A DNA stretch of 64,000 bases, taken from assembly GCA_029980465.1 (NCBI GenBank), contig JARYIJ010000001.1:3111501-3175500 (forward strand), given 5' to 3'. A program made the translations under genes and the position numbers. The DNA is from Pseudolabrys sp. Lineage in GTDB: Bacteria; Pseudomonadota; Alphaproteobacteria; Rhizobiales; Xanthobacteraceae. The notes beneath the pieces were generated by a model. That model saw nothing but the letters and a program-made list of their open reading frames with translations. It had not been told where the DNA came from and did not search any database. This document shows, piece by piece, positions 1 through 64,000 of the stretch. Numbering within the stretch: position 1 is the stretch's first letter; every line of letters begins with the position of its first letter.

Positions 1-918
1 AACCTGTTTCTCACCACCGCCTGCCTGACGGTGCTGGTCGGCACGCTCTATCCGATCGCGCTCGAAGCCCTGACCGGCGAGAAGATTTCCGTCGGCGCGC
101 CTTTCTTCAATCTGACATTCGGCCCGGTGTTCATTCCCTTGCTGCTGGCGATGCCATTCGGTCCGTTGCTGGCGTGGAAGCGCGGCGACATTTACGGCGT
201 AGCGCAGCGGCTGATGGCGGCTGGCGCACTTGCGATCCTTGCCGTTGCGATCGTGCTGGTCGCGCAATACGGGCGCGCCACGCTGGCGCCGTTCGGCATT
301 GGGTTGGCTGTGTTCGTGATGGGCGGTGCCGTGAGCGACATGGTCGAGCGCACCGGCGTGTTCCGGCTTCCGGGTGCGACAGCGCGCGCCCGCGCTCGCG
401 GTTTGCCACGCTCGGTCTGGGGCACCGCCGCCGCGCACTTCGGCATCGGCCTCACCTTACTCGGCATCGTCTGCGTGACGCACTGGTCGGACGAGAAGAT
501 CGTCGAGCTCAAGCCCGGCGAGAGCACGATCGTGCGTCATTATCATCTCACGTTCGAGGGCATCGTACCGCGCCAGGGCCCGAATTACCGCGACCAGATT
601 GCCAAATTCACCGTGCGCAGCGGCGGTGCGGTGGTCGGCGAGATGATGCCGTCGAAGCGGACTTTCGTTGCACGCGACATGACCACGACCGAGTCGGCGC
701 TGATGACGCGTGGCGTGAGCCAGCTCTATATCTCGATCGGCGACGCGCGCAGCGACGGTTCGATTGCGGTGCGCATCTATTACAAGCCACTGGTGCTGCT
801 GATCTGGCTTGGAGCGGTGGTGATGGCGTTTGGCGGCGGATTGTCGCTGTCGGATCGGCGCCTGCGTGTCGGCGCGCCGAAACCCGCAGCCCGGGCAGCC
901 ATGCAGCCGGCGGAGTAG
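1..918 (+). CDS. ccmF: Cytochrome c maturation protein CcmF (3' part)
   Basis: The reading frame is open from the first base, so this is the C-terminal ~305 residues of a protein usually about 650 long. CcmF is the inner-membrane haem lyase subunit that attaches haem to apocytochrome c with CcmH. The visible part begins with the family signature TLYPIALEALTGEKISVGAPFF, followed by several membrane segments, a periplasmic beta-rich stretch (roughly window bases 480-760) and a last membrane helix near the end. ccmH follows after 3 bases, as in standard ccm operons, which supports the call. The upstream half, including the haem-binding WWD region, is outside the window. Confidence 0.95.
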   Translation, partial: NLFLTTACLTVLVGTLYPIALEALTGEKISVGAPFFNLTFGPVFIPLLLAMPFGPLLAWKRGDIYGVAQRLMAAGALAILAVAIVLVAQYGRATLAPFGIGLAVFVMGGAVSDMVERTGVFRLPGATARARARGLPRSVWGTAAAHFGIGLTLLGIVCVTHWSDEKIVELKPGESTIVRHYHLTFEGIVPRQGPNYRDQIAKFTVRSGGAVVGEMMPSKRTFVARDMTTTESALMTRGVSQLYISIGDARSDGSIAVRIYYKPLVLLIWLGAVVMAFGGGLSLSDRRLRVGAPKPAARAAMQPAE

Positions 919-921
919 GGC

Positions 922-1386
922 ATGCGCCGTGTCGCCGCGCTCGTCTTCCTGCTCGCCTTGCACATCGTGCCTGCGCTTGCGGTGACGCCTGACGAGATGC
1001 TGAAAGACCCGGCGCTCGAGGCACGTGCGCGCGCGCTGTCGAAGCAACTGCGCTGCATGGTTTGTCAAAACGAAACGATCGACGATTCTGATGCGCCGCT
1101 CGCGCATGATATCCGCGTCCTCGTTCGCGATCGGCTGACCCGAGGCGACAGCGACAAGCAGGTGATCGACTTTCTGGTCTCGCGCTACGGAGAATTCATC
1201 CTGCTGCGGCCGCGATTCGAGTGGCGAACGGCCGTGCTATGGGGTGTGGCACCCGGCGTGCTGGTGATCGGCGCCGTCACGCTGTTCGTGATCTGGCGCA
1301 GGCGTCCGGCGGCGGCCGAAGCCGCGGGGCTCGATGAGGCCGAGCGCCGCAAGCTTGCCGATTATCTCGGTTCCGGCGACTCGTGA
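922..1386 (+). CDS. ccmH: Cytochrome c maturation protein CcmH
   Basis: A 154-residue thiol oxidoreductase that keeps the CXXCH motif of apocytochrome c reduced and hands it to CcmF. It has an N-terminal signal peptide (residues 1-20), the diagnostic LRCMVCQ motif with Cys45 and Cys48, and a C-terminal membrane anchor (about residues 107-128) followed by a basic stop-transfer. This is the short, single-domain CcmH form typical of alphaproteobacteria, without the CcmI-like TPR extension of the E. coli protein. It lies 3 bases after ccmF and is surely co-transcribed with it. Confidence 0.95.
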   Translation: MRRVAALVFLLALHIVPALAVTPDEMLKDPALEARARALSKQLRCMVCQNETIDDSDAPLAHDIRVLVRDRLTRGDSDKQVIDFLVSRYGEFILLRPRFEWRTAVLWGVAPGVLVIGAVTLFVIWRRRPAAAEAAGLDEAERRKLADYLGSGDS

Positions 1387-1401
1387 TTAACTTGTAAGTA
1401 T

Positions 1402-1430
1402 TTGAAAAATAATAAGGACTCTATTTTACA
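1402..1430 (+). promoter_or_regulatory. Possible sigma70-type promoter of the degP-like gene
   Basis: The 157-base gap between ccmH and the protease gene is strikingly AT-rich against its surroundings. TTGAAA (1402-1407) and TTTACA (1425-1430) are 17 bases apart, 114 bases before the start codon. The -10 match is poor, and an envelope-stress sigma factor promoter nearer the gene is equally possible, so the assignment is tentative. Confidence 0.25.
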
Positions 1431-1543
1431 CGTTACCGATTATTAATTTGCCGGTCAGAGCGCCGTAAGGCGGGACTTCCTATTTTAACGATCGACACGG
1501 TGCACAGACACCACAGATTGATCGAGATAGGAGACCCCCTGAG

Positions 1544-3070
1544 ATGAACCCGAGCGCACCTCATGCGCCGAATCCGCGGCGGTGGAGCATTCGCCGGTTG
1601 GCACTGGTCAGCACAGCTCTCGTCGGCGTTGGCGCCGGCCTTGTGCTAGCCCCCGACCTTCCAGCCATCCATTATCCCGCTGCGTTTGCGCAGAATCTTT
1701 CCGACCAAGCCAAAACCCTCAAAGCTCCCATCGGCTTCGCCGATATCGTCGCCAAAGTGAAGCCGGCGGTCGTGTCGGTGCGCGTCGAGGTCAATGAAGG
1801 CGGCGTCCAGACGTCCGGTATGGGCGATCAGGATATGCAGAACCTACCACCCGGTCTGCGTGAGTTCTTCAAGCAGTTCGGCGGCCCGAATCTCCACAAG
1901 CGGCTTCATGGCCATATCACCGGCCAGGGCTCGGGGTTTTTTATCTCCGCTGACGGCTATGCCGTGACCAACAACCACGTCGTCGAGAAAGCGGATAGCG
2001 TTCAGGTCACCACCGATGACGGCAAGATCCACAAGGCCAAGGTGATCGGCACCGATCCGCGCACCGATCTCGCGCTGATCAAGGTGGAAGGCGGTCCGTT
2101 CCCGTACGTCAAGCTTTCGGACAGGCAGCCCCGCATCGGCGACTGGGTGCTGGCGGTCGGCAATCCGTTCGGCCTCGGCGGTACGGTGACAGCCGGTATC
2201 GTTTCGGCTCGCGGCCGCGACATCGGCGCCAGTGCCTATGACGACTTCATCCAGATCGACGCGCCGGTGAACAAGGGTAACTCCGGTGGCCCGAGCTTCG
2301 ATACCGAAGGCAACGTGATAGGTGTCAATACGGCGATCTATTCGCCGTCGGGCGGCTCGGTCGGCATCGCCTTCGACATTCCGGCAGACACCGTGAAGTC
2401 GGTGATCCAGCAGTTACGCGAGCACGGCTCGGTCACGCGTGGCTGGATCGGCGTCCAGATTCAACCGGTCACACCGGATATCGCCGACAGCCTGGGTCTC
2501 AAGAGCACCGACGGTGCGCTGGTTGCCCAGCCGCAGGACAACAGCCCGGCCGAGAAGGCCGGCATCAAGGCCGGTGACGTGATCCTCGCGGTCAATGGCG
2601 AAACCGTCAAAGACGCGCGCGATCTCGCCAAGAAGATCGGCAACATGGCGCCGGATACGGCCATCAAGCTGAGCGTCTTGCATAACGGCGAGAGAAAAAC
2701 CATTGACCTGACGCTCGGTAAGCTGCCCAACGAGCAGCAGGCAATGAACGACACCAGCAGCGGCGACAACAATGGCGGCGCTGCCGAGATCGGCAAGCTT
2801 GGCCTGACCCTCGCCCCGGCGAGCCGCGTCAGCGGCAGCGGCGACAGGGGTGTTGTCGTGACCGGTGTCGATCCCTCCGGCGTTGCGGCCGACCACGGCT
2901 TCTCGACCGGTGACGTCATTCTCGAGGTGAGCGGCAAGCAGGTCTCCACGCCATCGGATGTTCGCAAGGAGATCGCGAGCGCTCGCTCCGGCAAGAAACA
3001 TGCGGTGTTGATGCGGGTGAAATCCGGCGACAACACCAAGTTCGTCGCCCTCCCGATCGGGAAAGGCTGA
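1544..3070 (+). CDS. degP: DegP/HtrA (Do) family periplasmic serine protease
   Basis: A 508-residue envelope quality-control protease that degrades misfolded periplasmic proteins. It has a signal sequence or N-terminal anchor (about 17-50), a trypsin-like domain with His145 (TNNHVV), Asp175 (TDLAL) and Ser248 (GNSGGP), then two PDZ domains (roughly 290-385 and 415-505). Two PDZ domains and the length fit DegP/DegQ rather than DegS. The start is the ATG at 1544, preceded by GATAGGAGA. It stands alone between ccmH and a two-component pair; in several rhizobia such a protease precedes an OmpR-type system, which suggests but does not prove envelope-stress linkage. Confidence 0.95.
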   Translation: MNPSAPHAPNPRRWSIRRLALVSTALVGVGAGLVLAPDLPAIHYPAAFAQNLSDQAKTLKAPIGFADIVAKVKPAVVSVRVEVNEGGVQTSGMGDQDMQNLPPGLREFFKQFGGPNLHKRLHGHITGQGSGFFISADGYAVTNNHVVEKADSVQVTTDDGKIHKAKVIGTDPRTDLALIKVEGGPFPYVKLSDRQPRIGDWVLAVGNPFGLGGTVTAGIVSARGRDIGASAYDDFIQIDAPVNKGNSGGPSFDTEGNVIGVNTAIYSPSGGSVGIAFDIPADTVKSVIQQLREHGSVTRGWIGVQIQPVTPDIADSLGLKSTDGALVAQPQDNSPAEKAGIKAGDVILAVNGETVKDARDLAKKIGNMAPDTAIKLSVLHNGERKTIDLTLGKLPNEQQAMNDTSSGDNNGGAAEIGKLGLTLAPASRVSGSGDRGVVVTGVDPSGVAADHGFSTGDVILEVSGKQVSTPSDVRKEIASARSGKKHAVLMRVKSGDNTKFVALPIGKG

Positions 3071-3125
3071 CGAGAAATTGGGCGAGCCGTCGGCATTCGT
3101 CGCCCCCGCTGGCGGACCGTTCAAT

Positions 3126-3149
3126 GGGACGGATCTTCGGATCCGTCCC
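3126..3149 (+). repeat. UUCG-tetraloop hairpin downstream of degP
   Basis: A perfect 10-bp stem (GGGACGGATC, 3126-3135, pairing with 3140-3149) closes a TTCG tetraloop, a very stable RNA hairpin. No T-run follows, so it is not a canonical intrinsic terminator, but it could protect the degP transcript 3' end. Confidence 0.6.
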
Positions 3150-3235
3150 GCATATTCCTCGCTGCGGCGGTGCCCCCGCTGCAGCGGACCGAGCTCCAGA
3201 CCGGCATCCGTCGCCCCCGCCGGGATGGGGTCGTT

Positions 3236-3268
3236 GAGGGGGTGGCGGGTCAAATCCGCCACCCCCTC
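3236..3268 (+). terminator. Strong hairpin before the two-component genes
   Basis: A perfect 13-bp inverted repeat (3236-3248 with 3256-3268) has a 7-base loop and lies between degP and the response regulator. A weak T-rich stretch follows about 20 bases later. It is likely to end or attenuate degP transcription; the lack of an adjacent T-run lowers confidence that it is a true terminator. Confidence 0.5.
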
Positions 3269-3413
3269 ACGCATGTTTGGGTGCTTTTGAAGCCATAACG
3301 AAAGGTCAAATTCTCGACCGAAAAAATTGGTGTGACCGATGGCCAGTTTTGCCGATATGAACGGGCATCGCGCCAGCGGGTACTCCGCCGAGGCGCAGCC
3401 GGATCGAACCGAA

Positions 3414-4094
3414 ATGCGCCTTCTCGTCATCGAAGACGACCGCGACGCCGCCGATTATCTCGTCAAGGCATTCCGTGAAGTCGGTCATGTTGCCGATCAG
3501 GCCAATGACGGCGAGGAGGGGCTCGTCATGGCGCTTGATGGCGATTACGACGTTCTGGTCGTCGACCGCATGCTGCCCAAGCGCGACGGGTTGGCGGTGA
3601 TCGGCACCTTGCGCGAGAAGGGCAAACATACCCCGGCGCTGATCCTGTCGGCGCTCGGCCAGGTCGACGACCGCGTCAAAGGTCTTCGGGCCGGCGGCGA
3701 CGACTACCTGTCGAAACCCTATTCATTCAGCGAATTGCTGGCCCGGGCCGAAGTCCTGGCGCGCCGCGGCGGCAGCCGCGGCGAGGAGACGGTTTATCGC
3801 GTCGCCGATCTCACGCTCGACCGCCTCTCGCACATGGTGATGCGCGGAAAAGAAGAGATTCTCCTGCAGCCCCGCGAGTTCCGGCTGCTCGAATACCTCA
3901 TGAAGCACGCCGGGCAGGTCGTGACCCGCACGATGCTGCTGGAGAACGTGTGGGACTATCATTTTGACCCGCAAACCAACGTCATCGACGTGCATATCTC
4001 GCGTTTGCGGTCGAAAATCGATAAAGGTTTTTCCCAGCCGCTTTTGCATACGGTCCGCGGCGCGGGATACATGATTCGTGACGGCGCTCGGTAA
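3414..4094 (+). CDS. OmpR/PhoB-family response regulator
   Basis: A 226-residue DNA-binding response regulator. The receiver domain (1-115) has the acidic pair Glu7/Asp8/Asp9, phospho-acceptor Asp51 in VVDRMLP and the conserved Lys near residue 103 (YLSKPYSF). A winged-helix Trans_reg_C domain (about 130-222) ends in LHTVRGAGYMIR. An upstream in-frame ATG at 3339 would add 25 residues of no homology, so the ATG at 3414, directly before the receiver domain, is preferred. The gene overlaps the following kinase gene by 17 bases, so the two form one operon. Position after degP suggests an envelope-stress pair, but targets cannot be read from sequence. Confidence 0.92.
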   Translation: MRLLVIEDDRDAADYLVKAFREVGHVADQANDGEEGLVMALDGDYDVLVVDRMLPKRDGLAVIGTLREKGKHTPALILSALGQVDDRVKGLRAGGDDYLSKPYSFSELLARAEVLARRGGSRGEETVYRVADLTLDRLSHMVMRGKEEILLQPREFRLLEYLMKHAGQVVTRTMLLENVWDYHFDPQTNVIDVHISRLRSKIDKGFSQPLLHTVRGAGYMIRDGAR

Positions 4095-5487
4095 ACTGTT
4101 CCGGACGACGACGTTTAAACTGACGCTCGTCTACCTCAGCGTTTTTGCCCTGTTCGCCGCCTTCCTGCTCGGCTATTTCGCGCTCAACACCCGCCGTCTC
4201 ATCACCGAGCAGATCACCGACACGGTCAACGCCGAGATCACCGGCCTGTCCGAGCAATACCGCCAGGGCGGCATTTCGCGTTTGATTACCGTCGTCGACG
4301 CGCGGGCCCGCCGGCCGGGATCCAGCCTTTACCTCGTCACGACATTCAACGGCGATGCGCTGGCCGGTAACGTCGGCTCGCTGTCGCCGGGCGTGCTCGA
4401 TAGTCCTGGCTGGAGCGAGACCAAGTACAAGCGGCTCGAGGAGACCGATACGACCGGCCACGACGCGCTGGTGCGCGTATTCCAGTTGCCGGGCGGCTTT
4501 CGCCTGCTGGTCGGCCGCGATCTCGACGAGCGTGAGCGGCTCTATCACATCATCGTCTCGGCGGGCCGGTGGTCGATCGCGATCGTGCTCGTGCTCGGCG
4601 TCATCGGCGGCGTGTTCGTAACGCGCCGTGTTCTGCGTCGCGTCGACGCCATGACGGAGACGACGCAGACCATCATGGCCGGCAATCTGACCGGCCGCCT
4701 GCCGGTCGCCGGCACCGGCGACGAACTGGATCGTCTTGCTCTCAATCTCAACGAAATGCTGGAGCGGATCGAAGCGCTGATGGCCGGGCTCCAGGAAGTG
4801 TCCGACAACATCGCCCATGACCTCAAGACGCCCCTGACCCGCTTGCGTAACCGCGCCGAGGAGGCGCTGCGGTCGGCCACGGATGAAAGTGATTACCGGG
4901 CGGCCTTGGAGCAGACGCTCGACGAATCCGACAGCCTGATCCGCACCTTCAATGCACTGCTGATGATCGCGCGCGCCGAGTCCGGTCATGCCCGTGATGG
5001 CATGGCCGAATTCGATGCTGCTGAAATCGCGCGGGATATCGGTGAGCTTTACGAGCCTGTGGCGGAAGAAAAAGGAATTTCGCTCAAGATCGAGGCGGCC
5101 GCGCCGGCGCCGGTCAGAGGCAACCGCGAGCTGGTCAGCCAGGCGCTCGCCAACCTCGTCGATAATGCCATCAAGTATGGCGGACCGGAGCGCGCCAACG
5201 GCGCGCCGGCGCAAATTGTCGTGCGGGCGATCAATGACGGCGAGAGGATCCTGCTCAGCGTGGGCGACAGCGGGACCGGTATCCCGGAGGCCGAGCGGCC
5301 ACGTGTCGTGGAGCGGTTCGTCCGCCTGGAACAAAGCCGGTCGCAGCCCGGCTCGGGCCTCGGCCTGAGTCTTGTGGCGGCCGTTGCACGCCTGCACGGC
5401 GGCGAACTCAAGCTTGAGGACAATGCCCCTGGTTTGCGCAGCGTTATTGCGTTGCCGCGTGGAGGACCGGTACACAGTCCTGGATGA
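4078..5487 (+). CDS. Membrane sensor histidine kinase partner of the OmpR-type regulator
   Basis: A 469-residue kinase with a GTG start inside the end of the regulator gene. It has two membrane helices (about 12-35 and 163-182) around a ~125-residue periplasmic sensor region, a HAMP domain (about 183-235), a HisKA domain with phospho-accepting His247 in IAHDLKTPLTRLR, and an HATPase_c domain with the N box (LVDNAIKYG) and G boxes (GDSGTGIP, GSGLGLSL). The sensor region has no recognised domain and the ligand is unknown. Its stop codon overlaps the glnE start (ATGA), so the operon runs into glnE. Confidence 0.92.
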   Translation: MTALGKLFRTTTFKLTLVYLSVFALFAAFLLGYFALNTRRLITEQITDTVNAEITGLSEQYRQGGISRLITVVDARARRPGSSLYLVTTFNGDALAGNVGSLSPGVLDSPGWSETKYKRLEETDTTGHDALVRVFQLPGGFRLLVGRDLDERERLYHIIVSAGRWSIAIVLVLGVIGGVFVTRRVLRRVDAMTETTQTIMAGNLTGRLPVAGTGDELDRLALNLNEMLERIEALMAGLQEVSDNIAHDLKTPLTRLRNRAEEALRSATDESDYRAALEQTLDESDSLIRTFNALLMIARAESGHARDGMAEFDAAEIARDIGELYEPVAEEKGISLKIEAAAPAPVRGNRELVSQALANLVDNAIKYGGPERANGAPAQIVVRAINDGERILLSVGDSGTGIPEAERPRVVERFVRLEQSRSQPGSGLGLSLVAAVARLHGGELKLEDNAPGLRSVIALPRGGPVHSPG

Positions 5488-8400
5488 AACGGGGCAACAT
5501 AGGTCCGGGCAAGCCACCCGCCAAGAAGACGGCGCGTAAGTCCGCACAGTCCGCCGCAAAGCCGCGGGTAAACAAGAAAGCCATCACACTATCCGGGACG
5601 GGGCCGCCGGCTGCCGTGAGCGGCGCCGAATCGTCCATTGCCGCCCAGGTCGCGACGACGCCGGAATTGGCCTCAGCCAAGGACTCGCTGGCCCGGGTAT
5701 CGGATTGGCTACGCGAAATCGTCAACGAGCCGGGCAGTCAGGCTATCGTCACATTGCTTGGCGTGCGTCCGCTCGTGCCGCGGCTGTTGGCGGGTCTGGC
5801 CGAAAGCTCGCCTTATCTATGGCATCTCGCGACGTCCGAGCCGGTGCGGCTGGCGAAAGTGCTCAGCGGTGAGCCCGAACGCTATTTTGCCGAACTGCTC
5901 GAAGGCGTCGGTGAAGCGGTCGCGCTGGCTGATGATGAGGCGCAGGCCATGCATCACCTGCGGAGGATGAAAGCAGAGGCGGCACTCCTGATCGCGTTAT
6001 GCGACATCGGCGGCGTGTGGCCGATCATGCGCTGCGCCCGCGCGCTCACCGAGCTTGCCGATGCGGCGGTTTCCTCAGCCGTCCGCTTTCTCCTGGCGGA
6101 CGCCGCGCAGGCCGGCCGTCTCGATCCGCCGGACCGCTCAAGACCCCAGGATGGCAGCGGCTATATCGTGCTGGCGATGGGCAAAATGGGCGCGTTCGAG
6201 CTCAACTATTCGAGCGACATCGACCTCATCGTCTTTTATGACCGCAATGCCCGCAGCCTTGCCGAGGGTGTCGAGCCGGGGCCGTTCTGGGTCCGCCTTA
6301 CGCAACGGTTGGTGAAGCTCCTGCAGGAGCGCACCGCGGACGGTTATGTGTTCCGCACCGACCTGCGGCTGCGGCCCGATCCGGCCTCGACGACGATCGC
6401 GATTTCGACCGAGGCGGCGCTGTCCTACTACGAGAGCCGCGGCCAGAACTGGGAGCGCGCCGCCATGATCAAGGCGCGGCCGTGTGCCGGCGACCTCGTG
6501 GCGGGCGAAAAGTTGCTCGGCGAAATCGCGCCGTTCGTCTGGCGCAAATATCTCGACTTCGCGGCCATCGCCGACGTGCGCGCCATGAAGCAGCAGATTC
6601 ACGCCTTTCGCGGCCACGGTACGATCGCGGTCGAAGGTCACAACATCAAGCTGGGCCGCGGCGGCATTCGTGAGATCGAGTTTTTCGCGCAAACGCAACA
6701 GCTCATCGCGGGCGGGCGCAACTCCTCGCTGCGCGATCGTGAGACACTCGTCACGCTCGACAAGCTCACCGATGTCGGCTGGATCAACGAAGCAGTGCGC
6801 GACGATATGGCGGACGCCTACCGCTTTCTGCGTATGGTCGAGCACCGACTGCAGATGGTCAACGACGACCAGACCCAGACCCTGCCGGAAGATTCGTCGG
6901 CGCTCGATGCCTTCGCGCGCTTTGCCAGTTTCCGGGATCGTGACAGCTTTGCCAAGATCCTGACCGGCCATCTTGAAAAAGTGCAGGGACACTACGCCGA
7001 GCTGTTCGAAGGCGTGCCTCCGGCCAGCGGCCTCACGCTCGAATTTCCCGCCGACCAGGACGACAGGCGTACCCTCGATCATCTCGTATCGATGGGCTAC
7101 CGGACGCCGCTCGAAACCTCGGCGCGTATCCGCAATTGGCTGAGCGGCGAACACCGGTCGTTGCGGAGCGAAGCGGCGAGGGCCCAGTTGCAGGAGCTGG
7201 CGCCGTCGCTGCTCGAGCAATTCGCCCGCACGGCGAATCCGGATGCGGCTCTCGTGCCGTTCGATCACTTCCTGGGTAATCTGCATAACGCGACCCGACT
7301 GCTCTCGATGCTGCGCCAGAATCCGTCGCTGATCGCCCTGATCGCGATGGTGATCGGCACCGCGCCGCGGCTTGCCGATACGTTGGCGCGCTATCCGCAA
7401 GTGATGGACGCGCTGGTCGAGCCGAGTTTCTTCGGCACCCTGCCGGATGAGGCGGAACTGTGGCGGCGGCTCCATCAGGCTATTGCCGAGTCGCGCTATG
7501 ACGAGGACTTGCTCGAGCGGGTCCGCATGTTCGGTCTTGAGCACATGTTCCTGATCGGCGTGCGCATCCTTACAGGCACAATCACGGCGGCGCAGGCCGG
7601 CGAAACTTTCGCGCGCCTCGCAGACGTCATCATCCGCGCCGTGCACAAGTCGGTGGCCGGCAGCTTTGCCGGGACTTACGGCCATCTGAAGGCCGAGGAG
7701 AGCGCCGTGCTAGCGATGGGCAAGCTCGGCAGCAGCGAAATGACCGCGGGCTCGGACCTCGACCTGATTCTGGTTTATGACTTCGCCGGCGATGATGCGG
7801 ATTCGGACGGACAGCGTTCTCTGCCGGGGCCGCAGTACTTCGCACGGTTGACCCAGCGCCTGATCAATGCGCTGACGGCGCGAACCAATTACGGCGCGCT
7901 GTATCAGGTCGATATGCGGCTGCGGCCGTCCGGTCGGTCTGGTCCCGTCGCGACCAAAATCTCGAGTTTTGCCGATTACCAGGAAAACGAAGCCTGGACG
8001 TGGGAACATATGGCCCTGACGCGGGCCCGCGTGATTTCCGCTTCGCCAGGGTTTGCCGCCAGGGTTGAGAGTGTGATCGCAGAAACCCTACGCAAGGAGC
8101 GTGACAAAGAGCTGATCGCAGGCGACGTGGTCGAGATGCGCGGCGCTATTGCAAGCGAGAAGGGCGAGGATAGCCGCTGGGATCTCAAATATGCGGCGGG
8201 CGGGCTGGTCGATATCGAGTTCATCGCGCAGTACCTTCAACTCGTTCACGCCGCGGCGCTGCCGGATATCCTCGACACGTCGACGGCGCGCGTTCTCGAC
8301 AAAGCCCGCGCTTTGGGCGTACTGGCTGCGGAGGACGCTGAAGTTCTGCGTTCCGCCGTCGCGCTGTACCAGTCGCTGACGCAGATTCTGCGCTTATGCC

Positions 8401-8585
8401 TGCAGGGGCCGTTTGATCAGAAAACGGCAAGCCCCGGTCTTCTGCGGCTGCTGGCGCGCGCAGCGGACGTTCCGGACTTTGCAGCGCTTGATGCGACATT
8501 GATCGAGACGCAAGCGCGCGTGCGCGAGGTCTTCATCCGTATTCTCGGGAAAGCGCCGGAGCCGGCTGCCTTGGAGCAGGATTAG
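5484..8585 (+). CDS. glnE: Bifunctional glutamine synthetase adenylyltransferase/adenylyl-removing enzyme
   Basis: A 1033-residue enzyme that adenylylates glutamine synthetase when nitrogen is plentiful and removes AMP when nitrogen is scarce, directed by PII proteins. It shows the duplicated nucleotidyltransferase architecture: the N-terminal deadenylylase half with NYSSDIDLIVFYD near residue 240 and the C-terminal adenylylase half with AGSDLDLILVYD near residue 755, joined by the conserved RGGIREIEFFAQ region near 390. The first ~50 residues are Lys/Pro-rich and poorly conserved, so a later start is possible. The ATG overlaps the kinase stop by 4 bases, and its own stop overlaps the stop of the convergent PAS kinase gene. 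Confidence 0.97.
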   Translation: MKRGNIGPGKPPAKKTARKSAQSAAKPRVNKKAITLSGTGPPAAVSGAESSIAAQVATTPELASAKDSLARVSDWLREIVNEPGSQAIVTLLGVRPLVPRLLAGLAESSPYLWHLATSEPVRLAKVLSGEPERYFAELLEGVGEAVALADDEAQAMHHLRRMKAEAALLIALCDIGGVWPIMRCARALTELADAAVSSAVRFLLADAAQAGRLDPPDRSRPQDGSGYIVLAMGKMGAFELNYSSDIDLIVFYDRNARSLAEGVEPGPFWVRLTQRLVKLLQERTADGYVFRTDLRLRPDPASTTIAISTEAALSYYESRGQNWERAAMIKARPCAGDLVAGEKLLGEIAPFVWRKYLDFAAIADVRAMKQQIHAFRGHGTIAVEGHNIKLGRGGIREIEFFAQTQQLIAGGRNSSLRDRETLVTLDKLTDVGWINEAVRDDMADAYRFLRMVEHRLQMVNDDQTQTLPEDSSALDAFARFASFRDRDSFAKILTGHLEKVQGHYAELFEGVPPASGLTLEFPADQDDRRTLDHLVSMGYRTPLETSARIRNWLSGEHRSLRSEAARAQLQELAPSLLEQFARTANPDAALVPFDHFLGNLHNATRLLSMLRQNPSLIALIAMVIGTAPRLADTLARYPQVMDALVEPSFFGTLPDEAELWRRLHQAIAESRYDEDLLERVRMFGLEHMFLIGVRILTGTITAAQAGETFARLADVIIRAVHKSVAGSFAGTYGHLKAEESAVLAMGKLGSSEMTAGSDLDLILVYDFAGDDADSDGQRSLPGPQYFARLTQRLINALTARTNYGALYQVDMRLRPSGRSGPVATKISSFADYQENEAWTWEHMALTRARVISASPGFAARVESVIAETLRKERDKELIAGDVVEMRGAIASEKGEDSRWDLKYAAGGLVDIEFIAQYLQLVHAAALPDILDTSTARVLDKARALGVLAAEDAEVLRSAVALYQSLTQILRLCLQGPFDQKTASPGLLRLLARAADVPDFAALDATLIETQARVREVFIRILGKAPEPAALEQD

Positions 8586-10873
8586 GCCGCTACGCTTTGC
8601 GGCAGCGGACAGCTCGGCTTGAGCGGCAGGCGGACAAGGACCAGCGTGCCGCAACCGAGCGTCGAGCGCATCTTCATCGTGCCGCCGTGCAGTTCGATCA
8701 GCGACTTGGCAATGGCGAGGCCGAGGCCCGAGCCCTGGTGGCTGCGGGTGTGCTCATTCTCGACCTGCTCGAACGGCCGACCGAGCTTCGCCAGCGCATC
8801 CTTGGCAATGCCGATCCCGGTGTCGTGGATGTAGATCGTGGCGCAATGGCCGTTCTGCCTGCCGCGCACGGTGATGCGGCCGCCATCGGGTGTGAATTTC
8901 ACGGCGTTCGACAGCAGGTTGAGCATGATCTGCTTCAGCGCGCGGCGATCGGCGTGGAGGTGCAGCGCGGGAGCGATGCGCGACTGCATGCATAATGACT
9001 TCTCCTTGGCGCGGCCGGACACCACGCGCAGCGCATCGTTGAGAAGATCGTGGAGCGCGATGTCCTCGAAATCGAGGCGGATGCGGCCGGCCTCGATCTT
9101 CGACATGTCGAGCACGTCATTGATGACGTCGAGCAAGTACTGGCCGCTGGCGCGAATATCGCTGCAATATTCGCCATATTTTTCGGCGCCAAGCGGGCCG
9201 AACATTCCCGATTCCATGATTTCCGAGAAACCGATGATGGCGTTGAGCGGTGTGCGCAACTCGTGGCTCATGTTGGCGAGGAATTTCGACTTGGTGCGAT
9301 TGGCCTCCTCGGCGCGATCTTTTTCTTCGGCGTATTTGCCGGCGATCTCGGCGAGCCGGGCTTGCGACGAACGCAGGTCGGTGACGGTGTTGAGAAGCTG
9401 CTTCTCGCTGTCGATCAGCCTCTGCTCGTGCGTCTTGAGCGTGGTGATATCGGTGCCGACTGAAACGTAGCCGCCATCCTTGGTGCGGCGTTCGGAGATA
9501 TGTAGCCAGCGGCCGTCCTCGAGTTGCACCTCGAATGTCTGGCCGCCGGGCGCGGTGTTGGCTTCGCTGACGACCTTGTTGCGGACGACCGGCTTGCTGC
9601 CCGCAGCAACTACCGCCTCATAGGATTTTCCCGGCTCGATCGCCTCGTCGGGCAGGCTGTGCAGCTTCTGGAAATTCGAATTGCAGAGCACGAGACGGTT
9701 GTCGGCATCCCACAGCACGAAAGCCTCGGGGATCGTTTCGATGGCGTCACGCAACCGCATGTCGGCGGCGACGGTGCGCTCGACCAAGCGCTTTTGTTCG
9801 GTGACGTCGACCGCAATCCCGATGAGATGGAGGCCGGGATCGCCGGGCTGCCGCACCAGTTCGCAGCGGGCGCGCAGCCACACCCAGTGACCGTTGGCAT
9901 GGCGCATCCGAAAGTCGTGATCGATCGAGGCCTGCTCGGATTCCCCGAGCTTCACAGCGACTTCATAAAGCCGCACGTCTTCCGGATGCACCAGCGCGCT
10001 GACTTCGCCGAACGAGAGCAGGTCGTCCTTCGTCTCGAGCCCGAGCATCTCGAACATCGATTGCGACCAGAAGATGCGGCCGCGCGCGAGGTCCCAGTCC
10101 CACAAGCCGCAGCGACCGCGGCTCAGCGCCGTGTCGATGCGGCTACGCACCGTGTCGTAGATGCCGTCCGCCTCCCGGGCGCGGGTAGACTGCCAGTGAA
10201 AGGCAAAGCCGAGGATCAGCACCACGAACCCTGTGGTCGCGGAGAGCGTAATCGTGAGCATGGTCACCGACCGCGACGGCCTGGTCGCGTCGTCGAGCGA
10301 CTGCACCGCCGCAACCTGACCCAACGGTCCTTTAAGCATGTGGACCGTCGCGATCGAGCGGGCACCGGCGGGGACATCAATTTCCAGTACGCCGGCGCTG
10401 GCGCCGAATGTCGTGAGAGGTTGGGTGCTGCCGAGCAGATCGATCAGCCGGCTGCCGATGACGCCGCCGATCTGGGGTGCCGCGGCGACGACCACGCCGG
10501 CGGAATTGGTGAGGAAGAACTCACGCCCGGATCCTGTCGCCCAGGACGGCAAAGCTCCCGCCAGCAGATCATGCGCGGAGGCAGCGGGATGCTTGGGGTC
10601 GGCGGAACGGACGAGCTGTTTGGCGGCGATACTCGCAGCCGCCTCGAGCGTACTTATCGCGTTGCTCAGAGTTTGCCGGCGTTGATCGAGCACTTGCGTC
10701 GCCGCGCCGACGCAGATCGTGACAAGGAAAGCAATGATGAGAACGGGGACGGCGCGGCGCAGCAACGGCTCCGCAGTAAGCAGGCGCCGATAGGTAGGCT
10801 TGGCGATCGATTGCGCCAGTCCTTTGATGGAATCCGAACGCGCAGACGCACTCGCCGCTTCGGCGCGCGCCAT
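8582..10873 (-). CDS. PAS-domain sensor histidine kinase (PleC/DivJ-like core)
   Basis: A 763-residue membrane kinase. Two membrane segments (about 40-62 and 205-228) enclose a periplasmic region, followed by two PAS domains (about 245-360 with a PAC motif, and about 365-480), a short coiled coil rich in Arg/Glu/Ala, and a HisKA core (FLANMSHELRTPLNAIIGFS near residue 530) with HATPase_c ending near 750 (N box LNLLSNAVKF, G box GSGLGLAIAK). The HisKA sequence is of the PleC/DivJ/PdhS class that feeds the cell-cycle regulators DivK and PleD in alphaproteobacteria. No response regulator is adjacent, and the signal is unknown. It converges on glnE with a 4-base stop overlap. Confidence 0.88.
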   Translation of the reverse strand: MARAEAASASARSDSIKGLAQSIAKPTYRRLLTAEPLLRRAVPVLIIAFLVTICVGAATQVLDQRRQTLSNAISTLEAAASIAAKQLVRSADPKHPAASAHDLLAGALPSWATGSGREFFLTNSAGVVVAAAPQIGGVIGSRLIDLLGSTQPLTTFGASAGVLEIDVPAGARSIATVHMLKGPLGQVAAVQSLDDATRPSRSVTMLTITLSATTGFVVLILGFAFHWQSTRAREADGIYDTVRSRIDTALSRGRCGLWDWDLARGRIFWSQSMFEMLGLETKDDLLSFGEVSALVHPEDVRLYEVAVKLGESEQASIDHDFRMRHANGHWVWLRARCELVRQPGDPGLHLIGIAVDVTEQKRLVERTVAADMRLRDAIETIPEAFVLWDADNRLVLCNSNFQKLHSLPDEAIEPGKSYEAVVAAGSKPVVRNKVVSEANTAPGGQTFEVQLEDGRWLHISERRTKDGGYVSVGTDITTLKTHEQRLIDSEKQLLNTVTDLRSSQARLAEIAGKYAEEKDRAEEANRTKSKFLANMSHELRTPLNAIIGFSEIMESGMFGPLGAEKYGEYCSDIRASGQYLLDVINDVLDMSKIEAGRIRLDFEDIALHDLLNDALRVVSGRAKEKSLCMQSRIAPALHLHADRRALKQIMLNLLSNAVKFTPDGGRITVRGRQNGHCATIYIHDTGIGIAKDALAKLGRPFEQVENEHTRSHQGSGLGLAIAKSLIELHGGTMKMRSTLGCGTLVLVRLPLKPSCPLPQSVAA

Positions 10874-11058
10874 GATGCCCCTCCGACCGGAGTTCCCCTA
10901 CATCCGCTTCGGAAGGATGTGCCGCATCTTCCCGAATCGAAATCGATTTGAATCGATGCCTGGAGGTTTGTCGAGAGTCTTCGTCAATAATTTTGTAACC
11001 GTTGCGCACAGATTCGCGGCAGTACGAAAACACACGGGCAGGCTCGTGTTGATGGCGC

Positions 11059-13704
11059 TCAGGCCGGCTCGAGCGCGCGTTCGACGATGTCGCTGACGTC
11101 GCGCGACAGGCCCGGTGCCGCCTTGATTCGCGACAGCGCGGCTTCGGCCTTTTGCCGGCGCGCCGGGTCCATCGAACGCCAGGTGCGGAACGCGGTGGCA
11201 AGGCGCGCGGCGACTTGCGGATTCCGGGGATCGAGCGCCAGCACCGTGTCGGCGATGAAGTCGTAGCCTTGGCCGTCCTCGCGGTGGAATTGCGACGGGT
11301 TCGACATTGCGAATGTGGCGATCAGGGAGCGCATCCGGTTCGGGTTGCTGTAGGAAAACGCCGGGTGTTTCGTGAGGCCGCGAACGCGATCGAGCGCGCC
11401 GTCTTCCGGAATCGTTGCCTGCAAGGCGAACCATTTGTCGATGACCAGCGCGTGGTCGCGATAGCGCGCATGGAAGTCGGCCAATGCGCGCTCGCGCGCC
11501 GGGCCACCATGCTGGGTCAGCGTGGCCAGCGCGGCCAGCCTGTCCGTCATGTTGTCGGCGTCGTCGTATTGCCGCTCGGCGCGGGCGATGGCGCCGGGAT
11601 TTTCGGCAGTGGCCATCAAATCGAGGCAGGCGTTGCGCAGCGCGCGCCTGCCGGCGTCGGCGGCGTCGGGCGAGTAGGGTCCCCGCACGGCCATCCGCTC
11701 ATAGGTGTCCGCGAGCGTCTTGGCGAGCGAGCGGCCGATATCGGCGCGCAGGCCGAGGCGCGCCCGATAGATGGCGCCGGGGTCGATGTCCTTGCCGATT
11801 TCGCGGGCGATATCGGCTTCACCCGGCGGTGTCAGCATCAGCGCCACGAAGGCCGGCTCCAACCGGCCGTCCGCAAGCGCCAAAGCCATCGCCTCGGTCA
11901 GCCTGGGATCGTTGCGCAAGGCCTTGCCGCTTCGCGTTGCGGTCACGTTACCGGTCAGCAGCGATGTCGCGATCGACTGAACCGCTTGCCAGCGGTTGAA
12001 GGGGTCGCTGTCATGGGCGGCAAGGAAGGCGAGGTCGTCGTCCGTCAGATCGCTGGCTAGCGTGACAGGCACGGAGAAGCCGCGGTTGATCGAGACGACG
12101 GGCCGTTCGGCGACGCCACTGAAGGTTACCGTCTGCCTCGGCCGTGTCAGCAGGATCACGTCATCTGACACAAATGCTCTGTCCTCCGGCTTGAGCGGCA
12201 GGTCGGCGCTGGTCTTGCCGACCAGACCAACGCGCAGCGGCAACACCATCGCCTCCTTGTTCGGCTGTCCTGGTGTCGGTGGTATCGTCTGCGACAGAGC
12301 GAGCGTCAGCGTTTTTGCCACGGCGTCGAACTTGGTCTCCACCGTCACCCGCGGCGTGCCGGCTTGCGAATACCAGCGCATGAACTGGCTGAAATCGCGC
12401 TTGCTGACATCGGCAAAGCACTGGATGAACTGCTCGATTGTCGCCGCTTCGCCGTCGTGGCGCTTGAAGTAGAGATCCATGCCGGCCCGGAAGAGTTGGG
12501 GTCCGAGCATGGTCTTGACCATGCGCACGACCTCGGCGCCTTTCTCGTAAATCGTCGTTGTGTAGAAGTTGTTGATCTCCTTGTAGGCCTCTGGCCGTAC
12601 GGGGTGCGCGAGCGGCCCGGCGTCTTCGATGAATTGCGTGGCGCGCAGATTGCGCACGTCACCGATGCGCTCGACCGCACGGGACCGCTGGTCTGCCGAG
12701 AATTCCTGATCGCGGAAAACGGTGAGACCTTCCTTGAGGCAGAGCTGGAACCAGTCGCGGCAAGTGATGCGGTCGCCGGTCCAGTTGTGAAAGTACTCGT
12801 GCGCGATGACGGCCTCGATGCCGGCATAATCGGCATCCGTCGCGGTGTCCGCGCTCGCCAGCACGTATTTGTCGTTGAAGACGTTGAGGCCCTTGTTCTC
12901 CATCGCGCCCATGTTGAAGTCGGACACGGCAACGATCATGAAGATATCCAGATCGTATTCGCAGCCAAACGCGTCTTCGTCCCAGCGCATCGCCCGCTTG
13001 AGCGAGTCCATCGCGTAGCCGCAACGGTCTTCCTTGCCAGGCTCGACATAGATCCGCAGCGTCACATTACGGCCGCTGCGCGTAACGAACGTATCCTCGA
13101 TGTGACCGAGGTCGCCGCCGACCAGCGCGAAGAGATAGGACGGCTTGGGGAAAGGATCGTGCCAGGTCGCGAAATGGCGGCCGTTCGCAAGCTCACCGCT
13201 GTCGATGAGATTGCCATTCGAGAGGAGCACCGGCGCATCGGCTTTATCGGCCTCGATGCGCGTCGTGTAGATTGCCATGACGTCGGGGCGGTCCGGAAAA
13301 TAGGTGATGCGCCGGAAACCCTCGGCTTCACACTGCGTGCAGTAGTTCCCGCTGGTGCGATAGAGCCCGGAGAGTTGCGTATTCGCGGTCGGGTCGACCA
13401 GCGTCTCGATCTCCAGCGTGAAGGGCCGGTTCGGCGGTTGCGGAAAGGTGAGGCGGTCGGGCGTCGCCAGGTAACTGTCCGGTCCCGGGTCCGTGCCGTC
13501 GATCTTTACCGACACCAAAGTCAGCCCGTCGCCATCCAGAACCAGAGGCGCCGCTGCCGTGTCGGGATTGGGCTTGAGTTCAAGCGTCGCCTTTACCTTG
13601 GTTGCGGTCGGATGCAGCGAGAAATTGAGATTGACTGTCTGTACCAGCCAATCGGGCGGTGCATAGTCACGAAGGCGAGTGGTCTGACCGGTTTCTGTGC
13701 GCAT
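11059..13704 (-). CDS. pepN: Aminopeptidase N
   Basis: An 881-residue M1-family zinc aminopeptidase that removes N-terminal residues from peptides in the cytoplasm; no signal peptide is visible. The GAMEN substrate-binding motif is at 266-270, the zinc site HEYFH has ligands His302 and His306 with catalytic Glu303, and the third ligand is Glu325 in LCLKEGLTVF. Length and the C-terminal helical domain match the E. coli PepN type. It is a single gene, separated by 185 bases from the kinase gene downstream and by a repeat-filled gap from the next gene upstream. Confidence 0.97.
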   Translation of the reverse strand: MRTETGQTTRLRDYAPPDWLVQTVNLNFSLHPTATKVKATLELKPNPDTAAAPLVLDGDGLTLVSVKIDGTDPGPDSYLATPDRLTFPQPPNRPFTLEIETLVDPTANTQLSGLYRTSGNYCTQCEAEGFRRITYFPDRPDVMAIYTTRIEADKADAPVLLSNGNLIDSGELANGRHFATWHDPFPKPSYLFALVGGDLGHIEDTFVTRSGRNVTLRIYVEPGKEDRCGYAMDSLKRAMRWDEDAFGCEYDLDIFMIVAVSDFNMGAMENKGLNVFNDKYVLASADTATDADYAGIEAVIAHEYFHNWTGDRITCRDWFQLCLKEGLTVFRDQEFSADQRSRAVERIGDVRNLRATQFIEDAGPLAHPVRPEAYKEINNFYTTTIYEKGAEVVRMVKTMLGPQLFRAGMDLYFKRHDGEAATIEQFIQCFADVSKRDFSQFMRWYSQAGTPRVTVETKFDAVAKTLTLALSQTIPPTPGQPNKEAMVLPLRVGLVGKTSADLPLKPEDRAFVSDDVILLTRPRQTVTFSGVAERPVVSINRGFSVPVTLASDLTDDDLAFLAAHDSDPFNRWQAVQSIATSLLTGNVTATRSGKALRNDPRLTEAMALALADGRLEPAFVALMLTPPGEADIAREIGKDIDPGAIYRARLGLRADIGRSLAKTLADTYERMAVRGPYSPDAADAGRRALRNACLDLMATAENPGAIARAERQYDDADNMTDRLAALATLTQHGGPARERALADFHARYRDHALVIDKWFALQATIPEDGALDRVRGLTKHPAFSYSNPNRMRSLIATFAMSNPSQFHREDGQGYDFIADTVLALDPRNPQVAARLATAFRTWRSMDPARRQKAEAALSRIKAAPGLSRDVSDIVERALEPA

Positions 13705-13770
13705 GAGGATGGTTTAAGCGCTTGACGCGGCAATGGGAAGATTGACGTCATCGCAGAAAGAAAATGGCCC

Positions 13771-13941
13771 TGACAGTCTGACCGGAAATGACTCCGGGTT
13801 TTCAAGTTCGTGTCCCGGGCGCAGCGCACCACTTCGCCATAGCGCGTCGAAGACGCGCGTAAACGCGCTTATGGCTCGTGCTGCATCGCGTCCGGGATGC
13901 GCCGTTGATTTTGACGGGCCCTTTTCGAGTCAGGCCCTGAG
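13771..13941. repeat. Dispersed intergenic repeat, class A (short copy)
   Basis: This stretch between pepN and the PheC-like gene is closely similar, in the same orientation, to 53611-53915. Both begin with TGA(C/A)AGTCTG, share CCGGGTTTT..GTGTCCCGGGCGC, the stretch CACCACTTCGCCATAGCGCG, and GTTGATTTTGACGGGC, and both end in CTGAG. The short copy lacks about 145 bases of the central part. The repeat has no coding sense and contains nested palindromes, which fits an intergenic palindromic mobile or structural repeat of this genome. Confidence 0.8.
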
Positions 13942-13977
13942 GGCGGCCATTTTGTTCTCATTACGGTGCAATCGCCT

Positions 13978-14766
13978 TCAGTTGAAATATTTGGCGAAGA
14001 CTGTCTTGTAGCCGCCCGTCTCGCGCATAATGTGTAGCCATTCATCGACGAAATCCTTAAGAGCTTCATCACGCTGCATCCAGATGCCTTTTTCGGAAAA
14101 ATCGAATGGATGGTCTGGATGAACGGAGCAAAGCACGCCGGGATGTAGCTTCTGCTGAAACCGGGTCTCAGAGGCATCCGTCATCATGAGGTCGACGTCG
14201 CCCTTGGCGATCTGGTCGAAGATGGTGACGTTGTCTTTGTAAACCGTGATCTTCGCATTCTTGAGGTGATCGCGGGCGAATTTCTCATTGGTGCCGCCCG
14301 GATTGACGACGACGCGAACGTCCGGTTTGTCGATTTGCTCGAGCGTTTGGTACTTCGACACGTCGCCGCATCGCGCGATCGGCGTCTTGCCTTCGCGCAT
14401 GATCGGCGTCGAGAACAGGCCATGCTTCATCCGCTCGAGCGTGATGGAGACGCCGCCGGTGACGATGTCGAACTTGTCGGCCTGGAAATCCTTGGTCATG
14501 GTCGGCCAACTCGTCTTGACGAACTCGACCTTGACACCCAGCGCCTTGCCGAGCGCTTCCGCCATGTCGACGTCGAAGCCCTCGAACTTCGACGTGTCCT
14601 TATTGAAGAAGGTGAATGGCCGATAGTCGCCGGTCATGCCGACGCGTAGCGTGCCCTTCGACAGGATCTGGTCGAGCCGCGATCCGGTCGTTTGTGCGGA
14701 TGCGGCCGCCGCGAACGCAAGGCTGACGATCGCCGCGACGGCGGCTAACTTGAACAGACGCAACAT
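13978..14766 (-). CDS. Periplasmic cyclohexadienyl dehydratase-like protein (PheC type, SBP family 3 fold)
   Basis: A 262-residue secreted protein with a clean signal peptide (1-26, cleaved after AAASAQ). The ATG at 14766 is chosen because AGGGGG lies just before it. The fold is that of amino-acid-binding proteins of ABC importers, but the sequence follows the periplasmic cyclohexadienyl dehydratase PheC of Pseudomonas aeruginosa along its length as I recall it: TSWPTM, GGVSITLER, VVNPGGTNEKFAR, DLMMTDASE and HPFDFSEK motifs. PheC turns arogenate or prephenate into phenylalanine or phenylpyruvate. No permease or ATPase genes are next to it, which favours an enzyme over an importer component. 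Confidence 0.78.
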   Translation of the reverse strand: MLRLFKLAAVAAIVSLAFAAAASAQTTGSRLDQILSKGTLRVGMTGDYRPFTFFNKDTSKFEGFDVDMAEALGKALGVKVEFVKTSWPTMTKDFQADKFDIVTGGVSITLERMKHGLFSTPIMREGKTPIARCGDVSKYQTLEQIDKPDVRVVVNPGGTNEKFARDHLKNAKITVYKDNVTIFDQIAKGDVDLMMTDASETRFQQKLHPGVLCSVHPDHPFDFSEKGIWMQRDEALKDFVDEWLHIMRETGGYKTVFAKYFN

Positions 14767-14967
14767 ACGAGAACCCCCTAGCAAGAAACGTGTGGGATCA
14801 CTGTAGTTGTCTGCCGGGGTTGTGTCATCCGGTCGCATGCCCGTTTCCAGCATACGTTGGCGCCACGGCACGGCCACAGGCCGGCCCCGAACATTCCTGA
14901 TTTCCAGCCGGAACGAGAGGTTGTGCGGCTGCGTTGCGTTCTTTGCATGTGGCGGTGACGGGAACGG

Positions 14968-16113
14968 ATGAAGGACGACGCGCGGTTCGAAGCGCTTGAT
15001 GCATGGCGGGGAATTTGCGCCGTGCTGATCGTGATCTTCCATTTTACTTCGGTCGTGCCGAGCGCGCTGGCGCACGCGTTATTCCTCCGGAACGCGTATC
15101 TGTTCGTGGATTTCTTCTTCGTGTTGAGCGGCTTCGTGCTGTGCCATACCTATCGCGGACGCATTTGCGGGATTGGCGATCTTGGCCGCTTCGTCCTCCG
15201 TCGCTTTGCGCGGGTTTGGCCGTTGCACGCGGTCGTCCTCGGCAGCCTGCTGTTTTCGATCGGCGTCGTTGCCTTTCTTCCACATCCCGCATCGCTTGAT
15301 CTGACATGGAGCGGCGACACCTATTCGATCTACGCCATTGTGCCGACCCTGCTGCTGTTGAACGCGATGAATGTGACCAGCACAGCGGTGTGGAACGGTC
15401 CTGCCTGGAGCATCGGCGCGGAATTCTACACCTATTTGCTATTCGCGCTGCTCCTCATCTTTGCGTCGCGCCGTTTGGTGGGCATGAGCGTTGCCATCAG
15501 CGCCGTTGCGCTTGCCGTCGTCTTTTGGAAGGCGCCGGATTTGATGAACACCACCTACGATTACGGGGCCATACGTTGTCTCGCCGGTTTTTTCGGCGGC
15601 GTCGCTGCTTATCAGTGCTTCGAGCGCCGCGGCAGTCCTGGTCTCGGGGTCGCTACCGCGCAGGAGATCGCGGCCCTTGCTCTTGTCGTCGGCTTTGTCA
15701 TCCGCGCCGGCGGCGGTCCGGACTCCGTGCATCCTTCCAGCCTCGCCGCGCCACTGGTCTTTGCCGTCGCGGTGGTGATCTTCGCCGGCGAGGGTGGCCT
15801 GTTATCGGCCATGTTGCGGACTCGTCCGTTAAAGGCGCTCGGCCGCTACTCCTTCTCGATCTACATGGTTCACCAGCCGCTGCTGGTGTCATTGTGCTAT
15901 GCGGCCTGGCTCGCCGGCGACGACACCACCAAGGCTTTCGGGGGTTCTGCGGGACGGCCGTGGGGTTCGTCGGCCGATGTTCTGCTGGTCGATTTCATTC
16001 TGGCAGTCATTTTGCTTTCTGCCGCGGTCTGCCGGTTCATCGAGGTACCAGCGCGAAATTATTTGAACCGGCTGGCAGACTTGCCGTTCGTGCGGCGACA
16101 TGCAGCGGCGTGA
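14968..16113 (+). CDS. Acyltransferase 3 family membrane protein
   Basis: A 381-residue integral membrane protein with about ten predicted helices. It carries the family start LDAWRGICAVLIVIFHF, whose His is the conserved catalytic residue, the FFFVLSGFVLCHTY signature, and a late FSIYMVHQPLL motif. Such OafA/NodX-like enzymes transfer acetyl, succinyl or similar groups to lipopolysaccharide, exopolysaccharide or other envelope glycans. No glycan-synthesis genes are beside it, so the acceptor is unknown. It is divergent from the PheC-like gene, with 201 bases between their starts in which I see no clear operator. Confidence 0.85.
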   Translation: MKDDARFEALDAWRGICAVLIVIFHFTSVVPSALAHALFLRNAYLFVDFFFVLSGFVLCHTYRGRICGIGDLGRFVLRRFARVWPLHAVVLGSLLFSIGVVAFLPHPASLDLTWSGDTYSIYAIVPTLLLLNAMNVTSTAVWNGPAWSIGAEFYTYLLFALLLIFASRRLVGMSVAISAVALAVVFWKAPDLMNTTYDYGAIRCLAGFFGGVAAYQCFERRGSPGLGVATAQEIAALALVVGFVIRAGGGPDSVHPSSLAAPLVFAVAVVIFAGEGGLLSAMLRTRPLKALGRYSFSIYMVHQPLLVSLCYAAWLAGDDTTKAFGGSAGRPWGSSADVLLVDFILAVILLSAAVCRFIEVPARNYLNRLADLPFVRRHAAA

Positions 16114-16115
16114 TG

Positions 16116-17483
16116 TCAGCGTAGTGGTTCGGCATGCCCGACCGCCCGTTTGATCGCGGGCGCCTTGCGGCGGAGTGCGCGCTCGATGTCATCGACTTTT
16201 TCATGCATCGCTTCGACCGACATGGCCGGATCGACGCGGCAATGGAAGTTGACGATTTCTCCACCTGCACTTTCGCGAACCCTGACATTGTGGATGTCAC
16301 GGACCGAGTCGGTCTTGGCGGCAATCTCCGCGAGTACGATCTCGATGGCGCGCGCGCGCTCCGGAGGGGCTTCGCGGCCGAGCACTTGCTGCTGCAGGGG
16401 CTCGATGTGGGTTTCGACCTCGACGTCATCTCCTAATTCCGACTCGATCGCAGCTTCGAGCCCGTCGGCAACGTCATGCGCTTCGGCAAGCGACAGCTTG
16501 CCGTCGACTTCGAGATCGAGCGACACCGCCAGCTTGTCGTTGAGGTCGTGGACGGTGACATGATGCACTGCGAGCGCGCGGTTGCGCGCAATGACCATGA
16601 CCCGATCGAGGATCGTCTCGTTGTTCAGGGCGACCGGGTTCGTGGTGAGGGTCACTTCCGTTTTGGGCATATCGGCACGGATTGCATCGATGACGCGGTC
16701 CTTGAGGCCGGCGACGCGGTCGAGCGGCAGCGTGCGGCTGATTCCGACGACGAGATCGACAAATTGGGTATCGCCGACTTCGCGGGCGCGGACGCGCTCG
16801 ACCGACACCACGCCGGGAATGCGATCGGCAATCGCGGTCACGCGCTCGGCGACGCCGGCCGGCGCGGTGTCGGTCAGCGTGTCGATGGTGCGTTTGCCGA
16901 GCCGGAAACCGGCAAGACAGACCAGCAAGGCAACGACCAGTGCGGCCGCGGAGTCCGCCCAGGTGATACCGAGCCGCACGCCGATCAGGCCGACGATAAC
17001 CGCCGAAGACGACCACAGGTCCGAACTGAAATGCAGGGCGTCGGCCTCGAGCGCCTGGCTTGTCGTCGCTTTCGCCGCCTTCGCCAATGCGCGGGCGCGG
17101 AAGAAATCGACAATGATCGAAAGCCCTATCACGGCGAAAGCCGCCACAGTCGCTTCGACGGCGTGGCCCTCGTGATAGACAAGCCGTTTGATCGCTTCCC
17201 AGATGACGACCCCGGAGAGCAGAAAGAGCAGGGCGGTTTCGGCCAGCGCCGAGATGCTCTCGATCTTGCCGTGGCCGTAATGATGCTCCGCGTCGGCCGG
17301 TTTTCCCGACACGCGCACCGCGATGTAGGTCATCACGGTCGCGCCGAAGTCGATCAGCGAATGACCGGCCTCCGACAGGATTGCCAGCGATCCGGTCGTG
17401 ATGCCGACCACGGCTTTGGCGGCCGTCAGTGCTACTGAGGCAGCCATCGAGGTCAGTGCTACTTTTTCCTTCTCGTTCTGCAT
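16116..17483 (-). CDS. Cation diffusion facilitator with three tandem C-terminal dimerisation-like repeats
   Basis: A 455-residue CDF metal exporter. Six membrane helices lie within residues 8-210. The metal site is His41/Asp45 (GHSLID) and His151/Asp155 (HFSSD), an HD-HD set usually linked to zinc, with the family signature EHHYGHGKIES at 66-76. Where most CDF proteins have one ~80-residue cytosolic domain, this one has about 245 residues that split into three similar repeats (beginning near VAERVTAIADRIPGV, ILDRVMVIARNRALAV and IEIVLAEIAAKTDSV). The ATG at 17483 is preferred to the upstream in-frame start because the family begins there. Confidence 0.88.
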   Translation of the reverse strand: MQNEKEKVALTSMAASVALTAAKAVVGITTGSLAILSEAGHSLIDFGATVMTYIAVRVSGKPADAEHHYGHGKIESISALAETALLFLLSGVVIWEAIKRLVYHEGHAVEATVAAFAVIGLSIIVDFFRARALAKAAKATTSQALEADALHFSSDLWSSSAVIVGLIGVRLGITWADSAAALVVALLVCLAGFRLGKRTIDTLTDTAPAGVAERVTAIADRIPGVVSVERVRAREVGDTQFVDLVVGISRTLPLDRVAGLKDRVIDAIRADMPKTEVTLTTNPVALNNETILDRVMVIARNRALAVHHVTVHDLNDKLAVSLDLEVDGKLSLAEAHDVADGLEAAIESELGDDVEVETHIEPLQQQVLGREAPPERARAIEIVLAEIAAKTDSVRDIHNVRVRESAGGEIVNFHCRVDPAMSVEAMHEKVDDIERALRRKAPAIKRAVGHAEPLR

Positions 17484-17599
17484 CCGGTGCTGCGAATAAT
17501 TTGCAAGAGGGCAAGAGCGGCGTTGTCGGTGTGTTGGAGATATGACCAAATGCGCCGTGAAGCCAGCCCTGATCGGCGCGGCTCCCAGCAGGCTTGCCG

Positions 17600-18511
17600 A
17601 TGCTCACACTGCGCCAGATCGAGGTTCTCCGCGCCATCATGGTGACTGGCACAGTCGGCGGCGCGGCGCGTCTTCTCAACGTCTCGTCGCCCGGTATCAG
17701 CCGCGTCATGAAGCACGCCGAGACCGTCGTCGGCGTCAAGCTGTTCAATCGCAAGGGCGGCCGCTACACGCCGACCCGCGAGGCCGACGCCATCTTCAGC
17801 CAGGTCAACGGCGTCTACGACAAGATCGAAGACCTGCAGTTCGTCATCTCGCGGCTGCGCCATGGCACCAACGCGGAATTGCGCATCGCGTCGGTGCCGA
17901 GCATTGCTGCGGCCATGGTGCCGCGTGCCATCGCCGATGTGCGCCGCACTTTTCCCAATCTGCTGATCGAGGTCGACATCCTCAAGCTCGAGGACGCGAT
18001 CGACTATATCCTGCTCGGCAAGGGCGAGCTCGTCGCCATGAGCTACAAGCTCGACCACCCGATGTTGAGCTTCGAGCCCCTGGCGCGCGGCCAGCTCAAG
18101 TGCATCGTTCCGGACAGTCATGCCCTGGCCCGCCGTGCCGGTGTGACGGCGCGCGAGATCGCCGATTACCCGTTGATCGGCGTCGACCCCAATGATCCGT
18201 ACGGACGGATCATGGCAAACCTGTTTACATCACAGGGCCTCGGCTACGAGGTGACGATCCGCGCCCGGTTCGGTTCGACCGTCTGCGCGCTGGTGGGGCA
18301 AGGACTCGGCATCGCGGTTGTCGACGCCTTCACCCTGGCCGCGGGACAGTGGCCGGGCATCAAGGTGCTCGAGATCATCGAGCCGACCTCGTTTCAGACC
18401 TACGTCGCGCTGCGCAAGGATGCGGCGCCGTCGAGCTACGGGGAGCGGTTCGTTGTCGCATTGCGCCGCCAGATGGATGCCGTGTCCGCCGCGCGAACCC
18501 GCAAAAAATAA
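17600..18511 (+). CDS. LysR-family transcriptional regulator
   Basis: A 303-residue regulator with an N-terminal winged helix-turn-helix (TLRQIEVLRAIMVTGTVGGAARLLNVS, residues 3-29) and a type 2 periplasmic-binding-like effector domain (about 92-295). The ATG at 17600 is used; a TTG two codons earlier is also in frame. It is divergent from the CDF gene and points into the ABC importer and shikimate genes 121 bases downstream, so it most likely senses shikimate, quinate or protocatechuate and controls that operon. The effector is inferred from context only. Confidence 0.88.
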   Translation: MLTLRQIEVLRAIMVTGTVGGAARLLNVSSPGISRVMKHAETVVGVKLFNRKGGRYTPTREADAIFSQVNGVYDKIEDLQFVISRLRHGTNAELRIASVPSIAAAMVPRAIADVRRTFPNLLIEVDILKLEDAIDYILLGKGELVAMSYKLDHPMLSFEPLARGQLKCIVPDSHALARRAGVTAREIADYPLIGVDPNDPYGRIMANLFTSQGLGYEVTIRARFGSTVCALVGQGLGIAVVDAFTLAAGQWPGIKVLEIIEPTSFQTYVALRKDAAPSSYGERFVVALRRQMDAVSAARTRKK

Positions 18512-18632
18512 CATGATGTAAAGTTTGGCCTACGTCTTTGTTATTGACGCGGAACACCGTCCTCTGCATGGTCCGCCTCAACCGGGAAGAAGTCCAAAAG
18601 GACCGCAACAAAAATCGAGGGAGGTTATCTCG

Positions 18633-19781
18633 ATGCTTCGTGCAGGATTGATCGCGTCCGTGCTGGCGGCTGGCCTCGGCCTTGCGGCCCCCGCGCTCGC
18701 GCAAAACACCGTCTATATTCCCGCCATTCTCGAGCTGTCCGGGCCGGGCGCCGTGTCCGGCACCAACTTCCGCGACGGCATGCTGCTCGCGATCGAGGAA
18801 ATCAATGCCAAGGGCGGCATCCTCGGCAAGAAGATCGACACCCCGATCCTCGACACCCAGAGCGATGCCGGCATCTCGCGCGCGCAGATCCAGAAGGTAA
18901 TCGACAACAAGCCCTATGTCATCATCGGGCCGGTCTATTCGGGCTCGGTGCTGGTCGACATGGCGCTCGCCGCGCAGAACGAGATTCCGGAGATCGTCGG
19001 CGGCGAGGCCGCGGCGATCACCCAGAAGGGCAACAAGTACGTCTTCCGCACCTCGTTCGGCCAGCAGTTCAGCATGCCGAAGATCGCCAACTATATCCGC
19101 GACGGCGTCAAGGCGAAGACCGTGTCGCTGCTGTGGGTCAACAACGACTTCGGCAAGGGCGGCCGCGACACCTTCAAGAAGGAGATGGAGAAGCGCAACA
19201 TCAAGATCGTCGCCGACATTTCGAGCGAGTCCGGCCAGACCGACTTCTCCGCCGACGTCGTGAAGATCAAGGCGGCGAACGCCGACGCGATCTTCGTCTA
19301 TCTCAACGAGGAGGAAAGCGCGCGCTTCCTGCGTGAGGCCAAGAAGCAGGGCATCAAGGCGCCGCTGATCGGCGAGACAACGCTGCTCGGCCAGAAGGTG
19401 ATCGACCTCGCCCAGGGCGCCGCCGAAGGCGTCAAGGGCCATGTCGGTCTGACCGTCGACGCGCCCGTTCCGGCCGTGAAGGCGTTCGCGGAGCGCTTCA
19501 AGAAGAAGTTCAACTACGTCTGCGACCACAACGGTATCAAGGGCTACACGGCGGTCTACTTCATCAAGTACGTCACCGAGAAGATGGGCAAGTTCGACAG
19601 CAAGCTGTTCGCGCAGACCTTGCACGGCCTGACCATCACGCCGAAGGAAGAGCCCGGCGTGCTGATGGAAGCGACGTTCGACCAGAACGGCGACATCGAC
19701 CGCGAAAGCTTCCTTGGCCAGGTCGTCAACGGCAAGCAGAAGATCGTGGAAGTGCTGCCGAAGCTCGGCAACAGCAAGTAA
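18633..19781 (+). CDS. ABC importer substrate-binding protein, branched-chain amino acid (LivJ) type
   Basis: A 382-residue periplasmic binding protein. It has a signal peptide ending PALAQ (1-24) and the two-lobed Peripla_BP_6 fold beginning NTVYIPAILELSGPGAVSG. The ATG at 18633 follows a strong AGGGAGG and is preferred to the earlier in-frame codon at 18525. It opens the operon of permease and ATPase genes that leads into shikimate dehydrogenase and dehydroshikimate dehydratase, so the ligand is probably shikimate, quinate or a related hydroaromatic acid rather than leucine. Confidence 0.9.
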   Translation: MLRAGLIASVLAAGLGLAAPALAQNTVYIPAILELSGPGAVSGTNFRDGMLLAIEEINAKGGILGKKIDTPILDTQSDAGISRAQIQKVIDNKPYVIIGPVYSGSVLVDMALAAQNEIPEIVGGEAAAITQKGNKYVFRTSFGQQFSMPKIANYIRDGVKAKTVSLLWVNNDFGKGGRDTFKKEMEKRNIKIVADISSESGQTDFSADVVKIKAANADAIFVYLNEEESARFLREAKKQGIKAPLIGETTLLGQKVIDLAQGAAEGVKGHVGLTVDAPVPAVKAFAERFKKKFNYVCDHNGIKGYTAVYFIKYVTEKMGKFDSKLFAQTLHGLTITPKEEPGVLMEATFDQNGDIDRESFLGQVVNGKQKIVEVLPKLGNSK

Positions 19782-19840
19782 TCGTCATAACCTCTTCCGC
19801 CCGGCGCTCGCCGCCGGGCGGAACCTAGCGCAGGCCGCCA

Positions 19841-20716
19841 ATGGCATCGTTCTTTCAGCTTTTGGTGTCGGGCCTTGCCACCGGGGCGATCTATGCCCTG
19901 ATCGCCGTCGGCTTTACGCTGGTCTGGCAGACTTCGCAGACGATCAATTTCGCCCAGGGCGAATTCGTCATGCTGCCTGCGTTCTTCATCCTGGCGGCGA
20001 TGAATGCCGGTGCGCCGTTCTGGCTCGCCTGCCTGATCGGCATCGTCCTGTCCGTCGTGATCCTCGGTCTGCTGTTCAAATTCATCATCGTCGACCCGAT
20101 GCTGAAATATGGCGTGCTGCCGCTGGTCATATCGACCATCGCTTTGTCGCTCTTTCTCAAAGAGGGCGCCAAGGATTTCTACTCGTCGCAGGCGCAGCCG
20201 TTTCCATCCCTGGTTCCGGCGACCGACTTTCACGTCTTCGGGATCGTGGTATCGCTGCAAAGCCTTGTCGTGCTGGCCGCGGCGACAGCGACCGTGGTGG
20301 CTTTGCATGTGTTGCTGACGAAGACCCGCCTCGGACGTTCGATGCAGGCGACGGCCCAGAATCCGACGCTGGCCCGTATCCTCGGCATCGATGTCAACCG
20401 GATGGTGCTCTATACCTTCCTGATCAACGGCGCGCTGGTCGCAATCGCCTCCATCCTCATCAGCCCCATCTATTTGGCGAAGTTCACCAACGGCGAGACG
20501 CTTGGCATTGCGGCGTTCCTCGCGGCGATCATCGGCGGCTTTAATCAGGTGCGTGGCGCCATTCTCGGTGGCGTTATTCTCGGCGTGCTCGATAATCTCT
20601 CTGCGGCCTACATTTCCGCTCAGTACCGCGGCGCATTCCCGCTCATCATTCTCATCGTCGTGATCCTGTTTCGGCCTCAGGGCTTGTTGGGCCGGATCGA
20701 GGAGCGCACGGTATGA
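19841..20716 (+). CDS. ABC importer permease, LivH type
   Basis: A 291-residue inner-membrane permease with about eight helices and the LivH-family stretches QTINFAQGEFVML near the start and GALVAIASILISPIY in the middle. It pairs with the LivM-type permease encoded next, whose start codon overlaps this stop (ATGA). Together they form the membrane channel of the importer beginning at 18633. Confidence 0.92.
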   Translation: MASFFQLLVSGLATGAIYALIAVGFTLVWQTSQTINFAQGEFVMLPAFFILAAMNAGAPFWLACLIGIVLSVVILGLLFKFIIVDPMLKYGVLPLVISTIALSLFLKEGAKDFYSSQAQPFPSLVPATDFHVFGIVVSLQSLVVLAAATATVVALHVLLTKTRLGRSMQATAQNPTLARILGIDVNRMVLYTFLINGALVAIASILISPIYLAKFTNGETLGIAAFLAAIIGGFNQVRGAILGGVILGVLDNLSAAYISAQYRGAFPLIILIVVILFRPQGLLGRIEERTV

Positions 20717-21696
20717 GCCGCCTTGGCGCCGTCGTGGTGATTGCTGCCGCCATCTTCGCAGTGGTCCTTCCGTTCTTCCTCAAGCCGTTTGGCCTTTACC
20801 TGATCTCGATGTGGGCGGTGCTCACCGTCGCTGCGATCGGGCTCAACCTAACGCTCGGCTACGCCGGTCAGGTTTCGCTGGCGCAGGGCGCCTTCGTCGG
20901 CATCGGGGCCTATACGGTCGGGCTGTTGCTGCCGATCGGCGTGCCGTTTCCGATCGCTTTCGTTGCAGCGGGACTGTTGTGCTTCGTCGTTGGCTGGATA
21001 CTGGGCTATCCGGCGTTGCGCGTGCAGCACCACTATCTGGCGTTCGTCACGCTCGCCTTCAACACGCTCGTCTTCCTCGTGCTGCGCAACGAGGAATGGC
21101 TCACCGGCGGCACCTACGGCATCAACGGCACGCCGCGTCCCACTCTTCTCGGCTGGTCGACGAATAAGCCGCTCGACTTTTATTTCCTCTGCCTTGGCGC
21201 AATGGTCGTGCTCGCCGCTGCGACGTGGTGGATGCTGCGCTCGCCGTGGGGCAGGGCTTTTGTGGCGCTGCGTGAAAATCCGATCCGCGCCTTGTCGCTT
21301 GGACTCGATACGCGCCGCTACACGCTGATGGCCTTCGCCATCGGCTCGAGTCTCGGCGGGCTGTCCGGCGCGCTCTATGCCCCGCTCGTGCAGTTCATCG
21401 AGCCGAACTCCTTTGCGCTCGGCATGTCGTTCAACTTGCTGCTGATGGTGATTGTTGGCGGTGGCGGGTACTTCTTCGGTCCGTTCCTCGGCGCGCTTGT
21501 CGCCGTCCTGCTGCCGGAATGGATGCGTGTCACCCAAGACTATTACCTGATGGTCTACGCTGCGCTGATCATGGTCATGATGGCGTTTTGTCCGTCCGGC
21601 CTACTCGGTCTTGTCGACCGTGTCGGCCGCCGCCTGCGCAGTGGAGAGCAGGGCCCGGCGGCAGCGGCGTTTGAACCGCAGAGCACTCCGCCATGA
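20713..21696 (+). CDS. ABC importer permease, LivM type
   Basis: A 327-residue membrane permease with about nine helices, the LivM signature NLTLGYAGQVSLAQGAFVGIGAY near residues 40-62 and the cytosolic coupling loop FVALRENPIRALSLGLD. The last 25 residues are a short polar tail. It overlaps the LivH-type gene by 4 bases and the LivG-type gene by 4 bases, so translation of the three is probably coupled. Confidence 0.92.
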   Translation: MSRLGAVVVIAAAIFAVVLPFFLKPFGLYLISMWAVLTVAAIGLNLTLGYAGQVSLAQGAFVGIGAYTVGLLLPIGVPFPIAFVAAGLLCFVVGWILGYPALRVQHHYLAFVTLAFNTLVFLVLRNEEWLTGGTYGINGTPRPTLLGWSTNKPLDFYFLCLGAMVVLAAATWWMLRSPWGRAFVALRENPIRALSLGLDTRRYTLMAFAIGSSLGGLSGALYAPLVQFIEPNSFALGMSFNLLLMVIVGGGGYFFGPFLGALVAVLLPEWMRVTQDYYLMVYAALIMVMMAFCPSGLLGLVDRVGRRLRSGEQGPAAAAFEPQSTPP

Positions 21697-22436
21697 GCGC
21701 GGTTCTCGAAGTCAGCAATCTCAGGAAGAGCTTCGGCGGCATTGCCGCGGTCGATGGTGTGTCTTTCGACGTCCGGGAGGGCGAAATTCTGGGCATTATC
21801 GGCCCGAACGGCTCCGGGAAGTCGACGCTGTTCAACTGCGTGCTTGGCCAGTTGCAGCCGACCGAGGGCGAGGTCCGGGTCGACGGCCGGGTGACGACCG
21901 GGATGCGGCCGTGCGATCTCAATCGCCTCGGTGTCAGCCGCACGTTCCAGCTCCTCCAGGTATTTCCGCAGCTTTCGGTTCGCGACAATCTGATCCTCGC
22001 CGGGCAGGAACATCAGGGGAGTATGGCGTCGCGGCTGTTCGGCCGCGCCGATGCCGGGCTCGGCGATGCGGCCGACCGGATGATCGCCTTCTTCCGCCTC
22101 CAGCATCTGGCGAGCACGCAGGCCGGCTCATTGAGCTACGGCCAGCAGAAGCTGCTCGACGCCGCGATGGCCTTCATGGCGGGACCGCGGCTCGTTCTGC
22201 TCGATGAACCGGCCGGCGGCGTCAATCTCACCATGCTCGGCGCCTTGCGCGAGCGGTTGCAGGCCTATCATTCAGAGCGCAAAGCGACCTTCGTCGTCAT
22301 CGAGCACCAGATGGAGTTCGTCATGGCGCTGTGCACGCGGGTGCTGGTGCTCGCCGAAGGCAGGATCATTGCCGAGGGCGATCCGCAGTCGGTCCGCTCG
22401 AATCCCAAAGTCATCGAAGCCTATCTTGGTCACTGA
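21693..22436 (+). CDS. ABC importer ATPase, LivG type
   Basis: A 247-residue ATP-binding subunit. Walker A is GPNGSGKST near residue 35, the signature motif is LSYGQQK, Walker B is LVLLDEPAGGVN, and the switch His is in VVIEHQME. The C-terminal extension with AEGDPQSVRSNPKVIEAYLG is typical of LivG. It drives transport by the LivH/LivM-type permeases encoded just upstream. Confidence 0.93.
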   Translation: MSAVLEVSNLRKSFGGIAAVDGVSFDVREGEILGIIGPNGSGKSTLFNCVLGQLQPTEGEVRVDGRVTTGMRPCDLNRLGVSRTFQLLQVFPQLSVRDNLILAGQEHQGSMASRLFGRADAGLGDAADRMIAFFRLQHLASTQAGSLSYGQQKLLDAAMAFMAGPRLVLLDEPAGGVNLTMLGALRERLQAYHSERKATFVVIEHQMEFVMALCTRVLVLAEGRIIAEGDPQSVRSNPKVIEAYLGH

Positions 22437-22437
22437 C

Positions 22438-23184
22438 ATGAGTGCGGACGCCATTCTCACGCTCGACAGCGTTTTCGCCGGTTACGGCAAGATGACCATC
22501 CTGAATGGCACGACGGCGAGCATCCGGCGCGCCGCGATCACCACCGTGATCGGCCCGAATGGCGCCGGTAAGTCGACGATGTTCAAGACCGTGTTCGGCC
22601 TGTTGCCGGTGCGCAGCGGCTCGATCGCATTCGACGGCAAGACCGTGACGAATTTCACGCCGCGGCAGATGCTCGATGCGGGTGCGATCTACATTCCGCA
22701 GGGGCGTAATGTGTTCCCTGAGTTGAGCGTCCGGCATAATCTCGAGCTCGGCGGCGTGGCGCTGCCGTTGCAGGACGTGCTGCCGCAGCGCATCGACGCG
22801 ATCATGGAGCGCTTCCCGATGCTGCGCGAAAAGGCGAACGCGCAGGCTTCGACGCTTTCGGGCGGGCAGCAAAAGCTGCTCGAGGTCGCGCGCGGCCTGC
22901 TGCTCGATCCCAAGCTCATCTTGATCGACGAGCCTTCGATCGGCCTGTCACCACTGATGGTGCAGGAGGTTTTCACGATTCTGAAGGACCTGCGCGACAA
23001 AGGTGTCACGATCCTGTTGATCGAGCAGAACGCCAAGCAGGCCTTGCAGATGTCGGACTACGGTCTGGTGCTGGAGCAGGGGCAGACTCGTATCGAAAAC
23101 GCTGCGTCGGCAATCCTTGCCGACCCCCGGATCGCGCAACTTTTCTTGGGCGGCGGATTGCCGCAAACGGCAGGTGCTGCATGA
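22438..23184 (+). CDS. ABC importer ATPase, LivF type
   Basis: A 248-residue ATP-binding subunit starting at the ATG one base after the livG-type stop codon; a longer in-frame opening from 22204 lies inside the LivG-type gene and is not used. Walker A is GPNGAGKST, the signature is LSGGQQKLLEVARGL, Walker B is LILIDEPSIGLSP, and the switch His position is taken by Gln in LIEQNAKQA, as is normal for LivF. The last codons overlap the shikimate dehydrogenase start (ATGA), tying transport to catabolism in one transcript. Confidence 0.93.
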   Translation: MSADAILTLDSVFAGYGKMTILNGTTASIRRAAITTVIGPNGAGKSTMFKTVFGLLPVRSGSIAFDGKTVTNFTPRQMLDAGAIYIPQGRNVFPELSVRHNLELGGVALPLQDVLPQRIDAIMERFPMLREKANAQASTLSGGQQKLLEVARGLLLDPKLILIDEPSIGLSPLMVQEVFTILKDLRDKGVTILLIEQNAKQALQMSDYGLVLEQGQTRIENAASAILADPRIAQLFLGGGLPQTAGAA

Positions 23185-24062
23185 CACGACGTCGGATACT
23201 GGTCGGCCTGGTTGGCGCGAATATCATGAAGTCACTGTCGCCGCCTTTGTTCGCGGCGGCATTCCGCTCCGCGGGCATGGACGGCTACTATCATCTGATG
23301 GATGTCGATCAGTTGCCTGGCCGCACGCTGCCGGATCTGATCAATGCGGTGCGAACCGCCGGCTTCGCGATGGTCAACGTCACCTATCCTTTCAAGCAAG
23401 ACGTGAAGGCGATGATCGATACGATGGACCAGAGCGCGGCGCAGGTCGGCTCGGTCAACACCGTGGCGTTCGCTCCAGACGGCCGCACGACGGGCTATAA
23501 TTTTGACCGCGCCGGGTTCCGCCGCAGCTTCGAGGAAGGGCTCGGCCGCGACAGCGCCAACGGCAAGACGGTCGTCATGATCGGCGCGGGCGGCGCCGGA
23601 CGCGCCGTCGGCTTTGCGATGATGGATCTCGGTGCGAACCTCGTGATTCACGACATCGATCGCAAGAAATCCCAGGGCCTGGCCGACGATATCGCCAAGC
23701 ACTACGGGCAGAAGCGGGTACGGCTTGCCGGCGATCTCGAACAGGAGGTTGCCGCCGCCGCCGGCGTCGCGAACGCCACTCAACTCGGGATGCTGGGGTT
23801 CCCGGGTAATCCGGTGCCGGTCAATGCCATGAAAGCTGGGCAATGGGCGTCGGATGTTATTTACACGCCGATCCAGACCGATTTCCTGCGCGCCGCCGCC
23901 GCCAAGGGTTGCCGCACGCTGAACGGCGCTGGCATGTGCACCTATCAAGCCATGGAGGCGTTCCGGATGCTGACCGGCATCGATCTCGATGCCAAAGTGA
24001 TGCACCGCGCTTTTGCCGACGGGCTGGCACTGCGCGATGCCGATCTCGCCAAAAGCGCCTAG
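23181..24062 (+). CDS. Shikimate/quinate dehydrogenase (AroE family)
   Basis: A 293-residue NAD(P)-dependent dehydrogenase interconverting shikimate and 3-dehydroshikimate (or quinate and 3-dehydroquinate). It has the substrate motif SLSPPL (18-23), catalytic Lys72 in NVTYPFKQD, the partner Asp109 in GYNFD, and the nucleotide loop GAGGAGRAVGF. It is coupled by a 4-base overlap to the importer ATPase gene and precedes dehydroshikimate dehydratase, so it is most likely the catabolic enzyme rather than the biosynthetic aroE. Which hydroaromatic acid is preferred cannot be told from sequence. Confidence 0.88.
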   Translation: MTRRRILVGLVGANIMKSLSPPLFAAAFRSAGMDGYYHLMDVDQLPGRTLPDLINAVRTAGFAMVNVTYPFKQDVKAMIDTMDQSAAQVGSVNTVAFAPDGRTTGYNFDRAGFRRSFEEGLGRDSANGKTVVMIGAGGAGRAVGFAMMDLGANLVIHDIDRKKSQGLADDIAKHYGQKRVRLAGDLEQEVAAAAGVANATQLGMLGFPGNPVPVNAMKAGQWASDVIYTPIQTDFLRAAAAKGCRTLNGAGMCTYQAMEAFRMLTGIDLDAKVMHRAFADGLALRDADLAKSA

Positions 24063-24068
24063 CGGCAG

Positions 24069-24096
24069 GATAAAATCAACATGATAAAATCAACAT
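24069..24096 (+). repeat. Perfect 14-bp tandem duplication before the dehydroshikimate dehydratase gene
   Basis: GATAAAATCAACAT occurs twice head to tail (24069-24082, 24083-24096), ending one base before the start codon at 24098. No Shine-Dalgarno is visible in the duplicated DNA. An ATG in the first copy (24081) opens a six-codon minicistron whose TGA overlaps the gene's ATG, so translational coupling is possible. Confidence 0.85.
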
Positions 24097-24097
24097 T

Positions 24098-25975
24098 ATG
24101 AGAACGGCTATTGCCACGGTATGTCTGAGCGGCGGGCTTGACGAGAAGCTCGATGCCATTGCTGCCGCCGGCTTCCGCAGTGTCGAGATTTTCGAGAACG
24201 ACCTGCTGTCGTCGAACGGCACCGCGGCGGACGTCGCCAAACATGCGAAAGATCTTGGCCTCGAGATCGCCGTGTTCCAGCCGTTCCGCGATTTCGAAGG
24301 CATGCCCGATGCCCAGCGCAGCCGCACGTTCGACCGCGCCGAGCGCAAGTTCGACGTGATGCAGCAGCTCGACTGCGATCTGCTCATGGTATGCAGCAAC
24401 GTCGCGCCCGATTCGCTCGCCGGAATCGACCGCGCGGCGGATGACTTCCGCGAGCTTGGCGATCGCGCGGCGAAGCGCGGCGTGCGGGTCGGCTTTGAGG
24501 CGCTGGCATGGGGCCGCCACGTCAACGATTACCGCGACGCCTGGGAGGTGGTGCGGCGCGCCAATCATCCCGCCGTCGGCCTCGTGCTCGACAGCTTCCA
24601 TATTTACGCGCGCAAGACCGAGCTCAAGTCGATGCGGTCCATACCAGGTGACCGCATTGCTCTGGTGCAGCTTGCCGACGCGCCGCTGCTCAACATGGAC
24701 GTGCTGCAGTGGAGCCGCCACTTCCGCTGTTTTCCGGGGCAGGGCGATCTGCCGCTCACCGAGTTCATGGAGGCGCTGCTCGCCACCGGCTATGATGGCG
24801 ACCTGTCGCTCGAAATCTTCAACGATCAGTTCCGCGCCGGCTCGCCGCGCGCAGTGGCTGTCGATGCGCAGCGTTCGCTCGTCTATCTGATGGATCAGGT
24901 TTACGCCAAGACGCAGACGATGGTGGCAGGCTTTTCGCCGTTGCCGCCGCGTTCAAAGTGTCTCGGTGTCGAATTCATCGAGTTCGCCGTCGACGATACG
25001 AGCGGCGCTGAGCTCGAGTCGTTCATTGCATCGCTCGGTTTCAAGGTGACCGGCCGCCATCGGTCCAAGGCCGTGACGCGCTGGTCGCAGGGCGGCATCA
25101 ATCTCGTCATCAACAAGGAAAAAGAAGGCTTCGCCCATTCGCATTTCGTGACGCATGGCGCGTCGGTGTGTGCGCTCTGTCTGCGCGTAGCCAACGCGAC
25201 GGCGACGCTCGACCGCGCCGAGAAGCTCTGCGACACGCCGTTCCGCGGCAAGATCGGCGAGGGCGAGCTGGAAATTCCGGCAGTGCGCGGCCTTGGCGGC
25301 AGCCTGCTGTATTTCACCGACCCGGCGAGCGTGCTCAAGAATATCTGGGACGTCGATTTCTCTCCGATCGCCGCAACCGGCCCCGACGCCGCGCTCACCG
25401 TGGTCGACCATATCTCGCAGTCGATGCACTATGAGGATACGCTGTCGTGGCTGTTGTTCTACTCTTCGCTGTTCGAGGTGCAGAGGACGCCGCAGGTCGA
25501 CATTACCGATCCGGGCGGCATCGTGCGCAGCCAGGTGATCGAGACGGCGGACGGCGCGCTGCGCATCGCGCTTAATGCGTCACAGAGCCAGCGCACGCAG
25601 TCTTCGCGCTTCCTCAACGAGTATTTCGGCTCCGGCGTGCAGCACATCGCGTTCGGTTCGAATGACATCTTCGCCACCGCCGCGGCGCTCAAGGCCAACG
25701 GCGTCGAGACGCTGCCGATCCCGGAAAACTACTACGACGACCTCGAAGCCCGCACCGGGCTTGATCCCGTGCTGCTCGACCGGCTCAAGGCCCACAATGT
25801 TCTTTACGACAAGGACGACAGCGGCGAATATTTCCAGCTCTACACGCGTAGCTTCAAGGACCTGTTCTTTTTCGAGATCGTCGAACGGCGCGGCTACAAA
25901 GGGTTCGGCGCCATCAACGCGCCGGTGCGCCTCAACGCGCAGTCGCGCCTCGCGCCGGGCGGGCCGGAGCTCTAG
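24098..25975 (+). CDS. quiC: 3-Dehydroshikimate dehydratase, two-domain QuiC type
   Basis: A 625-residue enzyme that dehydrates 3-dehydroshikimate to protocatechuate, the entry to ring cleavage. The N-terminal sugar-isomerase-like TIM barrel (1-270) has metal ligands Glu134 (VGFEALAWG), Asp165 and His168 (LDSFHIY), Gln191 (VQLADAP) and Glu239 (SLEIFND), matching the known QuiC1 site. The C-terminal half (about 285-620) is a pair of vicinal-oxygen-chelate domains like 4-hydroxyphenylpyruvate dioxygenase, with the two His (VDHISQSMHY, VQHIAFG) and the Glu (FFFEIVER) still present. The 35-base gap upstream is filled by a tandem repeat. It acts after the shikimate dehydrogenase encoded before it. 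Confidence 0.93.
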   Translation: MRTAIATVCLSGGLDEKLDAIAAAGFRSVEIFENDLLSSNGTAADVAKHAKDLGLEIAVFQPFRDFEGMPDAQRSRTFDRAERKFDVMQQLDCDLLMVCSNVAPDSLAGIDRAADDFRELGDRAAKRGVRVGFEALAWGRHVNDYRDAWEVVRRANHPAVGLVLDSFHIYARKTELKSMRSIPGDRIALVQLADAPLLNMDVLQWSRHFRCFPGQGDLPLTEFMEALLATGYDGDLSLEIFNDQFRAGSPRAVAVDAQRSLVYLMDQVYAKTQTMVAGFSPLPPRSKCLGVEFIEFAVDDTSGAELESFIASLGFKVTGRHRSKAVTRWSQGGINLVINKEKEGFAHSHFVTHGASVCALCLRVANATATLDRAEKLCDTPFRGKIGEGELEIPAVRGLGGSLLYFTDPASVLKNIWDVDFSPIAATGPDAALTVVDHISQSMHYEDTLSWLLFYSSLFEVQRTPQVDITDPGGIVRSQVIETADGALRIALNASQSQRTQSSRFLNEYFGSGVQHIAFGSNDIFATAAALKANGVETLPIPENYYDDLEARTGLDPVLLDRLKAHNVLYDKDDSGEYFQLYTRSFKDLFFFEIVERRGYKGFGAINAPVRLNAQSRLAPGGPEL

Positions 25976-25977
25976 GC

Positions 25978-27012
25978 GTGCCGCTGCGGATTGCCGTCGC
26001 CGGTGCCGGAGCGATGGGGCGGCGGCACATCGACGTCATCGCGCGATGCTCGGACTGCCGACTTGTCGGATTGGTCGATCCGGCTCCGGCGGCGGCAGAA
26101 GTTGCCCGCGCGGCACGCGTGCCGCTGTTTGACTCTCTTGACGGTCTGTTCGCTCACGAAAAGCCGGACGGCGTCATCATCGTTACGCCGAACCGGATGC
26201 ACGCCGAGCATGCGCTCGCCTGCGTCGCCGCGGGCATTCCGGCGCTGATCGAGAAACCGGTCGCCGATTCCGTCGAGGCCGCCCGCCGTGTTTGCGAGGC
26301 CGGCGAGAGCGCTAATGTGCCGCTCCTGGCCGGCCACCATCGCCAGCACAATCCGCTGATGGCGAAAGCCGTCGAGATCGTGAAGGGCGGGACGCTCGGC
26401 CGCGTCGTCGCCGTGACGGGGACGGCGGTATTCTACAAGCCCGACTCTTATTTCGCGGAGGGGCCCTGGCGCCGCGAGCCGGGCGGCGGCCCGGTCCTGA
26501 TCAACCTCATCCACGAGATCGGCAATCTCCGGGCGCTGTGCGGCGAGATCGTTGCCGTCCAGGCGATGACGTCGAGCGCGACCCGCGGCTTCCCGGTCGA
26601 GGACACCGCGGCGATCACGCTGGAGTTTGCACAGGGCGCGCTCGGCACGTTTCTGCTGTCGGATACGGCGGCCGCGGTGCAGAGCTGGGAGCAGACCACC
26701 GGCGAAAATCCGGACTATGCCCGCGACGCGAGCGAAGATTGTTATCTGGTCGTGGGCACGCGCGGCTCGCTCGCCTTTCCGACCCTGCGTGTTCGCCGCT
26801 TCGACGGCGAGCCGTCGTGGCGGACGCCGATGCGCGGCGAGACGGTCGCGGCGCCGCATGTCGATCCGCTGGACGCCCAGCTCCGCAATTTTTGCGACGT
26901 CATTCGCGGCCGCGCCCGCCCGGTGGTGACGGCGCGGGACGGGCTGGAGAACCTCAAGGTTATTGACGCGATCGTGCGGACCGCGCGCGAGCGCCGCCGC
27001 GTCGCCGTCTAG
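25978..27012 (+). CDS. Gfo/Idh/MocA family oxidoreductase
   Basis: A 344-residue NAD(P)-dependent dehydrogenase. It starts with GTG two bases after quiC and has the Rossmann motif VAGAGAMGRRH (7-17), the dinucleotide-binding EKPVAD stretch (91-96) with the family Lys, and a C-terminal alpha/beta substrate domain with NLIHEIGN including the usual catalytic His. Members oxidise or reduce sugars, inositols and hydroxylated rings. Co-transcription with shikimate genes suggests a hydroaromatic substrate such as quinate, a role that is inference. Confidence 0.85.
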   Translation: MPLRIAVAGAGAMGRRHIDVIARCSDCRLVGLVDPAPAAAEVARAARVPLFDSLDGLFAHEKPDGVIIVTPNRMHAEHALACVAAGIPALIEKPVADSVEAARRVCEAGESANVPLLAGHHRQHNPLMAKAVEIVKGGTLGRVVAVTGTAVFYKPDSYFAEGPWRREPGGGPVLINLIHEIGNLRALCGEIVAVQAMTSSATRGFPVEDTAAITLEFAQGALGTFLLSDTAAAVQSWEQTTGENPDYARDASEDCYLVVGTRGSLAFPTLRVRRFDGEPSWRTPMRGETVAAPHVDPLDAQLRNFCDVIRGRARPVVTARDGLENLKVIDAIVRTARERRRVAV

Positions 27013-27086
27013 CTCCGCCGTCTGGCCTCTGGCGCTTTGCCGCGCCGCTCTCTAGTCTGCCGCGGTTCGCAATAAAGGACGTCATT

Positions 27087-27536
27087 ATGCAACCCATGCT
27101 TCCCGGCATCACCAAGGCCAATTCCGGCCTCGACGGCATCGTCTGGAATATTCTCGGCCAGACCTACGTCCCCAAGCAGCTCTCCGAGCAGTCGTTCGCC
27201 TGGCATGCGACGTTCCCGCCCGGCACCTTCGTGCCGCCGCACATCCATCCGACCCAGGACGAGTTCATCTACATGCTGGAAGGCCGGATGGACGCGGTGA
27301 TCGACGGCAAGGACTACGCTGCCACCGCCGGCGACCTCATCAAACTGCCGATGAACATTCCGCACGGCCTGTTCAACAAGTCCGATCAGGCGATCAAGTG
27401 CTTCTTCTGGGTGACGCCGACGCGCAAGCTTTACGACCTGTTCTGGGCGATCCATTCGATGAAGGAGCAGAGCCCGCCGGACGTGGTCGCGCTCTCGGCG
27501 CGTCACGAGGTGACGTTCCTGCCGCCGCCGGCATGA
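27087..27536 (+). CDS. Cupin-domain protein
   Basis: A 149-residue single-domain cupin. The two conserved motifs are visible: PPHIHPTQDEFIYMLEGRM (metal-binding His/His/Glu) and GDLIKLPMNIPHGLFNKS (second-motif His). Small cupins act as isomerases, dioxygenases or ligand sensors. It lies 74 bases after the oxidoreductase gene, preceded by AAAGGACG, and probably belongs to the shikimate operon. Its reaction is unknown. Confidence 0.82.
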   Translation: MQPMLPGITKANSGLDGIVWNILGQTYVPKQLSEQSFAWHATFPPGTFVPPHIHPTQDEFIYMLEGRMDAVIDGKDYAATAGDLIKLPMNIPHGLFNKSDQAIKCFFWVTPTRKLYDLFWAIHSMKEQSPPDVVALSARHEVTFLPPPA

Positions 27537-27539
27537 GGC

Positions 27540-28835
27540 TCAAATCTTAGCGACCTTGCCCGGCGTGTTGTCCTGGGCGGTCTGCGCCGGTTGCGTGCCG
27601 GAGCGATTGACCTGCTCCTTGGCGAAGCCGGCCTTGGCCGCGTAGCCGCGCACGATCGCCTTGCGCTCCTCGTAAGAGAGCACGTTGTCGATATTGTCGA
27701 AGCCATCCGGCGCACGTGCCTCGACGGCGTCGATGACGCCCTCCGGGCCGCCGGAGCGGTTCGAGTGGACGATCTGCGCCGTCATCGGCAGCCGCTCGCG
27801 CTCGTAGGCCCATAACGCCTGGTACGGATGCTCCGCCTCGCGCAGGCGGTCGGCGAGGGCGCGCGCGTCGAGGATCGCCTGCGACGCGCCGTTCGAGCCG
27901 ACAGGGTACATCGGGTGCGCGGCGTCGCCGAGCAGTGTGACGCGGCCGTGCGACCAGCGCGGCAGCGGGTCGCGGTCGCACATCGGATACTCCCAGAATT
28001 CCGGCGTCGACTCGATCAGCGCCTTGGCGTCGACGAACGGAATGCGGAAGCGCTGCACGTGCGGCATCAGGTCTTCGAACCTGCCGGGACGCGACCAGTC
28101 TTCCTTTTTTGGCGGCACGCCGCCGTCGCCGACCTTGACCAGCACCGCCCAGTTGGTCAGCGGGCGGTCCGCACGCGCGCCTTCGCCGATCGGGTAGATC
28201 ACGAGCTTGCCGGCCATGCCGCCGGCGATCACCATCGAGCGGCCGGTCAGGAACTGCGGCCAGTCCGTGGCGCCGCGCCACAGCATCGAGCCGTTCCAGC
28301 GCGCCGGACCTTCGTCGGGATAGAGCGTTTCCCGCACGATGGAGTGGATGCCGTCGGCGCCGATCAGGATATCGCCGTGCGCCGTCTTGCGGTGCGAGCC
28401 GTCGCGGCCGAAGAAATAGGCGGTGACGCCGGCCTCGTCCTGCGCGAAGGCGCCGAGCCGGTGGCCAGTATGGATGCGGCTTTCGCCGAGCCGCGCGCGC
28501 ACGGCCTGATAAATGACGGCCTGCAGGCGGCCACGATGGATCGAGAATTGCGGATATTCGAAGCCGGCGTCGGTGCCGCGCGGCTCACGCCAGATCTCCT
28601 GGCCGTCGCGGTTCATGTAGAACAATTCGTGGGTGCGGATGCCGACCGCGTCGAGCCGCGGCAAGAGGCCCAGTTCGGCCAGCTCCTTGATGGCATGCGG
28701 CAGCGTATTGATGCCGACGCCGAGTTCGCGCACGCTGTCGGCCTGCTCAAAAATCTCGCAGTCGATCCCCCGCGCATGCAGCATCAGGGCGGTGGTTAAT
28801 CCGCCAACGCCGCCGCCGATGATGATGACTTTCAT
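27540..28835 (-). CDS. Flavin-dependent monooxygenase
   Basis: A 431-residue FAD monooxygenase of the salicylate/p-hydroxybenzoate hydroxylase class. It has the GXGXXG motif IIIGGGVGGLTTAL (3-16), the DG motif (ILIGADGIHS) and the GD motif (VTLLGDAAHPMYPVGSNGASQAI). The start at 28835 is preferred over the longer upstream opening because the Rossmann motif follows at once and AAGGCGG precedes it. It converges on the cupin gene with 3 bases between stops and is divergent from the abm-type binding protein. An aromatic acid substrate fits both neighbouring pathways; the exact one is unknown. Confidence 0.87.
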   Translation of the reverse strand: MKVIIIGGGVGGLTTALMLHARGIDCEIFEQADSVRELGVGINTLPHAIKELAELGLLPRLDAVGIRTHELFYMNRDGQEIWREPRGTDAGFEYPQFSIHRGRLQAVIYQAVRARLGESRIHTGHRLGAFAQDEAGVTAYFFGRDGSHRKTAHGDILIGADGIHSIVRETLYPDEGPARWNGSMLWRGATDWPQFLTGRSMVIAGGMAGKLVIYPIGEGARADRPLTNWAVLVKVGDGGVPPKKEDWSRPGRFEDLMPHVQRFRIPFVDAKALIESTPEFWEYPMCDRDPLPRWSHGRVTLLGDAAHPMYPVGSNGASQAILDARALADRLREAEHPYQALWAYERERLPMTAQIVHSNRSGGPEGVIDAVEARAPDGFDNIDNVLSYEERKAIVRGYAAKAGFAKEQVNRSGTQPAQTAQDNTPGKVAKI

Positions 28836-28996
28836 CGCACCGCCTTGCTCGATCCTGGACGGGATTATCATGCCAGCGCAGACCCGTGCCCGGCAACCGC
28901 TCACCTTTCGCATGGTCAATGGAAAACCAGCCCGTTGACTCCGCGCGTTAATCTGCCGCCAATACACGGCCAACGGCTTCTTTCAGGGAGGATCAG

Positions 28997-30166
28997 ATGC
29001 GTGCGGTATTGCGTGGGGTAGGGGTGGCGGCCGGCCTGTTGCTGGCGGTTCAGGCGGCGAATGCGCAGGACAAGATCCGCATCGGATTGATCTATACGCT
29101 GTCGGGTCCTGCGGCGGCGCTTGGCCAGCAGTCGAGGAACGGCTTCGAGCTCGCGGTGAAGGAGCTCGGTGGCAAGATGGGCGGCAAGGACGTTCAGCTC
29201 TTCGTCGTCGACGACACGCTGAAACCCGATGTGGCCATTCAGAAAGCGCGCGAACTGATCGAGTCCGACAAGGTCGATTTCGTCGTCGGCCCGATCTTCT
29301 CGAACGTGCTGGTGGCGATCCACAAGCCGGTGACGGATGCCGGTAAAATCCTGATCAGCACCAACGCCGGGGCTTCGAACTTTGCCGGCAAGGAGTGCAC
29401 GCCAAACTTCTTCGTGACGTCATACCAGAACGACCAGATCTATGAGGCGATCGGCGAGGCGTCGAACAAGCACGGCTACAAGAAAGTCTACGCGCTGGTT
29501 CCGAACTATCCGGCCGGCAAGGATGCCCTGGCGGGCTTCAAGCGGACCTTCAAGGGTGAAATCGTCGAAGAGTCGCTGCTGCCACTGAATACGACCGACT
29601 TCCAGGCGGAAGTCTCGAAGATCGCCGCCAAGAAGCCGGATGCGTTGTTCACGTTCATGCCGGGTGGTCTCGGCATCAATTTGCTCAAGACGTTCAACCA
29701 GGCCGGCCTCAAGGGCAAGATTCCCGTGATCTCGGCGTTCACTGCCGACGAGGCGACGCTTCCCGTGCTCAAGGATGCGGCGACCGGCGTGCTCGGCGCG
29801 CTGACCTGGGCGCCGAACATGGACAACCCGGAGAACAAGAAGTTCGTCGACGAATACCTGAAGGCCTATAACGCCGTGCCGGCGTCGTATGCGATGCAGG
29901 CCTACGACGCCGCCAAGCTGATCGACAGCGCCGTGGTCGCGCTCAAGGGCGACGTGTCCAACGAGAAGGCGGTTGAGGCGGAACTGAAGAAGGCGAACTT
30001 CAAGTCGGTGCGCGGGCCGTTCAAGTTCAACGTCAACGGCTATCCGATCGAGGATTTCTACCTGACCAAGGTCGCGCAGCGGCCGGACGGCAAATACGAG
30101 ACGCAGATCGTCGAGAAGATCCTCTCGAACCATGCCGATCCGTACGCCAAGGACTGCAAGTTGTAA
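28997..30166 (+). CDS. ABC substrate-binding protein of the abm-type cluster (LivJ type)
   Basis: A 389-residue periplasmic binding protein of the Peripla_BP_6 class with a signal peptide ending AANAQ (1-28). GGGAGG lies 5 bases before the ATG. No permease or ATPase genes follow. The known Azoarcus evansii 2-aminobenzoate gene cluster also includes a lone ABC binding protein, so this is probably its counterpart, presenting an aromatic acid to a LivHMGF-type channel encoded elsewhere, perhaps the one at 19841-23184. Transcription ends at the terminator at 30192, and an IS now separates it from the catabolic genes. Confidence 0.88.
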   Translation: MRAVLRGVGVAAGLLLAVQAANAQDKIRIGLIYTLSGPAAALGQQSRNGFELAVKELGGKMGGKDVQLFVVDDTLKPDVAIQKARELIESDKVDFVVGPIFSNVLVAIHKPVTDAGKILISTNAGASNFAGKECTPNFFVTSYQNDQIYEAIGEASNKHGYKKVYALVPNYPAGKDALAGFKRTFKGEIVEESLLPLNTTDFQAEVSKIAAKKPDALFTFMPGGLGINLLKTFNQAGLKGKIPVISAFTADEATLPVLKDAATGVLGALTWAPNMDNPENKKFVDEYLKAYNAVPASYAMQAYDAAKLIDSAVVALKGDVSNEKAVEAELKKANFKSVRGPFKFNVNGYPIEDFYLTKVAQRPDGKYETQIVEKILSNHADPYAKDCKL

Positions 30167-30191
30167 TCGCCGCAGAGCGGGCGGTTGTTCG

Positions 30192-30230
30192 GGCCATCCC
30201 CGCGTCGCGCGGGGATGGCCTTTTCTTTTT
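30192..30230 (+). terminator. Intrinsic terminator after the binding protein gene
   Basis: A perfect 13-bp stem (30192-30204 with 30208-30220, GGCCATCCCCGCG) has a 3-base loop and is followed by TTTTCTTTTT. This is a textbook Rho-independent terminator 25 bases after the stop codon. Confidence 0.92.
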
Positions 30231-30278
30231 GGCGCGTCTCTGACTGGTATCCTGTTGCCGGGTGTCATCGCCCGCTTC

Positions 30279-31546
30279 TGTTCAGCCCGGACACATGACT
30301 GACAGGTGTTCGGGGACATGGCTGACACATCATCATTGCGTGGATTCGGCTGCAAGGGAGGCCGTCCATGCCGTGGCGCGAGGTGTCTGTCGTGGATCAG
30401 CGTCGTGAGTTTGTGCGACTTGCAATGCAAGAGGGTGTGAACCGGCGGGAGCTTTGCCGTCGCTTTGGGATCAGCTCGACGGTGGGTTACAAATGGCTGG
30501 ATCGGTTTGCGGCTGGCGAGACCGAGCTCGCGGATCATTCGCGCCGGCCGCTCGCTAGTCCTGCTCGCAGTGACGCAGCCATCGAAGCTGCGGTGCTGGC
30601 GGTGCGTGATGCGCATCCGGTGTGGGGAGCGCGCAAGATCGCCCGCTGCCTTGCGCGCACAGGGCAGCATGTTCCTGCGGTCTCGACCGTGCACGCCATT
30701 CTGCGGCGGCACGGCCGCGTCCCGCCGCCGGCCGGCACCCCCGGTCAGCCCTATCGGCGGTTCGAGAAGCAGGCGCCGAACCTGCTCTGGCAGATGGACT
30801 TCAAGGGTCACATGCCGCTCGGCGACGGCGCATCGTGTCATCCGCTGACCATGATCGACGATCATTCGCGCTTTGCCTTGTGCCTGGCAGCATGCGCGAA
30901 TGAGCAAGGAACGACGGTCAAAATGCACCTGCAGACGACATTCCGCCGCTACGGGCTGCCGGAGGCGGTGTTCGTCGACAACGGCGGTCCTTGGGGGTTT
31001 ACCCTCGACGAGCCCTGGACCAGGCTCGGCGTCTGGCTGTTGAAGCTCGGCGTCGGGGTGATCCACAGCAGGCCTTATCACCCGCAGAGCCGCGGCAAGA
31101 ACGAGCGCTTTCATCGCACGCTCAAGGCCGAGGTGTTCGCCTTCGAGCGCTTTCGCAATCTTGCTGCTGTCCAGCGCACGCTCGATCGCTGGCGTGACGT
31201 CTACAATCTCGATCGACCGCACGAAGCGCTCGACCAGGAGGTGCCGGCAAGCCGCTATCGGCCGAGCATGCGGCCAATGCCCGACCGCCTGCCCGAGGTT
31301 GAATACGATGACTGTGAGATCGTTCGCTCGGTCTCAACCACCAAAGCCTATGTCAGCTTCAAGGGGCGGCTGTGGAAAGTCCCACAAGCCTTCCGCGGCG
31401 AGCGTCTCGCCATCCGACCCCTCAGTACCGACGGTCGCTATGGGATCTTCTTCGCAGCCCATCAGATCGCAACCATTGACTTGACCAACCATCAATCTGT
31501 CAGCCATGTCTCCGAACAGGCGTCATCTATGTCCCCAGGCTGAACA
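30279..31546 (+). mobile_element. IS481-family insertion sequence
   Basis: A complete-looking 1268-bp element bounded by TGTTCAGCC and GGCTGAACA. The ends (30279-30327 and 31498-31546) form an ungapped inverted repeat with 39 of 49 positions identical. The left end also holds two similar direct blocks (ACATGACTGACA and ACATGGCTGACA) that may be transposase sites. It encodes one intact transposase whose stop lies inside the right repeat. I see no flanking direct duplication, which IS481 elements normally leave; the flanks are instead an inverted repeat. Confidence 0.88.
30368..31543 (+). CDS. IS481-family transposase (DDE)
   Basis: A 391-residue transposase with no frameshift or early stop. 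The N-terminal helix-turn-helix (NRRELCRRFGISSTVGYKWL, about 27-46) is followed by the rve integrase core: first Asp in LWQMDFKGHM near 144, second in EAVFVDNGGPWGF near 202, and Glu in GKNERFHRTLKAEV near 246. A C-terminal beta domain (KAYVSFKGRLWKVP) completes the IS481 layout. The element is probably still competent or recently active. Confidence 0.95.
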   Translation: MPWREVSVVDQRREFVRLAMQEGVNRRELCRRFGISSTVGYKWLDRFAAGETELADHSRRPLASPARSDAAIEAAVLAVRDAHPVWGARKIARCLARTGQHVPAVSTVHAILRRHGRVPPPAGTPGQPYRRFEKQAPNLLWQMDFKGHMPLGDGASCHPLTMIDDHSRFALCLAACANEQGTTVKMHLQTTFRRYGLPEAVFVDNGGPWGFTLDEPWTRLGVWLLKLGVGVIHSRPYHPQSRGKNERFHRTLKAEVFAFERFRNLAAVQRTLDRWRDVYNLDRPHEALDQEVPASRYRPSMRPMPDRLPEVEYDDCEIVRSVSTTKAYVSFKGRLWKVPQAFRGERLAIRPLSTDGRYGIFFAAHQIATIDLTNHQSVSHVSEQASSMSPG

Positions 31547-31548
31547 GA

Positions 31549-31890
31549 AAGCGGGCGATCCAGTAAAGGGAAGCCGTGCTGCCGGCCGCGACGCCTGAGG
31601 GTGGTGGATATCCCGCTTTCGCGAGGTATGACTGCAGTTTGATCTGCGAGCTTGCTCTTGCGGGCGGTGGCACATTTCCGCCGTCGTTGCCGGGCTTGAC
31701 CCGGCAATCCATCGGCAAGTTACCGCGGCGGCCCGCCTCTCGTGCGTCATGGTCTGTGCCGATCCGGATAAGGTGCCCGGGTCAAGTTTACGACCGGGCC
31801 GGCCTTCGGCCGCGACCCGGTTGCCCAGGCATGACGTCTCAAATTCTGGCGAGGCACCGCCCAAAATCCGATGGAAAGCGGCCTCATACG
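31549..31890. repeat. Gene-free intergenic stretch with palindromic repeats (class B and related)
   Basis: About 340 bases between the IS and the abm promoter region carry no credible gene. They hold the right arm of the split palindrome, then the class B repeat TTGCCGGGCTTGACCCGGCA (31687-31706, continuing to 31712) that recurs at 39755 and, inverted, at 52203, and a related GC-rich palindrome around 31780-31840 (CGGGCCGGCCTTCGGCC). Confidence 0.75.
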
Positions 31891-31892
31891 GC

Positions 31893-31921
31893 TTGACTCC
31901 AAATATTTTAAGTTTCAATAT
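31893..31921 (+). promoter_or_regulatory. Candidate promoter and operator of the abm-type operon
   Basis: TTGACT (31893-31898) and CAATAT (31916-31921) are separated by 17 bases and lie 39 bases before the ATG of the first catabolic gene. Two AATATT copies (31902-31907, 31917-31922) sit in the spacer and over the -10 in an AT-rich patch, giving a small dyad that could be bound by the MarR regulator encoded in the operon. The promoter lies downstream of the IS, so the operon need not depend on it. Confidence 0.5.
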
Positions 31922-31959
31922 TCTGAGGCTATAACAATCTGGCTGCGAGGACGCAGGCG

Positions 31960-34251
31960 ATGCGTGCGGTCTGTCTCGGTGGGGGGCCGGCAGGGCTCTA
32001 CTTCGCGATCTCGCTCAAGCGGCGCGATCCGGCGGCCGACGTCACGGTGATCGAGCGCAACAAGCCCGACGATACCTTCGGCTGGGGCGTCGTCCTGTCC
32101 GACGAGACGCTCGACAATCTCGAAAAGAACGATCCGGACAGCGCCGCGCTGATCCGCAACGATTTCGTCTATTGGGACGACATCGCCGTGCGCTACCGGG
32201 GCCAGGTGGTGAAATCCGGCGGCCACGGCTTCTGCGGCATCGGCCGCAAGCGTCTCCTGAACATCCTTCAGGACCGCGCCCGCGCCCTCGGCGTGCGGCT
32301 CGAGTTCGAGACGGAGGCCAAGCCGGTCTCCGAATACGCCGGCTACGATCTCATTGTCGGTGCCGACGGCGTCAACTCGCGCGTGCGCGCGGCCCATGCC
32401 GACGTGTTCAAGCCCGACATCGACGTGCGCGCGTGCAAGTACATCTGGCTCGGTACGCATCAGAAATTCGACGACGCTTTTACGTTCATCTTCGAGGAAA
32501 CCGAGCACGGCTGGATCTGGGTCCACGCCTATCAATTCGACGCCAACACGGCGACATTCATCGTCGAATGCTCGGAAGAGACCTGGCGCCGCTTCGGTTT
32601 CGACACGATGTCGACCGACGAGGTGATCGCGACGTGCGAGAACGTGTTCAGGCGCTATCTCGACGGGCACAAGCTGATGTCGAACGCGCGTCATCTGCGC
32701 GGCTCGGCATGGCTCAACTTCAATCGCGTGCTGTGCGAACGCTGGAGCTGCGGGAATATCGTTCTGCTCGGCGACGCCGCGGCGACGGCGCATTTCTCGG
32801 TCGGCTCAGGCTCCAAGCTGGCGCTCGAGAGCGCCATCGCGCTCGCCGACTACCTGCAAACCGAGCCGACGATGGAGCAGGCGTTCCACCGCTACGAAGA
32901 CGAGCGGCGGCTTGAAGTCTTGCGACTGCAAAACGCGGCGCGCAATTCGACCGAATGGTTCGAGGATGTCGAGCGCTACCTTGCGCTCGACCCGGTGCAG
33001 TTCAACTATTCGCTGCTGACGCGCTCGCAGCGCATCAGCCACGAGAATCTGCGCGAGCGCGATGCGATCTGGCTCGGTAACGCCGAACGCTGGTTCGACA
33101 AGCGCGCCACGGGCCGCACGCCGCAGGTCACGCGAGCGCCGATGTTCGTGCCGTACCGGGTGCGCGGCGTCGAGTTGAAGAACCGCGTCGTTGTTTCGCC
33201 GATGGCGCAATATCGCGCCGTCGACGGCACGCCGACCGACTGGCATCTCGTTCACTACGCCGAGCGAGCGAAAGGCGGCGCGGGTCTCGTTTTCACCGAA
33301 ATGACCTGCGTATCGCCGGAAGGACGCATTACCCCCGGCTGCACCGGCCTCTACAGGCCCGAGCACGAAGCCGCGTGGAGACGCATTGTCGACTTCGTGC
33401 ATGCGGAAACCGACGCCAAGATCGCCATCCAGCTCGGCCATTCCGGCCCGAAGGGATCGACCCAGCTCGGCTGGGAGATCATGGATGCGCCGCTCGCGTC
33501 GGGAAATTGGGAAATCCTCGCGCCGTCCGCCGTGCCGTGGAGCGAGGCCAACGCCGTGCCGCGCGAGATGACGCGCGCCGACATGGATAAGGTCCGCGAC
33601 GATTTTGTGCGCGCCGCCGAAATGGCGAGGGGCGCCGGCTTCGACTGGCTCGAACTGCATTATGCCCACGGCTATCTGATGTCGGCCTTTATTACGCCGG
33701 TGACGAACAAGCGCACCGACGAATACGGCGGCAGTCTCGAAAACCGGATGCGCTTTCCGCTCGAGGTGTTCCGGGCGGTACGCAAGGTGTGGCCGGACGA
33801 CAAGCCGATATCGGTTCGTATTTCGGCCAACGACTGGGTCGGGCCGGAGGGCATCTTGCCGAAGGACGCTGTCGACATCGCGCGAATTCTGACCGACGCT
33901 GGAGTCGACATGATCGACGTGTCGGCGGGGCAGACGTCGAACCAGGCCAAACCAGTCTATGGCCGCATGTTCCAGACACCATTCTCGGACCGTATCCGCA
34001 ACGAGGCCGGTGTCGCCACGCTGGCAGTCGGCAACATCTACGATCCCGATCACGTCAACTCGATCCTGATGGCGGGGCGCGCCGATCTCGTCTGCCTGGC
34101 GCGGCCGCACCTCGCCGATCCATATTGGACGCTGCACGCGGCCGCGAACCTCGGTTACGAGGGCGTCACCTGGCCGAAGCCGTACTGGCGTGGCCGCGAT
34201 CAACTGCAGCGTCTCAAGTCACGGCCCGATGTCATGACGGGGAAGGTATGA
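31960..34251 (+). CDS. 2-Aminobenzoyl-CoA monooxygenase/reductase (also annotated bifunctional salicylyl-CoA 5-hydroxylase/oxidoreductase)
   Basis: A 763-residue fusion of two flavoproteins. Residues 1-380 are an FAD monooxygenase ([12 protein letters not shown] at 5-16, [31 protein letters not shown]). Residues ~395-763 are an Old-Yellow-Enzyme reductase ([44 protein letters not shown]). This fusion defines the enzyme that hydroxylates and then reduces 2-aminobenzoyl-CoA to a non-aromatic oxo-cyclohexene carbonyl-CoA. GAGG lies 9 bases before the ATG. The following genes for beta-oxidation-like steps, MarR, ligase and RidA match the A. evansii cluster and favour 2-aminobenzoyl-CoA over salicylyl-CoA as substrate, though the latter cannot be excluded. 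Confidence 0.9.
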
Positions 34252-35006
34252 TGGGCCTGCTCGACGGCAAGCACGCGCTGATCACGGGCGGTGGCACCGG
34301 CATCGGAGCGGCGGTCGCGCAAGCATTATCGGAGGCTGGCGCGGCAGTCTCGCTCGCGGGTCGCCGCAAGGCGCCGTTGCTGGAGGTGGCCGCGCGCCTC
34401 CCCAGGGCCGCAGCCATCGTCGCCGACGTGACCAAGGTGGACGACTGCGTGGCGATGGTCGAGGCGGCGCGCGCGGCGTTCGGCCCGCTCGATATCGTGA
34501 TCGCGAACGCCGGCGCGGCGGAAAGCGCGTCGGCGGCAAAGACCACCGCGGCGCTTTGGCAGCGTATGATCGGCGTCAATCTCACGGGCGCATTCCAGAC
34601 CGTGCAGGCGGCGCTGTCAGATGTGACGAGTCGGCGCGGCCGTATCGTATTCGTTGCCTCGACTGCGGGGCTTCGCGGTTACCCCTACGTTGCCGCGTAT
34701 TGCGCCTCGAAGCACGGCGTCGTCGGCCTGGCGCGGGCGCTGGCTGCCGAGCTTGCCTCGTCCGGCGTGGCGGTGAATGCCGTATGTCCGGGATTCACCG
34801 ATACGCCGCTGCTGGAGGCGTCGGTTGCCGCCATCGCGCAAAAGACCGGACGAAGCGCCGACGACGCAAGAGCGGCGCTGGCGCAAGACAACGCGCACGG
34901 CCGCCTGATTACGCCGCAGGAGGTTGCGGCGAAAGTGCTGTGGCTGTGCACTCCCGATACCAACGTCAACGGTCAGGCCATCGAGATCATGGGAGCGGCG
35001 GCATGA
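34251..35006 (+). CDS. Short-chain dehydrogenase (3-hydroxyacyl-CoA dehydrogenase-like) of the abm-type operon
   Basis: A 251-residue NAD(P)-dependent SDR with the cofactor motif GGGTGIGAA near residue 12, NAGA near 83, catalytic Ser in FVASTAG and Tyr/Lys in AAYCASKHG. Two consecutive ATG codons (34248, 34251) are possible; the second fits GGGGAAGG spacing better and overlaps the previous stop by one base. In the pathway it would oxidise a hydroxyl formed by the hydratase. The exact alicyclic CoA substrate is inferred. Confidence 0.87.
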   Translation: MGLLDGKHALITGGGTGIGAAVAQALSEAGAAVSLAGRRKAPLLEVAARLPRAAAIVADVTKVDDCVAMVEAARAAFGPLDIVIANAGAAESASAAKTTAALWQRMIGVNLTGAFQTVQAALSDVTSRRGRIVFVASTAGLRGYPYVAAYCASKHGVVGLARALAAELASSGVAVNAVCPGFTDTPLLEASVAAIAQKTGRSADDARAALAQDNAHGRLITPQEVAAKVLWLCTPDTNVNGQAIEIMGAAA

Positions 35007-35488
35007 GCGTCGCGGTCAAAGTGCGGGCCAACGCGAGTCCTGTAAGCAAGCAGCGGTTGCGGCTCTGGATCCGTATTTTGCGCGCTGCGCGCGCGATTGA
35101 GGCCGAGGTGCGCGAGCGTCTGCGTGTCGGCTTCGATATCACGTTGCCGCAGTTCGACGTGATGGCGGCGCTGGAGCGCAAACCGGATGGCATGACGATG
35201 ACCGAGCTGTCGCGCTTTCTGATGGTGTCGAATGGTAACGTCACCGGCATCGTCGACCGGCTGGTCGCGGACAGACTGGTGGCGCGCCAGCCGGGTCCCG
35301 AGGACCGCCGTGCCATCGTCGTGCGGCTGACGCCGAAGGGGGCGAGCCAGTTCGCGAATATGGCGAGGGCGCACGAGGGCTGGATCGACAGCCTGCTGTC
35401 CGAGTTCGACGTCGCCGAGGCCGAGGCGGTCATTCGGCATCTCGACGGGTTGTCGCGCCGCGTCCGCAATGGAGGGATGAAGCAATGA
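35003..35488 (+). CDS. MarR-family regulator of the abm-type operon
   Basis: A 161-residue winged-helix regulator with the MarR core: [41 protein letters not shown] and the wing [19 protein letters not shown] (about 49-112). Such proteins usually repress aromatic degradation genes and are released by the acid or its CoA ester. It overlaps both neighbours by 4 bases, so it is autoregulated if it acts on the operon promoter; the AATATT dyad at 31902-31922 is a candidate site. A MarR-like gene is also part of the A. evansii cluster. Confidence 0.9.
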
Positions 35489-36294
35489 ACATGGCGGACT
35501 ACAAGCCGCAGCACTTCAATTGGCGGACCGAAGGACGGGTCGCGGTGGTGTCATTCAATCGTCCGGAGCGGAAGAACCCGATTACCTTCGAAGCATACGC
35601 CGAGCTTGGCCGAGCATTCCGATCGTTGGCCGATGCAAGCGATCTTAGAGCCGTTGTATTCGCCTCGAACGGCGGAAATTTCTGCTCCGGCGGCGACGTC
35701 CACGACATCATCGGCCCGCTTTTGTCCCGCGATATGAAGGGCTTGCTCGACTTCACGCGCATGACGGGCGAACTCATCAAGGCCATGCGCGCCTGCCCGC
35801 AGCCGATCATCGCCGCCGTTGACGGAATATGTGTCGGTGCAGGGGCGATGATCGCGTTGTTCTGCGATATCCGGCTCGGTAGTCCGCAGGCAAAGACCGC
35901 ATTTCTGTTCACGCGGGTGGGGCTGGCGGGCTGCGATATGGGCGCGTGCGCGATGCTGCCGCGCGTGATCGGGCACGGCCGCGCCTCGGAGCTGCTCTTC
36001 ACCGGCCGCACGATGAGCGCGGAGGAGGGCGAAAAGTGGGGCTTTTTCAACAGATTGGTCGAAGCCGACAAGCTCGAAAGCGACGCCATTGCGCTCGCCA
36101 CGTCGCTCGCCAATGGGCCGACATTCGCCCATGGCATGACGAAAACCATGCTGAATCAAGAGTTTAGTATGGAGCTCGAGCAGGCGATCGAGGCCGAGGC
36201 CCTGGCGCAGGCGGTTTGCATGCAGACTCAAGACTTTAGGCGCGCCTACGAGGCCTTCGTCGCCAAGGCCAGACCGGTGTTCGAGGGCAACTGA
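35485..36294 (+). CDS. Enoyl-CoA hydratase/isomerase family protein of the abm-type operon
   Basis: A 269-residue crotonase-fold protein. The oxyanion-hole motif [14 protein letters not shown] is present, as is the second loop [18 protein letters not shown]. At the position where hydratases carry catalytic glutamates the loop has Asp instead, so hydration, isomerisation or ring hydrolysis are all possible. It is coupled by a 4-base overlap to marR and by one base to the acyl-CoA dehydrogenase gene, and supplies one of the three beta-oxidation-like steps of the pathway. Confidence 0.87.
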
Positions 36295-37454
36295 TGCCAG
36301 ACGCCGCCACGTTACACTGGCCGTTCTTTCGCGATGAACACCGCTTGATCGCAAGCGCGGCCCATTCGTGGGCGCAGACCAACCTGTCTGTCGTCGAACA
36401 CCATGACATCGACGCCGCCTGCCGCGATCTTGTCACAAAGCTTGGCCGCGGCGGCCTCCTCAAGCACACCGCGCCGGGCGACGGCGTCGCTACGCTCGAC
36501 GTCCGCACGCTGGCGCTGATCCGCGAGACGCTCGCCTACCATGCCGGCCTCGCCGACTTCGCCTTCGCGATGCAGGGCCTTGGCGCCGGGCCGATCTCGC
36601 TGTTCGGCTCAGCCGCGCAGCGCACCGAATGGTTGCCGAAGACGCGTGGCGGGCAGGCCATCGCCGCCTTCGCGCTGACCGAGCCGGCGTCGGGCTCCGA
36701 CGTCGCCAATCTCTCCACCACGGCGCGCCGCGACGGCGACGGTTACGTCGTCGACGGCGAGAAGACCTGGATCTCGAACGGCGGCATCGCGGACTTCTAC
36801 GTCGTGTTCGCCCGCACCGGAGAAGCGTCGGGCGCGCGCGGCCTGTCGGCGTTCATCGTGCGCGGCGACAATCCGGGTCTCTCCATCGTCGAGCGCCTGC
36901 ACGTCATCGCACCACATCCGCTGGCGCGACTAGCGTTCAAGACCTGCCGCGTGGACGCCGACGCGATGATCGGCACACCGGGCGATGGCTTCAAGATCGC
37001 GATGGCAACGCTCGACGTGTTCCGCACCACGGTCGGCGCCGCCGCGCTCGGCTTCGCGCGCCGTGCTTTCGACGAGACCGTGCGTCGCGCTGCCAAACGC
37101 GAGCTGTTCGGCGCGCCGCTTGCCGAACTGCAGATGGTGCAGGGGCATCTTGCCGACATGGCGCTCGATATCGATGCGGCGGCGCTGCTGGTCTATCGTG
37201 CCGCCTGGGCCAAGGATCAAGGCGCTGCGCGCGTCACGCGCGAAGCGGCCATGGCCAAGCTCCACGCCACCGAAGCCGCGCAACGCGTCATCGATGCCGC
37301 GGTGCAGCTCCACGGCGGCGACGGCGTGCGCTCCGGTCATCCTGTCGAGGCGCTGTACCGCGAGATCCGCGCGCTGCGCATCTACGAAGGCGCTTCCGAC
37401 GTCCAGAAAGTCATCATCGCCCGCTCCGTTCTCGCCGGGACAATGGGGAAGTAA
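36294..37454 (+). CDS. Acyl-CoA dehydrogenase of the abm-type operon
   Basis: A 386-residue FAD acyl-CoA dehydrogenase. It has the signatures [15 protein letters not shown] (about 122-136), [61 protein letters not shown], the last with the Glu (IYEG) that serves as catalytic base in many members. Start and previous stop share one base (TGATG). It would dehydrogenate the alicyclic CoA ester released after ring reduction. Confidence 0.9.
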
Positions 37455-37455
37455 C

Positions 37456-39099
37456 ATGACATGTGCCCTGAAACTCGGTCCGTCCGCCCACGTCGACACC
37501 TTCGCGCGGGACAACCTCCCGCCACCGGATCAATGGCCGGACTTGCTGCTCGACCGGCCCGAATTCCAGTATCCGGAGCGTCTCAACGCCGCGGTCGAGA
37601 TGACCGACCGCATGGTCGAGCGCGGCTTCGGCGACAATATCGCGCTAATTGGCAACGGCCGCCGCCGCACCTACAAGGAGCTGACCGACTGGTCGAACCG
37701 GCTCGCGCACGCGCTGGTCGAGAACTATGGCGTCAAGCCCGGCAACCGCGTGCTGATCCGCTCTGGCAACACCCCGGCTCTGGTAGCGGCCTGGCTCGCC
37801 GCGACTAAGGCCGGGGCTGTCGTCGTCAACACGATGCCGATGCTGCGCGCCGGCGAACTCACCAAGATCGTCAGCAAGGCCGAGATCGGCCTTGCCTTGA
37901 CCGACAGCCGCATCTCGGACGAGCTCGTGGCTTGCGCCAAGACCAGCAAATTCCTCAAGCAGGTCGTCAATTTCGACGGCACCTCGAACCACGACGCCGA
38001 GCTCGACCGCATCGCGCTGGACAAGCCGGTGAAGTTCGACGCGGTGCCGACCGGCCGCGACGACGTGGCGCTGCTCGGCTTCACGTCCGGCACGACCGGC
38101 GAGCCGAAGGCGACCATGCACTTCCACCGCGACCTGCTCATCATCGCGGATGGCTACGCGAAGGAAGTGCTGAAGGTGACGCCGGACGACGTGTTCGTCG
38201 GCTCGCCGCCGCTCGCCTTCACGTTCGGGCTCGGCGGCCTGGCGATTTTCCCGCTGCGCTTTGGTGCGACCGCGGCGTTGCTCGAAAATGCTTCGCCGGC
38301 CAACATGGTGCAGATCATCGAGACGTACAAGGCGACGATCTCGTTCACCGCGCCGACCGCCTATCGCGCCATGATGGCGGCGATGGACAAGGGCGCCAAC
38401 CTGTCCTCACTGCGGCTTGCGGTGTCGGCAGGCGAGACGCTGCCTGCGCCGGTGTTCGAGGATTGGGTCCGCAAGACCGGCAAGCCGATCCTCGACGGCA
38501 TCGGCTCGACTGAAATGCTGCACATCTTCATCACCAACCGGGTGGGCGACTCCGTGCCGGGTGCCACCGGCCGCCCGGTGGCTGGCTATGAGGCCAAGGT
38601 CGTCGACAACGAGATGAAAGAAGTACCGGCCGGCACGGTCGGCCGCCTCGCGGTGCGCGGGCCGACCGGTTGCCGCTATCTCGCCGACGAGCGGCAGAAA
38701 AACTACGTGCGCGACGGTTGGAACCTGACCGGCGACGCCTTTGTCAAGGACGAGGAGGGGCGCTTCCACTTCGCCGCGCGCAATGACGACATGATCGTGT
38801 CGGCGGGCTACAACATTGCGGGTCCTGAAGTCGAGGCGGCGCTGCTGTCGCATCCCGACGTGGCCGAGTGTGCCGTCATCGGCATGTCCGACGAGGAGCG
38901 CGGACAGATCGTGTCAGCCTTCGTCGTGCTCAAGGCCGGCGTCGGCGGGGATGCGCTCCGCGTCAAGATTTTGCAGGACCACGTCAAGGCCACCATCGCG
39001 CCGTACAAATATCCGCGCGCCGTAACCTTCGTCGAAGCGCTGCCGAGGACGCAGACTGGCAAGATCCAGCGCTTCAGGCTGAGGGAGCAGCATCGATGA
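37456..39099 (+). CDS. 2-Aminobenzoate-CoA ligase (benzoate-CoA ligase family)
   Basis: A 547-residue AMP-forming ligase that activates the aromatic acid to its CoA thioester. Visible motifs are LLGFTSGTTGEPKATMHFHRD (P-loop-like A3, about 207-227), DGIGSTEMLH (A5), NLTGDAFVKDEEGRFHFAARNDD (A7-A8) and the adenylation Lys in QTGKIQRFRL near the C terminus. The ATG at 37456, one base after the dehydrogenase stop codon, is used; a longer opening from 36985 lies inside the preceding gene. Sequence class and the eight-gene context favour 2-aminobenzoate (anthranilate) as substrate. Confidence 0.9.
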   Translation: MTCALKLGPSAHVDTFARDNLPPPDQWPDLLLDRPEFQYPERLNAAVEMTDRMVERGFGDNIALIGNGRRRTYKELTDWSNRLAHALVENYGVKPGNRVLIRSGNTPALVAAWLAATKAGAVVVNTMPMLRAGELTKIVSKAEIGLALTDSRISDELVACAKTSKFLKQVVNFDGTSNHDAELDRIALDKPVKFDAVPTGRDDVALLGFTSGTTGEPKATMHFHRDLLIIADGYAKEVLKVTPDDVFVGSPPLAFTFGLGGLAIFPLRFGATAALLENASPANMVQIIETYKATISFTAPTAYRAMMAAMDKGANLSSLRLAVSAGETLPAPVFEDWVRKTGKPILDGIGSTEMLHIFITNRVGDSVPGATGRPVAGYEAKVVDNEMKEVPAGTVGRLAVRGPTGCRYLADERQKNYVRDGWNLTGDAFVKDEEGRFHFAARNDDMIVSAGYNIAGPEVEAALLSHPDVAECAVIGMSDEERGQIVSAFVVLKAGVGGDALRVKILQDHVKATIAPYKYPRAVTFVEALPRTQTGKIQRFRLREQHR

Positions 39100-39506
39100 G
39101 CGGTTCGGCTCTTGCGTTTCTCCAGCCCGAGGGCTGGGCGCCGCCGCAGGGCTATGCCAACGGCGTTGCCGCCGAGGGCCGTCAGATCTACGTGGCGGGT
39201 CAGGTTGGCTGGAACGCGCAATGCAGGTTCGACAGCGGCGATTTTGCCGTCCAGGTCGAGCAGGCGCTGCGTAACGTCGTCGATGTGTTGAAGGCCGGCG
39301 GCGCCGGGCCCGAGCATATCGTCCGGCTGAACTGGTACATCACCGACAAGTCGGACTACCAGGCGCGCCGCAGCGAGATCGGCGCCGCCTACCGGCGCGT
39401 GATCGGCCGCCACTTTCCCGCGATGACGCTGCTCGTGGTCGCCGGGCTGCTCGAGCCGGAGGCCAAGGTCGAGATCGAGGCGACGGCCGTGGTGCCGAGG
39501 GGCTGA
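39096..39506 (+). CDS. RidA/YjgF-family protein lacking the usual catalytic arginine
   Basis: A 136-residue RidA-fold protein overlapping the ligase gene by 4 bases. RidA enzymes hydrolyse reactive enamines or imines, which would suit release of ammonia from the amino-cyclohexene CoA ester made by the monooxygenase/reductase. However, the family stretch with the key Arg (PARSCVEVARLP in E. coli) reads PAMTLLVVAGLLEP here, so Arg is replaced by Met, as in non-deaminase Rid subgroups. The conserved KVEIEATAVVP end is present. The A. evansii cluster contains the same type of gene, then called a putative translation inhibitor. Confidence 0.88.
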   Translation: MSGSALAFLQPEGWAPPQGYANGVAAEGRQIYVAGQVGWNAQCRFDSGDFAVQVEQALRNVVDVLKAGGAGPEHIVRLNWYITDKSDYQARRSEIGAAYRRVIGRHFPAMTLLVVAGLLEPEAKVEIEATAVVPRG

Positions 39507-39534
39507 CGCCCGGCTACGGATGTCGACGCGATGT

Positions 39535-39723
39535 CCCGGACTCGGTGCAGCATGAGCCATAAGCGCGTTTACGCGCGTAAAAGCTCGCGTTCCGGGCGCG
39601 GTGCAACACGTAAGTGTTGCACCGCTGAACCGAGACCCAGGTCATCGTCCGTTCTCAAAGAAACCGGGGCCCCGGTTCTGCGGAGCAGCGTTTCACGCTG
39701 CACCGCGCCCGGGGCGCTATAGC
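39535..39723. repeat. Intergenic palindromic repeat block (class A-like)
   Basis: This part of the 382-base gene-free gap after ridA is built of nested palindromes, including a 10-bp hairpin GGTGCAACAC with a GTAA loop (39600-39623), AAGCGCGTTTACGCGCGT and an ACCGGGGCCCCGGT core. Phrases such as TCCGGGCGCGGTGCA and TTTCACGCTGCACCGCGCCCGG resemble the class A repeat at 53611. No gene is seen here. Confidence 0.7.
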
Positions 39724-39754
39724 CGTTTCGCTTTTGGTGAAAATGGGCTCGTCA

Positions 39755-39840
39755 TTGCCGGGCTTGACCCGGCAATCCATCCTTTTGAAATGACTCATTT
39801 TTTTCGATAGATGCGCGGGTCAAGCCCGCGCATGACGATT
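39755..39840. repeat. Class B palindromic repeat
   Basis: TTGCCGGGCTTGACCCGGCA (39755-39774) continuing to CCAT at 39780 is identical to 31687-31712 and, inverted, to 52203-52228. It is followed by a second arm, GCGCGGGTCAAGCCCGCGCATGAC, so the whole unit is a pair of hairpins. It separates the convergent abm-type and fixJL transcripts and may help to end both. Confidence 0.75.
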
Positions 39841-39888
39841 CCGAGCAAACCTGAACCGCTTTAGAATATCTGTCGCAGCCAGGATGGA

Positions 39889-40509
39889 TCAATCGGCCGC
39901 CATCAATCCCGCCGTCAGCGCCATGCGGACCAGTTCGGACAGGCTGCCGGCCGTCATCTTGGTCATGACATTGGCGCGGTAGATTTCGACCGTCCGCGGG
40001 CTGATGTCGAGATCGTAGGCAATCGTCTTGTTAGGGTGCCCGGCGACGAGCCCGTCGAGGACCTGGCGTTCGCGCGCCGACAAGGTTGCAATCCTGGCAA
40101 GGATATCGGCCTTTTCGGTCTCGCGCCTGCCGGCGGCCTTGACCTGCTTGAGTGCGCTTTTGACCGATTCGAGCAGTGCGTCGTCGTTGAAAGGCTTTTC
40201 AAGGAAGTCGAACGCACCCAGCTTCATGGCTTCGACGGCAAGCGGGATGTCGCCATGGCCCGTGATGACGATGACCGGGATGGTCCGCGCCTCCGCTTTC
40301 AGCTTCCGGAGCAGGTCGATGCCGCTGAGGCCTGGCATCCTGACGTCGGTGATGATGCAGCCGGCCTCGATTTTCGGCGCGGCGGACAGAAACGCAGTGG
40401 CGGACTCGAACTCTTCCACCCGCAAGCGCGCCGTCCGAAGCAGAAACGCCAGCGATTCACGGACCGCCTGATCGTCGTCAACGACGTAAATGGTGGTCTG
40501 GTCACTCAT
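39889..40509 (-). CDS. fixJ: FixJ-type response regulator
   Basis: A 206-residue regulator. The receiver domain (1-122) has the acidic pocket Asp11-Asp13, phospho-acceptor Asp55 in [10 protein letters not shown] and Lys near 105 (FLEKPFNDD). The LuxR-type DNA-binding domain (about 140-200) has [43 protein letters not shown]. Phosphorylated FixJ activates fixK in low oxygen. The ATG at 40509 (or the adjacent one at 40512) overlaps the end of fixL, so the pair is translationally coupled. Confidence 0.93.
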
Positions 40510-42007
40510 CATCGAGATCGTCCGCAGTCGCGCGCGGTACTGTGAAGAAGAATATGGCTCCACCTCCCGGATTGGCCTCGGCGCCGATGCGGCCGCCATG
40601 TGCTTCAACGATCGTCCTGCAAATCGAAAGACCGACACCCATTCCCGTCTCTTTCGTTGTGAAAAAAGGGCTGAACAATTGTGCGGCGACATCCGGGCTG
40701 ATGCCCATGCCGGTATCGGAGACGCGGATCATGGCCATATTTTCGGCGCCGGCGCGCGACGTCACCTTGAGTTCCCGCCGTGGCGCGCCGGACATCGCCT
40801 CGACCGCGTTGCGCAGCAAATTGACGAGCACTTGCTGAATTTGGACCCGATCGACGACCACCTGGTCGACAGTAGGATCGAGCGTCATGCTGACATGAAC
40901 GTCCTGATCCTTGACGCCCAGCAGGGCGAGGGCGCTCGCCTCCTCGGCGAGCTTCGTGATGCTTTCGATCCGGCGCTCGCCTTCGTTGCGTGAAACGAAG
41001 TCACGCAGGCGCCGGATGATCTGTCCGGCGCGAAGCGCCTGTTCGCTTGCCTTCTCGAGGGCGCTTCGCATCAAAGGCTCGTTCTGTGGCTCGGGCGCCT
41101 CGAGCAGGCGGTCGATTCCCTTGAGGTAATTCGAGATTGCCGTCAGAGGCTGGTTGAGCTCATGAGCCAGCGTCGACGCCATCTCGCCCATGGCCGTCAG
41201 GCGCGACACATGCGCCAACTCGGACTGGATGTCGTGAAGCCGCGCCTCGGTCCGCTGCCGTTCCGTCAGATCGCGAATGAATCCGGTAAAATAGGTCTTG
41301 TCGCCGGATCGCATTTCTCCGACCGCGAGCTCCATCGGAAACGTCGCGCCGTCCTTGCGCTCGCCGACAACGACGCGGCCGATGCCGATGATCCGGCGTT
41401 CGCCGGTCCTTGCGTATCGTTCCAGGTATCCGTCGTGCGCATCACGATAAGGCTGCGGCATCAGCATACTGATATTCCGGCCCACGACCTCGTCTTCGCG
41501 ATAGCCGAACAGGCGCTGCGCGGCCCGGCTGAACGACTGGACGATGCCTTTGGTGTCGATGACGATCATCGCGTCGGGGACGGTGTCGAGAATCGAGCGC
41601 AGATGCGCTTCGCGCGCGAGGATGTCCTTTGTCGCCGCCGCGCTGATCGCGCTGGCGCGCAACAGCCGCTCGCCCAACCAGGCCATCCCTGCGCCGATGA
41701 CGACGAAGACGATGATGTCGACCGCTTCGGCGGACGTTCGTGGCAAGGGAGGCGTGAAAGGATAGAGCACAAGGCCCGCCGACATGATTGTCGCGAGGAG
41801 GCCCGGGCCGATACCACCGATCCCGCTTGCAACGAGGACGGCGGGAACAAACAAGAGGAAAGGACTGTCGCGGCCGACGGCGGGCAACAGAAGCTGGTGC
41901 GCAAGAAATGCGAGCAGGACCAAGACCGCGGCCAACACATAGCCGGCCCACTTCGGGCGCCCGTCGTCGCGCCAAGTGCCCGTCTGTGAGACTTTAATCA
42001 TAGCCAT
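40502..42007 (-). CDS. fixL: Oxygen-sensing histidine kinase FixL (membrane-anchored, haem-PAS)
   Basis: A 501-residue kinase. Residues 20-118 form about four membrane helices of the DUF4118 type. The PAS domain (about 130-255) keeps the haem-pocket features of rhizobial FixL: proximal His191 ([11 protein letters not shown]), distal Arg211 (IIGIGR), and [12 protein letters not shown]. The kinase core has phospho-accepting His282 in [20 protein letters not shown] and an HATPase_c with LLRNAVEAM and [10 protein letters not shown]. Bound oxygen should shut the kinase off. Up to three ATG codons (42007, 42001) could start it and no clear Shine-Dalgarno is seen. Confidence 0.94.
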
Positions 42008-42053
42008 TCATTTTGCAAAATTTTATATCACGACGAACGGCGGCCGACCTCCG

Positions 42054-42085
42054 GGAAATCCCTTAGGTCGAATACCTGAATTTCC
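42054..42085. promoter_or_regulatory. Dyad in the fixL-fixK intergenic region, candidate FixJ site
   Basis: Within the 144-base divergent gap lies the interrupted palindrome GGAAAT-N5-AGGT-N5-ACCT-N2-ATTTCC (42054-42085), 66-98 bases before the fixK start. Location is right for activation of fixK by FixJ, and the CCCTTA and ATTTCC pieces loosely recall FixJ sites of fixK promoters. A separate 12-bp palindrome ATTTTGCAAAAT (42010-42021) lies just before fixL. Confidence 0.45.
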
Positions 42086-42151
42086 GCAACCATCCGCGCG
42101 GGCCATCGTGTGGCCACTTAACGGCATAAACGGCATGAGAGGAAAGTGCAG

Positions 42152-42826
42152 ATGTTAGCCCAGGTCCAAGTCCTGCACCGCGTATCCGAATTGCCAGCCC
42201 GCAATTCGGCGCGATCCAACGATTCGTTGTCCGCCATGTTCGACATGACGGGTGCGACAATGATGTTCAGGCGTGACGAAGAAATCTATGGCGAGGGTGA
42301 AAACGCCGAATATCTCTACCGGGTCAAATCCGGCTGCGTCCGGACCTACAAGATCCTTGCCGATGGGCGGCGCCAGATCGGCGCATTTTATCTGCCGGGC
42401 GATATCTTCGGCGTCGACGACGTCAAGACGCACCAGTTTTCGGCCGAGGCCGTCCACCCGACAGCCGTGGCTCTGATCAAGAGGTCGATCATCGAAACGC
42501 GTGTACTGCGCGATACGACGCTGGCCCGGCAGATGCTCAACCTCACCATGTCCGAGTTGCACCGTGCGCAGTCTCACATTCTCCTCCTGATCAAGAGCGC
42601 GCGCGAGCGCGTCGCCTCATTCCTGCTGGAGATGGCGTCCCGCAAGCACGACGACAGCGAGGTCGAACTGCCGATGTCCCGTCAGGACATCGCAGACTAT
42701 CTTGGCCTCACCATCGAGACCGTCTCACGAACCCTGACGCAACTCGAGAACGCCTCGACGATCGCCCTGCCGACATCGCGTCGGATCATTCTCCGCAACC
42801 AGGCCGCGCTGGCGCGGCTCGACTAG
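42152..42826 (+). CDS. fixK: FixK-type CRP/FNR-family regulator
   Basis: A 224-residue regulator of the CRP/FNR superfamily. A cyclic-nucleotide-binding-like beta roll (about 28-125) is followed by a dimer helix and a helix-turn-helix (LPMSRQDIADYLGLTIETVSRTLTQLE, about 172-198) with the E--SR recognition residues of the FNR/FixK class. The N terminus has no cysteine cluster, so it does not sense oxygen directly, and depends on FixLJ. AGAGGAAAG precedes the ATG at 42152; a GTG two codons earlier is also in frame. It is divergent from fixLJ. Confidence 0.92.
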   Translation: MLAQVQVLHRVSELPARNSARSNDSLSAMFDMTGATMMFRRDEEIYGEGENAEYLYRVKSGCVRTYKILADGRRQIGAFYLPGDIFGVDDVKTHQFSAEAVHPTAVALIKRSIIETRVLRDTTLARQMLNLTMSELHRAQSHILLLIKSARERVASFLLEMASRKHDDSEVELPMSRQDIADYLGLTIETVSRTLTQLENASTIALPTSRRIILRNQAALARLD

Positions 42827-42851
42827 TGGTAGGCAAGGGCGAACGGTGGAA

Positions 42852-42865
42852 TTGAGCGATGTCAA
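42852..42865 (+). promoter_or_regulatory. Match to the FixK/FNR binding consensus
   Basis: TTGAGCGATGTCAA is a perfect fit to TTGA-N6-TCAA, the FixK2-type consensus, with the half-sites in true dyad symmetry. It lies 25 bases after the fixK stop codon and 51 bases before the start of a 53-codon ORF. If the protein binds at -41.5, transcription would begin near 42900, leaving a short leader with GGAGAG. Confidence 0.6.
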
Positions 42866-42916
42866 GGCCGCGCGGCATTCTGCCCGGCAAGGTGCTCGTG
42901 GCATTCGGAGAGCGTC

Positions 42917-43078
42917 ATGTCCCTTGAGGTCGGCATTGCGTTGGCTCTGGTGATCGTGCCGTTTGTCATTTTTTGCGCTCGCGTCGGCTATCGCCTGGTC
43001 CGGAGCGGCGGCACGAAGGATCAATCCCCTCAAGGTGCCTCGCAGGGCAAGCGGCACCGGGGGCATTGGGTCATCTAG
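42917..43078 (+). CDS. Small single-helix membrane protein, putative FixK target
   Basis: A 53-residue ORF with GGAGAG four bases before its ATG. It begins MSLEVGIALALVIVPFVIFC, one hydrophobic helix (about 5-24), followed by a basic, polar cytosolic tail with several Lys, Arg, His and Gln and ending GHWVI. I do not recognise the family; it is not obviously CcoQ or CcoS. The FixK-like site upstream and position after fixK suggest expression in low oxygen, perhaps as a small subunit or modulator of a respiratory complex. Neither function nor translation is proved. Confidence 0.5.
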   Translation: MSLEVGIALALVIVPFVIFCARVGYRLVRSGGTKDQSPQGASQGKRHRGHWVI

Positions 43079-43136
43079 GACGCGCGTCCGTCAATTTTCT
43101 GCCGGGGCCTTGCCGGAGTGCTGCCGCCGTTGAAAG

Positions 43137-44780
43137 ATGCGTTCCGCATTTCATGGGGAACGCCGGGAGCATCCGCTGCAAAACGCGTCTTTCGACTATG
43201 TCATTGTCGGCGCCGGGAGCGCCGGCTGTGTTCTCGCCAACCGCTTGAGTGAATCCGGCCGCCATTCCGTGCTTCTTCTGGAGGCAGGGGGGCATGACCG
43301 GCATTTCTGGATTCACGTGCCGCTCGGCTACGGCAAGCTGTTCGCCGACGCGCGGGTCAACTGGCTCTACAAGACCGAGCCGGAGCCGGGGCTCGGCGGC
43401 CGCGAGGTGATCCAGCCGCGCGGCAAGGTGCTGGGCGGCTCGAGTTCGATCAACGGGCTCCTCTATATCCGCGGCCAGGCCGAGGACTTCGACCACTGGC
43501 GCCAGCTCGGCAATGCCGGCTGGTCATTTGCGGACGTGCTGCCGTATTTTCGCAAGGCCGAGGACCAGGTGCGCGGCGAATCCGAGCTGCACGGCGTGGG
43601 CGGGCCGCTGGCGGTGTCGGACGTCGAGCGCCATCCGTTGTGCGAGGCCTTCATCGCGGCGGCGAAGCAGGCCGGCTATCCGCAGACCGCCGACTTCAAC
43701 GGCGCCTCGCAGGAAGGCGCGGGCTATTACCAGCTTACCGCGCGCAACGGGCGGCGCTGCTCGACGGCGCGCGGCTATCTCAAGCCGGCGCGGCGCCGTT
43801 CCAATCTGACCGTGGTGTCGGACGCGCTCGCGACGCGCGTGCTGTTCGAGGGCAGGCGCGCCATCGGCGTCGAATATCGCAAGGACGGCCGGACGCACGT
43901 CGCGCGCGCCGATGACGAGGTGATCCTGTCGGGCGGCGCGTTCAATTCGCCGCAACTGCTGCAATTGTCGGGCGTCGGCCCGGCGGCGCTGTTGCGTTCG
44001 CACGGCATCGACGTCATCGCCGACCTGCCGGGCGTCGGCGAGGATTTGCAGGACCACTACCAGTCGCGCTTCAATTACCGCTGCACGCAGAACCTCACCA
44101 TCAACGACATGATGGCGAGCTGGCCCAAAAGGATGGCGGCGGGCCTCAATTATCTGCTGTTCCGCAAAGGCTTCCTGTCGATCGGCGCGGGTTATGCGGG
44201 CGCCTTCCTCAAGACCGATCCGAGCCTGCCGACGCCGGACGTGCAGATCCATTTCATCCTGTTCACCGCCGAGAGCGTCGGGCAGAAGCTGCACCCGTTC
44301 CCCGGTTTCCTCGCCTCGGTGTGCCAGTTGCGGCCGCAGAGCCGGGGCCATGTCCGCATCAAGTCGGCTGACCCGGCCCCCGCGCCGGCCATCCAGCAGG
44401 GCTACCTGACGGCGCCGTTCGACCGCGACGTCATGGTGGCGGGGCAGAAGCTGCTGCGCACGATCATGGGCCAGCCGGCGATCGCGCCCTACATTGCCGA
44501 GGAGCTCAATCCCGGGCCACGATGCCAGAGCGACGAGGACCTGCTCGCCTTCGCGCGCGACAAGGGCACCACGGTGTTCCACCCGACCAGCACCTGCCGC
44601 ATGGGCCCGGACGACAGGGCCGTGGTCGACGAGACCCTGCGGGTGAAGGGGCTCGATCGCCTGCGGGTGGCGGATGCCTCGATCATGCCGACTCTGGTCT
44701 CCGGCAACACCAACGCCGCCGCCATCATGATCGGCGAGAAGGCCGCCGACATGATCCTGCGCGCCGCACGGCACGGCTGA
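43137..44780 (+). CDS. GMC-family FAD oxidoreductase (choline dehydrogenase-like)
   Basis: A 547-residue flavoprotein oxidising an alcohol to an aldehyde or ketone. The FAD motif DYVIVGAGSAGCVLANRLSE is at 19-38, the GMC signatures GKVLGGSSSINGLLYIRG (about 97-114) and GAFNSPQLLQLSGVG (about 266-280) are intact, and the active-site region FHPTSTCRMG and VSGNTNAAAIMIGEKAA close the protein. The first ~18 residues precede homology, so a slightly later start is possible. No aldehyde dehydrogenase or transporter is beside it, so the alcohol is unknown. Confidence 0.9.
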   Translation: MRSAFHGERREHPLQNASFDYVIVGAGSAGCVLANRLSESGRHSVLLLEAGGHDRHFWIHVPLGYGKLFADARVNWLYKTEPEPGLGGREVIQPRGKVLGGSSSINGLLYIRGQAEDFDHWRQLGNAGWSFADVLPYFRKAEDQVRGESELHGVGGPLAVSDVERHPLCEAFIAAAKQAGYPQTADFNGASQEGAGYYQLTARNGRRCSTARGYLKPARRRSNLTVVSDALATRVLFEGRRAIGVEYRKDGRTHVARADDEVILSGGAFNSPQLLQLSGVGPAALLRSHGIDVIADLPGVGEDLQDHYQSRFNYRCTQNLTINDMMASWPKRMAAGLNYLLFRKGFLSIGAGYAGAFLKTDPSLPTPDVQIHFILFTAESVGQKLHPFPGFLASVCQLRPQSRGHVRIKSADPAPAPAIQQGYLTAPFDRDVMVAGQKLLRTIMGQPAIAPYIAEELNPGPRCQSDEDLLAFARDKGTTVFHPTSTCRMGPDDRAVVDETLRVKGLDRLRVADASIMPTLVSGNTNAAAIMIGEKAADMILRAARHG

Positions 44781-44785
44781 AAAAT

Positions 44786-45655
44786 CTATTGCTCGGGATA
44801 CAGCGACACGATCGCGGACGCGTCCAGCTCGCTCTTTCCCGAGGCGACGAGGAGCCGATAGAGCGTGAGCGCCTGCGACGCCATCGGCATCGCCAGATGC
44901 TGGTCGCGCGCGGCGGCCTGCAGCATCTCGAGATCCTTGAGCACCTGGCGGGCAAAGCCGCGCGGCGCGAAGTCGCGTTCGACCATCTGCGGCCAGGCGG
45001 CCGCGAGCAGGTTGGACCCTGCGTATCCGGTGGCAAGGGCTGCCGGAATTTTGCCCGCGTCGACCCCGTAGGCCTCCGCCAGGCGCAAGGCCTCGGCGAG
45101 CACGCAATAATTCGTCAGCACCAGCGTCTGGTTGACGAGCTTGGCCGCCTGGCCGGTGCCGACCGGCCCCATATGGGTCATCGTCCCGAGATCGCGCATG
45201 AGCGGCGTAATTTTGGCGATTGCCGCCTCGGCGCCCCCGGCCATGATCGCGAGAGTGCCGACCGCGGCCGCGCCCGGTCCGCCTGACACCGGCGCATCGA
45301 CAAAGAGCATGCCGCGCTCGGCGAGCGCCGCGGCGATCCGTTTTGTGGCCTGGAGTTCGGTCGTCGAATGATCGACGAATATCTTGCCTTTAAGGTCACT
45401 CGCCGCGCCGACACCGGCGGCGCCAAGCGCCGCGTCTTCGACCGCCGCGGTGTTGATGACGCACGTCAGGATCATGTCGGATTGCTGTGCGATCTCGGCC
45501 GCGCTGGCGGCTGGCGTCACGCCCCAGCCGGCCGCCGATTTGGTCTTCTCGCGGTCGATATCGAACCCGACCACCTTGTGGCCTTTTTCGACCAGTCGCC
45601 GCGTAAATCCTTGCCCCATCAGGCCGAGGCCGATGAATCCGATCGTTTGTGTCAT
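44786..45655 (-). CDS. NAD(P)-dependent beta-hydroxyacid dehydrogenase (HIBADH family)
   Basis: A 289-residue dehydrogenase of the 3-hydroxyisobutyrate / tartronate semialdehyde reductase family. The Rossmann motif IGFIGLGLMGQGFTRRL (5-21), the substrate motif DAPVSGGPGAAAVGTL (about 119-134), and the catalytic Lys in GTGQAAKLVNQTL (about 171) are present. It converges on the GMC gene with 5 bases between stops. The substrate cannot be set from sequence. Confidence 0.88.
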   Translation of the reverse strand: MTQTIGFIGLGLMGQGFTRRLVEKGHKVVGFDIDREKTKSAAGWGVTPAASAAEIAQQSDMILTCVINTAAVEDAALGAAGVGAASDLKGKIFVDHSTTELQATKRIAAALAERGMLFVDAPVSGGPGAAAVGTLAIMAGGAEAAIAKITPLMRDLGTMTHMGPVGTGQAAKLVNQTLVLTNYCVLAEALRLAEAYGVDAGKIPAALATGYAGSNLLAAAWPQMVERDFAPRGFARQVLKDLEMLQAAARDQHLAMPMASQALTLYRLLVASGKSELDASAIVSLYPEQ

Positions 45656-45708
45656 ACTCTTGCCCGGTGCCGGTGTGTGGTTGATGCCTTTTGAGAGAAC
45701 CTGAGACT

Positions 45709-46632
45709 ATGACAGGCGATGCATTGTCCCTAACGGATATTCCGATCGTCGATGCGCATCACCATTTCTGGGATCTGCGGCGTCACTATTATCCATGGCT
45801 TTGCGACCCCGATCCCATTCCATTCCGCTATGGCGACTATGCGCCGATCCGGCGCAATTATCTTCCGCCCGATCTGGCACGAGACAGCCACGGTCTGCAC
45901 CTGACCAGGACGGTGCACATGGAGGCGGAGTACGATCGGGCCGATCCAGTTGCCGAGACTCGCTGGCTCGAGTCCGTGAACCGGGCGAGTGGCTATCCCA
46001 GCGCCTGTGTCGGTCATGCCGAGCTGGACCGCCTCGATGTCGAGCGGGTGCTGTCCGGTCACGCCGCCAGCCCGCTGGTGCGCGGAATCCGTCACAAGCC
46101 GAAATCGTCGTTGACGCCGTCCGAGGCCAGGCGTGGCGCTGCCGGATCGATGGACGATCCGCGATGGCGTGCTGGCTACGCGCTTCTGGAGCGCTTCGGG
46201 TTCTCGTACGATCTTCAGACGCCGTGGTGGCATCTCGATGCCGCGGCAGAGTTGGCGGCCGACTTTCCCCGGACCCGGATCATCATCAATCACACCGGGC
46301 TGCCGGCCGATCGCAGTGTCGAGGGCCTCGCGGGCTGGCGCAGGGCGCTGGACCTGGTTTCGGCAAGGCCGAATGTTGCCATCAAGATTTCAGGTCTCGG
46401 TCAGCCTCGCGCACCATGGACGCTCGAAGCCAACAAGCCGGTCATCCGTGACGCCATTAAGATCTTCGGCGTCGAGCGCTGCATGTTTGCAAGCAACTTT
46501 CCCGTCGACAGCCTCGTGGCGAGCTATCGTGAGATTTTCGATGGCTTCTTCCGGTCGGTCGACGACTATTCGCCGTCGGACCGGATGAAGCTGTTTAACG
46601 AAAATGCCGTCAGATTCTACAGGCTGACGTGA
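45709..46632 (+). CDS. Amidohydrolase family lactonase-like protein (COG3618 type)
   Basis: A 307-residue TIM-barrel metal-dependent hydrolase. The N-terminal metal motif is VDAHHHFWDLRRHYYPWL; later strands carry IKISGLGQ and MFASNFPVDSL with the conserved C-terminal Asp. The type includes fuconolactonase, rhamnonolactonase and 2-pyrone-4,6-dicarboxylate hydrolase. The ATG at 45709 is preferred to TTG at 45691. It is divergent from the HIBADH-family gene, with which it could share a regulator. Substrate unknown. Confidence 0.82.
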   Translation: MTGDALSLTDIPIVDAHHHFWDLRRHYYPWLCDPDPIPFRYGDYAPIRRNYLPPDLARDSHGLHLTRTVHMEAEYDRADPVAETRWLESVNRASGYPSACVGHAELDRLDVERVLSGHAASPLVRGIRHKPKSSLTPSEARRGAAGSMDDPRWRAGYALLERFGFSYDLQTPWWHLDAAAELAADFPRTRIIINHTGLPADRSVEGLAGWRRALDLVSARPNVAIKISGLGQPRAPWTLEANKPVIRDAIKIFGVERCMFASNFPVDSLVASYREIFDGFFRSVDDYSPSDRMKLFNENAVRFYRLT

Positions 46633-46729
46633 CGGCTCTTTCGCCTGCCTGCATGGCGAAAAACAGGTGGCGACGAGGCCGCGTCGTGCGCTAGACGTTG
46701 CGCGGACAATTCCATTGTAACTATAGACT

Positions 46730-47779
46730 ATGTCGTTTCGGATGAGAGGTGACGTGACAAGCGGACTGACCGGGCTGCGCGGGCTTTTGTCCCGCCGCTT
46801 TAGCGTTGCTCCCATGATGGAATGGACCGATCGTCCCTGCCGATCGTTTCATCGGCTGCTGACGCGCCGGGCGCTGCTCTACACCGAAATGCTGACGACC
46901 GGTGCGGTGTTGCGCGGCGATCGCAAGCGGCTTTTGCAGTTCGATGCCGCACAGCATCCCGTCGCGCTTCAACTCGGCGGCTGTGAGCCGGACGCGCTGG
47001 CCGAAGCGGCGCGCATCGGCGAGGACTTCGGCTATGACGAGATCAACCTCAATTGCGGCTGCCCCTCCGATCGCGTGCAGGAGGGCCGGTTCGGCGCGTG
47101 CCTGATGGCGGAGCCTGCGCTCGTTGCGAAAAGCGTCGAGAGAATGAAATCGGTCGTGGGCGTGCCCGTCACCGTCAAATGCCGGATCGGCATTGACGAT
47201 CAGGAGCCCGCGCAAAGCCTGTTTGCGTTTGCGTCGGCCGTCAGAGAGGCTGGAGCCGATGCGCTGGTGGTTCATGCTCGCAAGGCTTGGCTGAAAGGCT
47301 TGTCGCCGCGTGAAAATCGCGACATGCCGCCGCTCGATTATCCGCTGGTGCACCGGTTGAAACAGGCGCATCCGGATTTCGAGATTCTGATCAATGGCGG
47401 CATCGCCAGCGTCGAGCAAGCGCGTGAAGAGCTCGAACACGTCGACGGCGCGATGATGGGGCGGGCGGCTTACCAGGAGCCGTGGCGGCTGCTTGCCGTC
47501 GATCCCGTGCTGTTCGGCGAGGCCGCTCCATTTCCCAGCGTGAAAGACGCTGCACTGGCATTCGTGCCCTCCATCGAGCGCGAGCTCGCCGCGGGCGTGC
47601 GCCTTCATGCCATCACACGGCATATGCTCGGGCTGTTTCGCGCCGTGCCGGGCGCTCGGGGTTTCCGCCGTCATCTTGCGACAGAGGGCGTCAGGCCCGA
47701 CGCCGGCGTCAATGTGCTGATCGAGGCATTGGCGATGGTCGCGGATGGCGTAACCGACGCCGGCACGCTCGCGGCCTGA
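46730..47779 (+). CDS. dusA: tRNA-dihydrouridine(20/20a) synthase DusA
   Basis: A 349-residue FMN enzyme reducing U20/U20a in the D-loop of tRNA with NADPH. It has the barrel start FSVAPMMEWTDRPCRSFHRLL (24-44), catalytic Cys111 in LNCGCPSDRVQEGRFGACLM, the tRNA/FMN region KCRIGIDD, VVHARKAWLKGLSP and NGGI. These are DusA rather than DusB/C signatures. GTG at 46754, 8 residues later, follows a good GAGAGGTGA and may be the true start. It is a single gene. Confidence 0.95.
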   Translation: MSFRMRGDVTSGLTGLRGLLSRRFSVAPMMEWTDRPCRSFHRLLTRRALLYTEMLTTGAVLRGDRKRLLQFDAAQHPVALQLGGCEPDALAEAARIGEDFGYDEINLNCGCPSDRVQEGRFGACLMAEPALVAKSVERMKSVVGVPVTVKCRIGIDDQEPAQSLFAFASAVREAGADALVVHARKAWLKGLSPRENRDMPPLDYPLVHRLKQAHPDFEILINGGIASVEQAREELEHVDGAMMGRAAYQEPWRLLAVDPVLFGEAAPFPSVKDAALAFVPSIERELAAGVRLHAITRHMLGLFRAVPGARGFRRHLATEGVRPDAGVNVLIEALAMVADGVTDAGTLAA

Positions 47780-47864
47780 GCCACGATTTTTGCGACCTTG
47801 GGCCACTCCGGGCCTGCGATTTTAGTTATGCTTCGGCGCTGAAGGCTTCTTCTCGGAGACCGAC

Positions 47865-48695
47865 GTGTTCGGAATACCGCTCGGCGAGATCGCCTGGCTC
47901 GCCGCTTCGATTGCGGTCGCGGGCGTGCTGGTCGGCATTCTCGCCGGTCTGTTCGGCATCGGCGGCGGCGCGATCATCGTCCCCGTGCTGTACGAGGTGT
48001 TCCGCATTCTCGGCGTGCCGGATGACCTGCGCATGCAGATGTGCATCGGCACCTCGCTGGCGATCATCGTGCCGACGACCGTGCGATCATACTACGCGCA
48101 CAAGGCGCGCAGCGCCGTGCTCAGCGATGTCGTGCGCCTGTGGTCCGTGCCGGCGGTGCTGGGCGTTGTTGTGGGAGCGGCGATTGCCGCGGTGGCCCCG
48201 GCAGCGCTGTTCAAGGGCATCTTTGCCATCTTCGCGCTGGCGATCGCGATCCGCATGATACTGTCGAACGAAGCGATCCAGGCCACACGGACACTGCCCG
48301 GACGCGGCCTCATGATCTGTTTCGGGTTTCTGACGGGGCTGGTCGCGTCGCTGGTCGGCATCAGCGGTGGCTCCGTATCGAATGCGGTGCTCACGCATTA
48401 TGGCCGGCCGATGCAGCAGGCGGTCGCGACGTCGTCCGGTGTCGGCGTGCCGATCACGATCGCGGGCACTTTGGGTTACGCTATTGCCGGCTGGTCGCAT
48501 ATGGCACAACTGCCGCCGTTGTCGGTTGGCTTTGTATCGCTGATCGGGCTGGTGCTGATGGCGCCGGTCTCGAGCTACACCGCGAAGTTCGGCGTGGCTC
48601 TGGCGCACTGGTTGCCGCGGCGCCGGCTCGAAATCGGTTTCGCGATTTTCCTTTTGATCGTGTCGGCGCGGTTCGCGGTCAGCCTGTTCGCGTGA
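47865..48695 (+). CDS. TauE/SafE family sulfite/organosulfur exporter-like permease
   Basis: A 276-residue membrane protein with about eight helices, GTG start. Duplicated TauE/SafE motifs are visible: GILAGLFGIGGGAIIVPVLY (about 27-46) in the first half and LVASLVGISGGSVSNAVLTHYG in the second. Members export sulfite, sulfoacetate or related anions, but the substrate is poorly predicted by sequence. Its end abuts the convergent retropepsin-like gene by 2 bases. Confidence 0.87.
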   Translation: MFGIPLGEIAWLAASIAVAGVLVGILAGLFGIGGGAIIVPVLYEVFRILGVPDDLRMQMCIGTSLAIIVPTTVRSYYAHKARSAVLSDVVRLWSVPAVLGVVVGAAIAAVAPAALFKGIFAIFALAIAIRMILSNEAIQATRTLPGRGLMICFGFLTGLVASLVGISGGSVSNAVLTHYGRPMQQAVATSSGVGVPITIAGTLGYAIAGWSHMAQLPPLSVGFVSLIGLVLMAPVSSYTAKFGVALAHWLPRRRLEIGFAIFLLIVSARFAVSLFA

Positions 48696-48697
48696 CG

Positions 48698-49399
48698 TTA
48701 CGGCGCGCCGCGCAGCCGAAGCCTGTCGCCGCGCACATCCCAGCTTTCGAGCCGGTTGAGGAAGGTCATGCCGAGCAGGTTGTTCTTGAGCTGACCATTC
48801 TGGACGACGAGCGCCGGCACTTCGCGCTCGGTCAGGTTTCCGACTGTGAGCTTGTCCAAGGTCACCGGCGCGGCGCGGGTCCTGCCATTCGCTGTGTTGA
48901 CGTTGACCGTGTAGGCCAGCATGTCCATCGGCAATCCGGCCGCCTTGGCGGCGTCCTGTGTGAGCACCACGGAGCTGGCGCCGGTATCGAGCACCATGGT
49001 GACGCGCGCGCCGTTGACGGCGGTGTGCACCGAGAAATCGCCGTTGCGGCCGCGCACGATCTCGACGGTGCGGCCGTGCATCGCGGCCCGGCCGGGCACG
49101 AGCTCGGCAAGCACGCGGTCGCCGGCCTCCTGCAGCTCGATGCGATAGGCGTAGACGATCGCGAGCAGCAGTCCGATCACGGTCCAGAACAGCGCGGCTT
49201 CGAAGGCGCGCGTCAATCGCTCGCGGAACAACACCAGGAACAGGCCGGCGGCGAAGACCGCGATCGCGATTTTCAGGATGATCGACGAGACGTCGTGACG
49301 CAGCAGGCTGGAGATCGCGTCTTCGTCGTTACTGGCGATCAGAATCGCGATCGAGACGGCGACGCCGAACAACAGGGACCACAACAGCCTCCGGCTCAC
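48698..49399 (-). CDS. TIGR02281-type clan AA aspartic protease (retropepsin-like)
   Basis: A 233-residue membrane-anchored protein. There are two or three hydrophobic segments in the first ~85 residues. The C-terminal ~120 residues form a retropepsin fold with the catalytic triplet in VLDTGASSVVLT and a second hydrophobic-hydrophobic-Gly motif LLGMTFLNRLESWDV. It starts 4 bases after the DUF1289 gene and is presumably co-transcribed with it. The physiological substrate is not known for the family. Confidence 0.85.
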   Translation of the reverse strand: MSRRLLWSLLFGVAVSIAILIASNDEDAISSLLRHDVSSIILKIAIAVFAAGLFLVLFRERLTRAFEAALFWTVIGLLLAIVYAYRIELQEAGDRVLAELVPGRAAMHGRTVEIVRGRNGDFSVHTAVNGARVTMVLDTGASSVVLTQDAAKAAGLPMDMLAYTVNVNTANGRTRAAPVTLDKLTVGNLTEREVPALVVQNGQLKNNLLGMTFLNRLESWDVRGDRLRLRGAP

Positions 49400-49403
49400 G
49401 TCG

Positions 49404-49592
49404 TCACCCGGCCTTGCGCTCGCCGCGGGCGGCCAGCCGCGCCGGCAGTTCTGCCATGATGCGGGCTCTCTCGACCGGGTCCATTGTCAACCAGTGCGCA
49501 ATCTCATCGAGGGTCCGGCCGCAACCGGCGCACAGGCCCGCACGCGCGTCGAGCGTGCAGACTTTCACGCAGGGGCTTTCGATCGGGGCCAT
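49404..49592 (-). CDS. DUF1289 small cysteine-rich protein
   Basis: A 62-residue protein with four cysteines in SPCVKVCTLDARAGLCAGCGRTLDEIAHW, a likely zinc or Fe-S knuckle that defines DUF1289. The function is unknown; members often lie beside housekeeping genes. The start at 49592, close to the domain, is used, but in-frame ATG codons at 49628 and 49649 would lengthen it by 12 or 19 residues. It is upstream of and close to the aspartic protease gene. Confidence 0.82.
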   Translation of the reverse strand: MAPIESPCVKVCTLDARAGLCAGCGRTLDEIAHWLTMDPVERARIMAELPARLAARGERKAG

Positions 49593-49670
49593 TGCGAATC
49601 CGGGCGGAGGTCGGTCGGGCAGGACCATAGCGGGGGCGGTCCAGAACACAATCGCAGCACTGTCGCAGGT

Positions 49671-51254
49671 CTAGGTTCCGAGATGGAACAGGGGTTTCTT
49701 GAGGATGCTGGGGCGCTCCGCGCGGGCGTCGGGCTCGCGCTCGGCCTGCGGCTGGGTTGGCGGCGCGTCCATCGGCGCCATCGCCGCGACCACGCGTTCC
49801 GGCGGGAACGTGACGATGATCTCTGTGCCGATCCGCAGCTTCGACTTGAGGGTGAATGTGCCGCCGTGCAGGTCGACCAGGCTCTTGGCGATGGGCAGGC
49901 CGAGGCCGGCGCCTTGCTCCGCCGATTTGATGGAATTCGAACCCTGGCCGAACGACGCGAGCACGATCGGGATTTCCTCTTCGGGAATGCCGGGGCCGGA
50001 ATCCTTGCAGCTCATGTATTGGCCGCCGGATGCGGTCCAGCCGACCTTGAGCCAGATTTCCCCGCCGGGGGGCGTGAACTTGATCGCATTGGACAGCAGG
50101 TTGAGGCAGATTTGACGCACCGCGCGCTCGTCCGCCCAGATGCGCGGCAGCTCCCGTTCGAACAGCTCGTGGATTATAATGCCGCGGTTCGTCGCGCGAA
50201 GTTTCAGCAGATGGTGGCAGTCTTCGACCAGGGCGGCGAGCGAGATCGACTCTTCATTCAGCTCGTAGCGGCCGGCTTCGATGCGGGAGAGGTCGAGAAT
50301 CTCGTTGATCAGTCCGAGCAAATGAACGCCGGAATTATGAATGTCCGCCGAGTATTCCTTGTAGGCGGGGACGGAGTGTTCGCCGAACACTTCCGATTTC
50401 ATGACTTCGGAGAAGCCGAGGATGGCGTTGAGCGGCGTCCGCAGCTCGTGGCTCATTTGCGCCAGGAAACGCGATTTTGAAATATTGGCTGCTTCGGCGC
50501 GGCTGCGGGCTTCGTCGGAGATGGCCTTCGCCTGTTCGAGCTCTCCGATCAATGCGTCTTTCTCGGCGCGGGCGACCAGTGTCTGCAAGGTCGTCGAATA
50601 GAGGCGATAGGCGAGCAGCGCGAAGTAACATTCGGCCGTCACGGCCATCGCGGCAAGAATGTAGTCACGCAACGTGGCCTGCAGGATGAAGTCCAGCGCG
50701 ATCGCCAAGGTGACCGGGATCGTCGCGGCATAGACCGCCATCGGCAGACTGGATGCCATCATGCTCGACACCGCCACCACGAGCAGCATCACGAACAGCA
50801 TGAAGGTCGATGAGCTCTTGTCGAAATACACCGGGTGAATGAGGATGAACATCCAGGCGAGGCCGTAGAACAGATCGAGCATGATGAAACGCAGCCGCCA
50901 TTTGCGGATGGCGGCTTCGGTCACGGTCTCGTTCAGAAATTTTCGGCACGTGCTGATGATGATGAGATGAATGACAAGCACGGAGGCGGTCCACGCTCCC
51001 GCCGTCTTTGCGCCGGTCCACAGGCTCGACAGGAAGCCGACGGTGCAGACCAGCAGCAGGATGACGAGCGAGGCCGAGATGCGCGTCTGCGCGAACTGGC
51101 GCAGCAGTTCGAGATCGAAGGCGGGGCGGGTGCCGGTCGTGGAAATCAGGCGGTCGCGGGCATCGCGCACGTATTGCGCGGCGAGGCGGCGGCGAACCGG
51201 CGACGTTTCGGAGGGAACCGCGAGCGGATCGGGTTTTTCGCCGGGAATGGGCAT
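49671..51254 (-). CDS. Membrane sensor histidine kinase (PleC/DivJ/PdhS-like core)
   Basis: A 527-residue kinase. About six membrane helices occupy residues 55-225 with no evident periplasmic sensor domain, followed by a short coiled coil and the HisKA core FLAQMSHELRTPLNAILGFSEVMKSEVFG near 270. The HATPase_c has LNLLSNAIKFTPPGG and GAGLGLPIAKSLVDLHGG, and the C-terminal ~35 residues are polar and disordered. The HisKA sequence closely resembles the kinase at 8582-10873 and is of the DivK/PleD-linked class. No response regulator lies next to it. Confidence 0.87.
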   Translation of the reverse strand: MPIPGEKPDPLAVPSETSPVRRRLAAQYVRDARDRLISTTGTRPAFDLELLRQFAQTRISASLVILLLVCTVGFLSSLWTGAKTAGAWTASVLVIHLIIISTCRKFLNETVTEAAIRKWRLRFIMLDLFYGLAWMFILIHPVYFDKSSSTFMLFVMLLVVAVSSMMASSLPMAVYAATIPVTLAIALDFILQATLRDYILAAMAVTAECYFALLAYRLYSTTLQTLVARAEKDALIGELEQAKAISDEARSRAEAANISKSRFLAQMSHELRTPLNAILGFSEVMKSEVFGEHSVPAYKEYSADIHNSGVHLLGLINEILDLSRIEAGRYELNEESISLAALVEDCHHLLKLRATNRGIIIHELFERELPRIWADERAVRQICLNLLSNAIKFTPPGGEIWLKVGWTASGGQYMSCKDSGPGIPEEEIPIVLASFGQGSNSIKSAEQGAGLGLPIAKSLVDLHGGTFTLKSKLRIGTEIIVTFPPERVVAAMAPMDAPPTQPQAEREPDARAERPSILKKPLFHLGT

Positions 51255-51475
51255 CGTTACGCAACTGTGGACACGGAACTGCCGGCAAAATCCCGCAAAT
51301 TCGTTAAAGCCATCCTTAAGAGGCGGCTAAAAGCTCTGGTTAATGAATCATGACCGGGGCCCGCGGCCGGGTTACATCGGCCCCAAGGTCGCGATCATCG
51401 CCGCTTGACCGGCCGATCATCGCCATGCTCGGCTCGAAACAGCCGTTATTCCGCGATCATTGCTCGGAGACCCCC

Positions 51476-52087
51476 ATGAAGCTCTACGATTCCGGCCGGG
51501 CGCCCAATCCGCGCCGGGTGAAGATTTTCCTCGCCGAGAAGGGGCTGAGCATCCCCACCGAGCAAGTCGACATGATGGCCGGCGCCCACCGCACCCCGGA
51601 ATACACCGCCATCAACCCGCTGCAGCGCATGCCGGCGCTGGTGCTCGACGACGGCACCGTCATCACCGAATCCGTCGCGATCTGCCGCTACCTCGAGGCG
51701 TTGCACCCGCAGCCGCCGCTGTTCGGCACCGGCGCGCTCGAGACGGCGCTGGTCGAGATGTGGAACCGGCGCTGCGAGATCAATTTCCTGCTGGTCGTCG
51801 CCAACGTCTTCCGCCATTTGCACCCGGCGGCGAAGACGCTCGAAGTGCCGCAGGTGCCGGCATGGGGCGAGGCGAATAAACCGCGCGTGCTCGACTTCCT
51901 GCGCATCTTCGACGACCAGCTCGGCAAGCACCGCTTCGCCGCCGGCGACACATTTTCGATCGCCGACATCACGGCCTTGGTCGCCGCCGATTTCATGAAG
52001 CCGGCCCGCATCGAGATGCCGGCCGAATTCGCCAATGTGAGGCGCTGGTACGCCGAGGTGTCGGCGCGCCCGAGCGCAGGGGCATGA
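51476..52087 (+). CDS. Glutathione S-transferase family protein
   Basis: A 203-residue GST. The N-terminal thioredoxin-like domain (1-80) begins MKLYDSGRAPNPRRVKIFLAEKG and holds the cis-Pro and glutathione-binding RMPALVLDDGTVITESVAICRYLE. The C-terminal helical domain (about 88-200) has the N-capping motif FSIADITALVAADF. The ATG at 51476 starts the domain directly. It acts in the cytoplasm on unknown electrophiles, and is divergent from the kinase gene. Confidence 0.92.
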   Translation: MKLYDSGRAPNPRRVKIFLAEKGLSIPTEQVDMMAGAHRTPEYTAINPLQRMPALVLDDGTVITESVAICRYLEALHPQPPLFGTGALETALVEMWNRRCEINFLLVVANVFRHLHPAAKTLEVPQVPAWGEANKPRVLDFLRIFDDQLGKHRFAAGDTFSIADITALVAADFMKPARIEMPAEFANVRRWYAEVSARPSAGA

Positions 52088-52146
52088 TCCAAGAAAGCCG
52101 CTGCGGGTTCGCTTCACCTCTCCCGCTTGGGGGAGAGGGAGCGCGC

Positions 52147-52240
52147 CGTGCCACAGTTCGGTCATGCCCGGACTTGATCCGGGCATCCATCTTCGGAAAA
52201 AGATGGATTGCCGGGTCAAGCCCGGCAATGACCCGGCCAT
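52147..52240. repeat. Class B palindromic repeat, inverted copy
   Basis: Two hairpin arms, TGCCCGGACTTGATCCGGGC and TTGCCGGGTCAAGCCCGGCA, flank a centre (ATCCATCTT..AAGATGGAT) that is itself palindromic. The right arm (52203-52228) is the exact reverse complement of the repeats at 31687 and 39755. It fills most of the 203-base gap before the metallo-beta-lactamase-fold gene. Confidence 0.8.
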
Positions 52241-52290
52241 GACGATGGAGGGTGCGTCCATCAAATGACAGACACAAAGAGCGCCGTGCC

Positions 52291-53034
52291 ATGAAACTCA
52301 CCATCGTCGGCTGCGGCGACGCCTTCGGTTCCGGCGGCCGCATGAACACCTGCTTCTGGCTCGAGACGGCAAAGGCCACGCTGACGGTCGACTTCGGCGC
52401 CTCGGCGCTGCCGGCGCTCAAGCGCCAGGGCCTCGACCCCAACCGCATCGACGCGGTCGTGCTCTCGCACCTGCACGGCGACCACTTCGGCGGCCTGCCG
52501 TTCCTGCTGCTCGACGCGCAATTCCTGGCGCGGCGCCAGCACCCGCTGCTGATCGCCGGCCCGCCCGGCACGAGGGCGCGGCTCGACGCGCTGATGGAGG
52601 CGATGTTTCCGAAGTCGACCGGCTCGAAATGGAAATTTCCGTGGGAGGTGCAGGAGATCGGTGTCGGCGCGCCGGATGACGTGTTCGGCCATGCCATCGT
52701 CACCGCGGAAGTGATCCACCAGTCCGGCGCGCCGTCGACGGCATTGCGGCTCTCCGACGGCGAGCACACGTTCGCCTATTCCGGCGACACCGAATGGACC
52801 GAAGCGCTGTTGCCGATTGCGCGCGACGCCGACCTGTTCATCTGCGAGTGCTACGGCCACGCCGGCAAGCTCACTGGGCATCTGAGCTGGGAGACGCTGA
52901 AGGAGCGGCTCGGCGATCTCGGCGCCAGACGCACCATGATCACGCACTTGAATCCGACGATGCTCGCCAACGTCGACGAGGCAAAGGCGGCGGGCGTGAT
53001 GGTGGCGGAGGAGGGGATGAAGCTGGAGTTTTGA
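52291..53034 (+). CDS. Metallo-beta-lactamase-fold hydrolase
   Basis: A 247-residue MBL-fold protein starting at the ATG at 52291. The metal motif is LSHLHGDHFGG (about 62-72), with a further Asp in YSGDTEWTE and a late His in MITHLNPTM. This pattern is shared by RNase Z-like and phosphodiesterase-like members. Its stop codon shares bases with the start of the DUF1801 gene (TGATG), so they form a pair. Substrate unknown. Confidence 0.85.
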   Translation: MKLTIVGCGDAFGSGGRMNTCFWLETAKATLTVDFGASALPALKRQGLDPNRIDAVVLSHLHGDHFGGLPFLLLDAQFLARRQHPLLIAGPPGTRARLDALMEAMFPKSTGSKWKFPWEVQEIGVGAPDDVFGHAIVTAEVIHQSGAPSTALRLSDGEHTFAYSGDTEWTEALLPIARDADLFICECYGHAGKLTGHLSWETLKERLGDLGARRTMITHLNPTMLANVDEAKAAGVMVAEEGMKLEF

Positions 53035-53483
53035 TGAAGAAAGCGAGAAGATCCACGGCCGGGGAGAGCGATGCCATGTCAGCGGAAGGCATGCCTTCCG
53101 CCGGTCCATTGATCGACGCCAAAATCAAATCGCTCGGTGGCTGGCGCGGCGAGCTGCTGGCGCGAGTGCGCAGGATCATCAAGGACGCCGACCCCGATAT
53201 CGTCGAGGCGGTGAAGTGGCGCAAGCCCTCCAATCCGAACGGTGTGCCGGTGTGGGAGCACGATGGCCTCGTCTGCACCGGCGAGACCTACAAGGACAAG
53301 GTGAAGCTGACCTTCGCGCGCGGCGCCGCGCTCGCCGATCCGGCGCGCCTGTTCAATTCCAGCCTCGACGGCAAGGTGCGCCGCGCCATCGATATCGGCG
53401 AGGGCGATACAATCAATGAGCAGGCGCTCAAGATGTTGGTGAAGGTGGCGGTGAAGTTGAATGTAGCAAAGGCGAAGCGCTGA
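53034..53483 (+). CDS. DUF1801 domain protein
   Basis: A 149-residue cytosolic protein with the DUF1801 (YdhG-like) fold: LLARVRRIIKDADPDIVEAVKWRKPSNPNGVPVWEHDGLVC and VKLTFARGAALADPARLFNSSLDGKVRRAIDI. Members resemble frataxin-like folds and have no agreed function. The start overlaps the MBL-fold gene stop. The ~40 N-terminal residues are less conserved and a later ATG (residue 15 or 20) is possible. Confidence 0.85.
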   Translation: MKKARRSTAGESDAMSAEGMPSAGPLIDAKIKSLGGWRGELLARVRRIIKDADPDIVEAVKWRKPSNPNGVPVWEHDGLVCTGETYKDKVKLTFARGAALADPARLFNSSLDGKVRRAIDIGEGDTINEQALKMLVKVAVKLNVAKAKR

Positions 53484-54150
53484 AGCGTCTGCGCTTCATC
53501 TCTCTCTCTCTCAGTCCGTCAAAGACAGGCGTAAACGCCCTTTTGCGGGAGAGGGAGCGTGCCGTGCCTTATCGTCATGGCCGGACAAGAGCTGAGATTT
53601 CTCCTCACCCTGAAAGTCTGGCTGGAAATGATTCCGGGTTTTTAAACTCGTGTCCCGGGCGCCGCATCGCAAGTCGGATTCATCCAACTTGCGCATTCTA
53701 AAGACGTGGCGAAAGTCGGGTAGACCCGACTTTCGCTGTGAAACGATGCGCTGCAGACCCGGGACCCCGGTTTCTTTGCGTATAACCGGGGTCCCGGCTC
53801 TGCGGTGCACCACTTCGCCATAGCGCGTCGAAGACGCGCGCGCTGACGGCTCGTGCTGCACCGCGTCCGGGACACGTCGTTGATTTTGACGGGCTCTTTC
53901 CGGTCAGGCTCTGAGAACCCGCGAAGCGGGCGTCATCGCAAGTCGAGCTTGCCCGATTTGCGCATTAAATATCCGATCTTGAGTAAACCCGAGAGCGGTA
54001 GATGCAGGCCCTAACGCCGCGACGCCCCGGCCTCATGGTTCGAGCTGCTCGCTTCGCTCGCTCATCATCATGAGCGATAACGCCGCGTTGCGCTTGGAAG
54101 AACGGATTACGCCTCCGCCGCCATCACCCATATTCCACGAACGTCACAAG
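53484..54150. repeat. Gene-free 667-base gap with class A palindromic repeat (long copy)
   Basis: No credible gene is present. 53611-53915 is the long copy of the repeat also at 13771-13941. Its extra ~145-base centre holds a 12-bp hairpin GCGAAAGTCGGG (53708-53735) and an 11-bp arm CGGGACCCCGG pairing across TTTCTTTGCGTATA. The remainder (53916-54150) is ordinary GC-rich sequence with small inverted repeats such as GCTCGCTTCGCTCGC, in which I see nothing further. Confidence 0.75.
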
Positions 54151-54552
54151 TTAACGTGTGGCTGCAGACACCAGTTTCTTCATGCCGTCTGATATTGCCC
54201 GTGTAGTGGTTTCGGCGCCTGTGCCAAGGCAATGTCGTTCAACGAGCCATTCGGGGTCATTGTAGGTCAGCCAGGTCGCGCCGTATTGATCGTCCCAGAC
54301 GAGCACCTTGAACGGCAAGTCGATCCCCGAGACCTGATTGAGTTGCATCAGAGGCGTACCGCCCCGTGGATTCCCGAAGATGATCAACCGTGTGGGTCGA
54401 AGCTCGAGGCCCGAATCGACGGCGTTCTGGCCATGATCAATTTGGGCAAATATCGAAAGGCCGACATTTCTTGCGGCCACGCAAAACCGCTGCGACGTCT
54501 CGGCATTGCCGTGTTGACTGCGGCACGTCACTAACCCGTCATTACTGCTCAT
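54151..54552 (-). CDS. DUF302 domain protein
   Basis: A 133-residue single-domain protein. It opens GLVTCRSQHGNAETSQRF and has the DUF302 core SIFAQIDHGQNAVDSGLELRPTRLIIFGNPRGGTPLMQLNQ, IDLPFKVLVWDD and WLTYNDPEWLVERHCLG. The function is not established; members may bind small ligands and often occur near redox or membrane genes. It has weaker codon bias than its neighbours and is isolated between repeat-rich gaps, consistent with gain by transfer. Confidence 0.85.
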   Translation of the reverse strand: MSSNDGLVTCRSQHGNAETSQRFCVAARNVGLSIFAQIDHGQNAVDSGLELRPTRLIIFGNPRGGTPLMQLNQVSGIDLPFKVLVWDDQYGATWLTYNDPEWLVERHCLGTGAETTTRAISDGMKKLVSAATR

Positions 54553-54726
54553 ATCGTGCTCATCAATTCATGTTCTACAGAATTGAAAGGCTTGTCGGTC
54601 TGACAGAATCGGATGCCGAGCGTGGTTTTGACTTCAAACACGCCATCATGCCGAACGTGCACCGAGGCTGTGGCAAAGGCGCAGCCGGCGCTCACGTTAT
54701 AATCGTGAGCCAAATCAGGATTCGGC

Positions 54727-55596
54727 TCACCGCTCCAGCAGCGCGAGCAGCGCCGAGGTGTCCCAGCGCTTGCCGCCCATCTTCTGCACCTGCGCGTAGA
54801 ACTGGTCGACCAGCGCGGTGACGGGGAGGCTGGCGCCGTTCCTCCGCGCCTCGCTGAGGCAGATGCTGAGGTCCTTGCGCATCCAGTCGACGGCGAAGCC
54901 GTGGTCGAACTTGCCGGCCACCATCGTCTTGTAGCGGTTCTCCATCTGCCAGCTCTGCGCCGCGCCCTTTGAGATCGTCGCGATCAGCTTCTCGACGTCG
55001 AGGTTGGCCTTCATCGCGAAGTGCAGGCCTTCGGACAGGCCCTGCACCAGGCCGGCGATGCAGATCTGGTTGACCATCTTGGCGAGCTGTCCCGAGCCCG
55101 GCGCGCCCATCAGGTTGCAGGCGCGCGCGTAGGCGTCGATCACCGGCTTGGCCTTGGCGAACACCGGCTCGTCGCCGCCGCACATCACGGTGAGGACGCC
55201 GTTCTCGGCGCCGGCCTGGCCGCCCGACACCGGGCCGTCGACGAAGTCGAAGCCGGACTTCTTGGCTGCGGCATAAAGCTCGCGCGCAATCTCGGCCGAG
55301 GCGGTGGTGTGGTCGACGAAGATCGTGCCCTTGCCCATGGCCTGGAAGGCGCCGTCCTTGCCGAGCGTGACCTCGCGCAGGTCGTTGTCGTTGCCGACGC
55401 AGCACATGACGAAGTCCTGGCCCTGCGCCGCCGCTTTCGGGGTCGCGGCGGTCTTGCCGCCATGCTGCTTGGCCCACTGCTCGGCCTTGGCCGCGGTGCG
55501 GTTGTAGACCGTGACCTCGTGGCCGCCCTTGGCCTTGAGATGCCCGGCCATCGGGTAGCCCATGACCCCAAGACCGATGAATGCAACTTTCGCCAT
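54727..55596 (-). CDS. NAD(P)-dependent beta-hydroxyacid dehydrogenase (tartronate semialdehyde reductase-like)
   Basis: A 289-residue HIBADH-family enzyme. The motifs are VAFIGLGVMGYPMAGHL (4-20), VDGPVSGGQAGAENGVL (about 118-134) and catalytic Lys in GSGQLAKMVNQICIAG (about 169). It is a distant paralogue of the protein at 44786-45655. The ATG at 55596 is preceded by GGAGGTTGCTG. It is a single gene divergent from apbC. Substrate is uncertain between 3-hydroxyisobutyrate, glyoxylate/succinic semialdehyde and 2-hydroxy-3-oxopropionate. Confidence 0.9.
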   Translation of the reverse strand: MAKVAFIGLGVMGYPMAGHLKAKGGHEVTVYNRTAAKAEQWAKQHGGKTAATPKAAAQGQDFVMCCVGNDNDLREVTLGKDGAFQAMGKGTIFVDHTTASAEIARELYAAAKKSGFDFVDGPVSGGQAGAENGVLTVMCGGDEPVFAKAKPVIDAYARACNLMGAPGSGQLAKMVNQICIAGLVQGLSEGLHFAMKANLDVEKLIATISKGAAQSWQMENRYKTMVAGKFDHGFAVDWMRKDLSICLSEARRNGASLPVTALVDQFYAQVQKMGGKRWDTSALLALLER

Positions 55597-55753
55597 CAGC
55601 AACCTCCCGAACGTTCGCGGCCTGTTTTGCGGCCCTGTCATGCGGCCGCAGGCGTCATAGATCAAGGGCCGGGCCGGCTCGTCAACCGGGTAGCCCGATT
55701 GACCGCAGGTGAACGCGTCCTATTGTGGCGCGCGAAAAAGGGATGACAACATC

Positions 55754-56893
55754 ATGGCCGTGACGAAAGAGCAGGTCCTCGCAGCATTGGGCACGGTCGC
55801 CGCGCCGGACGGCACGCCGCTGCCGCAGACGAGGGCGCTGTCGGACATCGTTGTCACCGACGGCAAGGTGTTCTTCTCGATCGCGGTCGACGCCGCCGCG
55901 GTCAAGGCGTGGGAGCCGGTCCGCGCCAGGGCGGAGCAGGCGGTGAAGGCGATGTCCGGCGTGCAGTCGGCGCTGGTGGCGCTGACCGCCGAGCGTGCGC
56001 CCGGCTCGTCGGCGCCGCCGCCACGGCCGATGCCGGGCCGCGCGCATCAGCATGAGCATGGCCATGCGCACGGCGCGCCGCGCCAGCAGATAGGGATGCC
56101 TGGCGTCGGCGCCATTATCGCAGTCGCGTCCGGCAAGGGCGGCGTCGGCAAGTCGACCACGGCGGTCAACCTAGCGCTCGGCCTGCGCGATCTCGGCCTC
56201 AAGGTCGGCATCCTCGACGCCGACATTTACGGGCCGTCGATGCCGAAGCTGCTCGCCATCAAGGAGAAGCCGCAGACGATCGGCGGCAACCGGCTCAGGC
56301 CGATCGAGCGTTACGGCCTCAAGGTGATGTCGATCGGCTTCCTCATCGACGAGGAGACGCCGATGATCTGGCGCGGCCCGATGGTGATGTCGGCGCTGAC
56401 TCAGATGCTGCGCGACGTCGAATGGGGCGCGCTCGACGTCATGGTGGTCGACATGCCGCCGGGCACCGGCGACGCCCAGCTCACGATGGCGCAGCAGGTG
56501 CCGCTCAAGGGCGCGGTGATCGTGTCGACGCCGCAGGACCTCGCGCTGATCGACGCGCGGCGCGGCATCGCGATGTTCAAGCGCGTCGACGTGCCGGTGC
56601 TCGGCCTGATCGAGAACATGAGCTACTTCATCTGCCCGCATTGTGGCACGCGCTCCGACATTTTCGCACATGGCGGCGCGCGCCATGAGGCGGAGCGGCT
56701 CGGCGTGCCGTTCCTCGGCGAAGTTCCGCTGCACATGGCGATCCGCGAGACGTCAGACGCCGGCCTGCCGGTGGTCGCGACCGAGCCGGATGGACCGCAC
56801 GCCAAAATCTACCGCGACATCGCGACGCAGGTGCGCGCGCAGATCGAGGGAGCCGGCGGACGTGCCGCGCCGAAGATCGTCGTCGAAGCCTGA
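55754..56893 (+). CDS. apbC: Fe-S cluster carrier ATPase ApbC/Mrp
   Basis: A 379-residue P-loop protein that carries and delivers Fe-S clusters. The N-terminal MIP18/DUF59 domain (1-82) is joined by a Pro-rich linker with an unusual His-rich patch (HQHEHGHAH, 98-106) to the ATPase domain with deviant Walker A SGKGGVGKST (126-135), IWRGPMV and the CXXC cluster motif FICPHCGTRS. The ATG at 55754 is chosen at the start of the DUF59 domain. It is transcribed alone. Confidence 0.95.
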   Translation: MAVTKEQVLAALGTVAAPDGTPLPQTRALSDIVVTDGKVFFSIAVDAAAVKAWEPVRARAEQAVKAMSGVQSALVALTAERAPGSSAPPPRPMPGRAHQHEHGHAHGAPRQQIGMPGVGAIIAVASGKGGVGKSTTAVNLALGLRDLGLKVGILDADIYGPSMPKLLAIKEKPQTIGGNRLRPIERYGLKVMSIGFLIDEETPMIWRGPMVMSALTQMLRDVEWGALDVMVVDMPPGTGDAQLTMAQQVPLKGAVIVSTPQDLALIDARRGIAMFKRVDVPVLGLIENMSYFICPHCGTRSDIFAHGGARHEAERLGVPFLGEVPLHMAIRETSDAGLPVVATEPDGPHAKIYRDIATQVRAQIEGAGGRAAPKIVVEA

Positions 56894-56904
56894 ACGGCAT
56901 TTTC

Positions 56905-57015
56905 CGATGTCATTCCGGACGCCGCGCGGAGCGTGGCGATCCGGAATCCAGACACATCAACGATGTCTGCATCCGGGTTCCGGGCTCGCGCATCGCGCGC
57001 CCGGAATGACAAGCA
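56905..57015. repeat. Intergenic palindromic repeat, class C
   Basis: The gap after apbC contains TCATTCCGGA near 56911 and its inverted counterpart CCCGGAATGAC near 57001, with inner inverted pieces GATCCGGAATCC..GGGTTCCGG and CGATGT. The unit is about 100 bases and has no coding content. The rest of the 274-base gap up to 57167 shows nothing else of note. Confidence 0.65.
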
Positions 57016-57167
57016 CGTGAGCGGCATTCGACTTTCGGCGTAGTGCGATCATCGCATGCGCGCAATGCGGCGCGCGTGGTGGTCAACGTTGCCTGAACCT
57101 GTTTGAACGGCGCTCGCCGGGGTCCGTCCGTTGAGGGCGGGCCCGCAAAATCTCATATGGAGCTGAA

Positions 57168-58256
57168 ATGAAACGCCGACAGTTTCTCGGCGCGGCGGGG
57201 GCGGGTCTAGCCACTGCTGCGCTTGCCGCGCCTGCGATCGCGCAATCGAATCCGCAGGTGAAGTGGCGCCTGACCTCGAGCTTCCCGAAGTCGCTCGACA
57301 CCATCTTTGGCGCGGCGGAAGTATTCGCCAAGTCCGTTGCCGAGGCGACCGACAACAATTTCCAGATCCAGGCCTTCGCCGCCGGCGAGATCGTTCCCGG
57401 CCTGCAGGCCGCCGACGCGGTGCAGAACGGCACCGTCGAGATGGCGCACACCGCGTCGTATTACTACGTCGGCAAGGACCCGACCTTTGCGATGTTCACC
57501 GCGCAGCCGTTCGGCCTGAACTCGCGCATGCAGACCTCGTGGATGTATTTCGGCGGCGCGCTCGACCTCGCGAACGCCTTCTACAAGAAGTACAATTTCA
57601 TCGCCTTCCCGGCCGGCAACACCGGCACGCAGATGGGCGGCTGGTTCCGCAAGGAGATCAAGACCGTCGACGACCTCAAGGGCCTGAAATTCCGCACCGC
57701 CGGTTTCAACGGTCAGATCTTCAGCCGCATGGGTGCCGTGCCGCAGCAGGTTGCCGGCGGCGACATCTATCCGGCGCTGGAAAAGGGCACCATCGACGCG
57801 GTCGAGTGGGTCGGCCCGTACGACGACGAGAAGCTCGGCTTCTACAAGGTCGCGAAGTTCTACTACTACCCGGGCTGGTGGGAAGGCGGCGCGATGCTGC
57901 ACAACTTCATCAACCTCGACAAATGGAACGCGTTGCCGAAGGCCTATCAGGAGATCGTCCGCTCGGCATCCGACAAGGCGCATGTGTGGATGCAGGCGAA
58001 GTATGATGCCGGCAATCCGCAAGCGCTCAAGCGCCTGGTCGCCAATGGGGCCCTGCTGCGCCCGTTCCCGCAGGCCGTCATGGAAGCGAGCTACAAGGCC
58101 ACGCAGGACACCTACAACGAGGTCAGCGCCAAGAACCCCGAGTTCAAGAAGGTGCTCGACAGCATGGTCGCGTTCCGCGGCGACGAGTACCTGTGGTGGC
58201 AGGTGGCCGAGCTCGGCTTCGACGCCTTTATGGTGCGTGCCCGCACCCGCGGCTGA
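57168..58256 (+). CDS. TRAP transporter substrate-binding protein (DctP family), first copy
   Basis: A 362-residue periplasmic binding protein. The N terminus MKRRQFLGAAGAG..AAPAIAQ is a Tat-like signal. The mature part has the DctP fold with the WGxF/G-FRTAGFNGQIF region, GGWFRKEIKTVDDLKGLKFRT (about 156-176) with the Arg that binds the carboxylate, and GGDIYPALEKGTIDAVEWVGPYDDEKLGFYK. It resembles TakP-type (2-oxo acid) binders in its SSFPKSLDTIFGAAE start, but this is a weak guide to substrate. It is closely related to the next gene, and its transcript ends at the terminator at 58284. Confidence 0.9.
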   Translation: MKRRQFLGAAGAGLATAALAAPAIAQSNPQVKWRLTSSFPKSLDTIFGAAEVFAKSVAEATDNNFQIQAFAAGEIVPGLQAADAVQNGTVEMAHTASYYYVGKDPTFAMFTAQPFGLNSRMQTSWMYFGGALDLANAFYKKYNFIAFPAGNTGTQMGGWFRKEIKTVDDLKGLKFRTAGFNGQIFSRMGAVPQQVAGGDIYPALEKGTIDAVEWVGPYDDEKLGFYKVAKFYYYPGWWEGGAMLHNFINLDKWNALPKAYQEIVRSASDKAHVWMQAKYDAGNPQALKRLVANGALLRPFPQAVMEASYKATQDTYNEVSAKNPEFKKVLDSMVAFRGDEYLWWQVAELGFDAFMVRARTRG

Positions 58257-58283
58257 CGTTCAGCCCGTAAAGTTCGCACATTG

Positions 58284-58315
58284 GCCCCTGTCCAACCGCT
58301 GGGCAGGGGCTTTTT
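58284..58315 (+). terminator. Intrinsic terminator after the first TRAP binding protein gene
   Basis: GCCCCTGTCC (58284-58293) pairs with GGGCAGGGGC (58301-58310) through 10 bp including one G-T, with a 7-base loop, and is followed by TTTTT. It lies 28 bases after the stop codon. Confidence 0.88.
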
Positions 58316-58496
58316 CATGCGCGACAGGCCCTTTCGCATATGCGAAGCAGGCCGCTCTTTTCGATTCTGAAAATCCCGTGTTAAGTGGCGGGAACCGTTG
58401 TGCTCTGCGACTGGTCCCCGGGGGCAGGTCTTCAGATTGCGCGGGGGAGCGGGGCGGGAACAGCCCGCCTCAAAATGAACTGGGAGGATATCCAAG

Positions 58497-59582
<1,086 letters not shown>

Positions 59583-59606
59583 CCGGCTTCATACGCAAGA
59601 CGAAAA

Positions 59607-59640
59607 AACCCCGGAGTGAAAGCTCCGGGGTTGTTTTTTT
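59607..59640. terminator. Bidirectional intrinsic terminator between TRAP binding protein and permease genes
   Basis: A perfect 10-bp stem AACCCCGGAG (59607-59616 with 59623-59632) with a 6-base loop has GTTTTTTT on the plus side and an A-run (59603-59608) giving Ts on the minus side. It serves both convergent transcripts. Confidence 0.92.
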
Positions 59641-59648
59641 GCCGCTGG

Positions 59649-61310
59649 TCACTTGAACGACGGCGGCTGGTTGAGATCGAGCGGCGGCATGTCGATCTGC
59701 GGAATCTCGATCTTCACCTTGTTGATGTCGATTTTCGTCTGTCCGGCCTTGTAGTGCATCACCATCGCCGGGAACAGGATCACCATGACCACCATGATGA
59801 CCTGGATGACCACGAACGGAATCGCGCCCCAGTAGATCTGGCCGGTCGTCACGCCCTCGGTCCGCTTGCCGGTGAGGCGGTCGATGAACGCCTCCCGCGG
59901 CGCCACCGAGCGCAGGTAAAAGAGCGCGAAGCCGAACGGCGGGTGCATGAACGACGTCTGCATGTTGACGCCGAGGATGACGCCGAACCAGATCAGGTCG
60001 ATGCCGATGTGCTCGGCCGCGGGCCCCAGCAGCGGGATGACGATGAAGGCCAGCTCGAAGAAGTCGAGGAAGAAGGCCAGCACGAACACGAACAGGTTGA
60101 CGAACAGCAGGAAGCCGATCTGGCCGCCCGGCAGCGAGGTCAGCATGTGCTCGACCCAGATGTGGCCGCTGACGCCATAGAAGGTCAGCGAGAACACGCG
60201 GGCGCCGAGCAAGATGAAAATGACGAAGGCCGACAATTTGGCCGTCGATTCGACCGCCTGCGTGATCAGGCCCCAGCTCAGGCGCCGTTTCATCAGGCCG
60301 AGCAGGAGCGCGCCGGACGCGCCCATCGCGCCGCCCTCGGTCGGCGTCGCGACGCCGATGAAGATGGTGCCGAGCACCAGAAAGATCAGGAACAGTGGCG
60401 GCACCATCACGAAGGTGGTCTGCTGCGCCATGCGCGAGAGGAAGCGGAAGCCCGTCAGCTTGTCGATGATCCAGTTGATGACCGCGACGGCGAAGGCGAA
60501 CAGGATGCCGGAGAACATCGTCAGCACGACGAAGTCGGCGCCATGCGTGTCCGACTTGCGCATGACGTAGTAGCCAAACACGCCGGACGCGACCGCCAGG
60601 ATTCCGAGCGAGGTGAGGCCGCGGCCGCCGTTGTCCTCGCGGAAGCCGACAGCCTCCGCCGGTAGTCCCGGTGTCGCCTTCGGCGCGACGATCGAGACGA
60701 TGAACACGTAGAGCGCATACATGCCCGACAGGACGAGGCCGGGGATGAACGCACCCTCGTACATGTCGCCCACGGAGCGGCCTAATTGGTCGGCCATGAC
60801 GATCAGGACGAGCGACGGCGGGATGATCTGCGCCAGCGTGCCCGACGCCGCGATGACGCCGCTGGCGACGCGGCGATCATAACCGTAGCGCAGCATGATC
60901 GGCAGCGAGATCAGGCCCATCGAGATGACCGAGGCGGCGACGACGCCGGTGGTCGCCGCCAGCAGCGCGCCGACGAAGATCACGGCGTAGGCGAGGCCGC
61001 CGCGCACGGTGCCGAACAGTTGCCCGATGGTGTCGAGCAAATCCTCCGCCATGCCGGATCGTTCCAGCACGAGGCCCATGAAGGTAAAGAAGGGGACCGC
61101 GAGCAACGTGTCATTGCTCATCACGCCGTAGATGCGCTGCGGCAAGGCCTGCATGAAGTCGGGCGCGAATTGGCCCATCTCGATGCCGATGAAGCCGAAC
61201 AGCAGCCCGACGGCGCCGAGCGAGAAGGCGGCCGGATATCCGAGCAGCAGGAAGACAACAAGCGCGATGAACATGATCGGCGCCATGTTGTCGATGAAGA
61301 AAGCAGTCAT
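59649..61310 (-). CDS. TRAP transporter large permease (DctM family)
   Basis: A 553-residue membrane subunit that carries out sodium-coupled uptake of the acid delivered by the binding protein. It has 11-13 predicted helices and the DctM signatures ALLAATTGVVAASVISMGLISLPIML and ASGTLAQIIPPSLVLIVMAD. Usual DctM proteins have about 430 residues; the extra ~110 here lie mainly between residues 205 and 300 and in a polar C-terminal tail rich in Ile/Pro. It follows dctQ by 24 bases. Both are convergent with the two binding protein genes. Confidence 0.9.
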   Translation of the reverse strand: MTAFFIDNMAPIMFIALVVFLLLGYPAAFSLGAVGLLFGFIGIEMGQFAPDFMQALPQRIYGVMSNDTLLAVPFFTFMGLVLERSGMAEDLLDTIGQLFGTVRGGLAYAVIFVGALLAATTGVVAASVISMGLISLPIMLRYGYDRRVASGVIAASGTLAQIIPPSLVLIVMADQLGRSVGDMYEGAFIPGLVLSGMYALYVFIVSIVAPKATPGLPAEAVGFREDNGGRGLTSLGILAVASGVFGYYVMRKSDTHGADFVVLTMFSGILFAFAVAVINWIIDKLTGFRFLSRMAQQTTFVMVPPLFLIFLVLGTIFIGVATPTEGGAMGASGALLLGLMKRRLSWGLITQAVESTAKLSAFVIFILLGARVFSLTFYGVSGHIWVEHMLTSLPGGQIGFLLFVNLFVFVLAFFLDFFELAFIVIPLLGPAAEHIGIDLIWFGVILGVNMQTSFMHPPFGFALFYLRSVAPREAFIDRLTGKRTEGVTTGQIYWGAIPFVVIQVIMVVMVILFPAMVMHYKAGQTKIDINKVKIEIPQIDMPPLDLNQPPSFK

Positions 61311-61334
61311 GGTGAACTCCGCAGCGATGCCGGT

Positions 61335-61937
61335 CTAGCGATGCTCGATGGCATCGACGATGTGCTCGACTTCGGCCTCGAGCGTGTCCTTCTGACTTTC
61401 GTACGGGTCGGGGATAAGCCCGCGCATCACGGAGAGCCGCTTCACCAGCTCCGAGAGGCCCTGCACCAGCAGCAGCGCGAAACCGATGGCGACGAGCGCC
61501 TTGGTCGGCCACTGCGGCAGGCCGCCGGCGTTCATCGATTGCTCGTTGGTGAGCCACGACTCTTTGAAGAAGGGGACACCGGTCAGCACCATGATCACGC
61601 AGAGCGGCAGCAGGAAGAACGCGTGACCGACCGCGTCGATCGTGTTGCGGAGCGGCTTGGGCATCAGGTTGTTCACGATGTCGATGCGGATGTGCTCGTT
61701 CGACAGCAGCGTCCACGGCGCGCACAGCATGAACACGACGCTGAACAGGATCCATTGCAGCTCGAGCCAGGAGTTCGACGACGTGTCGAGCACCTTGCGC
61801 ACGATCGCATTGACGGCCGAGACGATGACGGCCAGCAGGATGGCCCAGGACAGGCAGCGGCCGATCCAGCGGTTCATCGAATCGATGAACCGCGAGGTCG
61901 GAAGCAATGCTCTCAGAATTGCGTCGATCGCGCCCAC
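61335..61937 (-). CDS. TRAP transporter small permease (DctQ family)
   Basis: A 200-residue small membrane subunit of a TRAP transporter with four helices (about 25-45, 60-80, 103-125, 150-170). It shows SNSWLELQWILFSVVFML, the family region with the conserved Glu/Gln, followed by LLSNEHIRIDIV. The polar C-terminal ~35 residues are longer than usual. It starts the dctQ-dctM operon; 182 bases upstream to moaA contain no evident gene. Confidence 0.9.
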   Translation of the reverse strand: MGAIDAILRALLPTSRFIDSMNRWIGRCLSWAILLAVIVSAVNAIVRKVLDTSSNSWLELQWILFSVVFMLCAPWTLLSNEHIRIDIVNNLMPKPLRNTIDAVGHAFFLLPLCVIMVLTGVPFFKESWLTNEQSMNAGGLPQWPTKALVAIGFALLLVQGLSELVKRLSVMRGLIPDPYESQKDTLEAEVEHIVDAIEHR

Positions 61938-62119
61938 GTAGTCCCCCCGGCTGCTGGAGCGAGCAACCCTGTTGTTATTCTGACGCCCCTCGCGCCGCTT
62001 TGACGCGGCTGTTACCGACCATTAGCCCCACCCGGATGCAATCCGTCAATGGCGAAATTGCCTTCATCGATGGGTGTTTTTGCGCGATTTTTACGCCAGC
62101 CGGACCGGCCGGACGTCCT

Positions 62120-63193
62120 TCAGCCGCCGGTTACGCTCATGTGCCGGGATACGGCAGGCCGGTGCCTGCGCCGGTCGATGACGAAGTCATGGCCCTTGGG
62201 TTTGCGCAAGATGGCGTCGTCGATGGCCGCATAGACGGCGTCGTCGGATTCCGAGCGGCGCAGCGGCGCGCGCAGATCTGCGGCGTCTTCCTGGCCGAGG
62301 CACATGTACAGCGTGCCGGTGCAGGTCAGCCGCACGCGGTTGCAGGACTCGCAAAAATTATGCGTGAGCGGCGTGATGAAGCCGAGACGGCCTCCGGTTT
62401 CGGCGACACGGACGTAACGTGCCGGCCCTCCGGTCCGGTAGTCGATATCCTCGAGCGTGAAGCGCTCGGCGAGGCGGGCGCGTACCATCGACAGCGGCAG
62501 GTACTGATCGAGTCGCGACGCATCGACGTCACCGAGCGGCATGACCTCGATCACCGTCATGTCCATGCCGCGGCCGTGCGCCCACTCCATCATCGGCGCG
62601 AGGTCGTCTTCGTTGACGCCCTTGAGCGCGACGGCGTTCAGCTTGACCTTGAGGCCCGCGGCCTGCGCGGCGTCGATACCCGCCAGCACCTTGTCGAGAT
62701 CGCCCCAGCGCGTGACGGCACGGAACTTGTCGGGATCGAGCGTGTCGAGCGAAACGTTGATGCGCTCGACACCGTAGCTTTTCAGATCGTTCGCGTATTT
62801 GGCGAGCTGCGAGCCGTTGGTGGTCAGCGTTAGTTCCTGCAGTGCGCCGGTCGCGAGATGCCGCGAGAGAGAGGCCACGAGAGTCATGATGCCGCGCCGC
62901 ACCAGCGGCTCGCCGCCGGTCAGACGCAGCTTGGTGACGCCTTTGGCGACGAAGGCGCTGCACAGACGGTCGAGTTCCTCGAGCGTCAGCAGGTCGGCCT
63001 TTGGCAGAAAAGCCATGTGCTCCGACATGCAGTACACGCAGCGGAAATCACAGCGATCCGTAACCGAGACGCGTAAATAGGTGATCGCTCTCTGGAACGG
63101 ATCAACCAGTTTTCCGGGCGTACCCGCAACCGCCGGTGCTGTGTCGGCAAGGCTCATCTCAGGCCCAAGTCCGTCGCCCAAGTCCGTGATCAT
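62120..63193 (-). CDS. moaA: GTP 3',8-cyclase MoaA (molybdenum cofactor biosynthesis)
   Basis: A 357-residue radical SAM enzyme making the first molybdenum cofactor intermediate from GTP. The N-terminal Fe-S motif is CDFRCVYCM (CX3CX2C), the SAM GGEP motif is [11 protein letters not shown], and the C-terminal cluster motif is [20 protein letters not shown] (CX2CX13C). The protein ends in the essential Gly-Gly (SVTGG). Starts at 63193 or 63157 (345 residues) are both possible; the earlier one is given. No other mo- genes are in view. Confidence 0.95.
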
Positions 63194-63305
63194 GTCCAGG
63201 ATATATAGGAAAATCCGCAGGAAACCGCCACCCGATACGCTGACGGGCGCCGAAAAGCAGAAGGCGCGAACCATGCCGCGCCTTTGCCGTCCGGAAACCG
63301 GATTT

Positions 63306-63839
63306 TTATTGCTGCTGGGCGGGTGACGGAGAGGCCGGCCACGGCGAGGAGCCAACAGGAGCTTCCTGCGGCGGCGGCGGGACGGCCGGTGCAGCCGCCG
63401 CCGGGGCGGCGGCTGCCGGCTTCGGCGCCGGCGCAGGTTTCTTGGCAACGGGCTTCTTTGCCGCCGGCTTTTTGGCGGCCGGCTTGCGCTTGTGCGCCGG
63501 CTTTTTCGGCGGCGGCACGGCCTGCAACTCGGCTACGACAGGGTTGGGGTTGAACTTGCTGGTGCCGTCGCCCGCCGCAATCAGGTCGAGCTGCTCGGTG
63601 TCCGGCTGGTAGCCGTTCAGCGCGAATGTGGCGGACGCCGCCGCGTTGGTCGGAATATCAAGCTGGCAGGGCGTCTTGCAGGTGAGCGTGCCAACGGTGA
63701 CGTCGGCGCCCGGCGGCTCGGATTCAAAGCGAACGGTGTCCTTGATCGGCTCGGGCTTCAGCGCGTCGAACCAGTTCGACGATGACGTGCAGCCAGCAAG
63801 CAAAAGGGCGCCGCTCAGGACAAACAAAACGCGATACAT
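63306..63839 (-). CDS. Lipoprotein with PEGA-like domain and Lys/Ala/Pro-rich tail
   Basis: A 177-residue protein. The lipobox LLLAGC puts the lipidated Cys at residue 17. Residues 35-95 resemble a PEGA-type surface domain ([27 protein letters not shown]). Residues ~108-177 are low-complexity, with [21 protein letters not shown] followed by Ala/Pro-rich sequence, a histone-H1-like basic tail unusual for a lipoprotein and likely to bind peptidoglycan, LPS or other acidic polymer. The start at 63839 fits the signal peptide. It is convergent with nothing and follows moaA by 113 bases in the same direction. Confidence 0.75.
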
Positions 63840-64000
63840 GTTCCCATCCCCATCGGGCGGCTTATGCCGCTCGTCCCTGTTGAAACAATAGAATTGCGGC
63901 GAAAGTCGCGCAACCTTGCGTGGATCATTAATCCGGCCGTCGTTAACCAAAGAGGTGGCGTCGAGTTCAGCGTGCTTCAACGATTTTCGCGATCGTGGGC

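Follow-up and report, generated by a model that had tools for sequence, protein, structure and literature searches.

A divergent copy of a candidate FixK-activated single-span microprotein family behind fixK in Pseudolabrys

The short open reading frame (ORF) directly downstream of fixK in Pseudolabrys sp. is probably a genuine gene and a divergent member of an alphaproteobacterial single-span microprotein family whose genes would be activated by FixK/FNR-type regulators and whose products probably serve in trans as accessory factors of low-oxygen respiration; we give this reading as a whole a probability of roughly 0.6. A putative FixK-activated microprotein gene in the window, i.e., the whole 64-kb stretch of DNA that we analysed, is well supported, and the gene, its family, the box, its spacing and the putative -10 element can all be read from the sequence itself.

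The window belongs to a 3.77-Mb genome of two contigs (G000). Its fixK gene (42152..42826, plus strand) encodes a CRP/FNR-type activator with NF050806 FixK as best NCBIfam match (E 6e-71; 238 bits, which is below the model's cut-off of 300 bits) and is divergent from a pair of minus-strand genes that look fixL-like and fixJ-like by eye. Named relatives of this FixK come mostly from Pseudolabrys-type Xanthobacteraceae, with more distant ones in Bradyrhizobium. Behind fixK lie a FixK/FNR-type box, TTGAGCGATGTCAA (42852..42865, plus strand), a gap of 51 nt (42866-42916) with the Shine-Dalgarno sequence GGAGAG (42907..42912, plus strand), and a 53-codon ORF (MSLEVGIALALVIVPFVIFCARVGYRLVRSGGTKDQSPQGASQGKRHRGHWVI; 42917..43078, plus strand), all of them as the initial annotation had placed them. 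That annotation had also proposed a single hydrophobic helix, and the structure prediction agrees with one N-terminal membrane helix at residues 2-30 (whole-protein mean pLDDT 79.9). Next comes a GMC-type oxidoreductase gene (43137..44780, plus strand; identified by eye from its translation), which could be co-transcribed with the ORF.

Taken alone, the box is not significant because the window, in which it is the sole TTGAN6TCAA site, would be expected to hold 0.45 such sites, and 37 of 100 window shuffles contain at least one. It becomes significant by comparison with relatives. At the genome level, 48 TTGAN6TCAA sites compared to 15 for the reversed control pattern suggest that the FixK regulon of G000 is alive, and one of these sites begins 77 nt upstream of a cydA-type start. 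When short hydrophobic ORFs 40-130 nt downstream of all 48 sites were scored with the family profile described below, only the window ORF scored clearly (11.9 bits; next best 3.0 bits). Elsewhere in this genome, three TTGAN6TCAA boxes are found within 1 kb between divergent genes (G000:C1:2966500-2969100), one small heat-shock protein-like and one nitroreductase-like by eye.

The nearest relative of the window FixK (67% identity) is found in genome G042, where the gene order is fixK, box, a 34-aa ORF and ccoN, the latter in the place that the GMC-type gene occupies in the window. The G042 box, TTGACGAGGATCAA, begins 19 bases past the fixK stop and is followed 47 nt on by the 34-codon ORF, which is preceded by AAGGAG and separated from ccoN by 24 nt. 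Used as a blind query, the window ORF matched this 34-aa ORF (E 0.055), which matched the window ORF when searched in return (E 0.045). Across the first 25 codons, the two are identical at 0.60, 0.68 and 0.32 of first, second and third codon positions, respectively, as expected for protein-coding sequence under constraint, and their in-register BLOSUM62 score was reached by none of 100,000 residue shuffles; residues 26-34 are unconserved. The initial annotation had named conservation of ORF and site behind fixK as a check, and G042 has both. The family ORF directly follows fixK only there and in the window among 30 fixK loci (window included), and none was found after fixK in the other 28. FixK-type boxes that follow fixK in some of these 28 loci must serve something else. 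Similarly, the family ORF was absent from 38 of 39 loci examined upstream of ccoN and present only in G042. Small hydrophobic ORFs do precede ccoN in two other loci (L094 and L126), neither of them family-like.

When 199 relatives were searched with the G042 ORF, the short ORFs retrieved were scattered over unrelated places, and a FixK-type box accompanied nearly all of them. A profile built from 23 of these (A3; window ORF left out, threshold E <= 0.01) matched 240 of 391 genomes of the bacterial family. A wider profile matched 63 of 297 genomes in the order and a third one (A7) 20 of 318 in the class, counts that include some implausible low-scoring matches (long frames, without a box). In a phylum sample, A7 matched 19 of 329 genomes, of which 16 are from the same class and three are weak and unconvincing matches to f221. 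The family comprises proteins of 29-72 aa with a single membrane helix, a range and architecture that the window ORF shares, and the consensus MPTETxxVVAxIVxAFxVFAxxLAWADxxTR. Nonsynonymous variation was below synonymous variation (pN < pS) in 26 of 27 pairs from five sets of close relatives. Searches of Pfam, NCBIfam and the PDB gave no significant match, no family match was found in plasmid searches, and a literature search covering titles and the beginnings of abstracts found no paper describing it. These tiny membrane proteins are apparently unnamed and undescribed.

One member is found in genome G447, presumably B. diazoefficiens USDA110, with box and family ORF following a CRP/FNR-type regulator that we take to be FixK1. 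The C-terminal half of that genome's copy L323 (G447:C1:6676483-6676557) is out of frame relative to its relatives, and related genomes carry intact copies. In Bradyrhizobium, a second subfamily of ca. 52-59 aa (M.MSTLLVVTAVCLIFS.FALVLA.TDRSTTRW) is encoded upstream of fixK-type genes, ca. 180-720 nt before the FixK match (L237, L240, L245, L247, L249, L250, L251, L253, L254 and L265); no FixK box lies at the usual distance there.

Boxes had not been used in finding family members. Upstream sequence of 150 nt or more was available for 85 members. TTG-N8-CAA starts 55-110 nt before the start codon in 70 of these 85 (which are related and hence not independent events), 65 of them with the strict TTGA-N6-TCAA, compared to a background of 2.2% and 1.1%, respectively, in random stretches of the same loci. 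Another 60 loci included 44 that score at least 15 bits, 40 of them with a box, and 12 of 20 class loci have one as well. The box usually starts 61-73 nt before the start codon, or ca. 61-81 nt before it by the broader spacing that we take as typical of the family, and the window's 65 nt lie within both ranges. Alignment of 66 promoters on the box revealed an A 24 nt after it in 41 and a T 28 nt after it in 45 of them. With the centre of the box placed at -41.5, these positions become -11 and -7. A box at -41.5 with a -10 element at -12 to -7 is the class II arrangement of FNR-type promoters. In the window, this geometry would put the transcription start at 42900 and a putative -10 element, CAAGGT, at 42888..42893 (plus strand) with A at -11 and T at -7, a match to the family that rests on two bases. 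The class II spacing suggested in the initial annotation appears typical of the family, and its proposal of a FixK-controlled small membrane protein is supported as regards gene and promoter, with the same box-to-ATG spacing recurring at unrelated places across the wider family, often behind other CRP/FNR-type regulator genes. Less of its "perfect" site survives: the TTGA and TCAA arms stand, but the inner six bases are atypical, with a G at box position 5 in only 5 of 73 family boxes (the G at position 10 is shared by 20 of 73). In 53 of 66 family promoters, the second base after the box is a conserved G, which the window also has (42867). Overall, many alphaproteobacteria appear to switch on this family through the same low-oxygen promoter.

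The window ORF carries several hallmarks of the family, whose members begin with M-P/S..E/D and have F16 and F19 (here M1, S2, E4, F16 and F19), and, scored locally against three family profiles that exclude it, reached 11.9, 11.2 and 17.0 bits, which 7, 11 and 0 per 5000 composition-keeping shuffles matched. Genome-wide searches with profiles A3, A6 and A7 do not recover it, and such searches found no other family copy in G000. Instead of the conserved C-terminal end, L-A-W/Y-A-D/E-x-x-T-R, the protein has V-G-Y-R-L-V-R-S-G. Its residues 22 and 26 are Arg, and divergence sets in after residue 25. A frameshift origin of the C-terminal half is unsupported because the +1 frame scores just 1.2 bits. 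Having lost the conserved end (W/Y-A-D..T-R), the window copy may be weakened or decaying. It could be a relic of a cco operon linked to fixK, which it would once have headed in the manner seen in G042, and have drifted since this operon was replaced and the C-terminal motif lost. We consider this a serious alternative because the operon downstream of fixK in G042 is absent beside the window fixK, though a distinctly less probable one than a functional gene. It would account for the position just before ccoN in G042, for a G000 genome whose sole ccoN is of a lower-scoring type and located elsewhere, for the lost motif and atypical box, and for the lack of another family copy in the profile searches of G000. 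It fits less well with 53 codons that have stayed open, with the retention of start codon, Shine-Dalgarno sequence, box spacing and both -10 bases, and with the coding pattern over the first 25 codons. Furthermore, the protein end is variable across the family, and members of 29 aa stop just past the helix without the last part of the conserved end.

The surroundings of the family's genes bear on what a functional microprotein would do. Among 72 proteins flanking 40 family loci, 18 match the Crp/FNR helix-turn-helix and five match COX1, and downstream neighbours assigned by NCBIfam include one hemN and one ccoN. In Bradyrhizobium-type genomes, the gene before the family member tends, as judged by eye, to encode a regulator whose N-terminus bears a cysteine motif, and in five Bradyrhizobium-type loci ccoN lies 431-562 nt downstream. 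Most copies are not adjacent to cco genes, and the genes downstream of them vary by lineage and are often on the opposite strand. The putative FixK regulation, the single helix predicted and the presence of genes like ccoN and hemN nearby point indirectly to a role in low-oxygen respiration, probably as an accessory factor.

A narrower possibility is that the family serves cbb3 oxidase as a dedicated structural subunit comparable to CcoM. The positions relative to ccoN in G042 and in the five Bradyrhizobium-type loci would suit this, as would a weak co-occurrence: ccoN is present in 25 of 33 family-bearing versus 9 of 21 other genomes (p 0.02), with family presence taken from the matches listed in the A3 search, so that genomes without a match are incompletely represented, and with 6 of 60 genomes of borderline family score left out here and for cydA. 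This count treats as ccoN-bearing two genomes with only ccoN fragments as well as G000, whose only ccoN (L111; G000:C1:1992760-1994136) lies far from fixK and scores 624 bits compared to ca. 710-730 in most of the genus. However, no ccoN was detected in 8 of the 33 family-bearing genomes, including five with a completeness of at least 90%, which makes an obligate or dedicated cbb3 subunit unlikely and a general accessory role preferable. The distance of most copies from cco genes, the absence of any PDB chain from the profile matches and the lack of a convincing copy beyond Alphaproteobacteria also speak against such a subunit, which we regard as rather improbable. A cytochrome bd partner was rejected as well: two members are convergent with cydB (by eye), yet the association with cydA is weak (31 of 33 family-bearing versus 15 of 21 other genomes, p 0.045; 25 of 26 versus 10 of 13 among genomes at least 90% complete, p 0.10). 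One genome (G005) has two family copies, with neither ccoN nor cydA detected.

Several known small proteins invite comparison. CcoM is a 36-aa subunit of the Pseudomonas stutzeri cbb3 oxidase (PMC10433244). It resembles the family in size, single helix and a tie to low-oxygen respiration that is probable for the family. Unlike CcoM, the family is not restricted to ccoN-bearing genomes, and we found no sequence relation between them, with no match for profiles A3 and A7 in the PDB up to E 10. The PDB copy searched presumably contains CcoM. CydX, the small subunit of cytochrome bd oxidase, is likewise a small single-span protein and supports its oxidase, but the family has no Pfam match above curated cut-offs and the CydX family is not among the matches listed. 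Moreover, cydX follows cydAB in a single operon, unlike the two family members convergent with cydB. TorE/NapE are also small single-helix proteins, which stabilise respiratory membrane partners and are described as syntenic with genes for NapC/NirT cytochromes and molybdoenzymes (PMC6134056). The family does not show the synteny described there, and TorE/NapE are also not among the Pfam matches listed, none of which exceeds a curated cut-off.

Explanations that dispense with a functional microprotein fare worse. A random ORF beside a random box that, if used, serves the GMC gene is very improbable: TTGAN6TCAA is common enough at random and position 5 of the box is atypical, but the same arrangement in G042, the family-typical spacing, the coding pattern and the profile score led us to reject it on synteny, spacing and coding pattern. 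Least probable is a cis effect on the downstream gene, with the ORF serving as a leader peptide or riboregulator. The mere 24 nt before ccoN in G042 could be cited for it, but the amino acid sequence is conserved even though downstream genes vary by lineage and are often encoded on the opposite strand.

If the microprotein is functional, low oxygen would cause FixLJ to raise FixK levels, and FixK, bound to the box with its centre near -41.5, would recruit RNA polymerase in class II fashion to the -10 element that lies 23-28 nt beyond the box. With the Shine-Dalgarno sequence in a leader of ca. 17 nt, the transcript would be translated into the microprotein. Its single helix would then span the membrane, the acidic N-terminus outside and the basic C-terminus inside, following the positive-inside rule. 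Most likely, the protein would stabilise or otherwise assist the low-oxygen respiratory membrane machinery in trans as a small accessory factor; expression, topology and this respiratory role are what we infer.

Few regulons of rhizobia and phototrophs have been studied as well as those of FixK and FNR, yet this conserved putative target with its own promoter seemingly lacks a curated family model. FixK2 and FnrL regulons share the box type of the family promoters and, in the available text of three studies (PMC6710368, PMC4263372, PMC4999443), include small hypothetical genes among their targets; that text does not name the family. For R. sphaeroides, 13 FnrL binding sites are reported to lie outside upstream regions of annotated genes (PMC4263372). 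We see an even chance that, in many alphaproteobacteria, a mostly free-standing microprotein gene is a core FixK/FNR target encoding a general membrane factor for the low-oxygen switch, and that seemingly targetless FixK boxes may often drive it. If expressed, the microprotein would be a low-oxygen membrane factor amenable to study in Bradyrhizobium and other model organisms, and it would readily explain why some FNR-type sites precede no apparent gene.
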